From contig NC_090709.1 of NCBI RefSeq assembly GCF_040954835.1, positions 46,394,976 to 46,458,975 on the forward strand: a stretch of DNA of 64,000 nt, given 5' to 3'. A program made the translations under genes and the position numbers. The notes under the pieces are model-generated. The model ran no database searches, was not told the DNA's origin, and saw only the letters and a program-made list of their open reading frames with translations. The DNA is from Lepisosteus oculatus. Lineage: Eukaryota > Chordata > Actinopteri > Semionotiformes > Lepisosteidae. Position 1 is the first letter of the stretch. Every line of letters begins with the position of its first letter. This document shows positions 1 to 64,000 of the stretch, piece by piece.

Positions 1-179
1 GAGAGAAGCCAGGGTATCGGCTTCAACCACAGGGCTGGGCAGCTTGTTCCCCACCCCCACCACTCTCTGAGTAGAGGTGCACCTCCTCTCAATATCTTTT
101 TACAGCACGATCACACCCATAAGAGTTGAGTAACGGTAAAAAAAACAACGTATTTCTCCACTTATTTTGTTATTTCTCA

Positions 180-420
180 CTTTTGACTGACTTACCGATT
201 TCACGGGGATTCTGAAGAGCGTTTCTGAAGTTGAAACTAACGATCTAAGTCGAAGTAACTTTATTGGAAGAAACACGTGTTTAGAAAGGACTATATAGCG
301 CTTTCCTCCTCTTCTCTCTTCACTCCTCTGAGCTCATGGGGCTCCGGCGCCGCCCCCCCGCTAGAATCCGCCGCTCTGTGACGTCAGGCGGCTCATTGTG
401 ACGCCTCCGTGACGTCGCTC
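180..420 (-). promoter_or_regulatory. U promoter and noncoding exon 1, copy A (gene runs off the window)
   Basis: Read on the minus strand: TGACGTCG (410-417), a full palindromic CRE TGACGTCA (379-386), a GC-rich stretch, TATA-like CTATATAG (291-298), the palindromic E-box AAACACGTGTTT (about 271-282), then a strong donor ATCG|GTAAGTCAGTC ending an untranslated exon at 196. The start site should be about 265. The same order occurs in four copies. CREB/ATF and bHLH binding is inferred from consensus only. Confidence 0.5.
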
Positions 421-1290
421 CCAGCCGGGTGTCCCTGTACGACCCCGGTAGTCGCCACCTCGGACAGGCAGGGGAAACGGGTCCAGCTGTTTCCGGCCCA
501 AGGCTTACAAAAGCTGCACTTGAATTTAAAGACAAAATCACGTCGAGGGCGCATTCAGCACCCCCACGTCCAACACGGGTTTCCGTGGGGTTTGGTTCAG
601 TGAAATTAGACCCCCCCCGCCGACCCCCAAATCAAAGAAAGACCAAACTCCACCCCCCTCTAGCGCCCAAGGGCGGAAATTTCGGGCCACGCCACGTCCA
701 AAAAACACGGGTTCCCCCCCGTCCTGCGGGGAAAAGAAACGTCATTTTCTTTTCCGAGCGCTGCGTGGGACCTCACGACCCCCCCCCCCCAAAAAAAAAA
801 AAAAACGGGCTTCGCAGACGAGGAAAACCAGGCACGTCGACCTCTCTACAACACCACCCGGCTGTTTCTGTTTCAAACCGTGGGAAAAAAATAAATACAA
901 TTTCGCCCCTCACCGACCGCCGCGCAAAAAAACACAACTTCACGCTACAGAAACGGCCTGTGTGAGGGGGGGACACGGGAAAAAAATAAAACCTGCGTGT
1001 TTTCGGCAGAGTAAGCTCAGCGGGGAAACTCCCTGAATCTCGGGGTTGCTTCTTGAACCCCGAAAACGATCTTTTTTCTCTCTCTCCCTCTCTCGTTTTC
1101 TTGGTGTCTGGGACGTTCACGAACTCCGCCGCGTCGGTGCGATTCCCAGCGGGACTTGAACATAACCCCCCCCCGTGGGGCCACAACGCCCCCGTGTGGC
1201 CGAGAGGACCACCACCCGCAGGGCTGAGCTTTTACTGCCGTGTCCCGCTTTCACTCTGGCGATGAAGGAGGGAATCAAGGAGGAGAATTA
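420..1290. other. CpG-rich element upstream of U promoter, copy A
   Basis: C- and G-run-rich, CpG-rich DNA with several homopolymers (C8-C10, A10+). Copies lie at 8,220-9,070, 41,000-41,855 and 50,035-50,865. The end carries a GTGTGGCC-type motif and a short conserved segment ending in aaggaggagaattaat. I see no gene I can defend. Short open frames differ between copies through homopolymer length. Confidence 0.4.
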
Positions 1291-1299
1291 ATATTGTGA

Positions 1300-1490
1300 T
1301 CCACCAGTCCATCACAGGACACACACACACCCTGGACAGGACACCAGTCCTTCACAGGATACCAGTCCATCACAGCCAGTGTCTCATGGGTGTCCAGGCT
1401 GGGTACCATCTGTCCATCACAGGACACACAGACACACACACTCACACACCCTGGACAGGACACCAGTCCATCACAGGACACACACACATA
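1300..1490. repeat. CACA minisatellite (block 1)
   Basis: Units of the type CCAGTCCATCACAGGACACA plus a CA run plus CCCTGGACAGGA. About 5 units of variable length. Confidence 0.85.
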
Positions 1491-1790
1491 TTATATTTCG
1501 CGAGGTATAATACGGGGGGAAAAAGAACATTTATATTTATCAACCTACTAGTAATACTGGGTGGATGTCACGTTCCCCAAAGTTCAGTGCCTCTCTCTAA
1601 TAAAGTAGAAATGCGACATTAAACTCCCTTCGAAACGGGAGAAATCACCAGGACACGATACACCTTGCTCCGGACGATGGGAGAAGACCTGTACCTTCAC
1701 GAGTCCGGGTTGTGAAAACTTCTTCTGGCAGTTCAAAACGTTTCGAAGAGACTACATCGCTACCCTGTGTTCCATTTCTATCATGTATTA
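1490..1790. repeat. Conserved linker repeat of U blocks
   Basis: Contains TATTTCGCGAGGTATAATA, CTCTAATAAAGTAGAAA and GTTCGAAACGGGAGAAATCA. Whole or partial copies lie at 9,478-9,690, 18,840-19,060, 34,480-34,680, 42,588-42,790 and 50,985-51,165, and an isolated piece at 16,375-16,585. No coding potential seen. Confidence 0.6.
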
Positions 1791-1859
1791 TTATACAGTC
1801 ATAAGTATCTGTACTGATCACAGAGTCCCCCTCTCACTGCCAGGACTGAAGCCCAGTGC

Positions 1860-2310
1860 AGCACGAATAATAATAATAATTAATAAGTCTGGACTCTCCC
1901 CTCAGAGCTCTTCCCAGTTCAGGGGGATCCCCTCCAGCCCCCCCAGTGTGCAGCCCCCACCTGGATGATGCTCCAGTCCGCTCAGCACACAGCAGCTCTC
2001 AGTGGGGAGGAGAGCAGAGGGATGGAGCCAGTTCAGAGACGGGGGTGATTAGGAGGCCATGATGGGTCAAGACCAGGGGGGGAATCAGGCCAGGACACTG
2101 GGGTAACACCCCTACTCTTCTCCAGAAACACCCCGGGATTGTTAATGACCACAGAGAGTCAGGACCTTGGTTTGACGTCTCATCTGAAGGACGGCGTCTG
2201 TTTACAGTCCAGTGTCCCCGTCACTATACTGGGGCATCAGGACCCACACAGACCGCAGGGTGAGAGCTGCTGGCCCCACTCACACCTCTCCCAGCAGCAA
2301 CCTTAGTTTT
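1860..2310 (+). repeat. Dispersed ~470-bp fish repeat (SINE-like), copy 1
   Basis: Runs from an AAT-rich end to CGCAGGGTGAGAGC..GCTGGCC. This copy has lost the GCCCCC of the CTCF-like site. Confidence 0.7.
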
Positions 2311-2700
2311 TCCCAGGAGTCTCCCCTCCAGGTACTGACCAGGCCCCCACCTGCTGGGCTCCAGTGGGGAGGGGGCTGCCAGCTGGGAGCTGCAGGGTGA
2401 GATGGCTGCTGGGCAAACGATGGCTAAAGATCTTCCTAGGACACCCTGGACTTCGTGGTCGACTTCCTGCTCTTCAGACGGAGGTGGCTTGAAATCTGTC
2501 TCGTTTCAAAGAGTATTGGACACGATGCCCCCCCTGCTATATCCCCGCCAACTGGTGGCACGCCGACGACGAGGGCTCTCGGCCTCAATCCGTCAACCAC
2601 AAACTCTCCGGGATGAAAGAGAAGGACAGACTCTGTTCGTTCGTTTCAGGGAGGGGGAGGGAAAAAAACAAAAGCTAAACAATTTTTTTTTAAAACCATT
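2310..2700. other. Segment unique to the first U block
   Basis: About 330 bp not found in the other U blocks, apart from a short piece (GCTCTCGGCCTCAATCCGTC) shared with 24,764-24,792. Short open frames only. Not recognised. Confidence 0.4.
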
Positions 2701-2744
2701 TTAATGATGCTTAACAAAAGAACAAAAATTACAATACAGATTAA

Positions 2745-2860
2745 GTCCAGTCTGGGGACCCTCAGCTTAGGTCCAGTCCAGTCTAGGACCCCTCAGCTTC
2801 GGTCCAGCACAGTCTGGGGCTCCTCAGCTCCGGTCCAGCACAGTCCAGTCCAGATCTTAG
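2745..2860 (+). repeat. 31-bp minisatellite (block 1), short
   Basis: Only about 3-4 units of the CTGGGG(T/C)CCCTCAGC repeat. Confidence 0.8.
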
Positions 2861-3214
2861 CAGGCACAGAACCAGGAAAGGAACCTGGAAAGAATATTGT
2901 TAATGCAGGTGTGAGGGACACAGACACAGACGTCACCATGACATCAAACAGCAAGAGGAGACTCCTCCTTGAATCACAGACACGACCGAGCGGCGCCCCT
3001 CTGTCTGCTCACCTGCACCTCCTCTTCTTCTTCTTGTCCTTCCCGGCATCCTGCTCCTCCTCTCCCTCGCTCTTCCTCTCCTGAGCTACGGTCTCCGCCA
3101 CCTCCATCGGTTCGTCCTGATCATCTGTCTCCACCGACACGCAGCTCAGGGAGTTTAAAAAGACCCACCAGCGCTTCTGAAGCAGAGACAGGAGAGTCAC
3201 GTTTAGAGTCGGAC

Positions 3215-3480
3215 TGGACACTCCAGGACATGAACACTGCACTGAGAGAGAGAGGGGTTCATACAGACACATGACTGGACACTCCAGGACATGAACACTG
3301 CACTGAGAGAGAGAGGGGTTCATACACACACACACTGACTGGACACTCCAGTACATGAACACTGCACTGAGAGAGAGAGGGGTTCATACAGACACACTGA
3401 CTGGACACTCCAGTACATGAACACTGCACTGAGAGAGAGAGAGGGGTTCATACCAACACCCTGACTGGACACTGACTGGA
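3215..3480 (-). repeat. 62-bp minisatellite in U intron (block 1)
   Basis: Unit ACTCCAGTACATGAACACTG plus a GA-rich tract plus GGTTCATACAGACACACTGA, about 4 copies. Confidence 0.85.
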
Positions 3481-3719
3481 CACTGGACAGGAGTAAAGAG
3501 AGGATCAGAGCATTACCCACCTTCTTTTTCTTCTGTCTCACAAGAGATGGTGATTGGACCTCCTCCAGCTGGAGTCCGAGGAGGGAGAGAGGGGGCAGGA
3601 GAGGGACAGCACAGGGAGAGAAAGAGAAAGACAGGTGAGTCAAGTGTCCCAAGAGCACCGAGACTCTGCTGAGATCACACTCGCAGTGAGTGAGCCTGGG
3701 TGTAGCCCACTAATACTGA

Positions 3720-4000
3720 CCCACTGGACACCACAGGACAGAGAGGAGGAGGAGGAGAGAGACACACTGCCTGGACACCACAGGACAGAGAGGAGGAGGA
3801 GAGAGACACACTGAGGACAGAGAGGAGGAGGAGAGAGACACACTGAGGACAGAGAGGAGGAGGAGAGAGACACTGACAGACAGGGCTGAAAGAGAGAGAG
3901 ATAGAGAGGCAGGGACAGGCAGACAGCAGGCTGAGAGAGACACTGACAGACAGGGCTGAAAGAGAGAGAGACACTGAGACCCAGGGACAGACAAGACGGC
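3720..4000. repeat. Purine-rich GAGGAGGA/GACACACTG repeats (block 1 intron)
   Basis: Short tandem units of GGACAGAGAGGAGGAGGAGA type. Equivalents lie at 21,670-22,020, 24,900-25,050, 37,430-37,600, 45,030-45,380 and 53,790-54,030. Confidence 0.75.
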
Positions 4001-4189
4001 GAAACTCCACCACAGACAGGACAGGAGGCAGGGTGGGACCAGCACTGACCTCCTTCCTCTCTCCTGCCGGAGGAGCTGTCTCCACCTCCTCTTCCTCCTG
4101 CAAGTCAAGAGACAGGCTGAGAGAGAGACGGGCTGGTGGGACATCGGCGAACAGAGCTGAAGGCAGAGAGCCTTCGGGCCCAGCTGGGA

Positions 4190-4565
4190 CAACGCAGGAC
4201 AGACAGAGAAACAGACAGGGAGACACACGGAGAGACACAGGGAAAGAGACCCAGCTGTGACAACACAGGACAGACAGAGAGCAGGTAGACAAATGGAAAG
4301 ACACAGGGAGAGAGACAGGGAGAGAGGGACAGACACAGAGAAAAAGAGAGACTCAGACAGAAGGACAGAAAGACAGAAAGAGAGAAGTACAGACGGACAA
4401 AAAGACAGAGAAAATTACAGATGGACTGATGTACATAAAGACAGAGAAAAGGAAAGAAAGACAGATGGAGAGAAGGACAGATGGACAGAGAAAAGAACAG
4501 AAAGTCAGAAGGACAGAAGAAAGGACAGAAGGACAGAGAAAAGGACAGACGGACAGACGGACTCT
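4190..4565. repeat. Polypurine GACAGA-type tract (block 1 intron)
   Basis: Strongly purine-rich on the plus strand, with units such as GGACAGAAAGACAGA. Part of the U intron between the acidic and proline-rich exons. Confidence 0.8.
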
Positions 4566-4979
4566 GCCCCACTTGCCTCGTCAGACATCTCAGCCTCTCT
4601 CCTTGCCCGCCAGGCGGGGCCTGGCGGGGCCGGGCGGGCGATGGGGGGCAGGACGGGCGGGGGCAGGGGCAGGGGCACCGCCCCAGGCAGCAGGGGGGGC
4701 TCGAGGGGCATGGCGGGGAGGAAGGGGGGGCGGCGGGGCGGGGCGGGCAGGGGCCGGAGGGGGGGGGGGCGGGGGCGGGGAGCGGATTGGGCTCTTGGGC
4801 GAGGAGGGGGGGGACACCGAGCGGGACAAGCTGGGCGACCCCGGGAGCTCCAGCTGCAGCTCAGCCGCCCTCTCCAGTTTCTGGACGAGCTCGGGGAAAC
4901 AGGAAGACACCACGGGATTCTGTCCAGCGGTGAGAGGGGGAGACACAACGCAGGGGGGATGAGGAGCAGAGACTACGCC

Positions 4980-5415
4980 TGGACAGGTGAGTGTGTACAG
5001 TGTGTCCAGTGAGAGTGTGGACAGGTGAGTGTGTACAGTGTGTCCAGTGAGAGTCTGGACAGATGAGTGTGTCTCTACAGTGTGTCCAGTAAGAGTGTGG
5101 ACAGGTGAGTGTGTACAGTGTATCCAGTGAGAGTGTGGACAGGTGAGTGTGTACAGTGTGTCCAGTGAGAGTGTGGACAGGTGAGTGTGTACAGTGCGTC
5201 CAATAAGAGTGTGAACAGGTGAGTGTGTACAGTGCGTCCAGTAAGAGTGTGGACAGGTGAGTGTGTACAGTGTGTCCAGTAAGAGTGTGGACAGGCGAGT
5301 CTCACAGTGTGTCCAGTAAGAGTCCGGACAGGTGAGTGTGTACAGTGTGTCCAGTAAGAGTCCGGACAGGCGAGTGTGTCCAGTGTGTCCAGTAAGAGTG
5401 TGGACAGGTGTGTCC
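4980..5415. repeat. 38-bp GTGTCCAGT minisatellite in U intron (block 1)
   Basis: Unit CAGTGTGTCCAGTAAGAGTC plus TGGACAGGTGAGTGTGTA, about 11 copies. Each unit carries CAG|GTGAGT on the plus strand. Confidence 0.88.
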
Positions 5416-5620
5416 AACAGTAAGAAGCTGTCTTACCCTGTAACCCAGCTCAGGGGAGTTAGGGGGTGCTCTGTCTCCTCCTCAGATCTCACCTTCAGGT
5501 CTGGTGAAGTGACAGACCACAAGGAGACGCTGGAAACGAGGACACAAGACAGAGGTCAGGTCCACAGAGCTCACTCAATCACTACAGCAAGCAGAGACCT
5601 CTCGGCCATCAGGACTGTGG

Positions 5621-6444
5621 GGGTCAGTGTGAGGAGCTGTAGGGTATCGGGAGTTTAGGGGTCAGAGGGGGGAGCTGTAGGGTATCGGGAATTTAGGGGT
5701 CAGTGTGGGGAGCTGTAGGGTATCGGGAGTTTAGGGGTCAGAGTGGAGAGCTGTAGGGTATCGGGAGTTTAGGGGTCAGAGTGGGGAGCTGTAGGGTATC
5801 GGGAGTTTAGGGGTCAGTGTGGGGAGCTGTAGGGTATCGGGAGTTTAGGGGTCAGTGTGGGGAGCTGTAGGGTATCGGGAGTTTAGGGGTCAGAGTGGAG
5901 AGCTGTAGGGTATCGGGAGTTTAGGGGTCAGTGTGGGGAGCTGTAGGGTATCGGGAGTTTAGGGGTCAGAGTGGGGAGCTGTAGGGTATCGGGAGTTTAG
6001 GGGTCAGTGTGGGGAGCTGTAGGGTATCGGGGGTTTAGGGGTCAGTGTGGGGAGCTGTAGGGTATCGGGAGTTTAGGGGTCAGTGTGGGGAGCTGTAGGG
6101 TATCGGGAGTTTAGCGGTCAGTGTGGGGAGCTGTAGGGTATCGGGAGTTTAGGGGTCAGAGTGGGGAGCTGTAGGGTATCGGGAGTTTAGGGGTCAGTGT
6201 GGGGAGCTGTAGGGTATCGGGAGTTTAGGGGTCAGTGTGGGGAGCTGTAGGGTATCGGGAGTTTAGCGGTCAGTGTGGGGAGCTGTAGGGTATCGGGAGT
6301 TTAGGGGTCAGAGTGGGGAGCTGTAGGGTATCGGGAGTTTAGGGGTCAGTGTGGGGAGCTGTAGGATATCGGGAGTTTAGGGGTCAGTGTGGGGAGCTGT
6401 AGGGTATCGGGAGTTTAGGGGTCAGTGGGGGGAGCTGTAGGGTA
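5621..6444. repeat. 38-bp G-run minisatellite (block 1), ~21 units
   Basis: Unit GTGGGGAGCTGTAGGGTATC plus GGGAGTTTAGGGGTCA. Each unit fits G3+N1-7 x4 (runs GGGG, GGG, GGG, GGGG with loops 7, 4, 6), so each could form a G-quadruplex. It lies in the U intron between the second and third coding exons. Confidence 0.92.
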
Positions 6445-6674
6445 GATGTGGGGCACCGGGCCCACCACAGGGCGGCCGGTCCAGTCTCGTGGAAGGCGAT
6501 CGGGTCAGACTTACGGAAAAGCACCGGGACTTGGGCCGGGACCTCTCCCACTGCCAGTCCGGGATCGGCCTGACCGGTGTGACCTGTGAAGACGCCAAAC
6601 AGCCCATCTCCGAGACAGCTCTGACCAAATAGCCCAGCCCAGTCGTGTCGCGACTAGGGGCCTTGGGCAGTCTC

Positions 6675-7150
6675 TACAGTGTGTCCAGTGAGAGTGTGGA
6701 CAGGTGAGTGTGTACAGTGTGTCCAGTAAGAGTCTGGACAGGTGAGTCTGACCAGTGTGTCCAGTGAGAGTCTGGACAGGTGAGTCTGACCAGTGTGTCC
6801 AGTAAGAGTCCCGACAGGTGAGTGTGTACAATGTGTCCAGTAAGAGTCTGGACATGTGAGTGTGTACAATGTGTCCAGTAAGAGTCTGGACAGGTGAGTG
6901 TGTACAGTGTGTCCAGCAAGAGTCCGGACAGGTGAGTGTGTACAGTGTGTCCAGTAAGAGTCTGGACAGGTGAGTCTGACCAGTGTGTCCAGTAAGAGTC
7001 CGGACAGGTGAGTGTGTACAATGTGTCCAGTAAGAGTCTGGACATGTGAGTGTGTACAATGTGTCCAGTAAGAGTCTGGACAGGTGAGTCTCTACAGTGT
7101 GTCCAGTAAGAGTCTGGACAGGTGAGTCTGTACAGTGTGTCCAGGAAGAG
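6675..7150. repeat. 38-bp GTGTCCAGT minisatellite, second array (block 1)
   Basis: Same unit, about 12 copies, between the U start exon and second coding exon. Confidence 0.88.
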
Positions 7151-7574
7151 TCTGGGACGTCCAGAGGCAATCTGTACTCTCAGAAGGCCAAAATGGACCC
7201 GCGACCCTGTCTCTTGAGCCGAGGCGCGTCCTCAGTCAAGATCACCACTGGAAGTGTCTCTCCTCGTCTGGAGGTGTTACCGTGAGACCTGGTCTGTCAA
7301 GCACTTTGCGCTGCTATGTGTGTGAAAGGTGCTCAATCAGTGAAGTTTATTATTATTATTATTATAATACAGCGAGCGCTGCTGGGGGTGGAGAGGTCAG
7401 TTGGAGGAGGGCTGGACGCTGGACGCTGGACGGCGGGTGGGAGGGGTGGACTTACGACGCCTCGCTGGGCCCAGGTCCTGCTGCGACCGCGCACGGCCGT
7501 GCGGCATCTCTGTTGGTGCATCGTTCTTCCGAGACAAGCAGAGTCACAGAGGGGAGGGGAGGGGGCGGAGCCAC

Positions 7575-7870
7575 ACAGCTGGGCGGCTTGTTCCCCACCC
7601 CCACCCCCCTCTGTGTACAGTAGAGCCTCCTGTCCTGACTGGAGGAGCTCAACCAGCTGTGTCCTGAGAGACGCCAGGGTATCGGCTTCAACCACACGGG
7701 CTGGGCGGCTTGTTCCCCACCCCCACCCCCCTCTGTGTACAGTAGAGCCTCCTGTCCTGACTGGAGGAGCTCAACCAGCTGTGTCCTGAGAGAAGCCAGG
7801 GTATCGGCTTCACCCACAGGGCTAGGCGGCTCGTTCCACACCCCTGCCACCCTCTGTGTAGAGGTGCACC
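7575..7870. repeat. ~110-bp tandem repeat upstream of U start exon (block 1)
   Basis: Two to three units of AGCCAGGGTATCGGCTTCAA / GGCTTGTTCCCCACCCCCAC. Similar units lie at 40,377-40,545 and 49,200-49,565, and single copies at 1-80, 14,371-14,440 and 30,073-30,145. Confidence 0.8.
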
Positions 7871-7984
7871 TCCTCTCAATATCTTTTTACAGCACGATCA
7901 CACCAATAAGAGTGGAGTAACGGTAAAAAAAAAAAAACTTTTTCTCAACTTATTTTGTTATTTCTCACCAGCGGTGCTTTTGAG

Positions 7985-8220
7985 CGACTTACCGATTTCA
8001 CGGGGATACTGAAGAGCGATTATGAAGCTGAAACTAACGATCGAAGTCGAAGTTACTTTTTTGGAAGAAACACGTGTTTAGAAAGGACTCTATAGTCCTT
8101 TCCTCCTCCTCTCTCTTCACTCCTCTGAGCTCATGGGGCTCCGGCGCCGCCCCCCGCTAGAATCCGCCGCTCTGTGACGTCAGGCGGCTCATTGTGACGC
8201 CCCCGTGACGTCGCTCCCAG
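7985..8220 (-). promoter_or_regulatory. U promoter and noncoding exon 1, copy B
   Basis: Same element as at 180-420. The CRE TGACGTCA is at 8175-8182, the E-box palindrome is kept, and the donor after 7993 is kept (GTAAGTCGCTC). The TATA-like motif has changed (ACTATAGAGT on the minus strand). It is placed to drive the broken U copy at 2.9-7.5 kb. Confidence 0.45.
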
Positions 8221-9070
8221 CCGGGTGTCCATGTACGACCCCGGTAGTCTCCACCTCGGACAGGCAGGGGAAACGGGTCCAGGTGTTTCCGGCCCAAGGG
8301 TTACAAAAGCTGCACTTGAATTTAAAGACAAAATCACGTCGAGGGCGCATTCAGCACCCCCACGTCCAACACGGGTTTCCGTGGGGTGGGGATCAGTAAA
8401 ATAGACACCCCCCCTACCCCCAAGTCAAAGAAAGACCGACCTCCACCCCCCTCTAGCAGCCAAGGGCGGAAATTTCGGGCCACGCCACGTCCAAAAAACA
8501 CGAGTCCCCCCCAACGTCCTGCGGGGAAAAGAGACGCCATTTTCTTTTCCGAGCGCTGCGTGGGACCTCACGACCCCCCCAAAAAAATGGGTTTCGCAGA
8601 CGAGGAAAACCAGGTACATCGACCTCTCTACAACACCACCCGGCTGTTTTTGTTTCAGACCGTGGGAAAAAAATAAATAAATACAATTTCGCCCTTCACC
8701 GACCGCCGCGCAAAAAAACACAACTTCATGCTACAGAAACGGCCTGTGTGTGTGAGGGGGGGGCATGGGAAAAAAATAAAACCTGCGTGTTTTCGGCAGA
8801 GTAAGCTCAACGGGGAAACTCCCTGAATCTCGGGGTTGCTTCTTGAAACCCGAAAATGACCTTTTTTCTCTCGTTTTCTTGGTGTCTGGGACGTTCACGA
8901 ACCCCGCCGCGTCGGTGCGATTCCCAGCGGGACTTGAACATAACCCCCCCCCTGTGGGGACACAGTGCCCCCGTGTGGCCAAGAGGACCACCACCCGCAG
9001 GGCTGAGCTTTTACTGCCGTGTCCCGCTTTCACTCTGGCGATGAAGGAGGGAATCAAGGAGGAGAATTAA
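8220..9070. other. CpG-rich element upstream of U promoter, copy B
   Basis: Homologous to 420-1,290, with indels in the homopolymers and a TG-rich insertion near 8,745. No supportable gene. Confidence 0.4.
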
Positions 9071-9079
9071 TATTGTGAT

Positions 9080-9478
9080 CCACCAGTCCATCACAGGACA
9101 CACACACACCCTGGACAGGACAGCATTCCTTCACAGGATACCAGTCCATCACAGTACACACACACACCCTGGACAGGACAGCAGTCCATCACAGGACACA
9201 CACACACACTCACACACCCTGGACAGGACAGCAGTCCATCACAGGACACACACACACTCACACACCCTGGACAGGACAGCAGTCCATCACAGGACACACA
9301 CACTCACACACCCTGGACAGGACACCAGTCCATCATAGGACACACACACTCATACACCCTGGACAGGACACCAGTCCATCACAGGACACACACACTCACA
9401 CACCCTGGACAGGACAGCAGTCCATCACAGGACACACACACACTCACACCCTGGACAGTACACCAGTCCATCACAGGA
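9080..9478. repeat. CACA minisatellite (block 2)
   Basis: Same unit, about 8 copies. CA-run length differs between units. Confidence 0.85.
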
Positions 9479-9759
9479 TGTTCAGTGCCTCTCTCTAATA
9501 AAGTAGAAATGCGACATTAAACTCCGTTCGAAACGGGAGAAATCACCAGGACACGATACACTTTGCTCCGGACGATGGGAGAAGACCTGTACCTTCACGA
9601 GTCCGGGTTGTGAAAACTTCTTCTGGCAGTTCAAAATGTTTCGAAGAGACTACAGCGCTACCCTGTGTTCCATTTCTATCATGTATTATTATACAGTCAT
9701 AAGTATCTGTACTGATCACAGAGTCCCCCTCTCACTGCCAGGACTGAAGCCCAGTGCAG

Positions 9760-10215
9760 CACGAATAATAATAATAATTATTAAGTCTGGACCCTCCCCT
9801 CAGAGCTCTTCCCAGGTCAGGGGGATCCCCTCCAGCCCCCCCAGTGTGCAGCCCCCACCTGGATGATGCTCCAGTCCGCTCAGCACACAGCAGCTCACAG
9901 TGGGGAGGAGAGCAGAGGGATGGAGCCAGTTCAGAGAGGGGGGTGATTAGGAGGCCATCATGGGACAAGACCAGGGGGGGAATCAGGCCAGGACACTGGT
10001 GTAACACCCCTACTCTTCTCCAGAGACACCCCGGGATTGTTAATGAGCACAGAGAGTCAGGACCTTGGTTTGACGTCTCATCCGAAGGACGGCGCCTGTT
10101 TACAGTCCAGTGTCCCCCGTCACTATACTGGGGCATCAGGACCTACACAGACCGCAGGGTGAGAGCGCCCCCTGCTGGCCCTACTAACACCTCTCCCAGC
10201 AGCAACCTTAGTTCT
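9760..10215 (+). repeat. Dispersed ~470-bp fish repeat, copy 2
   Basis: Ends with AGCGCCCCCTGCTGGCC (10,164-10,180). Confidence 0.7.
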
Positions 10216-10454
10216 TATTGTCAAGAAGGAAAGAATATTAGGAACATGAAAAGGCTGAATGTCTTAAATGCATTTTTTTATACTGAAACAGAGGAGCACA
10301 CACACGTCATTACAAACGCACACCCGCACAGAGACGTTCTCAAGTGCCTTGTTCATATTTATGGGCTCCAACAGGAGCAAAAAACACCAGCCTGACAACT
10401 CGAGCATTCAAACCAAGAACCCAACACGTACTCACGTTGGCAGCCTGTGCATCC

Positions 10455-11470
10455 AGAACGTATCATTTCTTGAAAGGGATTGCTGTCCGCATGCACATCT
10501 GAATCCCAAACAGAATCTCTAGTAAAATACGATCATTTGTGAAATAGGCAAATGACTGTCTCAGGGGCCCATTCCTCATTCTCAAGACACATGTATGCAG
10601 TACGTACACCATGCATTGAGCAATATGGACTGAAGACACCACAGGTAAGGTTAGAAGTCATTCTGAGGTGCCACATATGAGGGATACAGCTAGGCATCTG
10701 AAATGCAGGGTTTGAGAGCCCTTTCAGGAGCACTGCATCCTATGACACAGACCCGTGCATGTTAAACAAATGATCATTTCTTTCAGCATTAGGGACTAAA
10801 TATACTAAACGTATGATGCTTAAATATTATTTTCACATATATTAATGTAATAAATGATTGCCTATGCTTTATGCACTATTTCACTGCTTCACTGCTCTAT
10901 GCCGTCTGGAAATAAATCCTCAGACTGCTTACTGCCCTGGGCATGTACCAATAAATTACAGGAGCACATCTATATATCACTGCGTTGAAGCAGGAGACAC
11001 ACAGTCACTGCAAACACATCCTAAATACAGTGTTCCAGCACCTCTGACCTCATCCAGAACGTATCATTTCTTGAAAGGGATTGCTGTCCGAATGCACATC
11101 TGAATCCCAAACAGAATCTCTAGTAAAATACGATCATTTGTGAAACAGGCAAATGACTGTCTCAGGGGCCCATTCCTCATTCTCAAGACACATGTATGTA
11201 GTACGTACACCATGCATTGAGCAATAGGGACTGAAGACACCACAGGTAAGGTTAAAAGTCATTCTGAGGTGCCACATGTGAGGGATACAGCTAGGCATCT
11301 GAAATGCAGGGTTTGAGAGCCCCTCCAGGAGCACTGCATCCTTTGAGACAGACCCGTGCATATTAAACCAATGATTATTTCTTTCAGCATTAGGGACTAA
11401 ATATACTAAACGTATGATGCTAAAATGTTATTTTCACATATATTAATGTAATAAATGATTGCTTATGCTT
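10455..11470. repeat. ~380-bp repeat, two tandem copies
   Basis: Copies at about 10,455-10,860 and 11,049-11,460 share ATCCAGAACGTATCATTTCT through TTCACATATATTAATGTAAT. Further copies lie at 27,140-27,515 and, in part, 26,970-27,140 and 27,615-27,700. A CACAG|GTAAGG donor-like and a TTTCTTTCAG acceptor-like site flank the internal part. No coding frame is defended. Confidence 0.7.
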
Positions 11471-11700
11471 AATAAACAAATCTAATTAAAATAAAAGCTT
11501 AAGTTTTGTATTTATCTTGTACCATAGAACATGATTTTCTTTGTATTTCAAGCCCACAAAGTGTCCAAATGACACACTACATGATATATGGAAGATTATC
11601 ACATGCATATCGGTATTATCTTTCTTATGAAAATGCATTCCTTTCATTACCTTTTACTTTTTAAAATGAACTCAAATTGTGTATAATGTAATAATTTAAG
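11470..11700. other. AT-rich DNA, no gene
   Basis: Low-GC sequence shared in part with 27,515-27,610. Nothing recognisable. Confidence 0.5.
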
Positions 11701-11702
11701 TA

Positions 11703-12410
11703 GAGGACGCCTTCACTGTCCTGACTCTCCGCTGTGTCTCTGATCATGTCTCTGTCTGTGGCTCTTCTCTCTGTGTATCTGATCTCCTCCATGAGGACTC
11801 CTTCACTGTCCTGACTCTCCACTGTGTCTCTGATCCTATTTCTGTCTGTGGCTCTTCTCTCTGTGTATCTGATCTCCTCCATGAGGACGCCTTCACTGTC
11901 CTGACTCTCCCCTGTGTCTCTGATCCTGTCTCTGTCTGTGGTTCTTCTCTCAGTGTATCTGATCTCCTCCATGAGGACTCCTTCACTGTCCTGACTCTCC
12001 GCTGTGTCTCTGATCCTGTCTCTGTCTGTGGCTCTTCTCTCAGTGTATCTGATCTCCTCCATGAGGACTCCTTCACTGTCCTGACTCTCCGCTGTGTCTC
12101 TGATCCTGTCTCTGTCTGTGGCTCTTCTCTCAGTGTATCTGATCTCCTCCATGAGGACGCCTTCACTGTCCTGACTCTCCCCTGTGTCTCTGATCCTGTC
12201 TCTGTCTGTGGCTCTTCTCTCAGTGTATCTGATCTCCTCCATGAGGACGCCTTCACTGTCCTGACTCTCCGCTGTGTCTCTGATCCTGTCTCTGTCTGAC
12301 TGTGGCTCTTCTCTCAGTGTATCTGATCTCCTCCATGAGGACTCCTTCACTGTCCTGACTCTCTCCTGTGTCTCTGATCCTGTCTCTGTCTGTCTGTGGC
12401 TCTTCTGTGA
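11703..12410. repeat. 90-bp tandem repeat, ~8 units, open in frame
   Basis: Exact 90-bp period (starts 11,703, 11,793, 11,883 ... 12,243), last unit with a 4-bp insertion. On the minus strand it encodes a charged 30-residue unit (DSEGVLMEEIRYTERRATDR then DRIRDTAESQ). The period is divisible by 3, so the frame persists. No start context or splice site convinces me that it is translated. Confidence 0.9.
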
Positions 12411-12670
12411 GTTTGACCTTGAGAGATCTGTAATGCTGAGTTCTCACTGGAGCAGTCCGATATGATGGTCAATAAAAGGTCCAGGAAAGTCAAAGCTGGT
12501 CGCTCCCAGAACAGGACAACGCAAGCTCAAGTATCAATTCATGAAGTTTGTGGGTTTTAATGGATCCGGCCTGAGCAAGCCTGGTTCAGTTAGCAAACGG
12601 GCGGCCCACGATCGGCTTTCAACTCATTTCACAACTGCGGTCTCTCATCCTGTGTTTTGGGTTGTTTCAG

Positions 12671-14197
12671 AACGCCTGGAGAAAACGGACTCCGACTACT
12701 GTCTGGCGCAAACCCCACTCCCAGCTGGTAACGGTAAGATCCGAAGACCTTTTAGAACAGGACTTGTAAATATTCCCCTTCCATCGTCGTCAGAAGTATG
12801 AAGTGGCTCTGCGGGTTTTTTTTAAAAACCCAGCGACACCGACTTTGTCTTCACCCGCAGCGGAGCAGGTCAAGGTTTATCCCTGCGCTGGAAGGACAGG
12901 AAAAGAGACGCGGCGTTTCGGCCGCGGAGCCTCCTTCGGGCGCATGAAGCCGGAAAAGACCACAGTCGAAATGTCGCGTCTCTTTCCCCTCTCTCTCGGC
13001 CGCGTGGAACGATCCCGTACCTGCTGCCTCTGCGGCCTGCGGGTGGCCAACACGGCCCCCTCCCTGACCGTTATCCCTACCTGCCGCGCGTCTTCAGCGA
13101 CGCTTCCCTGACCGTTATCTCTCTTTCAGGAACCGCGGCACCGCAGGAATGCCATTACTCCGTGATCCAGGATCCCGGGCCCGCGGGCGGAAGTAGGTTT
13201 TGCCTTCTCGCGTGTAAGGGCTCGCAGGGCTCAAACAGCAGCGGCGGGGGGCGGCGAGACGCCTGTGGTGCGCGGGCTTGCTAGGTCAGTGCGAGGTGAA
13301 GTCGGGGCAGAGCCCCTGGACCACAGCCCCACCACCGGGAGCTCTGCTAAGTGGTGGGTTGGGCAATCATTACTGGATACGAGTGTCAAGTGTCAACACG
13401 AGTGTGAGCAGCGTCGATTCGAGTGTGAACGGTGTCGACACGAGTCCTGTTGGTCAGTACAGTGTCAATGCGAGTGTGAACAGTGAGTCCGGTTCCGTAC
13501 AGTGTTAACTCATTGAATTCCTTCTTGCTCTGCACAGTGTTAACGGGTGAGAACACGTGTTTTATTCTTTGCAGAATTAACACAGACAGATACTGCTGTT
13601 GAATACTCCACAGTCAACAAACCCTGAGCCGCACAAAGTGAGGATCTTTTACTTCTATCTATTAAACTAGCAGAAATAAAACATCATGATAACTTCTTGC
13701 TGCTCTGTCCAGTTTTAACACAAGTGTGAACATTTGTAATAATAGTGAGTCCTGCTGTTGTGTACAGCGTGAATACAAGCGTGAACAGTGAATCCTGTCG
13801 TCTGTACAGTGTCAATACGTGTGTGAACAGTGAGTCCTGTTGTTCAGTACAGTGTCAATACGCGTGTGAACAGTGAGTCCTGTTGTCTGTACAGTGTCAA
13901 TACAAATGTGTGAACAGTGAGCACTGTTGTTTAGTATGGTGTTAATGTAAGTCTTATCCTGTAAAGTATAAGTAAACATAAGTATTGACCTGTATCCTGT
14001 TCTCTACAGACATCACACTACCCAACAGGGATGTGGAGTACGCCACCGTCAACAAACCGAGAGCAGCACAAAGTGAGGACTTTTTAAACTCTTTACCACA
14101 GTATAGAACCCACAGGAGTAATGAGAAGGACACTAAAAACAACAACACTGATAGTGAACAAGAGATTTTGAACAATACACATTCTAGTCAGATTTAA
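12671..14197 (+). CDS. Immune-receptor cytoplasmic tail, four 63-nt tyrosine-motif exons (J block 1)
   Basis: Four exons, 12671-12733, 13130-13192, 13575-13637 and 14010-14072, are each exactly 63 nt and phase 1-1. Each has one tyrosine at residue 10 or 11: TDSDYCLAQT, ECHYSVIQDP, AVEYSTVNKP and DVEYATVNKP. The last two fit the ITIM pattern (V-x-Y-x-x-V), the second fits loosely (C at -2), and the first is degenerate. Acceptors are pyrimidine-rich; donors are GTAAGA, GTAGGT, GTGAGG and GTGAGG. If exon 4 is not spliced it reads on to a stop at 14195-14197. That gives a terminal tail rich in N, S and T. The third exon has TGA for CGA in NKPRAAQ, so this copy may be truncated there. Tails like these recruit SHP phosphatases in Ig-type receptors. 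No ectodomain or membrane exon is visible in the same orientation. Confidence 0.55.
13380..13530. repeat. Minisatellite between ITIM exons (J1, part 1)
   Basis: Units of CAGTGTCAATACGAGTGTGA / ACAGTGAGTCCTGTTG type. A second stretch lies at 13,740-13,945. Confidence 0.75.
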
Positions 14198-14621
14198 ATA
14201 CCCACAGACCTGACCGTTGGAAGTTGTAAAAAAATGCAAATTATTTTTTTTCTGCGTGCAGGTTTTCTAAGAACTGAAGAAAGGTTAAAAACGAGAAAAC
14301 GCCATTCGGTTTTTCAAGCCTGTCTGGTAGTTAGTGATTAATTGGACCCATGATTTAATCCACCTGTATCTGGAGAGAAGCCAGGGTATCGGCATCAACA
14401 ACAAGGCTGGGCAGCTTGTTCCCCACCCGCCTCTGTGTAAAGACGCGTCACCCATTCTTGGTTTTATTTTCACCTTTCACTATACGTGAAGAATTCCAAA
14501 AGGTGCACAAATGCTCCGGAGCTATTCTGTGGTTCGGCGATGTCTCTGGAGCCTTTTGTCACAGTGTGCGACTTCCCTGTGTGTCTCCCCGAACACAGGG
14601 TCTGACTGAAGGGGCACTGAC

Positions 14622-14692
14622 CTGCAGGAATGGGAGGAGACCGAGCTGGGACGGTTCTGCCACGTCAGCGAAACTCTGGATCCCGACTTCAT
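14622..14692 (-). CDS. Candidate internal exon of an unrecognised minus-strand gene (J block 1)
   Basis: A 71-nt segment with acceptor TTTCTTTGGCAG and donor CTGCAG|GTCAGT. One frame reads DEVGIQSFADVAEPSQLG then LLPFLQ, entering in phase 1 and leaving in phase 0. The J2 copy differs by a single residue. No partner exon is identified. A chance exon-like segment remains possible. Confidence 0.3.
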
Positions 14693-14849
14693 CTGCCAAA
14701 GAAACAGCAGCGTCAATTAACTCAGCCAGCGAGTTCAACTGTTGCCTCCCTTCTCTCCATCTCTGTGTGTCCCATCTCTTCATAACCCGTCTCCTATCAA
14801 TCCTACTGTGTTTCATTTACTCTTCCTCACTCTGTCTCCTGTCCGGTTG

Positions 14850-15040
14850 ATTGCACTTAAAACTGAGGTATTTCCTGTGATCTCCTCTCTCTCGCTGTGT
14901 CTCCTGTCCTGTGTGTTTGTTACTGAGGGATTTTCTGTGATCTCCTCTCTCTCGCTGTGTCTCCTGTCCTGTGTGTTAGTATGTTTGTTACTGAGGTATT
15001 TCCTGTGATCTCCTCTCTCTCACTGTGTCTCCTGTTCTTC
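14850..15040. repeat. ~63-bp CTCTCTCTCGCTGTGTCTCC repeats (J1)
   Basis: About 3 units of GAGGTATTTCCTGTGATCTC plus CTCTCTCTCGCTGTGTCTCC. The J2 equivalent at 30,565-30,825 has about 4. Confidence 0.75.
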
Positions 15041-15049
15041 AGTGTTTTA

Positions 15050-15990
15050 ATCCTCTTAAATAATTTAGCTCATTCCTCTCTCACTCACTGCGACTCCTAT
15101 CCATTCTGTGTTCAGTTCCTCTGACTTGCCTCTTGCATCAGCGCTAGCAATATCATGCATCTATTTAATTTAAAATTATTGATCTGTCACCTTGATAGTT
15201 CGATCTCGGCTACAGTTAGCATAGATGGCACAATTAAAAGGACGATGAGCTCAACATCTGTGCGCGTCTAATTAACTGAACCGTACAGAACGTCCTGCCT
15301 CGGCTAGTCTCTCGCTGACGGGGTCGCCCATCGGCTAGGCCACGTCTCCAGGAAATTCTGCGGACTGGACACTGCGGGAGGGTGGGGCTGTGTTTCCACA
15401 CGAACGCCGGAAATCACTCAGGATCTCCAGAGAGACTCCTGTAGCCTTACAGCATCACAGTCACAGGCCTCAGCATTGCAACTGTATAATATCAAACGCC
15501 CAGACACCCTGAGGTGAGGCCGACCAGTCTGAAGTATTACCTGTAAACACCAGGCACACTGGAACCTGACTTCATCGTCCACTTAGCGCAGAGGTGGGGC
15601 GGACAGTCAGTTTTCTGGGGAGAAAAAAAACAACACCAGGAATTTAGCATACTGAAAGGATCATGGAGTGATGATCTGGCTGAACCCGCTTGGCTGAGGG
15701 CTCCTGGCCAGAGGACGAGGAGGCTGGGACCCCCCCTGCACAGCGAGGAGGAGTGACCAGGGGGGGCAGCTACACAGGTGGAGACGGGGTGGGAGAGGGA
15801 CGCGAGGGAGAGAGGGGGATCACGTGCAGTATTGACAGTGTTTCAGGAGAGGAGTCAGGAGTGATTGCTAAAATATCGACAGCCGAGTCTGACCGAACTA
15901 GGGTGTGGCCATCCCTCTTGAACTTTCATCACAAACTCCTGTCTTCCTGCGGTGTCTCTGAGGAAGCTACCATTTTTCATTGGCTAATAA
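15050..15990. other. J-block single-copy-like DNA
   Basis: Closely matched by 30,820-31,760. I see no supportable exon. A GC-rich stretch at 15,690-15,840 has an open frame without ATG. Confidence 0.4.
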
Positions 15991-16643
15991 GAGGTGGAAG
16001 AGGTGTTAGTGGGACAGCAGGGGGGCGCTCACCCTGCGGTCTGATACCCCAGTATAATGACGGGGGACACTGGACTGTAAACAGGCGCCGTCCTTCGGAT
16101 GAGACGTAAAACCGAGGTCCTGACTCTCTGTGGTCATTAACAATCCCGGGGTGTTTCTCGAAAAGAGTAGGGGTGTAACCCAGGCGTCCTGGCCAAATTT
16201 CCCATTGGCCCTTACCAATCATGGCCTCCTAATAACCCCCCTCTCTGAACTGGCTTCATCCCTCTGCTCTCCTCCCCACTGAGAGCTGCTGTGTGGGGAG
16301 CGTTCTGGTGCACTATGGCTGCCGTCACATCAACCAGGTGGGGGCTGTACATTGGTGGTGGTAGTGGGATTCGTCATACCGAAGGTCGCGCTTCGGGCCG
16401 CGGCGATGTTGACGGACTGTCTTGTAGCTGATAAAGGTTTAAATTTCGACTTAAGGAGTTGGCCATCGTTATATTTCGCGAGGTATAATAGGGGGGGAAA
16501 AAGAACATTTATATTTATCAACCTACTAGTAATACTGGGTGGATGTCACGTTCCCCAAAGTTCAGTGCCTCTCTCTAATAAAGTGCAGAGCTTTGAGTGG
16601 AGTGTCCAGAAAAGTGCTATATAAGTGTAAGCAATTATTAATA
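15990..16643 (-). repeat. Dispersed ~470-bp fish repeat, reverse copy interrupted by ~210 bp
   Basis: Reverse orientation, with body at 15,990-16,375 and tail at 16,585-16,643 (GTGCTATATAAGTGTAAGCA). Between them lies a piece of the U-block linker repeat. The J2 copy is not interrupted. Confidence 0.6.
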
Positions 16644-18000
16644 AGGCCCCTCAGTAGTTGAGATCTCTGTTATACCCATCTAGAAACATGCAATCAGCAT
16701 GTTATTGATGAAGCAATAGTCACAACATTATTCCACACCTCTAACCCTGCATTAAGGGGCGTGCTTCAGGCTCGGGCCAGGGTGAGAGGCGGGTTATGAT
16801 GACAGTCATGCTTTCTACACCTTATACTGAGCTCAGAAATGGACCAAGCGCACATCTCACGAGCAGATCCCTCCGCGTATAAGAAAGGCAACTTGTCTCG
16901 GCAAAAATACCACGGATTCACATCCGAAATATGACATAAAGGCAAAATCCCCACACTTGGAATGCAAACGTACCCTAAAAAGGAAACACGGTTTTAAAAC
17001 CAACTTGATTTTCCCCTGGAGAAACCTTTTTATGGACACACATCGCATCTATTACACATGTATGACTAAATATAAAGATAAAACTTAATATAAGAAGTCA
17101 TGACATATCACACATGACAAAGTCTGGTCCAGAATAAACAGTTTACACTGACCCACCTTTATTTACCCTGGTCACTCACTTCTATTAACTGTTTTAATAA
17201 GGGTAACAAATGAATATTTGTTTCAATTTGGGATCTACATCTGGGAGCCCTGAAATGTTGGCCAGAGGGGAGAAGCTGATATTCAGACGTGAGAATATAT
17301 TAAAAACAAGGATCTGGTGTTGTTTTTCACCTGTCTAATCAAAGCTTGTTCAAAAATTATCTGATCATAGGACACCCGAGTTTATAATCATACTCATTCC
17401 ACTTTTTAACCCCGTATATATGCACAATATGAAACGTATATACACTAAATCTCACGTGTGACTCCCATAATATACATTTCTTTCGGAAAATTAGGAACAC
17501 TTATTACAATTATCAACCCCCCATGACGAGGCAATATTTCATACCTTTGTTTCTTTGTGGGTTCAAAGTTCTGTCCTGTCGTTTCACACGTAATGTTTAG
17601 GTAGTTATCTCAATTTTCCTTTGCAATTATCTCCAAGATCATCATCTTTTTGTAAAACGCTATGCCCAACTGATATTTAAAGAAAGTCCTGTACCAAAAC
17701 GTCTTCAGTCGCTACACGGTTACTCATAAAATCCATTCATCGCCTTTAAAAAAAAGTTTCGTTTTTTATTGTGTTTCACTGACATTTCTGTCACAATTCT
17801 GAGGGACCCCAAATAAAATTCACTTGCCGGTATAAAGACGCCGGCGAGGTTAAGACAGGTATCGAGCCACCTGCGTATCTAACGGACGTTTAAAATAAAA
17901 TGGCGTGTAATGTTGCGAAGGGCTACTGTTTTTTATAGTTTGTCAATTGTAAGGGACGTGGGCCGCGACAGAAATACTGGTCGGGGTGGGAAAAGGTTTA
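16643..18000. other. J-block AT-rich DNA
   Basis: Matched by 32,195-33,560 with small indels. Contains a GCCGG-TATAAAG-CGCCGGC near-inverted repeat at about 17,826-17,845 that is kept in both copies. No gene seen. Confidence 0.4.
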
Positions 18001-18019
18001 TTGATGGTTTATTGTACCG

Positions 18020-18250
18020 CAACGGTCACAATTGACTCACCAGCAAAGATGGCGCCGAGGCCACATCGACTCCCTCCCGCCCTGCCTCACACCGAAGCTC
18101 GAGCTGCGGAGCGCGACGCCGAACCGCCAGTCCGCGGGCGCGGGCGCCGGACATAGACGTCATAAACCCTTCCGAGGCGCAGGAATTATAGATCACTGTA
18201 GTTTCTTCTGGACCCGGGTTAGGGACAGTGTGCCCTCCGTGAGAGTCTTC
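18020..18250 (-). promoter_or_regulatory. CpG-rich promoter and first exon, copy 1 (minus strand)
   Basis: A CpG-rich stretch with an ATGACGTC half-CRE near 18,160, a CTATAATTCC motif resembling ZNF143-type sites, and, within the exon, GGCGCCATCTTTGC, a YY1-like site at the 5' splice junction. An ATG (MWPRRHLC) reads 26 nt to a strong donor TG|GTGAGTCAA at about 18,040. It resembles a housekeeping-type first exon. No downstream exon is linked to it. Confidence 0.4.
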
Positions 18251-18287
18251 TGAGGAAGACAGTGTCTCATGGGTGTCCAGGCTGGGT

Positions 18288-18640
18288 ACCATCTGTCCAT
18301 CACAGGACACACAGACATACACACTCACACACCCTGGACAGGACACCAGTCCATCACAGGACACACACACACTCACTCACACATCCTGGACAGGACACCA
18401 GTCCATCACAGGACACACACACACTCACACACCCTGGACAGGACACCAGTCCCTCACAGGACACACACACACACAACCTGGATAGGACACCAGTCCCTCA
18501 CAGGACACACAGACACACACACTCACACACCCTGGACAGGACACCAGTCCATCACATGACACACACAGACTCACTCACACACCCTGGACAGGACACCAGT
18601 CCATCACAGGACACACACACACCAGGGCCAGTTTTCCCAG
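18288..18640. repeat. CACA minisatellite (block 3)
   Basis: Same unit, about 7 copies, abutting the CpG-rich promoter. Confidence 0.85.
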
Positions 18641-18720
18641 AAGCCAATTAGCCCAAAAGCCTGTCTTTGGACCCGGAGAACACAGGGAGAACATGCAGAC
18701 TCCACACAAACAGTTCCGAA
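18640..18720 (-). repeat. Core of a widespread fish dispersed repeat
   Basis: Contains GGAGAACATGCAGACTCCAC, common in fish repeats. Equivalents at 34,252-34,340 (same strand), 19,193-19,240 and 34,812-34,860 (plus), and 56,955-57,045 (plus). Confidence 0.6.
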
Positions 18721-19549
18721 AGCCCGAAAAGTGGTTGACGTTTTAATTTGGCAACACTACGATGGATCCCAGTTTTTTTTTATTTTGGAGGCCAAAGAGG
18801 ACAAAAAAGGAAACGTCCGGAGTCTTGTAGTGTGAAAAGGGTTTAAATTTCGACTTAAGGAGTTGGCCATCGTTATATTTCGCGAGGTATAATACAGGGG
18901 GAAAAAGAACATTTATATTTATCAACCTACTAGTAATACTGGGTGGATGTCACGTTCCCCAAAGTTCAGTGCCTCTCTCTAATAAAGTAGAAACGCGACA
19001 TTAAACTCTGTTCGAAACGGGAGAAATCACCAGGACACGATACAACTGACGTCCGGAAAAAAAAGAAAAAAAGAACTCCTATTCCCATTTGTAATGACCC
19101 CGTCGTGTTTTTCCCGGTGTACGCTTATCTTTCGGAGACCGTTTCTCTCTTGTGTTGTTTTGCTGTTGGAATAAATGCCGAGGTGACCCTTCTGTGTGGA
19201 GTCTGCGTGTTCTCTCCAGTGGGTCGTTTCCTCCACCGCAGGGGCTGGTCGAACCGGGGTCTCCCAATCGTCACAGAAGTGTGTGTCGTTTTGGGTGGGG
19301 GGGGGGGGAGCATCGGGGATACTGCGCCCCGAGGGGGTGGCCTCTCACCTTGCTCCGGACGATGGGAGAAGACCTGTACCTTCACGAGTCCGGGTTGTGA
19401 AAACTTCTTCTGGCAGTTCAAAACGTTTCGAAGAGACTACAGCGCTACCCTGTTTTCCATTTCTATCGTGTATTATTATACAGTCATAAGAATCTGTCCT
19501 GATCACAGAGTCCCCCTCTCACTGCCAGGACTGAAGCCCAGTGCAGCAC

Positions 19550-20000
19550 GAATAATAATAATAATAATTAATAAGTCTGGACCCTCCCCTCAGAGCTCTT
19601 CCCAGGTCAGGGGGATCCCCTCCAGCCCCCCCAGTGTGCAGCCCCCACCTGGATGATGCTCCACTCCGCTCAGCACACAGCAGCTCTCCGTGGGGAGGAG
19701 AGCAGAGGGATGGAGCCAGTTCAGAGACGGGGGTGATTAGGAGGCCATGATGGGTAAGGGCCAATGGGAAATTTGGCCAGGATACCGGGGTAACACCCCT
19801 ACTCTTCTCCAGAAACACCCCGGGACTGTTAAAGAGCACAGAGAGTCAGGACCTCGGTTTGACGTCTCATCCGAAGGACAGCGCCTGTTTACAGTCCAGT
19901 GTCCCCCGTCACTATACTGGGGCATCAGGACCCACACAGACCGCAGGGTGAGAGCGCCCCCTGCTGGCCCCACTCACACCTCTCCCAGCAGCAGCCTTGG
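19550..20000 (+). repeat. Dispersed ~470-bp fish repeat, copy 3
   Basis: CTCF-like site at 19,953-19,969. Confidence 0.7.
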
Positions 20001-20069
20001 GGGGGGGGAGGGAAAAAACCAAAAGCTAAACAGATTTTTTTTAAAAACATTTTATTGATGCTTTACAAA

Positions 20070-20635
20070 AGTCCAGTCCAGTCTGGTGTCCCTCAGCTCC
20101 AGTCCAGTCCAGTCTGGGGCCCCTCAGCTCCAGTCCAGTCTGGTGTCCCTCAGCTCCAGTGCAGTCCAGACTGGGGTCCCTCAGCTTCGGTCCAGCACAG
20201 TCTGGGGTCCCTCAGCTTCGGTCCAGTCCAGTCTGGGGTCCCTCAGCTTCAGTCCAGCACAGTCTGGGGTCCCTCAGCTTCGGTCCAGCACAGACTTGGG
20301 TCCCTCAGCTTCGGTCCAGCACAGTCTGGTGTCCCTCAGCTTCGGCCCAGCACAGACTTGGGTCCCTCAGCTTCGGTCCAGCACAGACTGGGGTCCCTCA
20401 GCTTCGGTCCAGCACAGTCTGGGGTCCCTCAGCTTCAGTCCAGACTGGGGTCCCTCAGCTTCGGTCCAGCACAGTCTGGGGTCCCTCAGCTCCAGTCCAG
20501 TCCAGTCTGGTGTCTCTCAGCTCCGGTCCAGTCCAGCCTATTGTCCCTAGGCTCCAGTCCAGTCGTCTGGTGTCCCTCAGCTCCGGTCCGGTCCAGTCCA
20601 GTCCAGTCCAGTCCAGTCCAGTATAGTCCAGTCCA
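20070..20635 (+). repeat. 31-bp CTGGGGTCCCTCAGC minisatellite (block 3)
   Basis: Unit CAGTCTGGGGTCCCTCAGC plus a variable 12-nt part, about 18 copies, followed by a GTCCA pentamer run. Confidence 0.9.
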
Positions 20636-20996
20636 GATCTTATCAGGTACAGAACCAGGAAAGGAACCTGGAAAGAATATTGTTATTGCAGGTGTGAGGG
20701 ACATAGACACAGACGTCACCATGACATCAAACAGCAAGAGGAGACTCCTCCTTGAATCACAGACACGACCGGGCCGCGTCCCCGTCTGCTCACCTGCACC
20801 TCCTCTTCCTCTTCTTGTCCTTCCCAGCAGCCTGCTCCTCCTCTCCCTCGCTCTTCCTCTCCTGAGCTACGGTATCCGTCGCCTCCATCGGCTCGTCCTG
20901 ATCTTCTGTCTCCACCGACACGCAGCTCAGGGACTTTAAAAAGGCGCATCGGCGCTTCTGAAGCAGAGACAGGAGAGTCACGTTAAGAGTCGGACT

Positions 20997-21455
20997 GGAC
21001 ACTCCAGGACATGAACACTGCACTGAGAGAGAGAGGGGTTCATACAGACACACTGACTGGACACTCCAGTACATGAACACTGCACTGAGAGAGAGAGGGG
21101 TTCATACAGACACACTGACTGGACACTCCAGTACATGAACACTGCACTGAGAGAGAGAGGGGTTCATACAGACACACTGACTGGACACTCCAGTACATGA
21201 ACACTGCACTGAGAGAGAGAGGGGTTCACACAGACACCCTGACTGACTGGACACTCCAGTACATGAACACTGCACTGAGAGAGAGAGGGGTTCATACAGA
21301 CACACTGACTGGACACTCCAGTACATGAACACTGCACTGAAAGAGAGAGAGGTTCATACAGACACACTGACTGGACACTCCAGTACATGAACACTGCACT
21401 GAGAGAGAGAGAGGGGTTCATACAGACACACTGACTGGACACTTACTGGACACTG
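20997..21455 (-). repeat. 62-bp minisatellite in U intron (block 3)
   Basis: Same unit, about 7 copies. Confidence 0.88.
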
Positions 21456-22199
21456 GACAGGAGTAAAGAGAGGATCAGAGCATAAACTACCTTATTTTTC
21501 TTCTGTCTCACAGGAGGTGGTGATTGGACCTCCTCCAGCTGGAGTCCGAGGAGGGAGAGAGGGGGCAGGAGAGGGACAGCACAGGGAGAGAAAGAGTCCC
21601 AAGAGCACAGAGACTCTGCTGAGATCACACTCGCAGTGAGTGAGCCTGGGTGTAGCCCACTAATACTGACCCACTGGACACCACAGGACAGAGAGGAGGA
21701 GGAGGAGAGAGACAAACTGCCTGGACACCACAGGACAGAGTGGAGGAGGAGAGAGACACACTGAGGACAGAGAGGAGGAGGAGAGAGACACTGACAGACA
21801 GGGCTGAAAGAGAGAGAGACAGAGAGGCAGGGACAGACAGACAGCAGGCCGAGACAGAGACACTGAGATCGAGGGACAGACAGACTGACAGACAGGGCTG
21901 AAAGAGAGAGAGACAGAGAGGCAGGGACAGGCAGACAGCAGGCCGAGAGAGAGACGCTGAGATCGAGGGACAGACAGACTGACAGACAGGGCTGAAAGAG
22001 AGAGAGACACTGAGACCCAGGGACAGACAAGACGGCGAAACTCCACCACAGACAGGACAGGAGGCAGGGTGGGACCAGCACTGACCTCCTTCCTCTCTCC
22101 TGCCGGAGGAGCTGTCTCCACCTCCTCTTCCTCCTGCAAGTCAAGAGACAGGCTGAGAGAGAGACGGGCTGGCGGGAAATCGGCGAACAGAGCTGAAGG

Positions 22200-22795
22200 C
22201 AGAGAGCCGGGGAGACAGGCCTAGCTGGGACAACGCAGGACAGACAGAGAGCAGGGAGGCAAACGGAGAGACACAGGGAGACAGGCCCAGCTGGGACAAC
22301 GCAGGACAGACAGAGAGCAGGGAGACACACGGAGAGACACAGGGAGAGAGACCCAGCTGGGACAACGCAGGACAGACAGAGAGCAGGGAGGCAAACGGAG
22401 AGACACAGGGAGACAAGCCCAGCTGGGACAACGCAGGACAGACAGAGAGCAGGGAGACACACGGAGAGACACAGGGAGAGAGACCCAGCTGGGACAATGC
22501 AGGGCAGACTGAGAGCAGGCTGACATGGAAAGAGAGAGGGAGAGAGACAGGGAGAGAGGGACAGACACAGAGACTCAGACAGAAGGACAGAAAGACAGAA
22601 AGAGAGAAGTGCAGATGGACAGATGACAGAGACAGAGAAAAGGACATATGGACTGATGGACAGAAAGACAGAAAAGGATAGAAAGACAGATGGCCAGAAG
22701 GACAGATGGACAGATGGACAGATGGACTGAAGGATAGACGGACAGAAGGACAGATGGAAGGACAGACAGATGGACGGAGAGACGGACAGACTCTG
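22200..22795. repeat. 66-bp repeats and polypurine tract (block 3 intron)
   Basis: About 4-5 units of a 66-bp repeat (AGCTGGGACAACGCAGGACA...) at 22,217-22,520, then a GACAGA/GATGGACA tract. Confidence 0.85.
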
Positions 22796-23261
22796 CCCCA
22801 CTTGCCTCGTCAGACATCTCCGCCTCTCTCCTTGCCCTCCGCACCGGGGAGCCCCAGGCGGGGCCTGGCGGGGCCGGGCGGGCGATGGGGGGCAGGACGG
22901 GCGGGGGCAGGGGCAGGGGCACCGCCCCGGGCAGCAGGGGGGGCTCGAGGGGCATGGCGGGGAGGAAGGGGGGGCGGCGGGGTGGGGCGGGCAGGGGCCT
23001 GAGGGGGCCGGAGGGGGGGGCCGGGGGCGGGGAGCGGAGGGGGCTCTCGGGCCCGGAGGGGGGGGACACCGAGCGGAACGAGCCGGGCGAGCCCGAGCGG
23101 GACGAGCCGGGCGACCCCGGGAGCTCCAGCTGCAGCTCGGCCGCCCTCTCCAGCTTCTGGACGAGCTCGGGGAGACACGAAGACACCACAGGATTCTGTC
23201 CAGCGGGGAGAGGGGGAGACACAACGCAGGGGGGATGAGGAGCAGAGACTACGCCTGGACA

Positions 23262-23460
23262 GGTGAGTGTGGACAGTGTGTCCAGTGAGAGTGTGGACAG
23301 GTGAGTGTGTACAGTGTGTCCAGTAAGAGTCTGGACAGGTGAGTGTGTACAGTGTGTCCAGTGAGAGTGTGGACAGGTGAGTGTGTACAGTGTGTCCAGT
23401 AAGAGTCTGGACAGGCGAGTGTGTCCAGTGTGTCCAGAAAGAGTGTGGACAGGTGTGTCC
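23262..23460. repeat. 38-bp GTGTCCAGT minisatellite (block 3)
   Basis: Same unit, about 5 copies. Confidence 0.85.
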
Positions 23461-23666
23461 AACAGTAAGAAGCTGTCTTACCCTGTAACCCAGCTCAGGG
23501 GTGTTAGGGGGTGCTCTGTCTCCTCCCCAGATCTCACCTTCAGGTCGTGTGAAATGCCGGACCACTAGGAGACGCTGGAAACGAGGACACAAGACAGAGG
23601 TCAGGTCCACAGAGCTCACTCAATCACTACAGCAAGCAGAGACCTCTCGGCCATCAGGACTGTGGG

Positions 23667-24253
23667 GGACAGAGTGGGGAGCTGTAGGGTATCGGGAGTT
23701 TAGGGGTCAGTGTGGGGAGCTGTAGGGTATCGGGAGTTTAGGGGTCAGAGTGGGGAGCTGTAGGGTATCGGGAGTTTAGGGGTCAGAGTGGGGAGCTGTA
23801 GGGTATCGGGAGTTTAGGGGTCAGAGTGATGAGCTGTAGGGTATCGGGAGTTTAGAGGTCAGTGTGGGGAGCTGTAGGGTATCGGGAGTTTAGGGGTCAG
23901 TGTGGGGAGCTGTAGGGTATCGGGAATTTAGGGGTCAGTGTGGGGAGCTGTAGGGTATCGGGAGTTTAGGGGTCAGTGTGGGGAGCTGTAGGGTATCGGG
24001 GGTTTAGGGGTCAGTGTGGGGAGCTGTAGGGTATCGGGGGTTTAGGGGTCAGTGGGGGGAGCTGTAGGGTATCGGGAGTTTAGGGGTCAGTGTGGGGAGC
24101 TGTAGGGTATCGGGAGTTTAGGGGTCAGTGTGGGGAGCTGTAGGGTATCGGGAGTTTAGGGGCCAGAGTGGGGAGCTGTAGGGTATCGGGAGTTTAGGGG
24201 TCAGTGTATGGAGCTGTAGGGTATCGGGAGTTTAGGGGTCAGAGTGTGGAGCT
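23667..24253. repeat. 38-bp G-run minisatellite (block 3), ~15 units
   Basis: Same unit. It is the site where two U copies are joined. Confidence 0.92.
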
Positions 24254-24407
24254 TTATTATTATTATTATAATACAGCGAGCGCTGCTGGGGGCGGAGAGG
24301 TCAGTCGGAGGGACACAGACACAGACGTCACCATGACATCAAATAGCAAGAGGAGACTCCTCCTTGAATCACAGACATGACCGGGCGGCGCACCCCTGTC
24401 TGCTCAC

Positions 24408-25166
24408 CTGCACCTCCTCTTCCTCTTCTTGTCCTTCCCGACAGCCTGCTCCTCCTCTCCCTCGCTCTTCCTCTCCTGAGCTACGGTCTCCGCCGCCTCC
24501 ATCGGCTCGTCCTGATCTTCTGTCTCCACCGACACGCAGCTCAGGGACTTCAAAAAGACGCATTGGCGCTTCTGAAGCAGAGACAGTAGAGTCACGTTAA
24601 GAGTCGGACTGGACACTCCAGTACAGGAACACTGCACTGAGAGAGAGAGAGGGGTTCATACAGACACACTGACTGGACACTCCAGTACATGAACACTGCA
24701 CTGAGAGAGAGAGGGGTTCATACAGACACACTGACTGGACACTACAGTACATGAACACTGCCCTGCTCTCGGCCTCAATCCGTCAACCACAAAAGAGAAA
24801 GAGAGAGACAGGTGAGTCAAGTGTCCTTAGAGCACAGAGACTCTGCTGAGATCACACTCGCAGGGAGTGAGCCTGGGTGTAGCCCACTAATACTGACCCA
24901 CTGGACACCACAGGACAGAGAGGAGGAGGAGAGAGACACTATGCCTGGACACCACAGGACAGAGAGGAGGAGGAGAGAGACACACTGAGGACAGAGAGGA
25001 GGAGAGAGACACTGACAGACAGGGCTGAAAGAGAGAGAAACACTGAGACCCAGGGACAGACAAGACGGCGAAACTCCACCACAGACAGGACGGGAGGCAG
25101 GGTGGGACCAGCACTGACCTCCTTCCTCTCTCCTGCCGAAGGAGCTGTCTCCACCTCCTCTTCCTC
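24408..25166 (-). pseudogene. U gene 3' fragment fused downstream of an Ig fragment (copy 1)
   Basis: This fragment retains the acidic exon 25166-25119 (EEEEVETAPSAGERKE) and the lysine-rich exon 24571-24408. The 48-nt LEEVQSPPPVRQKKKK exon between them is missing. In its place is a short junction (ctctcggcctcaatccgtca, about 24,765-24,792) that also occurs at about 2,575-2,604 in the first block. Upstream, at about 25,510, purine-rich intron DNA abuts AT-rich DNA and then an Ig-domain fragment. The same fusion occurs at 52.8-55.2 kb, so it predates their duplication. Confidence 0.45.
24610..24765 (-). repeat. 62-bp minisatellite in U fragment
   Basis: Same unit, 2-3 copies. Confidence 0.8.
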
Positions 25167-25169
25167 CTG

Positions 25170-25510
25170 CAAGTCAAGAGACAGGCTGAGAGAGAGACGG
25201 GCTGGTGGGACATCGGCGAACAGAACTGAAGGCAGAGAGCCGGGGAGACAGGCCCAGCTGGGACAACGCAGGACAGACAGAGAGACAGACAGAAAGGAAG
25301 GAGAGAGAGAGACAAAGATGAAGGCACAGAAAGACAGCAGGCAAAGAGAAAGATTGAGATTGAGGGACAAACAAACCGAGAGAGAGAGAGGAAGGAGAGA
25401 GAGAGACAGAGATCGAGGGACAGACAGACTGACAGACGGGGCTGAAAGAGAGAGACAGAGAGGCAGGGACAGACAGACAGCAGGACGAGAGAGAGACAGA
25501 GATCGAGGGA
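25170..25510. repeat. Purine-rich tract at U/Ig fusion, copy 1
   Basis: GAGAGAGAC-type DNA that ends abruptly at ATCGAGGGACAATAATTTGG. The same edge is seen at about 54,490. Confidence 0.7.
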
Positions 25511-25639
25511 CAATAATTTGGTTTCAAAATTTATTCTGAAAATATACAATCATTCACTCCTGAAAAATATCGAGTTCAAATTATACATTATGTACAATAT
25601 TATAATCAACATATGGCTAATCATCAAAAATAAAAAAAA

Positions 25640-25799
25640 CTGTACTGGGGGACACAGCTGGCTGTGCTGTTCTGGACAGAACACACTGAGGTCCAGTTTC
25701 CACCTCCTGCAGGATCAAACAGCACCCCCACTGGCTCTCCAGTGAACAGAGGGACAGACAGAGAGGCTTCAGGCTGCAGGGTGACAGTGTCTCTGTGAG
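25640..25799 (-). pseudogene. Second Ig exon, truncated (copy 1)
   Basis: An acceptor (TTTCAG) at 25,800 opens an exon reading AHRDTVTLQPEASLSVPLFT, then PVGVLFDPAGGGNW and SVQNSTASCVPQY. It resembles the first half of the preceding Ig exon and then runs into T-rich DNA without a clear donor. It is probably a broken second domain. Confidence 0.4.
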
Positions 25800-25889
25800 C
25801 TGAAAGACAATCAGGACAGAGGATGATAGAAGAACACACTCTGTCAAGAATATAGAGCCCTCTAGTGAACCTACTGTGGACCTGCTCAC

Positions 25890-26168
25890 CGCCCACAGTG
25901 ACGATCACAGTGCTGATACTGCTTCCCTTAAGGTCCCTCACTGTGTAGCTACCCTGATCAGCTGGAGTGAGGGAGCGGAGTGTCAGAGAGCTGTTCTGCA
26001 CTGACACTCACTGTTCGTACCTGGGGCCAGGGAGCCCTGCGTTGCTCAGTAAGACTATACGAGACTGGACAGATCCTGCAGGATCAAACAGCACCTCCAC
26101 TGGACCAGCAGTGTGGAGGGGGAGAGATAGAGAGGCACCAGGCTGCAGGCTGTGGACTTCTGAGTGAA
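25890..26168 (-). pseudogene. V-type immunoglobulin domain exon, with in-frame stop (copy 1)
   Basis: A 279-nt phase 1-1 exon with acceptor TTTTCAG and donor GTGAGC. It reads VHSLQPGASLSLPLHTAG, then VEVLFDPAG, SSLTLRSLTPADQGSYTV and SSISTVIVTV. The D-Q-G-x-Y signature marks a V-set F strand, but the usual cysteine after Y is absent. This resembles fish SLAM/CD48-like domains. TGA follows RYEQ in the middle of the domain and is shared with the copy at 54.9-55.2 kb, so the stop predates the duplication. Confidence 0.55.
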
Positions 26169-26530
26169 CTGAAAAGGGACAGGTAGAAACATGTTGAATA
26201 TTTAGTTTTACAACAATACCTTGAGTTTGGACTGCGATCAGCTTCATTTTGTATTTCAGCTGTGAAAATGCAATTTCAAAAATGCACGCCCCAGTCATGT
26301 TAGGTTCAAGTTACAGTTGCATCACAACTCAATACATTTGCAATTCACTTCAAATGTTGTTTTTGTTTGATCCAGTCTGTCCTCACCTAAAGGAGATATA
26401 GACTCAGTCTTTGGAATTTGTATATATATATATTTCAGTGATCCCTCAGCCATTCCTTCTGTATTGTAATTCAATTTCTCTTTTAAAATTCCTTCCCCAC
26501 TTCTAGGACCTGCAGTTGCTGAACTCCACA

Positions 26531-27006
26531 ATGGCTTCTATTGGAAAGTCTGTGACTGAGACCAAGTAAGTGTTCACTTTTTTATGAAACCATTATTTAT
26601 TTTGGAGCAATGAGCAATTCTTATATAAATACAATAAAATCATTATGCTCAAACTATGAGAGAGAAAAGGATAATTTAAGAAATCAGTCTTAGCTTGTTT
26701 CTATACACAGATGGTATTATTTATTTTCAAAGGAAACCCACGAGGATTCCCCTGGTGTGCAAGATGTGCCTGAATACTTTTGATCAGCTTCCTGCTCACT
26801 TGAAGAGGGCGTGTATGAAGCACGCCACAGCAGAAGAGATCAGGATGGCCTCTCAACAGGCGAGGAAGGACATGATAAATCACCTGAAGAACATCGTGGA
26901 TTACAACAGAATAGAGATCGTGTCTGGCGAGGCAAACAGGGCAGTGGTTGTAAGACTGCTGGAGTCCTTGGCATTAGGGACTAAATATACTAAACGTATG
27001 TGCTAA
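26531..27006 (+). CDS. Small two-exon gene with a CxxC zinc-finger-like N-terminus
   Basis: Exon 1, 26531-26565, starts at ATG (MASIGKSVTET) and ends in phase 2 at AA|GTAAGT. Acceptor TTTTCAAAG at 26,732 continues in phase as KPTRIPLVCKMCLNTFDQLP, then AHLKRACMKH, IRMASQQARKDMINHLK and NRIEIVSGEANRAVVVRLLE. C-x2-C followed by H, C and H spacing (CKMC...AHLKRACMKH) suggests a zinc-binding module followed by helices. Similar segments head multicopy uncharacterised fish proteins (from memory, not checked). The frame ends 11 codons into a local repeat that starts GCATTAGGGACTAAATATAC, so the 3' part may be lost. The upstream sequence (26,460-26,530) is pyrimidine-rich. Confidence 0.45.
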
Positions 27007-27700
27007 AATGTTATTTTCACATATATTAATGTAATAAATGATTGCTTATGCTTTATGCACTACTTCACTGCTTCACTGCTCTATGCTGTCTGGAAATAAA
27101 TCCTCAGACTGCTTACTGCCCTGGGCATGTACCAATAAATCCGAATGCACATCTGAATCCCAAACAGAATCTCTAGTAAAATACGATCATTTGTGAAACA
27201 GGCAAATGACTGTCTCAGGGGCCCATTCCTCATTCTCAATACACATGTATGTAGTACGTACACCATGCATTGAGCAATAGGGACTGAAGACACCACAGGT
27301 AAGGTTAGAAGTCATTCTGAGGGATACAGCTAGGCATCTGAAATGCAGGGTTTGAGAGCCCTTTCAGGAGCACTGCATCCTTTGAGACAGACCCGTGCGT
27401 GTTAAACAAATGATCATTTCTTTCAGCATTAGGGACTAAATATACTAAACGTATGATGCTAAAATGTTATTTTCACATATATTAATGTAATAAATCATTG
27501 CTTATGCTTTAACAACAAATCTAATTAAAATAAAAGCTTAAGTTTTGTATTTATCTTGTACCATAGAACATGATTTTCTTTGTATTTCATGCCCACAAAG
27601 TGTCCAAATGTTCTATGATCATTTCTTTCAGCATTAGGGACTAAATATACTAAATATACTAAACATATACTAAACACTACATATGATGCTAAAATCCTGA
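26970..27700. repeat. ~380-bp repeat, J-side copies
   Basis: Copies of the repeat at 10,455-11,470, the first fused directly to the zinc-finger-like exon. Confidence 0.65.
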
Positions 27701-28850
27701 AAAAAGGATGTGCTCCATCTCGTCAGTAGATTGGATTCCAAAACTGATTTGGGTCAATATACATTACCTTTGAAGATAAGGTACAGTCTACTGTAGGGAA
27801 CCATCAACGTAGAAAGCATTGGCCTTCCCTGCGGGGCAGGTAGGTGCAAAAGATAAACCTTTATCCTATCTTTATCCTAAGATAAGTGGCCAAGCTCATC
27901 ATGTTGCCATAGCAGACAAAGTTCTATAAAATGTTAAATAACTTTAAAAAAAACATTTTGGTCTTTCAGTACTGTACAAGGTTAATTAAACTGTCCCTGG
28001 TAATGCAAAGTAATTAGAAGCATCCCAGAAACTTTATCTCTAGAAACATTAGCTGTTTTATATCATGTAATTTAGTGTGATGTTGTCAGAATTCAAGGAA
28101 ATTATCACACACAGAAATTGGTTCAGTTAAATCTAAAAAACACAGCTAAACATGGGTTTAGTCTTACCTCTTGTCAAAAGATTTAATTCAAGAAGTGAAC
28201 CTCAGATCCTTTTTTGAAAAAAGTAAGTTCAAATGAAAATGATTGTTAAAAACTGGGCTTTCAATAAATGACAAATTTAATCTAATACTGCTCTGATCAT
28301 GGTAGCAGGAAGGTGTGAAAATTACTCTGTACCTAGGAGTATTTTGATCCCGAGTTCTGAATCCCAAACAGAATCTCTAGTAAAATAGGAGGCACTGGAC
28401 TATAAATACCCATCCATGTTATAACACACTCACCAAGGGTTTTTTAGTTTAACTCTGAGCTTTGAGAGATTTAATACCTATGGTACCCATATTCATCCTT
28501 TATTTAAGGGAAGTACACATCCTAGACACACAGGAAACCCTCTTGCCCCAAGGGAAGACCGATACTTTGGATGGTAATGATTGAACCTGGCTTACAACAG
28601 ACATCTTTTGAAATGGTAATTCTTTCAGGTGGCTTGGCAAACTTCCTGCCCCAGCTAAGACAGGTACTTTGGATGTTAATGCTTGAGACTAGACATCTTT
28701 GGAAATGGTAATTCTTTCCGAGGGCTTGGGAAACTCTATTTCTTTGAATGCACCTACACTTTTGAATATACTTTAAACCCATGCTTAGCCATGTTTTTAA
28801 AATTAAATTATAACGATTTCTGTGTTTGATAATGGTAGCAAAGGCTTACT
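27700..28850. other. Single-copy AT-rich DNA
   Basis: No gene seen. Two degenerate tandem copies of about 100 bp (GAAATGGTAATTCTTTC...) lie at about 28,550-28,735. Confidence 0.45.
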
Positions 28851-29300
28851 GGATACGAGTGTCAAGTGTCGACACGAGTGTGAGCAGCGTCGATTCGAGT
28901 GTGAACGGTGTCAACACGAGTCCTGTTGTTCAGTACAGTGTCAATACGAGTGTGAACAGTGAGTCCTGTTGGTCAGTACAGTGTCAATATAAGTGTGAAC
29001 AGTGAGTCCTGTTGTTCAGTATAGTGTCAATACGAGTGTGAACAATGAGTCCTGTTGGTCAGTACAGTGTCAATACGAGTGTGATAAGTGTCGACATGAG
29101 TGTGAACACTGAGTCCTGTTGATCAAAAAAGTATTAATAGAAGTGTGAACGGTGAGTCCTGTTGTTCAGTATAGTGTCAATACGAGTGTGAACAGCGAGT
29201 CCTGTTGTTCAGTAGTGTCAATACGAGTGTGAACAGTGAGTCCGGTTCTGTACAGTGTCAATACGAGTGTGAACAGTGAGTCCGGTTCTGTAGTGTTAAC
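28850..29300. repeat. Minisatellite 5' of ITIM exons (J2)
   Basis: The same unit expanded to about 10 copies. It marks the left edge of the J duplication. More units lie at 29,550-29,650. Confidence 0.8.
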
Positions 29301-29364
29301 TCATTGAATTCCCTCTTGCTCTGCACAGTGTTACAGGTGAGAACATGTGTTTTATTCTTTGCAG

Positions 29365-29900
29365 AATTAACACAGACAGATACTGCTGTTGAATACTCCA
29401 CAGTCAACAAACCCCGAGCCGCACAAAGTGAGGATCTTTTACTTCTATCTATTAAACTAGCAGAAATAAAACATCATGATAACTTCTTGCTGCTCTGTCC
29501 AGTTTTAACACAAGTGTGAACATTTGTAATAATAGTGAGTCCTGCTGTTGTGTACAGCGTGAATACAAGCGTGAACAGTGAGTCCTGTCGTCTGAACAGT
29601 GTCAATACGCGTGTGAACAGTGAGTCCTGTTGTTCAGTATGGTGTTAATGTAAGTCTTATCCTGTATAGTATAAGTTAACATAAGTATTGACCCGTATCC
29701 TGTTCTCTACAGACATCACACTACCCAACAGGGATGTGGAGTACGCCACCGTCAACAAACCGAGAGCAGCACAAAGTGAGGACTTTTTTAACTCTTTACC
29801 ACAGTATAAAACCCACAGGAGTAATGAGAATGACACTAAAAACAACAACACTGATAGTGAACAAGAGATTTTGAACAATACACATTCTAGTCAGATTTAA
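29365..29900 (+). CDS. Immune-receptor cytoplasmic tail, two ITIM exons (J block 2)
   Basis: These are copies of the last two exons of the 12.7-14.2 kb series: 29365-29427 (AVEYSTVNKPRAAQ) and 29713-29775, or to the stop at 29898-29900 if terminal (DVEYATVNKPRAAQ then SEDFFNSL...). The stop seen in the third exon of copy 1 is CGA here, so this copy is open. The first two exons of the series are absent, because the duplication starts within the minisatellite at about 28,850. Confidence 0.5.
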
Positions 29901-30324
29901 ATACCCACAGACCTGACCGTTGGAAGTAGTAAAAAAATGCAAATTATTTTTTTTCTGCGTGCAGGTTTTCTAAGAATTGAAGAAAGGTTAAAAACGAGAG
30001 AACGCCATTTGGTTTTTCAAGCCTGTCTGGTAGTTAGTGAGTAATTGGACCCATGATTTAATCCACCTGTATCTGGAGAGAAGTCAGGGTATCGGCATCA
30101 ACAACAAGGCTGGGCAGCTTGTTCCCCACCCGCCTCTGTGTAAAGACGCGTCACCCATTCTTGGTTTTATTTTCACCTTTCACTATACGTGAAGAATTCC
30201 AAAAGGTGCACAAATGCTCAGGAGCTATTCTGTGGTTCAGCGATGTCTCTGGAGCCTTTTTTCACAGTGTGCGACTTCCCTGTGTGTCTCCCCGAACACA
30301 GGGTCTGACTGAAGGGGCACTGAC

Positions 30325-30395
30325 CTGCAGGAATGGGAGGAGACCGAGCTGGGACGGTTCTGCCACGTCAGCGAAACTCTGGACCCCGACTTCAT
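30325..30395 (-). CDS. Candidate internal exon of an unrecognised minus-strand gene (J block 2)
   Basis: A copy of 14,622-14,692 with both splice signals kept and one residue changed (DEVGVQSFADV). Same caveats. Confidence 0.3.
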
Positions 30396-31764
30396 CTGCC
30401 AAAGAAACAGCAGCGTCAATTAACTCAGCCAGCGAGTTCAGCGAGATGGGACACATCTCTTTATGAAGAGATGTGTCCCATCTCTTCATAACCCGTCTCC
30501 TATCAATCCTACTGTGTTTCATTTACTCTTCCTCACTCTGTCTCCTGTCCGGTTGTCTGCACTTAAAACTGAGGTATTTCCTGTGATCTCTTCTCTCTCG
30601 CTGTGTCTCCTGTCCTGTGGGTTTGTTACTGAGGGATTCTCTGTGATCTCCTCTCTCTCGCTGTGTCTCCTGTCCTGTGGGTTTGTTACTGAGGGATTCT
30701 CTGTGATCTCCTCTCTCTCTCACTGTGTCTCCTGTCCTGTGTGTTAGTATGTTTGTTACTGAGGGATTCTCTGTGATCTCCTCTCTCTCACTGTGTCTCC
30801 TGTTCTTCAGTGTTTTAATCCTCTTAAATAATTTAGCTCATTCCTCTCTCACTCACTGCGACTCCAATCCATTCTGTGTTCAGTTCCTCTGACTTGCCTC
30901 TTGCATCAGCGCTAGCAATATCATGCATCTATTTAATTTAAAATTATTGATCTGTCACCTTGATAGTTCGATCTCGGCTACAGTTAGCATAGATGGCACA
31001 ATTAAAAGGACGATGAGCTCAACATCTGTGTGCGTCTAATTAACTGAACCGTACAGAACATCCTGCCTCAGCTAGTCTCTCGCTGGCGGGGTCGCCCATC
31101 GGCTAGGCCACGTCTCCAGGAAATTCTGCGGACTGGACACTGCGGGAGGGTGGGGCTGTGTTTCCACACGAACGCCGGAAATCACTCAGGATCTCCAGAG
31201 AGACTCCTGTAGCCTTACAGCATCACAGTCACAGGCCTCAGCATTGCAACTGTATAATATCAAACGCCCAGACACCCTGAGGTGAGGCCGACCAGTCTGA
31301 AGTATTACCTGTAAACACCAGGCACACTGGAACCTGACTTCATCGTCCACTTAGCGCAGAGGTGGGGCGGACAGTCAGTTTTCTGGGGAGAAAAAAAACA
31401 ACACCAGGAATTTAGCATACTGAAAGGATCATGGAGTGATGATCTGGCTGAACCCGCTTGGCTGAGGGCTCCTGGCCAGAGGACGAGGAGGCGGGGACCC
31501 CCCCCTGCACAGCGAGGAGGAGTGACCAGGGGGGGCAGCTACACAGGTGGAGACGGGGTGGGAGAGGGACGCGAGGGAGAGAGGGGGATCACGTGCAGTA
31601 TTGACAGTGTTTCAGGAGAGGAGTCAGGAGTTATTGCTAAAATATCGACAGCCGAGTCTGACCGAACTAGGGTGTGGCCATCCCTCATGAACTTTCATCA
31701 CAAACTCCTGTCTTCCTGCGGTGTCTCTGAGGAAGCTACCATTTTTCACTGGCTAATAAGAGGT

Positions 31765-32195
31765 GGAAGAGGTGTTAGTGGGACAGCAAGGGGGCGCTCA
31801 CCCTGCGGTCTGATACCCCAGTATAGTGATGGGGGACACTATACTGTAAACAGGCGCCGTCCTTCGGTCCTGAGGTCCTGACTCTCTGTGGTCATTAAAA
31901 ATCCCAGGGCGTCTCTCGAAAAGAGTAGGGGTGTAACCCAGGCGTCCTGGCCAAATTTCCCATTGGCCCTTACCAATCATGGCCTCCTAATAACCACCCA
32001 CTCTGAACTGGCTTCATCCCTCTGCTCTCCTCCCCACTGAGCTGGTGTGTGGGGAGCGTTCTGGCGCACTATGGCTGCCGTCGCATCATCCAGGTGGGGG
32101 CTGTACATTGGTGGCGGTAGAGGGATACCCCATTCCCTGTGCAGCGCATTGAGTGGGGTGTCCAGAAAAGCGCTATATAAGTGTTAGCAATTATA
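31765..32195 (-). repeat. Dispersed ~470-bp fish repeat, reverse copy (J block 2)
   Basis: Reverse orientation, uninterrupted. Ends AAGCGCTATATAAGTGTTAG. Confidence 0.65.
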
Positions 32196-33574
32196 TAGCT
32201 CAGCCCCTCAGTAGTTGAGATCTCTGTTATACCCATCTAGAAACATGCAATCAGCATGTTATTGCTGAAGCAATAGTCACAACATTATTCCACACCTGGG
32301 TGAGAGGCGGGTTATGATGACAGTCATGCTTTCTACACCTTATACTGAGCTCAGAAATGGACCGGGCGGACATCTCACGAGCAGATCCCTCCGCGTATAA
32401 GATAGGCAACTTGTCTCTGCAAAAATACCACGGATTCACATCCAAAATATGATAAAAAGGCAAAAACCCCACACTTGGAATGCAAACGTACCCTACAAAG
32501 GAAACACAGTTTTAAAACCAACTTGATTTTCCCCTGGAGAAACCTTTTTATGGACACACATCGCATCTATTACACATGTAGAACTAAATATAAAGATAAA
32601 ACTTAATATAAGAAGTCATGACATATCACACATGACGAAGTCTGGTCCAGAATAAACAGTTTACACTGACCCACCTTTATTTACCCTGGTCACTCACTTC
32701 TATTAACTGTTTAATTGGGTAACAAATGAATATTTGTTTCAATTTGGGATCTACACCTGGGAGCCCTGAAATGTTGGCCAGAGGGGAGAAGCTGATATTC
32801 AGACGTGAGAATATATTTAAAAAAAGGATCTGGTGTTGTTTTTCACCTGTCTAATCAAAGCTTGTTCAAAAATGATCTGATTATAGGACACACGAGTTTA
32901 TAATCATACTCATTCCACTTTTTAACCCCGTATATATGCACAATATGAAACGTATATACACTAAATCTCACGTGTGACTCCTATAATATACATTTCTTTA
33001 CGAAAATTAGGAACACTTATTACAATTCTCAACCCCCCATGACGAGGCAATATTTCATACCTTTGTTTCTTTGTGGGTTCAAAGTTCTGTCCTGTCGTTT
33101 CACACGTAATGTTTTGGTAGTTATCTCAATTTTCCTTTGCAATTATCTCCAAGATCATCATCAACTTTTTGTAAAACGCTATGCACAACTGATATTTAAA
33201 GAAAGCCCTGTACCAAAAGGTCTTCGTAGGGAAAGACAACTTTTTTTTTCCTTACGTCAGTCGCTACACGGTTACTCTTAAAATCCATTCATCGCCTTTA
33301 AAAAAAAGTTTCGTTTTTTATTGTGTTTCACTGACATTTCTGTCACAATTCTGAGGGACCCCAAATAAAATTCACTTGCCGGTATAAAGACGCCGGCGAG
33401 GTTAAGACAGGTATTGAGACACCTGCGTATCTAACGGACGTTTAAAATAAAAAAATGGCGTTTAATGTTGCGAAGGGCTACTGTTTTTTTATAGGTTGTC
33501 GATTGTAAGGGACGTGGGCCGCGACAGAAATACTGGTCGGGGTGGGAAAAGATTTATTGATGGTTTATTGTACC

Positions 33575-33790
33575 GCAACGGTCACAATTGACTCACCAGC
33601 AAAGATGGCGCCGAGGCCACATCGACTCCCTCCCGCCCTGCCTCGCACCGAAGCTCGAGCTGCGGAGCGCGACGCCGAACCGCCGGTCCGCGGGCGCGGG
33701 CGCCGGATATAGACGTCTAACCCCTTCCGAGGCGCAGGAATTATAGATCACTGTAGTTTCTTCTGGACCCGGGTTAGGGACAGTGTGCCC
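33575..33790 (-). promoter_or_regulatory. CpG-rich promoter and first exon, copy 2 (minus strand)
   Basis: A copy of 18,020-18,250 with the YY1-like core, ATG and GTGAGT donor all retained. The CRE-like half-site is partly changed. Confidence 0.4.
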
Positions 33791-33837
33791 TCCGTGAGAG
33801 TCTTCAGAGGAAGACAGTGTCTCATGGGTGTCCAGGC

Positions 33838-34002
33838 TGTCCATCACAGGACACACAGACATACACACTCACACACCCTGGACAGGACACCAGTCCATCA
33901 CAGGACACACACACACTCACTCACACATCCTGGACAGGACACCAGTCCATCACAGGACACACACACACTCACACACCCTGGACAGGACACCAGTCACTCA
34001 CA

Positions 34003-34053
<51 letters not shown>

Positions 34054-34252
34054 CACACACCCTGGACAGGACACCAGTCCCTCACAGGACACACACACAC
34101 ACAACCTGGATAGGACACCAGTCCCTCACAGGACACACAGACACACACACTCACACACCCTGGACAGGACACCAGTCCATCACATGACACACACAGACTC
34201 ACTCACACACCCTGGACAGTACAGCAGTCCATCACAGGACACACACACACCA
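33838..34252. repeat. CACA minisatellite (block 5) with expanded CA run
   Basis: Same unit, about 8 copies. One CA run (about 34,003-34,046) has expanded to over 40 bp. Confidence 0.85.
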
Positions 34253-35169
34253 GGGCCAGTTTTCCCAGAAGCCAATTAGCCCAAAAACCTGTCTTTGGAC
34301 CCGGAGAACACAAGGAGAACATGCAGACTCCACACAAACAGTTCCGAAAGCCCGAAAAGTGGTTGACGTTTTAATTTGGCAACGCCACGATGGATCCCAG
34401 TTTTTTTTTATTTTGGAGGCCAAAGAGGGCAAAAAAGGAAACGTCCGGAGTCTTGTAGCGTGAAAAGGGTTTAAATTTCGACTTAAGGAGTTGGCCATCG
34501 TTATATTTCGCGAGGTATATAATACAGGGGGAAAAAGAACATCTACATTTATCAATCTACTAGTAATACTGGGTGGATGTCACGTTCCCCAAAGTTCAGT
34601 GTCTCTCTCTAATAAAGTAGAAACGCGACATTAAACTCCGTTCGAAACGGGAGAAATCACCAGGACACGATACAGCTGACGTCCGGAAAAGAAAAAAAGA
34701 ACTCCTATTCCCATTTGTAATGACCCTGTCGTGTTTTTCCGGTGTACGCTTCTCTTTCGGAGACCGTTTCTCTCTGGTGTTGTTTTGCTGTTGGAATAAA
34801 AGCCGAGGTGACCCTTCTGTGTGGAGTCTGCGTGTTCTCTCCAGCGGGTCGTTTCCTCCACCGCAGGGGCTGGTCGAACCGGGGTCTCCCAATCATCACA
34901 GAAGTGTGTGTCGTTTTGGGTGGTGGTGGGGGGTGCATCGGGGATACTGCGCCCCGAGGGGGTGGCCTCTCACCTTGCTCCGGACGATGGGAGAAGACCT
35001 GTACCTTCACGAGTCCGGGTTGTGAAAACTTCTTCTGACAGTTCAAAACGTTTCGAAGAGACTACAGCGCTACCCTGTTTTCCATTTCTATCGTGTATTA
35101 TTATACAGTCATAAGTATCTGTCCTGATCACAGAGTCCCCCTCTCACTGCCAGGACAGGAGCCCAGTGC

Positions 35170-35610
35170 AGCACGAATAATAATAATAATTAATAAGTCT
35201 GGACCCTCCACTCAGAGCTCCTCCCAGGTCAGGGGGATCCCCTCCAGTCCCCCCAGTGTGCAGCCCCCACCTGGATGATGCTCCAGTCCGCTCAGCACAC
35301 AGCAGCTCTCAGTGGGGAGGAGAGCAGAGGGATGGAGCCAGTTCAGAGACGGGGGTGATTAGGAGGCCATGATGGGTAAAGACCATGGGGGGAATCAGGC
35401 CAGGACACTGGGGTAACACCCCTACTCTTCTCCAGAGACACCCCGGGATTGTTAATGAGTCTCATTAACGTCTGTTGACGTCTCATCCGAAGGACGGCGC
35501 CTGTTTACAGTCCAGTGTCCCCCGTCACTATACTGGGGCATCAGGACCCACACAGACCGCAGGGTGAGAGCGCCCCCTGCTGGCCCCACTCACACCTCTC
35601 CCAGCAGCAA
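35170..35610 (+). repeat. Dispersed ~470-bp fish repeat, copy 4
   Basis: CTCF-like site at 35,569-35,585. Small internal deletion near 35,470. Confidence 0.7.
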
Positions 35611-35689
35611 CTTTGGGGGGGGGGAGTGAAAAAACCAAAAGCTAAACAGATTTTTTTTTAAAAAAATTTATTGATGCTTAACAAAAGGT

Positions 35690-36640
35690 CATCAGTCCAG
35701 TCTGGGGGCCCTCAGCTTCAGTCCAGACTGGGGTCCCTCAGCATCGGTCCAGCACAGTCTGGGGTCCCTCAGCTTCGGTCCAGCACAGACTGGGGTCCCT
35801 CAGCTTCGGTCCAGTCTGGGGTCCCTCAGCTTCGGTCCAGCACAGACTGGGGTCCCTCAGCCGGCACAGCACAGCCTGAGGTCCCTCAGCTTTGGTCCAG
35901 TCCAGTCTGGGGCCCCTCAGCTCCAGTCCAGTCTAGTCTGGTGTCCCTCAGCTCCAGTGCAGTCCAGTCTGGGGTCCCTCAGCTTCAGACCAGCACAGTC
36001 TGGGGTCTCTCAGCTTCAGTCCAGCACAGACTGGGGTCCCTCAGCTTCGGTCCAGCACAGACTGGGGTCCCTCAGCTTCGGTTCAGCACAGTCTGGGGTC
36101 CCTCAGCTTCGGTCCAGCACAGACTGGGGTCCCTCAGCTTCGGTCCAGTCTGGGGTCCCTCAGCTTCGGTCCAGCACAGACTGGGGTCCCTCAGCCGGCA
36201 CAGCACAGCCTGAGGTCCCTCAGCTTTGGTCCAGTCCAGTCTGGGGCCCCTCAGCTCCAGTCCAGTCTAGTCTGGTGTCCCTCAGCTCCAGTGCAGTCCA
36301 GTCTGGGGTCCCTCAGCTTCAGACCAGCACAGTCTGGGGTCTCTCAGCTTCAGTCCAGCACAGACTGGGGTCCCTCAGCTTCGGTCCAGCACAGACTGGG
36401 GTCCCTCAGCTTCGGTTCAGCACAGTCTGGGGTCCCTCAGCTTCAGTCCAGGCTGGGGTCCCTCAGCTTCGGTCCAGCACAGTCTGGTGTACCTCAGCTC
36501 CAGTCCAGTCTAGTGCCTCTCAGCTCCGGTCCAGTCCAGTCTGGTGTCCCTAGGCTCCAGTCCAGTCGTCTGGTGTCCCTCAGCTCCAGTCCAGTCCAGT
36601 CCAGTCCAGTCCAGTCCAGTCCAGTCCAGTCCAGATGTTA
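35690..36640 (+). repeat. 31-bp minisatellite (block 5) with internal ~335-bp duplication
   Basis: About 30 units. A long run (about 35,745-36,090) recurs almost exactly at about 36,085-36,425, including the odd unit CAGCCGGCACAGCACAGCC, so the array grew by multi-unit duplication. Confidence 0.85.
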
Positions 36641-36994
36641 GCAGGCACAGAACCAGGAAAGGAACCTGGAAAGAATATTGTTATTGCAGGTGTGAGGGAC
36701 ATAGACACAGACGTCACCATGACATCAAACAGCAAGAGGAGACTCCTACTTGAATCACAGACATGACCGGGCGGCGCCCCCCTGTCTGCTCACCTGCCCC
36801 TCCTCTTCCTCTTCTTGTCCTTCCCGGCAGCCTGCTCCTCCTCTCCCTCGCTCTTCCTCTCCTGAGCTACAGGCTCCGCCACCTCCATCGGCTCGTCTTG
36901 ATCTTCTGTCTCCACCGACACGCAGCTCAGGGACATCAAAAAGACGCATCGGCGCTTCTGAAGCAGAGACAGGAGAGTCACGTTAAGAGTCGGA

Positions 36995-37195
36995 CTGGAC
37001 ACTCCAGTACATGAACACTGCACTGAGAGAGAGAGGGGTTCATACAGACACACTGACTGGACACTCCAGGACATGAACACTGCACTGAGAGAGAGAGGGG
37101 TTCATACAGACACACTGACTGGACACTCCAGTACATGAACACTGCACTGAGAGAGAGAGGGGTTCATACAGACACACTAACTGGACACTGGACAG
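36995..37195 (-). repeat. 62-bp minisatellite in U intron (block 5)
   Basis: Same unit, about 3 copies. Confidence 0.85.
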
Positions 37196-37794
37196 GAGTA
37201 AAGAGAGGATCAGAGCATTACCCACCTTCTTTTTCTTCTGTCTCACAGGAGGTGGTGATTGGACCTCCTCCAGCTGGAGTCCGAGGAGGGAGAGAGGGGG
37301 CAGGAGAGGGACAGCACAGGGAGAGAAAGAGAGAGACAGGTGAGTCAAGTGTCCCAAGAGCACAGAGACTCTGCTGAGATCACACTCGCAGTGAGTGAGC
37401 CTGGGTGTAGCCCACTAATACTGACCCACTGGACACCACAGGACAGAGAGGAGGAGGAGAGAGACACACTGAGGACAGAGAGGAGGAGGAGAGAGACACT
37501 GACAGTCAGGGCTGAAAGAGAGAGAGACAGAGAGGCAGGGACAGGCAGACAGCAGGCCGAGAGAGACACTGACAGACAGGGCTGAAAGAGACACTGAGAC
37601 CCAGGGACAGACAAGACGGCAAAACTCCACCACAGACAGGACAGGGGGCAGGGTGGGACCAGCACTGACCTCCTTCCTCTCTCCTGCCGGAAGAGCTGTC
37701 TCCACCTCCTCTTCCTCCTGCAAGTCAAGAGACAGGCTTAGAGAGAGACGGGCTGGCGGGACATCGGCGAACAGAGCTGAAGTCAGAGAGCAGA

Positions 37795-38490
37795 GGAGAC
37801 AGGCCCAGCTGGGACAACGCAGGACAGACAGAGAGACAGACAGGGAGACACACGGAGAGACACAGGGAGAGAGACCCAGCTGGGACAACGCAGGACAGAC
37901 AGAGAGCAGGGAGACACACGGAGAGAGAGGAGGGAGGGAGACCCAGCTGGGACAACGCAGGACAGACAGAGAGACAGGCAGGGAGACACACGGAGAGACA
38001 CAGGGAGAGAGACCCAGCTGGGACAACGCAGGACAGACAGAGAGCAGGGAGACACACGGAGAGACACAGGGAGACAGACCCAGCTGGGACAACGCAGGAT
38101 AGACAGAGAGCAGGGAGACATGGAAAGACACAGGGAGAGAGACAGGGAGAGAGGGACAGACACAGAGAAAAAGAGAGACTCAGACAGAAGGACAGAAAGA
38201 CAGAAAGAGAGAAGTACAGATGGACAAAAAGACAGAGAAAAGGACAGAAAGACAAATGGACAGAAGGACAGATGGACAGAGAAAAGGATAGATAGAGTGA
38301 TGGATAGAAAGACGGAAAAGGACAGAAAGACAGATGGACACAGAAAAGAACAGAAAGACAGAAGGACAGAGAAAAGGACAGAAGGACAGGACAGAGAAAA
38401 GGACAGATGGACAGAGGGACAGATGGACTGAAGGATAGACGGACAGATGGACGGACAGACGGACAGAAGGTCAGACGGACAGACTCTGCC
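37795..38490. repeat. 66-bp repeats and polypurine tract (block 5 intron)
   Basis: About 5 units of the 66-bp repeat, then GGACAGA-type units. Confidence 0.85.
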
Positions 38491-38844
38491 CCACTTGCCT
38501 CGTCAGACATCTCAGCCTCTCTCCTTGCCCTCCGCACCGGGGAGCCCCAGGCGGGGCCTGGCGGGGCAGGGCGGGCGATAGGGGGCAGGACGGGCGGGGG
38601 CAGGGGCAGGGGCACCTGCGGCGAGGAAGGGGGGGCGGCGGGGCGGGGCGGGGCGGGCAGGGGCCTGAGGGGGCCGGAGGGGGGGGCCGGGGGCGGGGAG
38701 CGGAGGGGGCTCTCGGGCGAGGAGGGGGGGGACACCGAGCGGGAAAAGCTGGGCGAGCTCGGGGAGACACGAAGACACCACAGGATTCTGTCCAGCGGGG
38801 AGACACAACGCAGGGGGGATGAGGAGCAGAGACTACGCCTGGAC

Positions 38845-39235
38845 AGGTGAGTATGTCCAGTGTGTCCAGAAAGAGTCTGGACAGGTGAGTGTGTACAGTG
38901 TGTCCAGTAAGAGTCTGGACAGGTGAGTGTGTACAGTGTGTCCAGTAAGAGTCTGGACAGGTGAGTGTGGACAGTGTGTCCAGTGAGAGTGTGGACAGGT
39001 GAGTGTGTACAGTGTGTCCAGTAAGAGTCTGGACAGGTGAGTGTGGACAGTGTGTCCAGTGAGAGTGTGGACAGGTGAGTGTGTACAGTGTGTCCAGTAA
39101 GAGTCTGGACAGGTGAGTGTGTACAGTGTGTCCAGTAAGAGTCTGGACAGGCGAGTGTGTCCAGTGTGTCCAGTAAAAGTCTGGACAGGCGAGTGTGTCC
39201 AGTGTGTCCAGTAAGAGTGTGGACAGGTGTGTCCA
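38845..39235. repeat. 38-bp GTGTCCAGT minisatellite (block 5)
   Basis: Same unit, about 10 copies. Confidence 0.88.
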
Positions 39236-39426
39236 ACAGTAAGAAGCTGTCTTACCCTGTAACCCAGCTCAGGGGTGTCTGTCTCCTCCCCAGATCTCAC
39301 CTTCAGGTCGTGTGAAATGCCGGACCACTAGGAGACGCTGGAAACGAGGACACAAGACAGAGGTCAGGTCCACAGAGCTCACTCAATCACTACAGCAAGC
39401 AGAGACCTCTCGGCCATCAGGACTGT

Positions 39427-39607
39427 GGGGGTCAGAGTGGGGAGCTGTAGGGTATCGGGAGTTTAGGGGTCAGTGTGGGGAGCTGTAGGGTATCGGGAGT
39501 TTAGGGGTCAGTGTGGGGAGCTGTAGGGTATCGGAAGTTTAGGGGTCAGAGTGTGGAGCTGTAGGGTATCGGGAGTTTAGGGGTCAGTGTGGGGAGCTGT
39601 AGGGTAG
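39427..39607. repeat. 38-bp G-run minisatellite (block 5), ~5 units
   Basis: Same unit. Confidence 0.9.
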
Positions 39608-39834
39608 ATGTGGGGCACCGGGCCCACCACAGGGCGGCTGGTCCAGTCTCGCGGAAGGCGATCGGGTCAGACTTACGGAAAAGCACCGGGACTTGGGCCG
39701 GGACCTCTCCCGCTGCCAGTCCGGGTTCGGCCTGACCGGTGTGACCTGTGAAGACACCAAACAGCCCATCTCCGAGACAGCTCTGACCAAATAGCCCAGC
39801 CCAGTCGTGTCGCGACTAGGGGCCTTGGGCAGTC

Positions 39835-39940
39835 TCTACAGTGTGTCCAGTGATAGTGTGGACAGGTGAGTGTGTACAGTGTGTCCAGTGAGAGTCTGGA
39901 CAGGTGAGTCTCTACAGTGTGTCCAGTAAGAGTCTGGGAC
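39835..39940. repeat. 38-bp GTGTCCAGT minisatellite, second array (block 5), short
   Basis: Same unit, about 3 copies. Confidence 0.8.
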
Positions 39941-40127
39941 GTTCAGAGGCAATCTGTGCTCTCAGAAGGCTATAATGGACCTGCTACCCTGTCTCTTGAG
40001 CCGAGGCGTGTCCTCAGTCAAGATCACCACTGGAAGTGTCTCTCCTCGTCTGGAGGTGTTACCGTGAGACCTGGTCTGTCAAGCGCTTTGCGCTGCTATG
40101 TGTGTGAAAGGTGCTCTATCAGTGAAG

Positions 40128-40129
<2 letters not shown>

Positions 40130-40163
<34 letters not shown>

Positions 40164-40164
40164 A
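40130..40164. repeat. ATT microsatellite
   Basis: About 11 ATT units. Shorter at 7,347-7,366, 24,252-24,272 and 48,968-48,991, so it differs in every U block. Confidence 0.85.
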
Positions 40165-40376
40165 TACAGCGAGCGCTGCTGGGGGTGGAGAGGCCAGTCG
40201 GAGGAGGGCTGGACGCTGGACGCTGGACGGCGGGCGGGAGCGGTGGACTTACGACGCCTCGCCGGGCCCGGGTCCTGCTGCGACCGCGCACGGCCGTGCG
40301 GCATCTCTGTCGGTCCATCGTCCTGCCGAGACAAGCAGAGTCACAGAGGGGAGGGGAGGGGGCGGAGCCACACCGC

Positions 40377-40545
40377 TGGGCGGCTTGTTCCCCACCCCCG
40401 CCCCCCTCTGTGTACAGAAGAGCCCCCTGTCCTGACTGGAGGAGCTCACCCAGCTGTGTCTGGAGAGAAGCCAGGGTATCGGCTTCAACCACAGGGCTGG
40501 GCAGCTTGTTCCCCACCCCCACCACTCTCTGTGTAGAGGTGCACC
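40377..40545. repeat. ~110-bp tandem repeat upstream of U start exon (block 5)
   Basis: About 1.5 units of the repeat described at 7,575. Confidence 0.75.
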
Positions 40546-40654
40546 TCCTCTCAATATCTTTTTACAGCACGATCACACCCATAAGAGTTGAGTAACGGTA
40601 AAAAAAAACAACTTATTTCTCCACTTATTTTGTTATTTCTCGCCAGCGGCACTT

Positions 40655-41000
40655 TTGACTGACTTACCGATTTCACGGGGATTCTGAAGAGCGATTCTGA
40701 AGATGAAACTAACGATCTAAGTCGAAGTAACTTTATTGGAAGAAACACGTGTTTAGAAAGGACTATATAGTTCTTTCCTCCTCTTCTCTCTTCACTCCTC
40801 TGAGCTCATGGGGCTCCGGCGCCGCCCCGCGCTAGAATCCGCCGCTCTGTGACGTCAGGCGGCTGATTGTGACGCCCCCGTGACGTCGCCCCCGACGCGC
40901 TCACAACTCGGCCGCGAAACAAAAATGGCCGACATTTTTCACGGTTGCTGTTTTTTTTTGGGTGGACATTTTATTTTTCCAACTCTCGGCGGCCAGCCGG
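40655..41000 (-). promoter_or_regulatory. U promoter and noncoding exon 1, copy C (longer form)
   Basis: The CRE TGACGTCA is at 40850-40857, the TATA-like motif at about 40,763-40,770, and exon 1 ends at 40668 with GTAAGTCAGTC. Copies C and D hold an extra segment of about 110 bp (about 40,888-40,995) that is missing from A and B. It includes aaaATGGCcgaCATttt, a near-palindrome containing a YY1-like ATGGC core. Confidence 0.5.
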
Positions 41001-41855
41001 GTGTCCCTGTACGACCCCGGTAGTCGCCACCTCGGACAGGCAGGGGAAACGGGTCCAGCTGTTTCCGGCCCAAGGGTTACAAAAGCTGCACTTGAATTTA
41101 AAGACAAAATCACGTCGAGGGCGCATTCAGCACCCCCACGTCCAACACGGGTTTCCGTGGGGTTTGGTTCAGTGAAATTAGACCCCCCCCCCCCCCCCCC
41201 GACCCCCAAATCAAAGAAAGACCAACCTCCACCCCCCTCTAGCGCCCAAGGGCGGAAATTTTGGGCCACGCCACGTCCAAAAAACACAGCCCCCCCCCCG
41301 TCCTGCGGGGAAAAGAGACGCCATTTTCTTTTCCGAGCACTGCGTGGGACCTCACGACCCCCACCCAAAAAAACGGGCTTCGCAGACGAGGAAAACCAGG
41401 CACGTCGACCTCTCTACAACACCACCCGGCTGTTTCTGTTTCAAACCGTGGGAAAAAAATAAATACAATTTCGCCCCTCACCGACCGCCGCGCAAAAAAA
41501 CACAACTTCACGCTACAGAAACGGCCTGTGTGAGGGGGGGCACGGGAAAAAATAAAACCTGCGTGTTTTCTGCAGAGTAAACTCAGCGGGGAAACTCCCT
41601 GAATCTCGGGGTTGCTTCTTGAACCTCGAAAACGACCTTTTTTCTCTCTCTCCCTCTCTCGTTTTCTTGGTGTCTGGGACGTTCACGAACTCCGCCGCGT
41701 CGGTGCGATTCCCAGCGGGACGTGAACATAACCCCCCCGTGGGGCCACAGCGCCCCCGTGTGGCCGAGAGGACCACCACCCGCAGGGCTGAGCTTTTACT
41801 GCCGTGTCCCGCTTTCACTCTGGCGATGAAGGAGGGAATCAAGGAGGAGAATTAA
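41000..41855. other. CpG-rich element upstream of U promoter, copy C
   Basis: Homologous to 420-1,290. It contains an 18-C run near 41,183. No supportable gene. Confidence 0.4.
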
Positions 41856-41865
41856 TATTGTGATC

Positions 41866-42590
41866 CACCAGTCCATCACAGGACACACACACACCCTGGA
41901 CAGGACACCAGTCCATCACAGGACACACACACCCTGGACAGAACACCAGTCCATCAAAGGACACACATACAAACCCTGGACAGGACAGCAGTCCATCACA
42001 GGACACACACACACTCACACACCCTGGACAGGACACCAGTCCATCACAGGACACACACACACTCACACATCCTGGACAGGACACCAGTCCATCACAGGAC
42101 ACACACACCCTGGATAGAACACCAGTCCATCACAGGACACCAGTCCATCACAGGACACACACACCCTGGACAGGACACCAGTACTTCACAGGACACACAC
42201 ACCCTGGATAGAACACCAGTCCATCACAGGACACCAGTCCATCACAGGACACACATACAAACCCTGGACAGGACAGCAGTCCATCACAGGACACACACAC
42301 ACTCACCCACCCTGGACAGGACACCAGTCCATCACAGGACACACACACACACTCACACACCCTGGACAGGGCAGCAGTCCATCACAGGACACACACACAC
42401 ACTCACCCACCCTGGACAGGACACCAGTCCATCACAGGACACACACACACACTCACACACCCTGGACAGGACACCAGTCCATCACAGGACACACACACAC
42501 TCACACACCCTGGACAGGCCACCAGTCCATCACAGGACACACACACACTCACACAACCTGGACAGGACACCAGTCCATCACAGGATGTTC
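41866..42590. repeat. CACA minisatellite (block 6), longest
   Basis: Same unit, about 17 copies over 0.72 kb. Confidence 0.85.
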
Positions 42591-42864
42591 AGTGCCTCTC
42601 TCTAATAAAGTAGAAACGCGACATTAAACTCCGTTCGAAACGGGAGAAATCACCAGGACACGATACACCTTGCTCCGGACGATGGGAGAAGACCTGTACC
42701 TTCACGAGTCCGGGTTGTGAAAACGTCTTCTGGCAGTTCAAAACGTTTCGAAGAGACTACAGCGCTACCCTGTTTTCCATTTCTATCGTGTGTTATTATA
42801 CAGTCATAAGTATCTGTCCTGATCACAGAGTCCCCCTCTCACTGCCAGGACTGAAGCCCAGTGC

Positions 42865-43290
42865 AGCATGAATAATAATAATAATTAATAAGTCTGGACC
42901 CTCCCCTCAGAGCTCTTCCCAGGTCAGGGGGATCCCCTCCAGCCCCCCCAGTGTGCAGCCCCCACCTGGATGATGCTCCAGTCCGCTCAGCACACAGCAG
43001 AGGGAACAGAGGGATGGAGCCAGTTCAGAGAGGGGGGGGTGATTAGGAGGCCATGATGGGTCAAGACCAGGGGGGGAATCAGGCCAGGACACTGGGGTAA
43101 CACCCCTACTCTTCTCCAGAGACACCCCAGGATTGTTAATGAGCACAGAGAGTCAGGACCTCGGTTTGACGGCGCCTGTTTACAGTCCAGTGTCCCCCGT
43201 CACTATACTGGGGCATCAGGACCCACACAGACCGCAGGGTGAGAGCGCCCCCTGCTGGCCCCACTCACACCTCTCCCAGCAGCAGCCTTG
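42865..43290 (+). repeat. Dispersed ~470-bp fish repeat, copy 5
   Basis: CTCF-like site at 43,244-43,260. Confidence 0.7.
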
Positions 43291-43384
43291 GGGGGGGGGG
43301 GGGAGGGAAAAAACCAAAAGCTAAACAGATTTTTTTTTATTTTTTTTTTATTGATCCCTAACAAAAGAATAAAAATTACAAGCT

Positions 43385-44045
43385 TCAGTCCAGTCCAGTC
43401 TGGTGTCTCTCAGCTCCAGTCCAGTCCAGACTGGGGTCCCTCAGCTCCAGTGCAGTCCAGACTGGGGTCCCTCAGCTTCGGTCCAGCACAGTCTGGGGTC
43501 CCTCAGCTTTGGTCCTGTCCAGTCTGGTGTCTCTCAGCTCCAGTCCAGTCTGGTGTCTCTCAGCTCCGGTCCAGTCCAGTCTGGGGCCCCTCAGCTCCAG
43601 TCCAGTCTGGTGTCTCTCAGCTCCAGTCCAGTCTGGTGTCCCTCAGCTCCAGTGCAGTCCAGACTGGGGTCCCTCAGCTTCGGTCCAGCACAGACTGGGG
43701 TCCCTCAGCTTTGGTCCAGCACAGTCTGGGGTCCCTCAGCTTCGGTCCAGCACAGACTGGGGTCCCTCAGCTTCGGTCCAGCACAGTCTGGTGTCCCTAA
43801 GCTTCGGCCCAGCACAGACTGGGGTCCCTCAGCTTCGGTCCAGCACAGTCTGGGGTCCCTCAGCTTCGGTCCAGACTGGGGTCCCTCAGCTTCGGTCCAG
43901 CACAGTCTGGGGTCCCTCAGCTCCAGTCCAGTCCGGTGTCTCTCAGCTCCGGTCCAGTCCAGTCTGGTGTCCCTAGGCTCCTGTCCAGTTCCGTCTGGTG
44001 TCCCTCAGCTCCAGTCCAGTCCAGTCCAGTCCAGTCCAGTCCAGA
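43385..44045 (+). repeat. 31-bp minisatellite (block 6)
   Basis: About 21 units, ending in a GTCCA pentamer run. Confidence 0.9.
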
Positions 44046-44047
44046 TC

Positions 44048-47000
44048 TTAGCCGGCACAGAACCAGGAAAGGAACCTGGAAAGAATATTGTTATTGCAGG
44101 TGTGAGGGACACAGACACAGACGTCACCATGACATCAAACAGCAAGAGGAGACTCCTCCTTGAATCACAGACACGACCAGGCGGCGCCCCCCTGTCTGCT
44201 CACCTGCACCTCCTCTTCCTCCTCTTGTCCTTCCCGGCAGCCAGCTCCTCCTCTCCCTCGCTCTTCCTCTCCTGAGCTACGGTCGCCACCTCCATCGGCT
44301 CGTCCTGGTCTTCTGTCTCCACCGACACGCAGCTCAGGGAGTTAAGAAGGGCGCACCAGCGCTTCTGAAGCAGAGACAGGAGAGTCACGTTAAGAGTCGG
44401 ACTGGACACTCCAGTACATGAACACTGCACTGAGAGAGAGAGGGGTTCACACAGACACACTGACTGGACACTCCAGTACATGAACACTGCACTGAGAGAG
44501 AGAGGGGTTCATACAGACACACTGACTGGACACTCCAGGACATGAACACTGCACTGAGAGAGAGAGAGAGGGGTTCATACAGACACACTGACTGGACACT
44601 CCAGGACATGAACACTGCACTGAGAGAGAGAGGGGTTCATACAGACACACTGACTGGACACTCCAGGACATGAACACTGCACTGAGAGAGAGAGGGGTTC
44701 ATACAGACACACTGACTGGACACTCCAGGACATGAACACTGCACTGAGAGAGAGAGGGGTTCATACACACACACTGATTGGACACTGGACAGGAGTAAAG
44801 AGAGGATCAGAGCATCACCCACCTTCTTTTTCTTCTGTCTCACAGGAGGTGGTGATTGGACCTCCTCCAGCTGGAGTCCGAGGAGGGAGAGAGGGGGCAG
44901 GAGAGGGACAGCACAGGGAGAGAAAGAGAGAGACAGGTGAGTCAAGTGTCCCAAGAGCACAGAGACTCTGCTGAGATCACACTCGCAGGGAGTGAGCCTG
45001 GGTGTAGCCCACTAATACTGACCCACTGGACACCACAGGACAGAGAGGAGGAGGAGGAGAGAGACACACTGCCTGGACACCACAGGACAGAGAGGAGGAG
45101 GAGGAGAGAGACACACTGCCTGGACACCACAGGACAGAGAGGAGGAGAGAGACACACTGAGGACAGAGAGGAGGAGGAGAGAGACACTGACAGACAGGGC
45201 TGAAAGAGAGAGAGACACTGAGACCCAGGGACAGGGAGACAGCAGGCCGAGAGAGAGACACTGACAGACAGGGCTGAAAGAGAGAGAGACAGAGAGGCAG
45301 GGACAGACAGACAGCAGGCCGAGAGAGAGACACTGACAGACAGGGCTGAAAGAGAGAGAGACACTGAGACCCAGGGACAGACAAGACGGCGAAACTCCAC
45401 CACAGACAGGACAGGGGGCAGGGTGGGACCAGCACTGACCTCCTTCCTCTCTCCTGCCGGAAGAGCTGTCTCCACCTCCTCTTCCTCCTGCAAGTCAAGA
45501 GACAGGCTGAGAGAGAGACGGGCTGGCGGGACATCGGCGAACAGAGCTGAAGGCAGAGAGCCGGGGAGACAGGCCCAGCTGGGACAACGCAGGACAGACA
45601 GAGAGCAGGGAGACACAGGGAGAGAGACCCAGCTGGGACAACGCAGGACAGACAGAGAGCAGGGAGACACAGGGAGAGAGACAGGGAGAGAGGGACAAAC
45701 ACAGAGACTCAGACAGAAGGACAGAAAGACAGAAAGAGCGAAGTACAGACGGACAAAAAGACAGAGAAAAGGACAGATGGACTGATGGACAGAAAGAGAG
45801 AAAAGGACAGAAAGACAGATGGACTGAAGGACAGATGGACAGAGAAAAGAACAGAAAGTCAGAAGGACAGATGGACAGAGAAAAGAACAGAAAGACAGAA
45901 GGACAGTGAAAGGGACAGATGGACAGAAGGAAAGATGGACAGAGAAAAGGACAGAAGGACAGACGGACAGAAAGACAGACGGACAGAAAGAGATGGACAG
46001 AAGGACAGATGGACAGAGAAAAGAACAGAAAGTCAGAAGGACAGATGGACAGAGAAAAGAACAGAAAGACAGAAGGACAGTGAAAGGGACAGATGGACAG
46101 AAGGAAAGATGGACAGAGAAAAGGACAGAAGGACAGACAGACAGATGGACAGACAGACAGATGGACGGACAGACAGATGGACAGAGAAAAGAACAGAAAG
46201 TCAGAAGGACAGATGGAAAGAGAAAAGAACAGAAAGACAGAAGGACAGTGAAAGGGACAGATGGACAGAAGGAAAGATAGACAGAGAAAAGGACAGCAGG
46301 ACAGATGGACAGACAGACAGACAGACGGACAGACAGACAGACAGATGGACGGACAGACAGACAGACAGACGGACAGACGGACAGACGGACAGATGGACAG
46401 ACAGACAAACAGACAGACAGACGGATGGACGGACAGACGGACAGACGGACAGAAGGACAGATGGACAGACAGACAGACGGACGGACAGAAGGACAGATGG
46501 ACAGACAGACAGACGGACGGACAGAAGGACAGAAGGACAGACGGATGGACAGACAGACAGACAGACAGACGGACAGACGGACAGATGGACAGATGGACAG
46601 ACAGACAGACAGACAGATGGACGGACAGACAGACAGACGGACAGACTCTGCCCCACTTGCCTCGTCAGACATCTCCGCCTCTCTCCTTGCCCTCCGCACC
46701 GGGGAGCCCCAGGCGGGGCCTGGCGGGGCCGGGCGGGCGATGGGGGGCAGGACGGGTGGGGGCAGGGGCAGGGGCACCGCCCCGGGCAGCAGGGGGGGCT
46801 CGAGGGGCATGGCGGGGAAGAAGGGGGGGCGGCGGGGCGGGGCGGTCAGGGGCCTGAGGGGGCCGGAGGGGGGGGCCGGGGGCGGGGAGCGGAGGGGGCT
46901 CTCGGGCGAGGACGGGGGGGACACCGAGCGGAACGAGCCGGGCGAGCCCGAGCGGGACGAGCCAGGCGACCCCGGGAGCTCCAGATGCAGCTCGGCCGCC

Positions 47001-49146
47001 CTCTCCAGCTTCTGGACGAGCTCGGGGAGACACGAAGACACCTCGGGATTCTGTCCAGCGGGGAGAGGGGGAGACACAACGCAGGGGGGATGAGACTACG
47101 CCTGGACAGGTGAGTGTGGACAGTGAGAGTGTGGACAGGTGAGTGTAGACAGTGTGTCCAGTGAGAGTGTGGACAGGTGAGTGTGTACAGTGTGTCCAGT
47201 AAGAGTCTGGACAGGTGAGTGTGTCCAGTGTGTCCAGTGAGAGTGTGGACAGGTGAGTGTGTCCAGTAAGAGTCTGGACAGGTGAGTGTGTCCAGTGTGT
47301 CCAGTGAGAGTCTGGACAGGTGAGAGTGTACAGTGTGTCCAGTGAGAGTGTGGACAGGTGAGTCTCTACAGTGTGTCCAGTGAGAGTCTGGACAGGTGAG
47401 TGTGTCCAGTGTGTCCAGTGAGAGTCTGGACAGGTGAGTGTGTACACTGTGTCCAGAAAGAGTCTGGACAGGTGAGTGTGTACAGTGTGTCCAGTGAGAG
47501 TCTGGACAGGTGAGTGTGTCCAGTGTGTCCAGTGAGAGTCTGGACAGGTGAGTGTGTACAGTGTGTCCAGTGAGAGTGTGGACAGGCGAGTCTGTACAGT
47601 GTGTCCAGTGAGAGTGTGGACAGGTGAGTGTGGACAGTAAGAGTCTGGACAGGTGAGTGTGTACAGTGTGTCCAGCAAGAGTCTGGACAGGTGAGTGTGT
47701 CCAGTGTGTCCAGTAAGAGTCCGGACAGGCGAGTGTGGACAGTGTGTCCAGTAAGAGTGTGGACAGGTGTGTCCAACAGTAAGAAGCTGTCTTACCCTGT
47801 AACCCAGCTCAGGGGTGTTAGGGGGTGCTCTGTCTCCTCCCCAGATCTCACCTTCAGGTCTTGAGAAATGACGGACCACTAGGAGACGCTGGAAACGAGG
47901 ACACAAGACAGAGGTCAGGCCCACAGAGCTCACTCAATCACTACAGCAAGCAGAGACCTCTCGGCCATCAGGACTGTGGGGGTCAGAGTGTGGAGCTGTA
48001 GGGTATCGGGAGTTTAGGGGTCAGTGTGGGGAGCTGTAGGGTATCGGGAGTTTAGGGGTCAGTGTGGGTAGCTGTAGGGTATCGGGAGTTTAGGGGTCAG
48101 TGTGGGGAGCTGTAGGGTATCGGGAGTTTAGGGGTCAGAGTGGGGAGCTGTAGGGTAGATGTGGGGCACCGGGCCCACCACAGGGCCGCCGGTCCAGTCT
48201 CGCGGAAGGCGACCGGGTCAGACTTACGGAAAAGCACCGGGACTTGGGCCGGGACCTCTCCCGCTGCCAGTCCGGGTTCGGCCTGACCGGTGTGACCTGT
48301 GAAGACGCCAAAAAGCCCATCTCCGAGACAGCTCTGACCACATAGCCCAGCCCAGTCGTGTCGAGACTAGAGGCCTTGGGCAGTCTCTACAGTGTGTCCA
48401 GTGAGAGTGTGGACAGGTGAGTGTGTACAGTGTGTCCAGTGAGAGTCTGGACAGGTGAGTCTCTACAGTCTGTCCAGTGAGAGTCTGGACAGGTGAGTGT
48501 GTACAGTGTGTCCAGTGAGAGTGTGGACAGGTGAGTGTGTCCAGTGTGTCCAGAAAGAGTCTGGACAGGTGAGTCTCTACAGTCTGTCCAGTGAGAGTCT
48601 GGACAGGTGAGTGTGTACAGTGTGTCCAGTGAAAGTGTGGACAGGTGAGTGTGTACAGTGTGTCCAGTGAGAGTGTGGACAGGTGAGTGTGTACAGTGTG
48701 TCCAGTAAGAGTCTGGACAGGTGAGTCTCTACAGTGTGTCCAGGAAGAGTCTGGGACGTTCAGAGGCAATCTGTGCTCTCAGAAGGCCATAATGGACCTG
48801 CAGCTTGGTTTTCCTCGGACCCGCGACCCTGTCTCTTGAGCCGAGGCGTGTCCTCAGTCAAGATCACCACTGGAAGTGTCTCTCCTCGTCTGGAGGTGTT
48901 ACCGTGAGACCTGGTCTGTCAAGCGCTTTGCGCTGCTATGTGTGTGAAAGGTGCTCTATCAGTGAAGTTTATTATTATTATTATTATTATAATACAGCGA
49001 GCGCTGCTGGGGGCGGAGAGGCCAGTCGGAGGAGGGCTGGACGCTGGACGCTGGACGGCGGGCGGGAGGGGTGGACTTACGACGCCTCGCCGGGCCCGGG
49101 TCCTGCTGCGACCGCGCACGGCCGTGCGGCATCTCTGTCGGTCCAT
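44048..49146 (-). CDS. U gene, best-preserved copy: proline-rich/acidic/lysine-rich protein, 8 coding exons, ~300 aa, family not recognised
   Basis: I built this gene model from splice sites. Coding exons on the minus strand are 49146-49081 (start codon, MDRQRCRTAVRG...), 48296-48228, 47888-47796, 47050-46661, 45487-45440, 44870-44823, 44364-44204 and 44075-44048 (stop). All join in phase 0, except that the penultimate exon ends in phase 2. No stop interrupts the reading. The fourth-exon donor is GAG|GCAAGT, so that intron is GC-AG. The product has a basic N-terminus. A helix-like stretch (PELVQKLERAAEL) follows, then a long Pro/Ser/Leu region, an acidic MSDEEEEEVET segment, and lysine clusters (RQKKKKKRW, KDKRRKRRCR) that suggest nuclear localisation. 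The terminal exon adds FLSWFCAG. Introns are packed with minisatellites. The promoter and noncoding exon 1 lie at about 49.7-49.9 kb. I know no named family that matches. Alternative: a decayed gene that happens to remain open in this copy. Confidence 0.55.
44402..44795 (-). repeat. 62-bp minisatellite in U intron (block 6)
   Basis: Same unit, about 6 copies. Confidence 0.88.
45580..46648. repeat. Expanded tetranucleotide polypurine tract (block 6 intron)
   Basis: After two 66-bp-type units, over 0.9 kb of GACA/GACG/GATG units that are nearly all purine apart from one C or T per unit. A sub-block of about 115 bp is repeated three times (45,905, 46,080, 46,245). Confidence 0.88.
47100..47780. 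repeat. 38-bp GTGTCCAGT minisatellite (block 6)
   Basis: Same unit, about 18 copies including shortened ones. Confidence 0.88.
47979..48157. repeat. 38-bp G-run minisatellite (block 6), ~5 units
   Basis: Same unit. Confidence 0.9.
48385..48755. repeat. 38-bp GTGTCCAGT minisatellite, second array (block 6)
   Basis: Same unit, about 10 copies. Confidence 0.88.
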
Positions 49147-49199
49147 CGTCCTGCCAAGACAAGCAGAGTCACAGAGGGGAGGGGAGGGGGCGGAACCAC

Positions 49200-49565
49200 A
49201 CAGCTGGGCGGCTTGTTCCCCACCCCCGCCCCCCTCTGTGTATAGAAGAGCCTCCTGTCCTGACTGGAGGAGCTCACCCAGCTGTGTATGGAGAGAAGCC
49301 AGGGTATCAGCTTTGTTCCACACCCCCACCACCCTCGGTGTACAGAAGAGCCTCCTGTCCTGACTGGAGGAGCTCACCCAGCTGTGTCTGGAGAGGAGCC
49401 AGGGTATCAGCTTTGTTCCACACCCCCGCCACCCTCTGTGTACAGAAGAGCCTCCTGTCCTGACTGGAGGAGCTCACTCAGCTGTGTCTGGAGAGAAGCC
49501 AGGGTATCGGCTTCAACCACAGGGCTGGGCAGCTTGTTCCCCACCCCCACCACTCTCTGTGTAGA
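49200..49565. repeat. ~110-bp tandem repeat upstream of U start exon (block 6)
   Basis: About 3.5 units of the repeat described at 7,575. Confidence 0.8.
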
Positions 49566-49684
49566 GGTGCACCTCCTCTCAATATCTTTTTACAGCACGA
49601 TCACACCCATAAGAGTTGAGTAACGGTAAAAAAAAACAACTTATTTCTCCACTTATTTTGATATTTCTCGCCAGCGGCGCTTTT

Positions 49685-50035
49685 GACTGACTTACCGATT
49701 TCACTGGGATTCTGAAGAGAGATTCTGAAGCTGAAATTAACGATCTAAGTCGAAGTAACTTTATTGGAAGAAACACGTATTTAGAAAAGACTATATAGCG
49801 CTTTCCTCCTCCTCTCTCTTCACTCCTCTGAGCTCACGGGGCTCCGGCGCCGCCCCCCGCTAGAATCCGCCGCTCTGTGACGTCAGGCGGCTCATTGTGA
49901 CGCCTCCGTGACGTCGCCCCAAACGCGCTCACGGCTCGGCCGCGAAACAAAAATGGCCGTCATTTTTCACGGTTGTTTTTTTTGGGGGGGCGGACATTTT
50001 ATTTTTCCAACTCTCGGCGGCCAGCCGGGTGTCCC
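49685..50035 (-). promoter_or_regulatory. U promoter and noncoding exon 1, copy D (longer form)
   Basis: The CRE TGACGTCA is at 49878-49885, TATA-like CTATATAG at 49791-49798, and the exon 1 donor follows 49696. The E-box has mutated (ACACGTAT). It has the same extra YY1-like segment as copy C. It lies directly upstream of the intact U gene, so it is the copy most worth testing. Confidence 0.5.
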
Positions 50036-50865
50036 TGTACGACCCCGGTAGTCGCCACCTCGGACAGGCAGGGGAAACGGGTCCAGGTGTTTCCGGCCCA
50101 AGGGTTACAAAAGCTGCACTTGAATTTAAAGACAAAATCACGTCGAGGGCGCATTCAGCACCCCCACGTCCAACACGGGTTTCCGTGGGGTGGGGTTCAG
50201 TGAAATTAGCAACCCCCCCCTACCCCCAAGTCAAAGAAAGACCAACCTCCACCCCCCTCTAGCGCCCAAGGGCGGACATTTCGGGCCACGCCACGTCCAA
50301 AAAACACGGGTCCCCCCCGTCCTGCGGGGAAAAGAGACGCCATTTTCTTTTCCGAGCGCTGCGTGGGACCTCACGACCCCCCCCCCAAAAAAAACGGGCT
50401 TCGCAAACGAGGTAAACCAGGAACGTCTACCTCTCTACAACACCACCCGGCTGTTTCTGTTTCAGACCGTGGGAAAAAATAAATACAATTTCGCCCCTCA
50501 CCGACCGCCTCGCAAAAAAACACAACTTCACGCTACAGAAACGGCCTGTGTGAGGGGGGGCATGGGAAAAAAATAAAACCTGCGTGTTTTCGGCAGAGTA
50601 AGCTCAGCGGGGAAACTCTGAATCTCGGGGTTGCTTCTTGAACCTCGAAAACGACCTTTTTTCTCTCTCTCGTTTTTTTGGTGTCTGGGACGTTCACGAA
50701 CTCCGCCGCGTCGGTGCGATTCCCAGCGGGACTTGAACATAACCCCCCCGTGGGGCCACAGCGCCCCCGTGTGGCCGAGAGGACCACCACCCGCAGGGCT
50801 GAGCTTTTACTGCCGTGTCCCGCTTTCACTCTGGCGATGAAGGAGGGAATCAAGGAGGAGAATTA
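50035..50865. other. CpG-rich element upstream of U promoter, copy D
   Basis: Homologous to 420-1,290. No supportable gene. Confidence 0.4.
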
Positions 50866-50875
50866 ATATTGTGAT

Positions 50876-50985
50876 CCACCAGTCCATCACAGGACACACA
50901 CACACCCTGGAAAGGACAGCAGTCCATCACAGGACACACACACACTCACACACCCTGGACAGGACAGTAGTCTATCACAGGATGT
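50876..50985. repeat. CACA minisatellite (block 7), shortest
   Basis: Same unit, about 3 copies. Confidence 0.8.
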
Positions 50986-51177
50986 TCAGTGCCTCTCTCT
51001 AATAAAGTAGAAATGCGACATTAAACTCCGTTCGAAACGGGAGAAATCACCAGGACACGATACACCTTGCTCCGGACGATGGGAGAAGACCTGTACCTTC
51101 ACGAGTCCGGGTTGTGAAAACTTCTTCTGGCAGTTCAAAACGTTTCGAAGAGACTACAGCGCTAGCCCAGTGCAGCA

Positions 51178-51600
51178 CGAATAATAATAATAATTAATAA
51201 GTCTGGACCCTCCCCTCAGAGCTCTTCCCAGGTCAGGGGGATCCCCTCCAGCCCCCCCAGTGTGCAGCCCCCACCTGGATTATGCTCCAGTCCGCTCAGC
51301 ACACAGCAGAGGGAACAGAGGGATGGAGCCAGTTCAGAGAGGTAGGGTGATAAGGAGGCCTCGATGGGTCAAGACCAGGGGGGGAATCAGGCCAGGACAC
51401 TGGGGTAACACCCCTACTCTTCTCCAGAAACACCCCGGGATTGTTAATGAGCACAGAGAGTCAGGACCTCGGTTTGACGGCGCCTGTTTACAGTCCAGTG
51501 TCCCCCGTCACTATACTGGGGCATCAGGACCCACACAGACCGCAGGGTGAGAGCGCCCCCTGCTGGCCCCACTCACACCTCTCCCAGCAGCAGCCTTGGG
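51178..51600 (+). repeat. Dispersed ~470-bp fish repeat, copy 6
   Basis: CTCF-like site at 51,552-51,568. Followed by a G run of about 17. Confidence 0.7.
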
Positions 51601-51679
51601 GGGGGGGGGGGGGGAGGGAAAAAACCAAAAGCTAAACAGATTTTTTAAAAAAAAATTTTATTGATGCTTTACAAAAGTC

Positions 51680-52785
51680 CAGTCACGTCTGGTGTCCCTC
51701 AGCTCCAGTCCAGTCCAGACTGGTGTCCCTCTGCTCCAGTGCAGTCCAGTCTGGTGTCTCTCAGCTCCAGTCCAGTCCAGACTGGTGTCCCTCTGCTCCA
51801 GTGCAGTCCAGACTGGGGTCCCTCAGCTTCGGCCCAGCACAGACTGGGGTCCCTCAGCTTCAGTCCAGTCCAGTCTGGGGTCCCTCAGCTTCAGTCCAGC
51901 ACAGTCTGGGGTCCCTCAGCTTCGGCCCAGCACAGACTGGGGTCCCTCAGCTTCAGTCCAGTCCAGTCTGGGGTCCCTCAGCTTCAGTCCAGCACAGTCT
52001 GGGGTCCCTCAGCTTCGGTCCAGCACAGTCTGGTGTCCCTCAACTTCGGCCCAGCACAGACTGGGGTCCCTCAGCTTCAGTCCAGCACAGTCTGGGGTCC
52101 CTCAGCTTCGGTCCAGCACAGTCTGGTGTCCCTCAACTTCGGCCCAGCACAGACTGGGGTCCCTCAGCTTCAGTCCAGTCCAGTCTGGGGTCCCTCAGCT
52201 TCAGTCCAGCACAGTCTGGGGTCCCTCAGCTTCAGTCCAGCACAGTCTGGTGTCCCTCAACTTCGGCCCAGCACAGACTGGGGTCCCTCAGCTTCAGTCC
52301 AGTCCAGTCTGGGGTCCCTCAGCTTCAGTCCAGCACAGTCTGGGGTCCCTCAGCTTCGGTCCAGCACTGTCTGGTGTCCCTCAGCTTCGGCCCAGCACAG
52401 ACTGGGGTCCCTCAGCTTCGGTCCAGCACAGACTGGGGTCCCTCAGCTTCGGTCCAGCACAGTCTGGGGTCCCTCAGCTCCAGTCCAGTCCAGTCTGGTG
52501 TCCCTCAGCTCCAGTCCAGTCCAGTCTGGTGTCCGTCAGCTTCGGTCCAGCACAGACTGGGGTCCCTCAGCTTCGGTCCAGCACAGTCTGGGGTCCCTCA
52601 GCTCCAGTCCAGTCCAGTCTGGTGTCCCTCAGCTCCAGTCCAGTCCAGTCTGGTGTCCCTCAGCTTCAGTCCAGCACAGTCTGGGGTCCCTCAGCTTCGG
52701 TCCAGCACAGTCTGGGGTCCCTCAGCTCCAGTCCAGTCCAGTCTGGTGTCCCTCAGCTCCGGTCCAGTCCAGTCCAGTCCTTGGT
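51680..52785 (+). repeat. 31-bp minisatellite (block 7), longest
   Basis: About 35 units. No stop codon in any plus-strand frame across most of the array. Confidence 0.9.
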
Positions 52786-52804
52786 GGGGAAGGCGACTCC
52801 GATC

Positions 52805-54145
52805 CTAGCTGGCACAGAACCAGGAAAGGAACCTGGAAAGAATATTGTTATTGCAGGTGTGAGGGACACAGACACAGACGTCACCATGACATCAAACAGG
52901 AAGAGGAGACTCTTCCTTGAATCACAGACACGACCGGGCGGCGCCCCCCTGTCTGCTCACCTGCACCTCCTCTTCTTCTTCTTGTCCTTCCCGGCAGCCT
53001 GCTCCTCCTCTCCCTCGCTCTTCCTCTCCTGACCTACAGTCTCCACCGCCTCCATCGGCTCATCCTGATCATCTGTCTCCACCGACACGCAGCTCAGGGA
53101 GTTTAAAAAGATGCACCAGCGCTTCTGAAGCAGAGACAGGAGAGTCACGTTAAGAATCGGACTGGACACTCCAGGACATGAACACTGCACTGAGAGAGAG
53201 GGGTTCATACAGACACACAACTGGACACTCCAGTACATGAACACTGCACTGAGAGAGAGAGGGGTTCATACAGACACACTGACTGGACACTCCAGTACAT
53301 GAACACTGCACTGAGAGAGAGAGGGGTTCACACAGACACACTGACTGGACACTCCAGTACATGAACACTGCACTGAGAGAGAGGGGTTCATACAGACACA
53401 CTGACTGGACATTCCAGTACATGAACACTGCACTGAGAGAGAGGGTTTCATACAGATACACTGAGTGGACACTCCAGTACATGAACACTGCACTGAGAGA
53501 GAGAGGGGTTCATACAGACACACTGACTGGACACTGACTGGACACTGGACAAGAGTAAAGAGAGGATCAGAGCATTACCCACCTTCTTTTTCTTCTGTCT
53601 CACAGGAGGTGGTGATTTGACCTCCTCCAGCTGGAGTCCGAGGAGGGAGAGAGGGGGCAGGAGAGGGACAACACAGGGAGAGGAAGAGAGAGACAGGTGA
53701 GTCAAGTGTCCCAAGAGCACAGAGACTCTGCTGAGATCACACTCGCGGTGAGTGAGCCTGGGTGTAGCCCACTAATACTGACCCACTGGACACCACAGGA
53801 CAGAGAGGAGGAGGAGGAGAGAGACACACTGCCTGGACACCACAGGACAGAGAGGAGGACGAGAGAGACATACTGACTGGACACCACAGGACAGAGAGGA
53901 GGAGGAGAGAGACACACTGACTGGACACCACAGGACACAGAGGAGGAGGAGAGAGACACACTGAGGACAGAGAGGAGGAGGAGAGAGACACTGACAGACA
54001 GGGCTGAAAGAGAGAGAGACACTGAGAACCAGGGACAGACAAGACGGCGAAACTCCACCACAGACAGGACAGGAAGCAGGGTGGGACCAGCACTGACCTC
54101 CTTCCTCTCTCCTGCCGAAGGAGCTGTCTCCACCTCCTCTTCCTC
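52805..54145 (-). pseudogene. U gene 3' fragment fused downstream of an Ig fragment (copy 2)
   Basis: Exons 54145-54098 (acidic), 53630-53583 (LEEVKSPPPVRQKKKK), 53124-52961 (KRWCIFLNSL...KKKKRRCR) and terminal 52832-52805 (stop TAG) are intact and in phase. The proline-rich exon and everything 5' of it are absent. At about 54,490 the sequence switches to the AT-rich DNA of the Ig fragment, exactly as in the copy at 24.4-25.5 kb. A hybrid transcript from the Ig side is conceivable, but the Ig exon holds a stop. Confidence 0.45.
53162..53545 (-). repeat. 62-bp minisatellite in U intron (block 7)
   Basis: Same unit, about 6 copies. Confidence 0.88.
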
Positions 54146-54149
54146 CTGC

Positions 54150-54490
54150 AAGTCAAGAGACAGGCTCAGAGAGAGACGGGCTGGTGGGACATCGGCGAAC
54201 AGAGCTGAAGGCAGAGAGCCGGGGAGACAGGCCCAGCTGGGACAACGCAGGACAGACAGAGAGACAGACAGAAAGGAAGGAGAGAGAGAGACAAAGATGA
54301 AGGCACAGAAAGACAGCGGGCAAAGAGAAAGATTGAGATTGAGGGACAAACAAACCGAGAGAGAGAGAGGAAAGAGAGAGAGAGAGACAGAGATCGAGGG
54401 ACAGACAGACTGACAGACGGGGCTGAAAGAGAGAGACAGAGAGGCAGGGACAGACAGACAGCAGGGTGAGAGAGAGACAGAGATCGAGGG
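54150..54490. repeat. Purine-rich tract at U/Ig fusion, copy 2
   Basis: Copy of 25,170-25,510 with the same edge. Confidence 0.7.
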
Positions 54491-54624
54491 ACAATAATTT
54501 GGTTTCGAAATTTATTCTGAAAATATACAATCATTCACTCCTGAAAAATATCGAGTTCAAATTATACATTATGTACAATATTGTAATCAACATATGGCTA
54601 ATCATCAAAAAAAAAAAAAAACTG

Positions 54625-54781
54625 TACTGGGGGACACAGCTGGCTGTGCTGTTCTGGACAGAACACACTGAGGTCCAGTTTCCACCTCCTGCAGGATCAA
54701 ACAGCACCTCCACTGGCTCTCCAGTGAATAGAGGGACAGACAGAGAGGCTTTAGGCTGCAGGGTGACAGTGTCTCTGTGAG
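54625..54781 (-). pseudogene. Second Ig exon, truncated (copy 2)
   Basis: A copy of 25,640-25,799 that reads VTLQPKASLSVPLFTGEPVE, then FDPAGGGNWTSVCSV. It ends in an expanded T run on the minus strand. Confidence 0.4.
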
Positions 54782-54871
54782 CTGAAAGACAATCAGGACA
54801 GAGGATGATATAAGAACACACTCTGTCAAGAATATAGAGCCCTCTAGTGACCCTACTGTAGACCTGCTTAC

Positions 54872-55150
54872 CACCCACAGTGACGATCACAGTGCTGATA
54901 CTGCTTCCCTTAAGGTCCCTCACTGTGTAGTTGCCCTGATCAGCTGGAGTGAGGGAGCGGAGTGTCAGAGAGCTGTTCTGCACTGACACTCACTGTTCGT
55001 ACCTGGGGCCAGGGAGCCCTGCTCTGCTCAGTAAGACTATACGAGACTGGACAGATCCTGCAGGATCAAACAGCACCTCCACTGGACCAGCAGTGTGGAG
55101 GGAGAGAGACAGAGAGGCACCAGGCTGCAGGCTATGGACTTCTGAGTGAG
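54872..55150 (-). pseudogene. V-type immunoglobulin domain exon, with in-frame stop (copy 2)
   Basis: Same 279-nt exon as at 25.9-26.2 kb with few substitutions, the same in-frame TGA after RYEQ, and donor GTAAGC. Homology between the two copies runs from about 53.8 to 55,378 and then stops abruptly. Confidence 0.55.
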
Positions 55151-55504
55151 CTGAAAAGGGACAGGTAGAAACATGTTGAATATTTAGTTTTACAATAATA
55201 CCTTGAGTTTGGACTGCGATCAGCTTCATTTGTATTTCAGCTCTGAAAATGCAATTTCAAAAATGCACGCCCCAGTCATGTTAGGTTCAAGTTACAGTTG
55301 CATCACAACTCAGTACATTTGCAATTCACTTCAAATGTTGTTTTTGTTTGACCCAGTCTGTCCTCACCTAAAGGAGATACTTACTTTTAACACCTTTTAT
55401 TTCTTCTGGGAGGTTAACTGGCTCTGAGATAATTGTTCCTGGTGTTTGTGTTGTGTATGCCTTGCAATGGAGGGGTGAGAAATAATAGACTTATTACATT
55501 ATAA

Positions 55505-55980
55505 TGAATAATAATTGCTTACACTTATATAGTGCTTTTCTGGACACTCCACTCAAAGCGCTTTGCAGGACATGGGGACTCCCCTCCACCACCACCAATG
55601 TGCAGCATCCACCTGGATGATGCGACGGCAGCCATAGTGCACCAGAACGCTCCCCTCACACCAGCTATCAGTGGGGAGGAGAGCAGAGTAATGAAGCCAA
55701 TTCATAAATGGGGGTTATTAGGAGGCCATGATTGGTAAGGGTCAATGGGAAATTTGGCTAGGACACTGGGGTAAAACCCCTACTCTTTTCGAAAAACACC
55801 CTGGGATTTTTAATGACCACAGAGAGTCAGGACCTCGGTTTTACGTCTCATCCGAAGGACGGCGCCAGTTTACAGTCCAGTGTCCCCATCACTAGACTGG
55901 GGCATTTGGACCCACACAGACCGCAGGGTGAGAGCGCCCCCTGCTGGCCCCATTAACACCTCTTCCAGCAGCCACCTTAG
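55505..55980 (+). repeat. Dispersed ~470-bp fish repeat, full-length copy
   Basis: The most complete copy: starts ATAATAATTGCTTACACTTA, continues with TATAGTGCTTTTCTGGACAC, and ends after the CTCF-like site (55,933-55,949). Confidence 0.75.
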
Positions 55981-56290
55981 TTATTATTGTCGAGAAAGAA
56001 AGAATATTAGGAACATGAAAAGGCTGAATGTCTTAAATGCATTTTTTATACTGAAACAGAGAGGCACACACACCTCATTACAAATTCACACCCGCACAGA
56101 GACGTCCTCAAGCGCCTTGTTCACAATTATGGGCTCCAACAGGAACAAAAAACGCCAGCCTGACAACTCGAGCATTCAAACCAAGAACCCAACACGTACT
56201 CACGTTGGCAGCCTGTGCAGAAAAGCAGAAAGAACCACAAGCCTTCCCTATTGGGAGGAAAAACACACACTCCCTCTCTCACACTCCTGA
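55980..56290. repeat. Segment shared with 10,205-10,455
   Basis: Directly follows the dispersed repeat in both places. Contains TACTCACGTTGGCAGCCTGT, which on the minus strand reads as an exon end plus GTGAGTA donor. Too little remains to call an exon. Confidence 0.5.
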
Positions 56291-56710
56291 TTTCCTTAAA
56301 TAGCTCATTCTTCATCTCTGGCTCCTACATACAGTATAGCAGCGCTCAGTCTGCTTTGAATAAGTCATAAATCCAAGATTTGTTTAATCTGTTCCTCTTG
56401 TCTAGGCCTAGAGCTGCTTTTCATAAAAGAGCTGTTTGCATAAATAGCTAGGGTTACAGCTGAAGACACCAGCTTCATCCCCCAGTGTGTTATATATCGG
56501 GAGCAAGAGAAGAGGGCCAGGCCGTGCCTTTTCATAGATTTTTCTTCTGAAAAGTCGGGCTCTCGGAGGCAGATTTAGCCCCTCATGCAGTGTAGAGAGA
56601 TAGACAGGCCAGCGCGCACAGTTAGAGCTGCACCCTCACACAGAGTCAGACCCGAACAGACACGTCCTCTTGTTTAAATACACAAACCTGACGGCGCTCA
56701 CAATGATCCA

Positions 56711-56746
<36 letters not shown>

Positions 56747-57290
56747 ACATCAGCAGTCACTCTCGCACACTGGACCCCAGCTCAGTCCTCACCTCCAGCT
56801 CCTGCGAACCGCTTCGAACAAACTGCATGAAGAAAATTAGGCTGCGTTCCGGTAGCAGGCCATCCTGGGCACCAGTGTGAGTTACACACTCATTTGTAAA
56901 AGCCCTTCCGCATCGTCGGGCATGCTTCACAGTGCTGGACCTGGGGTGTGGGTGCTGTCTGTGTGGAGTTTGCATGTTCTCTCCCTGGTCTGTGGGGGTT
57001 TCCTCCAGGTGCTCCAGTTTCCACCCACAGTCCAGGGACAGGCTGCCACTTTCACTGGGCAGTGCACCGTCGCCGTGGCAGCACGGTGGGTCGGATCTGA
57101 TTTCAGTCTTTATTTCCTTTTTTAGAGATCCTGTAACCAGGACCTGTTCACTGCCACGACGGACAGGGAAGCACGTCATCACTGGACATCCTCTTACCTC
57201 CTGTGGCAAAGGGCAGCTGATGAAGCTTTGTGCTCGCCGGATCATGGCAATCGCCACTCCACCCTGATCCTGGCTCAGCACAGGGCACCT
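56290..57290. other. Mostly single-copy DNA without a gene
   Basis: Apart from the CA microsatellite and the dispersed-repeat core at 56,955-57,045, nothing recognisable. Confidence 0.4.
56712..56744. repeat. CA microsatellite
   Basis: About 15 CA units. Confidence 0.9.
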
Positions 57291-57455
57291 GGGTTCACTC
57301 CCTTCAGACTAAAGAGACTCAGTTTCTTCAATCTGTCAGTGTGAGACGCTCCCTTCAGAATAAAGAGACTCAGTTCCTCCGGCCTGTCAGTGTGAGACAC
57401 TCCCTTCAGACTAAAGAGACTCAGTTTCTTCAATCTGTCAGTGTGGGACGCCTAC
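57290..57455. repeat. ~52-bp tandem repeat
   Basis: Three units of CTTCAGACTAAAGAGACTCA plus GTTTCTTCAATCTGTCAGTG. This motif is common in fish dispersed repeats. Confidence 0.75.
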
Positions 57456-57765
57456 ACCAGCTTCGAACGCCTGTACACAATACCGCGGACCGCCTGCCAG
57501 ACCAAATTCTGGGCTTACAGCAAACCACCCATTACATACACCGGTGTCTTCCCCGGGCCAGAGGAATTCAGGAACTCACGTTTACTCCGTCATCTCGGGC
57601 GATTCTCGCAGGGAGCAGAGATTTCCCAATCGATCAGAGAGAGTCGGGACTTTTTTTTTAAAAAAAGAGGAGTCCATACCTCTTAGTAATGTGAGCGCTG
57701 ACCGTCTCTCCTACCGATGGGAAGTTCTGCGCCTTCTGGAGCATCCGAAGACTAAGCCAAATTTG

Positions 57766-58080
57766 TTGTAACAGAAAGAATAAGGTTCTGGATCCCGAGA
57801 TGAAGTAAAACAGATGAGTGTATTGCATGCAAGGAACAATAAAGCCGAAGTCTTGTTTCCCGCAAGAAACAACAAAACCGAAGTATTGTTCGATGTGCCG
57901 GTAAAAACTTTTAGGTTATATAGTCCTTCCTTCCTGCTTCAGACGTCATTCGGTGTTATGGTAAGGGGGGGGTCATGGTATTTGGCCAGTTAAGAGACCC
58001 TGGCCAAATGGTCAGTTTAAGATTATGCCCCCTCGCATCTGGAATCCTTATCAGTTAACCCCCTTTCCTGCCATAAACCC
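57766..58080 (-). mobile_element. Possible solo LTR
   Basis: On the minus strand a TATATAAC box lies in front of a short leader-like stretch that ends in ...GTTACAACA near 57,766, as in LTRs. No internal coding region is visible. Family and 5' edge are uncertain. Confidence 0.25.
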
Positions 58081-58204
58081 CTGTTGCTTAGAAGTCTAAT
58101 TTTCAGGCAGAACTGACTTAAGTTAACCCTTTTTAAATCTTGTCTCTTAATTCAGCCCTCTTCCATTTGCTAGTTAAAAGTTGTACAACCCATTTGTATC
58201 TGCT

Positions 58205-58430
58205 AGGCGGCGCACTCGTCGTGCACAAAGAACGCTTTGAGAAGCGTCAAAGGCAAGTCATTCCGAGTTGGTCGTTTGTGTTTTCCGTTCAGACGCGAAA
58301 TGCTGAAATGATCTCTCGGCTCCTCGGTTGTCATTTCTGCTCCGTAAAGGGATCACAGCACGCGTCGGCTTCCAGCACGGTGGGTCGGGACACGATGCCG
58401 GGGGTCGGAGAGAGCGATGTCTTCCTCGTT
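58205..58430 (+). repeat. tRNA-cluster spacer repeat, copy 1
   Basis: A roughly 210-bp block (GTGCACAAAGAACGCTTTGA ... CGGAGAGAGCGATGTC) that precedes Asp-type tRNA sequences. Other copies lie at about 59,680-59,892, 60,175-60,376 and, reversed, 63,392-63,605. Confidence 0.75.
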
Positions 58431-58485
58431 AGTATAGGACCTGTCACCTGTCCCCACCTGTCACGCGGGAGACCGGGGTACATCA
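58423..58485 (+). pseudogene. tRNA-Asp relic
   Basis: Starts TCCTCGTTAGTATAG and keeps CACCTGTCACGCGGGAGACC. The D-arm is rearranged by an extra GACCTGTCACCTGTC-like piece, and the T-arm and 3' acceptor strand are lost. Confidence 0.7.
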
Positions 58486-58613
58486 GGACGCGCATTGAAG
58501 TGAAAGCAGGATGCGTTTGGTACAAGAGTGCACGAAGGCACCGGAAATACATTGGGAACAAATGACCGGTCGCTCAAGACCTCTGTGAAGTACAGGAGCG
58601 TGCAAAACGAGGC

Positions 58614-58686
58614 TGTTTCCGCCCGGTCTCGAACCGGGGACCTTTCGCGTGTTAGGCGAACGTGATAGCCGCTACACTACGGAAAC
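58614..58686 (-). tRNA. tRNA-Val (AAC)
   Basis: A full 73-nt cloverleaf: acceptor GTTTCCG/CGGAAAC, anticodon loop CTAACAC, T-loop GGTTCGAGACC. A TTTT terminator follows within 15 nt on the minus strand. Sequence matches the vertebrate Val-AAC type. Confidence 0.95.
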
Positions 58687-58795
58687 CTGCAGGGACCGCT
58701 GCTGGTGTCTCGCTTGCGTTTCGGGCTGAGAAAGGGACGCGTCATTTTAGGTAGGTGGCGCTGGAGAGAGGAACAAAGGGCGCGATGAAACAAAA

Positions 58796-58868
58796 TGCCG
58801 AAACCCGGGATCGAACCAGGGACCTTTAGATCTTCAGTCTAACGCTCTCCCAACTGAGCTATTTCGGC
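58796..58868 (-). tRNA. tRNA-Phe (GAA)
   Basis: A 73-nt cloverleaf GCCGAAATAGCTCAG... with anticodon context ACTGAAGAT and T-arm GGTTCGATCCCGG. TTTT directly follows on the minus strand. Confidence 0.96.
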
Positions 58869-59679
58869 GGTGTGCAAAGCCCATAGCCACCTGCTCCAGC
58901 CTTCCTGTGTTGTGGCATGAGCGCACCAAGAGTAGCGGGAGAGTGTTGCAGGAACGTCACTCAGAAGGAAAGCCACCCAGCTGCGCCCTCTGAGCTCTGT
59001 CCAGCGCATCTTCCTCGCATGGACTCCTGCCTGCGACGGGCAGGAAACAATTAGCCAGAACAGAACGACACCCCATGGGTGTCTCATGACCGCACCTTAG
59101 GTTGTGACACGTGCAGGTGTGAGGGGTTGCCAGGCTACTTTGGAGCAGAGCTTGGGCGGAGGGGGGGCGGGAAAGCAGACAAAGAGGTGACACCTCAAGG
59201 TCTGCACGATCACAGCTCTCCGCCGCCCCAGGCTTCCGCTCGATAAGCTACTGGACACACCCGCCCCTCCTCACACAGACCGTGGAAAAGCCCCCGAGTG
59301 GGAGGGCTCGCTCTTCCTCCCAGGAGCTCTTGGACACGACGCCCAGACAGGGCGCGGGGAGCCGCCGCCTGCAAACACGGCTCCAGGCAGGACTCCACTC
59401 CGCAGGAGCCGCAGAGCAGAGGAGATGAGGGCAGCTTAGCTCCTGTGCAGAGACCTGAGCTGTTGTTGCTGTGGATGCTGTCTTTTCTGCACTCGGGGTA
59501 GGAGTGAATGTTGAGTTGCACTTAGAAATGAAGCAGAGCACTTCAACGGCACGGGTGTGTGTGTGTGTGCGCCCTGGTGATTCTGGGAGACAGATCGAAC
59601 CTGGGCTAAAAGAGAGGGGGCTTAGCCCTCTTCCATTTGCTAGTTCAAAGTTGTACAACCCCTTTGTATCTGCTAGGCG

Positions 59680-59892
59680 GCGCAGTCGTCGTGCACAAAG
59701 AACACTTTGAAAAGCGTCAAAGGCAAGTCATTCCGAGTTGGTCGTTTGTGTTTTCCGTTCAGACGCGAAATGCTGACATGATCTCTCGGCTCCTCGGTTG
59801 TCATTTCTGCTCCGTAAAGGGATCACAGCACGCGTCGGCTTCCAGCATGCTGGGTCGGGACACGATGCCGGGGGTTGGAGAGAGCGATGTCT
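59680..59892 (+). repeat. tRNA-cluster spacer repeat, copy 2
   Basis: Copy of 58,205-58,430. It directly precedes the intact Asp tRNA. Confidence 0.75.
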
Positions 59893-59964
59893 TCCTCGTT
59901 AGTATAGTGGCAAGTATCCCCGCCTGTCACGCGGGAGACCGGGGTTCGATTCCCCGACGGGGAG
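59893..59964 (+). tRNA. tRNA-Asp (GTC)
   Basis: A 72-nt cloverleaf beginning TCCTCGTTAGTATAGTGG and ending CGACGGGGAG, with anticodon loop CTGTCAC and an intact T-arm GGGGTTCGATTCCCC. TTTT follows at about 59,970. Confidence 0.95.
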
Positions 59965-60174
59965 TAGCTTTTCTTTCACCTCCTTAGAGAAATGACTGCC
60001 TTTCACTTCTCTGTTTTCTTTCACAGCGTCGTGCACCTTTTCATTGCTCTCGCTTTCAGAGCCTCCGCACGGCAGTCGACTCGACATCAGGAAGCACATT
60101 GAAGTGAAAGCAGGAAGCGCTGCGACATGCACTGTGCAGATCCCGCCACACTAAGAGGTGAGTGGGTCTGTTCG

Positions 60175-60376
60175 ATGCACAAAGAACGCTTTGAGAAGCG
60201 TCAAAGGCAAGTCATTCCGAGTTGGTCGTTTGTGTTTTCCGTTCAGACGCGAAATGCTGAAATGATCTCTCGGCTCCTCGGTTGTCATTTCTGCTCCGTA
60301 AAGGAATCACAGCACGCGTCGGCTTCCAGCACGGTGGGTCGGGACACGATGCCGGGGGTCGGAGAGAGCGATGTCT
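60175..60376 (+). repeat. tRNA-cluster spacer repeat, copy 3
   Basis: Copy preceding the second Asp relic. Its 5' end is joined to a different flank. Confidence 0.7.
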
Positions 60377-60440
60377 TCCTTGTTAGTATAGGACCTGTCA
60401 CCTGTCCCCACCTGTCACGCGGGAGACTGGGGTGCATCAG
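60377..60440 (+). pseudogene. tRNA-Asp relic, second
   Basis: Same rearranged form as at 58,423-58,485 (one acceptor change, TCCTTGTT). It shares the defect, so it arose by duplication of an already dead copy. Confidence 0.7.
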
Positions 60441-60585
60441 GACGCGCCTTGAAGTGAAAGCAGGATGCGCTGTGACATGCACTGTGCAGATCCCGCCACA
60501 CTAAGAGGTGGGTCCAGTGGGTCTGTTCGATCACAGCGCTAGGCGAATCCCCAATCCCCTTTTGTGCCTGGCGACAAAATATGTC

Positions 60586-60658
60586 TGTTTCCGCCCGGTT
60601 TCGAACCGGGGACTTTTCGCGTGTGAGGCGAACGTGATAACCACTACACTACGGAAAC
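60586..60658 (-). tRNA. tRNA-Val (CAC)
   Basis: A 73-nt cloverleaf like Val-AAC but with CTCACAC in the anticodon loop and one change in the variable region (GAAAAGTC). TTTT follows on the minus strand. Confidence 0.92.
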
Positions 60659-60659
60659 A

Positions 60660-61085
60660 GTGGTACGACATGCCCAGCGGCCCAGCGCTGAGCTTCGCCA
60701 ATGCGATTCAGCTGCTTCCAGTGCCTTTATTGGAGTGCGCTGATGGACCGTGCTCTCTCTCCAGAGACCAGCACGCCTGTCATGGACGGAGCAGGAAAGG
60801 CGGCGCCACATTCTACAGCCCTCTCCACGCAATCGACGAAATCGGGCTACTGAAGTGGAGAAAATCGCCTCTCCAGAAAGTGCAAATATCATCTTGGAGA
60901 CTTTAAATCCTATTGCCGAAGGTCAGCCCTGTCTACCAGAGTAACCCTCCCACAGCGATGATCAGCTCGTCTCACACGCGAGAAGTTTCGGTTGGAAACA
61001 AGCGCCCCCTCTTCTCGCACGTTTTGCACGTTCGAGTAGTTTTAATGCGGCTCTTTCGTACACGGTGCTGATCTTTTGGAAAGCA
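60660..61085. other. tRNA-cluster spacer without a gene
   Basis: Mixed spacer between Val-CAC and the Glu relic. Nothing recognisable. Confidence 0.5.
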
Positions 61086-61088
61086 GGA

Positions 61089-61150
61089 GGCAAAACCGAG
61101 TCGAACCGCCTGGGTGAAAACCAGGAACCCTAACCGCTAGACTATATGGC
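61089..61150 (-). pseudogene. tRNA-Glu (TTC)-like, T-arm deleted
   Basis: On the minus strand, ATAGTCTAGCGGTTAGGG and TCCTGGTTTTCACCCAGG match the D and anticodon arms of tRNA-Glu-TTC. The 5' half of the T stem is missing and the acceptor strands pair poorly. Confidence 0.65.
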
Positions 61151-61352
61151 AGCGAACAACCATGCTGTTCCCGGCATCATGCAAGCAAACTACATAAATA
61201 TGAGAAAACACGCAAGAGAGTTGTCACTCAGAGTGTCGAAGGGTCGATGTATACTGGGGCTCAGTTGAAATGCAACGTCAGGACTTTTCCGAATTATGTC
61301 ACACGAAGAGAGCACAGCCCTTTCCGCCCTGCCGCGTGTGTCTCGGTAACTC

Positions 61353-61424
61353 GCTGTGATCGTATAGTGGTCAGTACTTTGCGTTGTGGCCGCAACAACT
61401 CCGGTTCGAATCCGGGTCACGGCA
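61353..61424 (+). tRNA. tRNA-His (GTG)
   Basis: A 72-nt cloverleaf GCTGTGATCGTATAGTGG...TCACGGCA with anticodon loop TTGTGGC. It differs from the common vertebrate form at several sites, but stem pairs are kept (TTGCG/CGCAA in the anticodon stem, a wobble pair in the acceptor). TTTT follows near 61,440. Confidence 0.9.
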
Positions 61425-61439
61425 GAATAGGGGCGTCTG

Positions 61440-61910
61440 CTTTTACTACTCGCACGAATGAAGGCAAAAAAAAGCCAATCGATGTGAACGAACGGCGCTT
61501 TACAGAGGAGTACTGCCTGACTGGATCGTTGATGAACGACAGAGGCCACTCCGACCTCTTCTCGGTTTTCTTCAATGACTTACTAAGGATCTTCTTCACA
61601 TTCGCCCATGCAGGGGAAGCCAGTTACACCAAAGCAAACGCAGGAAAGTGCATTTCAAGCAGAGACCAGGAGGGACTTGTTTACACCGAGAGTGGGCGGA
61701 GAATGGAACAATGCGCCCAGCCCTGTTGCTGGAGCCGATTCTTGATGAGCTCTTGGGCTCACTAAGAGGCCCCCGCTGGATGCTAATCTTTCTGTTGTTC
61801 TTGCAGGTCCTGCGCTGCTTTTGAGCCGACAGAGCTCGTCCTGGTCTGTCGGCACAGCCCAATTGCAAATGATCGGCTCCGCGTACAGAAGGAACGTGCG
61901 TTTGGTACAA
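61440..61910. other. tRNA-cluster spacer without a gene
   Basis: An open frame of about 170 codons crosses the His tRNA on the plus strand, but it starts and ends in spacer DNA and has no recognisable domain. I treat it as chance. Confidence 0.4.
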
Positions 61911-61998
61911 GAGTGCACGAAGGCACCGGAAATACATTGGGAACAAATGACCGGACGCTCAAGACCTCTGTGAAGTACAGGAGCGTGCAAAACGAGGC

Positions 61999-62071
61999 TG
62001 TTTCCGCCCGGTCTCGAACCGGGGACCTTTCGCGTGTTAGGCGAACGTGATAGCCGCTACACTACGGAAAC
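61999..62071 (-). tRNA. tRNA-Val (AAC), second copy
   Basis: Identical in sequence to the gene at 58,614-58,686 and part of the same direct duplication. TTTT terminator kept. Confidence 0.95.
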
Positions 62072-62180
62072 CTGCAGTGACCGCTGCTGGTGTCTCGCTT
62101 GCATTTCGGGCTGAGAAAGGGACACGTCACTTTAGGAAGGGGGCGCTGGAGAGAGGAACAAAGGGCGCGATGAAACAAAA

Positions 62181-62253
62181 TGCCGAAACCCGGGATCGAA
62201 CCAGGGACCTTTAGATCTTCAGTCTAACGCTCTCCCAACTGAGCTATTTCGGC
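62181..62253 (-). tRNA. tRNA-Phe (GAA), second copy
   Basis: Identical to 58,796-58,868, with the same flanks, from the direct duplication. Confidence 0.96.
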
Positions 62254-62789
62254 GATGCGCAAAGCCCACAGCCACCTGCTCCAGCCTTGCTGTGTTGCGG
62301 CATGAGCGCACCAAGAGTAGCGGGAGAGTGTTGCAGGAACGTCACTCAGAAGGAAAGCCACCCAGCTGCGCCCTCTGAGCTCTGTCCAGCGCATCTTCCT
62401 CGCATGGACTCCTGCCTGCGACGGGCAGGAAACAATTAGCAAGAACAGAACGACACCCCATGGGTGTCTCATGACCGCACCTTAGGTTGTGACACGTGCA
62501 GGTGTGAGGGGTTGCCCGGCTACTTTGGAGCAGAGCTTGGGCGGAGGGGGGGGCGGGAAAGCAGACAAAGAGGTGACACCTCAAGGTCTGCACGATCACA
62601 GCTCTCCGCCGCCCCAGGCTTCCGCTCGATAAGCTACTAGACACACGCCCCTCCTCACACAGACCGTGGAAAAGCCCCCGAGTGGGAGGGCTCTCTCTTC
62701 CTCCCAGGAGCTCTTGGACACGACGCACAGACAGGGCACGGGGAGCCCCCGCCTGCAAACACGGCTCCAGGCAGGACTCCACTATTCTG

Positions 62790-63230
62790 TTGCCTATAGT
62801 CATATACGGGTTTTTTGCATGAAGCCGTATTGAACAGTATTTCTCGCGTTGTGAGCTTGTGTATACAGCGGTCCCCCGGGTTCCAGTTAGTGCGTAATTA
62901 CGCATCGATGAAAAACCGGAGGTTTAAAAAAAGATAATTAGCTCACTGATACTTTGATGTAGAGGCTGTGGAAAGACCACGTCGTGGTCTTTAAAATGCA
63001 TTTGGTTTGAAGGCGTTCTGTGCTTCCGTTGCGAAGATATGGACAAAAGAATATTCGTGCTTGGTCCAAAAAATGTAATATAAACGAAAAAGTAAAGGCT
63101 GAGAAAGCATTCACAATGTATTTTATGCACAAAGCAAGTATTCTCGCGATTCTAAGAGGTTTCGTGTAAACGCTACAGGCGTGGCAAAATCGTTTTCGAA
63201 CTTCAAGCTAACTTTACCCCGGTCAGACAG
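62790..63230. other. No gene seen between tRNA duplications
   Basis: AT-richer single-copy DNA with no long open frame and no recognisable RNA. Confidence 0.5.
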
Positions 63231-64000
63231 CGAGAGCAATGAAAAGGTGCACGACGCTGTGAAAGAAAACAGAGAAGTGAAAGGCAGTCATTTCTCTAAG
63301 GAGGTGAAAGAAAAGCTACTCCCCGTCGGGGAATCGCGTGACATGTCTCCCGCGTGACAGGCGGGGATACTTGCCACTATACTAACGAGGAAGATATCGC
63401 TCTCTCCAACCCCCGGCATCGTGTCCCGACCCAGCATGCTGGAAGCCGACGCGTGCTGTGATCCCTTTACGGAGCAGAAATGACAACCGAGGAGCCGAGA
63501 GATCATTTCCGCATTTCGCGTCTGAACGGAAAACACAAACGACCAACTCGGAATGACTTGCCTTTGACGCTTTTCAAAGCGTTTTGTGCACGACGACTGC
63601 GCCGCCTAGCAGATACAAATGGGTTGTACAACTTTGAACTAGCAAATGGAAGAGGGCTAAGCCCCCTCTCTTTTAGCCCAGGTTCGATCTGTCTCCCAGA
63701 ATCACCAGGGCGCACACACACACACCCGTGCCGTTGAAGTGCTCTGCTTCATTTCTAAGGACAACTCAACATTCACTCCTACCCCGAGTGCAGAAAAGAC
63801 AGCATCCGCAGCAACAACAGCTCAGGTCTCTGCACAGGAGCTAAGCTGCCCCCATCTCCTCTGCTCTGCGGCTCCTGCGGAGCAGAGTCCTGCCTGGAGC
63901 CGTGTTTGCAGGCGGCGGCTCCCCGCGCCCTGTCTGTGCGTCATGTCCAAGAGCTCCTGGGAGGAAGAGAGAGCCCTCCCACTCGGGGGCTTTTCCACGG
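63230..64000 (-). repeat. Inverted duplication containing Asp tRNA relic, right arm
   Basis: Reverse complement of 59,275-60,060. It continues to the window edge, so the arm may be longer. Confidence 0.8.
63319..63391 (-). pseudogene. tRNA-Asp (GTC)-like, T-arm disrupted
   Basis: The acceptor, D-arm and anticodon arm match the intact Asp gene at 59,893. The 5' side of the T-arm is replaced by ATGTCACGCG, so neither the T stem nor the B box can form. It lies in the inverted duplicate. Confidence 0.7.

Follow-up and report, generated by a model that had tools for sequence, protein, structure and literature searches.

The window analysed here is a stretch of 64,000 nucleotides of Lepisosteus oculatus (C14:46394976-46458975, contig NC_090709.1), and the genome searched is its own 1.2-Gb assembly. 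On the plus strand of the window lie four segments of 63 nt each, e1 (12671..12733, RLEKTDSDYCLAQTPLPAGN), e2 (13130..13192, TAAPQECHYSVIQDPGPAGG), e3 (13575..13637, VEYSTV) and e4 (14010..14072, VEYATV), which we call copy A, preceded by an intron remnant (12572..12670) whose first base marks where the fragment is truncated at its 5' end. The original prediction that all four are ag/gt-bounded, symmetric phase 1-1 exons was borne out by both the coordinates and a splice-score scan, and its placing of a tyrosine at residue 10 or 11 of each also holds when the split codon is counted (among the 20 whole codons alone it is residue 9 or 10). VEYSTV and VEYATV satisfy the ITIM consensus S/I/V/LxYxxI/V/L and YSVI of e2 satisfies YxxI only, but YCLA of e1, which had been counted among the tyrosine signalling motifs, has Ala at +3, fails YxxI/V/L and is no ITIM. 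The two near-identical ITIMs of e3 and e4 were thus read correctly, but the NKPRAAQ assigned to both reads NKP*AAQ in e3 of copy A, where an in-frame TGA is present (13625-13627). A second copy in the window consists of e3 and e4 only, so that e1 and e2 are present once; its e3 (29365..29427) is open with CGA at the position of the TGA and is the sole NKPRAAQ of the window's two e3, and its e4 (29713..29775) is identical in DNA to that of copy A. The hexamer AATAAA occurs at 13675 and 29465, soon after e3 in each copy, and therefore e3 could have been a terminal exon with its donor unused. Between e1 and e2 lies a dispersed repeat (12862..12985, inverted arms 12899-12927 and 12960-12988) with short matches on other contigs. 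Elsewhere in the window, seven tRNA genes (Val, Phe, Asp, Val, His, Val, Phe; ARAGORN, five also by Rfam) were found at 58614-62253, apparently inside a duplicated block, and an open frame at 26731-26976 (RKPTRIPLVCKMCLNTFDQLPAHLKRACMKH...) has a zinc-finger-like pattern with nothing above the Pfam cut-off.

On both strands, the splice-score scan took in symmetric phase 1-1 segments that were open and 30-330 nt long. At an acceptor score of at least 4 and a donor score of at least 3, three segments were obtained on the plus strand, all of them 63-nt ITIM exons (e4 of copy A, and e3 and e4 of the second copy), and eight on the minus strand, all of other lengths. When, after the exons had been seen, the thresholds were relaxed to values that just let exons 1 and 2 through, 63-nt segments made up 5/9 on the plus strand and 0/17 on the minus strand. 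Exons e3 and e4 share 44/63 bases, and in their 13 C-terminal codons seven bases differ with a single amino-acid change (simulated P 0.001); six of the seven differing codons are silent, versus 1/6 and 0/6 in the other two frames. Judged from this pattern of substitution, e3 and e4 were formerly translated in their present frame.

No convincing transmembrane or Ig exon was present on the plus strand of the window, and upstream of the tail exons on the same strand at 12 of the twenty 10-kb loci described below, the search for Ig ectodomain exons gave weak pattern hits only (L010, L012, L023). The hydrophobic hits of these scans coincided with minisatellites, runs of isoleucine or AT-rich sequence. 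On the minus strand of the window, Ig V-like exons are present at 25642-26169 and 54624-55148, each with a TGA. They belong to a family of which 149 of the 150 listed matches (the best 150 of 430 candidates) are on C14; 100 of these 150 have one TGA and 41 are stop-free. Among the matches listed, the family extends along nearly all of the 60-Mb C14 (3.9-59 Mb), with stop-free relatives mainly at 40-46 and 53-59 Mb. One relative, L047 (C14:41875400-41884399), has a stop-free open frame with two Ig V-like domains (Pfam V-set 35.2 bits, cut-off 26; best PDB match CEACAM8, E 0.011) and, 1.7 kb further on, a hydrophobic segment taken for a putative transmembrane exon, and none of e1-e4 was found within its 9 kb. 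An E/R-rich tandem-repeat stretch of L047 (DDGETGEEEAQSERRESG), 3' of the hydrophobic segment, may encode a tail. The minus-strand Ig pieces were rejected as the ectodomain of the tail exons, being on the opposite strand, interrupted by a stop in both copies and part of another family, and since no tail exon was seen in the 9 kb of the stop-free relative, an Ig-type receptor was not demonstrated. Very large V-set clusters, in keeping with a jawed vertebrate, at C18 3-19 Mb and C30 7.4-7.7 Mb hold most of the best 150 of 2007 candidates, and none of these 150 listed matches to Pfam V-set is on C14.

The tail exons themselves are repeated. A degenerate DVEYATVNK pattern with at most three mismatches was found at 141 places in the genome, versus 35 for the reversed pattern. 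Among the matches listed, 52 are of e4 type (44 with no mismatch and 8 with one; 51 on C14 and 1 on C29) and 42 of e3 type, and four further rows with two mismatches, on C2 and C26, are chance-like. We examined 38 loci (twenty of 10 kb, and eighteen of 2.6 kb extending 2 kb upstream of e4) together with the two copies in the window, and in these e1 was present in 17 copies, e2 in 15, e3 in 35 and e4 in 40. The module content varies by locus: among the twenty 10-kb loci and copy A there were 11 with e3+e4, 8 with e1+e2+e3+e4 and 2 with e1+e2+e4, and among the eighteen 2.6-kb loci 11 with e3+e4, 3 with e1+e2+e4, 2 with all four and 2 with e1+e3+e4. Stretches of the loci without a match to the window contain, among other things, transposon-like open frames, including a 350-residue frame that we take to be Tc1/mariner transposase-like (L015 4405-5454, reversed orientation) and frames of 600 and 485 residues beside e3-e4 copies (L012 1346-3145, L026 1065-2519), presumably LINE-like (endonuclease, reverse transcriptase). 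L016, L018 and L026 each have an unmatched flank at 1-5103.

A second class of the e4 motif, DVEYATINK, occurred at five places among the matches listed, and at four of these a diverged e1 lies no more than 6.4 kb away. One fuller locus (C14:9549700-9566699, comprising L049 and L048) was examined in full, and on the plus strand of L048 it holds a predicted signal-peptide exon whose donor at L048:412 is in phase 1, a predicted transmembrane exon of 111 nt (L048 5009-5119, phase 1-1), a predicted 63-nt FYEVI exon (L048 5355-5417, phase 1-1, SQTKPEPFYEVIKDTGARAS), a predicted e1 (L048 5535-5597), a predicted 57-nt exon with the YYSL module (L048 6897-6953, phase 1-1, RQMNDYYSLAKPPGADGK), a predicted e3 in which Tyr is replaced by Phe (L048 7367-7429) and a predicted e4 with a weak donor (L048 7734-7796). 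The stretch of transmembrane and FYEVI exons has matches at no more than four loci, each on C14 (~9.56, 51.28, 56.31-56.32 and 57.36 Mb), versus 52 places for the e4 motif among the matches listed; the transmembrane search also gave weak short matches elsewhere, confined to the intron part of the query. The signal-peptide exon matches the same four loci, at ~4.0-4.6 kb from the transmembrane match in each. When the predicted parent was used as query at the protein level, 143 candidates were scored and 137 of them matched at E<=10, without exception on C14 or C29. The 57-nt module was present at two loci (9.57 and 4.50 Mb) and absent from the 1.1 kb examined at 51.28 Mb, where the signal-peptide match contains a TGA. 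Given this TGA and the Tyr to Phe change in e3 of L048, the four fuller loci may include dead ones.

Between the signal peptide and the transmembrane exon of L048 we saw no ectodomain exon, five open frames from this interval had no Pfam match at E<=1, and no Ig exon was seen at L048/L049. By our estimate the predicted product would expose about 17 residues outside the cell, one of them Cys, and would have one transmembrane segment and several tyrosine motifs, and we tentatively describe the parent as a short-ectodomain inhibitory transmembrane adaptor, at slightly less than even odds. Compared with Pfam, this product reached a sub-threshold score with HGAL (GCSAM/HGAL; E 0.005, 17.3 bits, cut-off 27), and in PDB it gave weak matches of its transmembrane segment to neuroplastin and basigin (best E 0.009). 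The joined tail peptides matched nothing in Pfam at E<=10 and nothing above the cut-off in NCBIfam; their best PDB match (E 0.12), to an unrelated protein, was rejected. In the literature we recognised no paper on this gene.

Comparison of the copies with L048 revealed where the fragment was cut. In 17/17 examined copies with e1, the window's included, homology to L048 begins at L048:5436, which is 19 nt downstream of the FYEVI exon and corresponds to 12572 in the window; at two additional loci, not among these 17, the e1 match begins inside e1. A common start point in all 17 indicates a single 5'-truncated founder, and thus many copies with one truncation point were found, as expected of an amplified 5'-truncated fragment. 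The 17 e1 copies are without FYEVI exon, transmembrane exon and signal peptide by common descent.

Variation among the copies was then compared by exon. The ratio of changing to silent variants was 9:5 in e1, 6:7 in e2, 5:4 in e4 and 11:2 in e3 (15 rows for e1 and e2, with L032 and L039 left out as being without e2; 40 rows for e4; 33 of the 35 rows for e3, two having below 90% coverage, all 35 also yielding 11:2). Against expected changing fractions of 0.66, 0.63, 0.68 and 0.73 for e1, e2, e4 and e3, which assume a fivefold CpG transition rate, no exon is deficient in changing variants (P 0.55, 0.17, 0.31 and 0.91, respectively). Nor were exon sites less variable than their flanks at p<0.05 in any comparison: the CpG-rich e1 and e2 are more variable (24/126 versus 50/535 sites, p 0.004), and e4 (9/63 versus 55/278, p 0.37) and e3 (13/63 versus 17/128, p 0.21) do not differ significantly. 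A lesion (loss of a splice site, stop, frameshift or loss of Tyr) was found in 9/40 copies and none in 31/40, the in-frame stop of e3 being present in 2/35 e3 copies. Relaxed constraint (31:18 in total) is thus accompanied by disabling lesions, which is the pattern of an amplified truncated fragment. The e4 tyrosine is retained in 40/40 copies and the e4 donor gt in 39/40, and because divergence is so low, these intact sites and the 31 lesion-free copies are expected even without selection; some headless copies could conceivably be in use. Older changes were read from L048 against the repeated fragment (changing:silent 1:5 in e1, 2:2 in e4, 4:1 in e3) and from L050 (2:1 in e3). The pooled old changes (e1 and e4 of L048, e3 of L050) give 5:8 versus the recent 31:18 (p 0.13), and addition of the e3/e4 pair gives 6:14 (p 0.017), the difference being significant only with that pair. 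The older comparisons therefore appear mostly silent, counter to the recent copies, but e3 of L048 is an exception at 4:1.

We also asked how the tail had been assembled. When the five module types (FYEVI, e1, e2, YYSL and e3) were aligned by their tyrosines, the second Tyr of YYSL being chosen by the analyst, the sum of pairs was 75 versus a shuffle mean of -120 and was reached by 0/5000 shuffles, although a common acidic start and a Pro/Gly-rich end could raise this score. Among pairwise comparisons, FYEVI and e1 have no similarity (P 0.72) and most other pairs gave P 0.001-0.03. Since the five module types look homologous, the tail of the parent was probably built by duplication of a symmetric exon. 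The modular exon amplification of the original prediction is therefore probably right for the parent gene, and the tail tunable within the window, to which it had been tied, did not stand.

Several known systems offer partial likenesses. The transmembrane adaptor LST1 (leukocyte-specific transcript 1) is described as having an extracellular part that is very short and bears a cysteine for dimerisation, one transmembrane segment, many splice forms and a tail whose two ITIMs bind SHP1 and SHP2 (PMC8111073). The parent predicted from the L048 exons would resemble it in its short ectodomain with one Cys, single transmembrane segment and several tyrosine motifs, and would differ by its signal-peptide exon and by a tail of five phase 1-1 exons measuring 57-63 nt each; this likeness is one of layout, and the short ectodomain is predicted from one locus. 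The cytoplasmic part of PECAM-1 (CD31) is reported to be encoded by eight alternatively spliced exons, and isoforms without exon 14 to be unable to bind SHP-2 (PMC5664058). PECAM-1 has six Ig domains, whereas no Ig ectodomain was seen at L048 and the window copy is without a transmembrane exon. The Xenopus FcR-like (XFL) receptors are likewise described with Ig ectodomain exons, none of which were found here. In the account of salmonid NILT, fish receptors with several ITIMs form a tight cluster that includes pseudogenes, and a single long last exon in phase 0 contains the ITIMs (PMC3022915), unlike the one motif per 63-nt exon in phase 1-1 found here.

Taken together, about fifty copies, nearly all headless and freely changing, lead us to read the array of the window as a gene fossil that duplication has multiplied, rather than as a working adjustable receptor tail (probability about 0.85). 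The exon structure of the DNA, the copy numbers, the common breakpoint and the variant pattern were directly observed. Chance open frames flanked by chance splice-like sites can practically be dismissed: without a splice score, 63-nt AG/GT pairs with an open YxxL/I/V number 10 on the plus strand and 38 on the minus strand, but the ITIM exons stand out once splice scores are applied, the e3/e4 differences are silent-biased, and the same exons occur at a locus with a transmembrane exon. We consider the original proposal, a working receptor tail in the window with signalling adjusted through the number of 63-nt ITIM exons, most unlikely; the uniform symmetric exons, their splice sites, frames open except in e3, and module numbers that differ among loci would suit such a tail, but the fragment is cut 3' of the FYEVI exon, no convincing signal-peptide, transmembrane or ectodomain exon adjoins it on the plus strand, e3 has a stop, and constraint among the copies was undetected. 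Very unlikely, too, are headless copies spliced onto other genes or feeding modules to the fuller loci by gene conversion; the largely intact splice sites (39/40 e4 donors) and the different modules of the fuller loci speak for this; against it, no constraint was evident and no such chimera was seen. A broader version, in which C14 carries an undescribed family of inhibitory transmembrane adaptors with short ectodomains whose tails, made from a duplicated 57-63-nt phase 1-1 tyrosine exon, are still gaining and losing modules from locus to locus with the dozens of headless copies as a reservoir, is speculative and in our view improbable.

The alternative that deserves more weight agrees that the array is a fossil and takes a receptor, Ig-type or other, for the parent, its ectodomain exons having been lost or gone unrecognised at L048. 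The known receptors of this kind with ITIMs usually have an Ig ectodomain, the ~4.0-4.6 kb between signal peptide and transmembrane exon at the four loci leave room for ectodomain exons, and the L048 interval is full of repeats. That no Ig-like exon was seen in this interval, its five Pfam-negative frames, and the absence both of V-set matches on C14 and of the local Ig family in the signal peptide-transmembrane intervals (0/150 listed matches in each search, the V-set ones from 2007 candidates) weigh against it, and we regard such a parent as possible but somewhat doubtful.

Under the gene-fossil reading, the window would contain the 3' part (e1-e4, then e3-e4) of a gene whose product spans the membrane and bears several tyrosine motifs. 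A single piece of it, truncated at the 5' end 19 nt 3' of the FYEVI exon, would have spread in segmental duplications of C14, leaving headless copies that have no adjacent signal peptide, transmembrane or FYEVI exon and vary with no detectable constraint. The parent would be represented by the four loci that match the signal-peptide exon, the transmembrane exon and FYEVI; with its exons spliced as predicted, its product would present ITIM-type tyrosines at the membrane, probably recruiting SHP-type phosphatases, and may be inhibitory. Splice sites, phase and motifs persist in the proposed fossil array since the copies have so far diverged little. What looks like a convincing array of exons can thus be a gene fossil, betrayed only by copy number, a common truncation point and the variant pattern, and the four fuller loci would be the place to test directly a tail built of repeated tyrosine exons.
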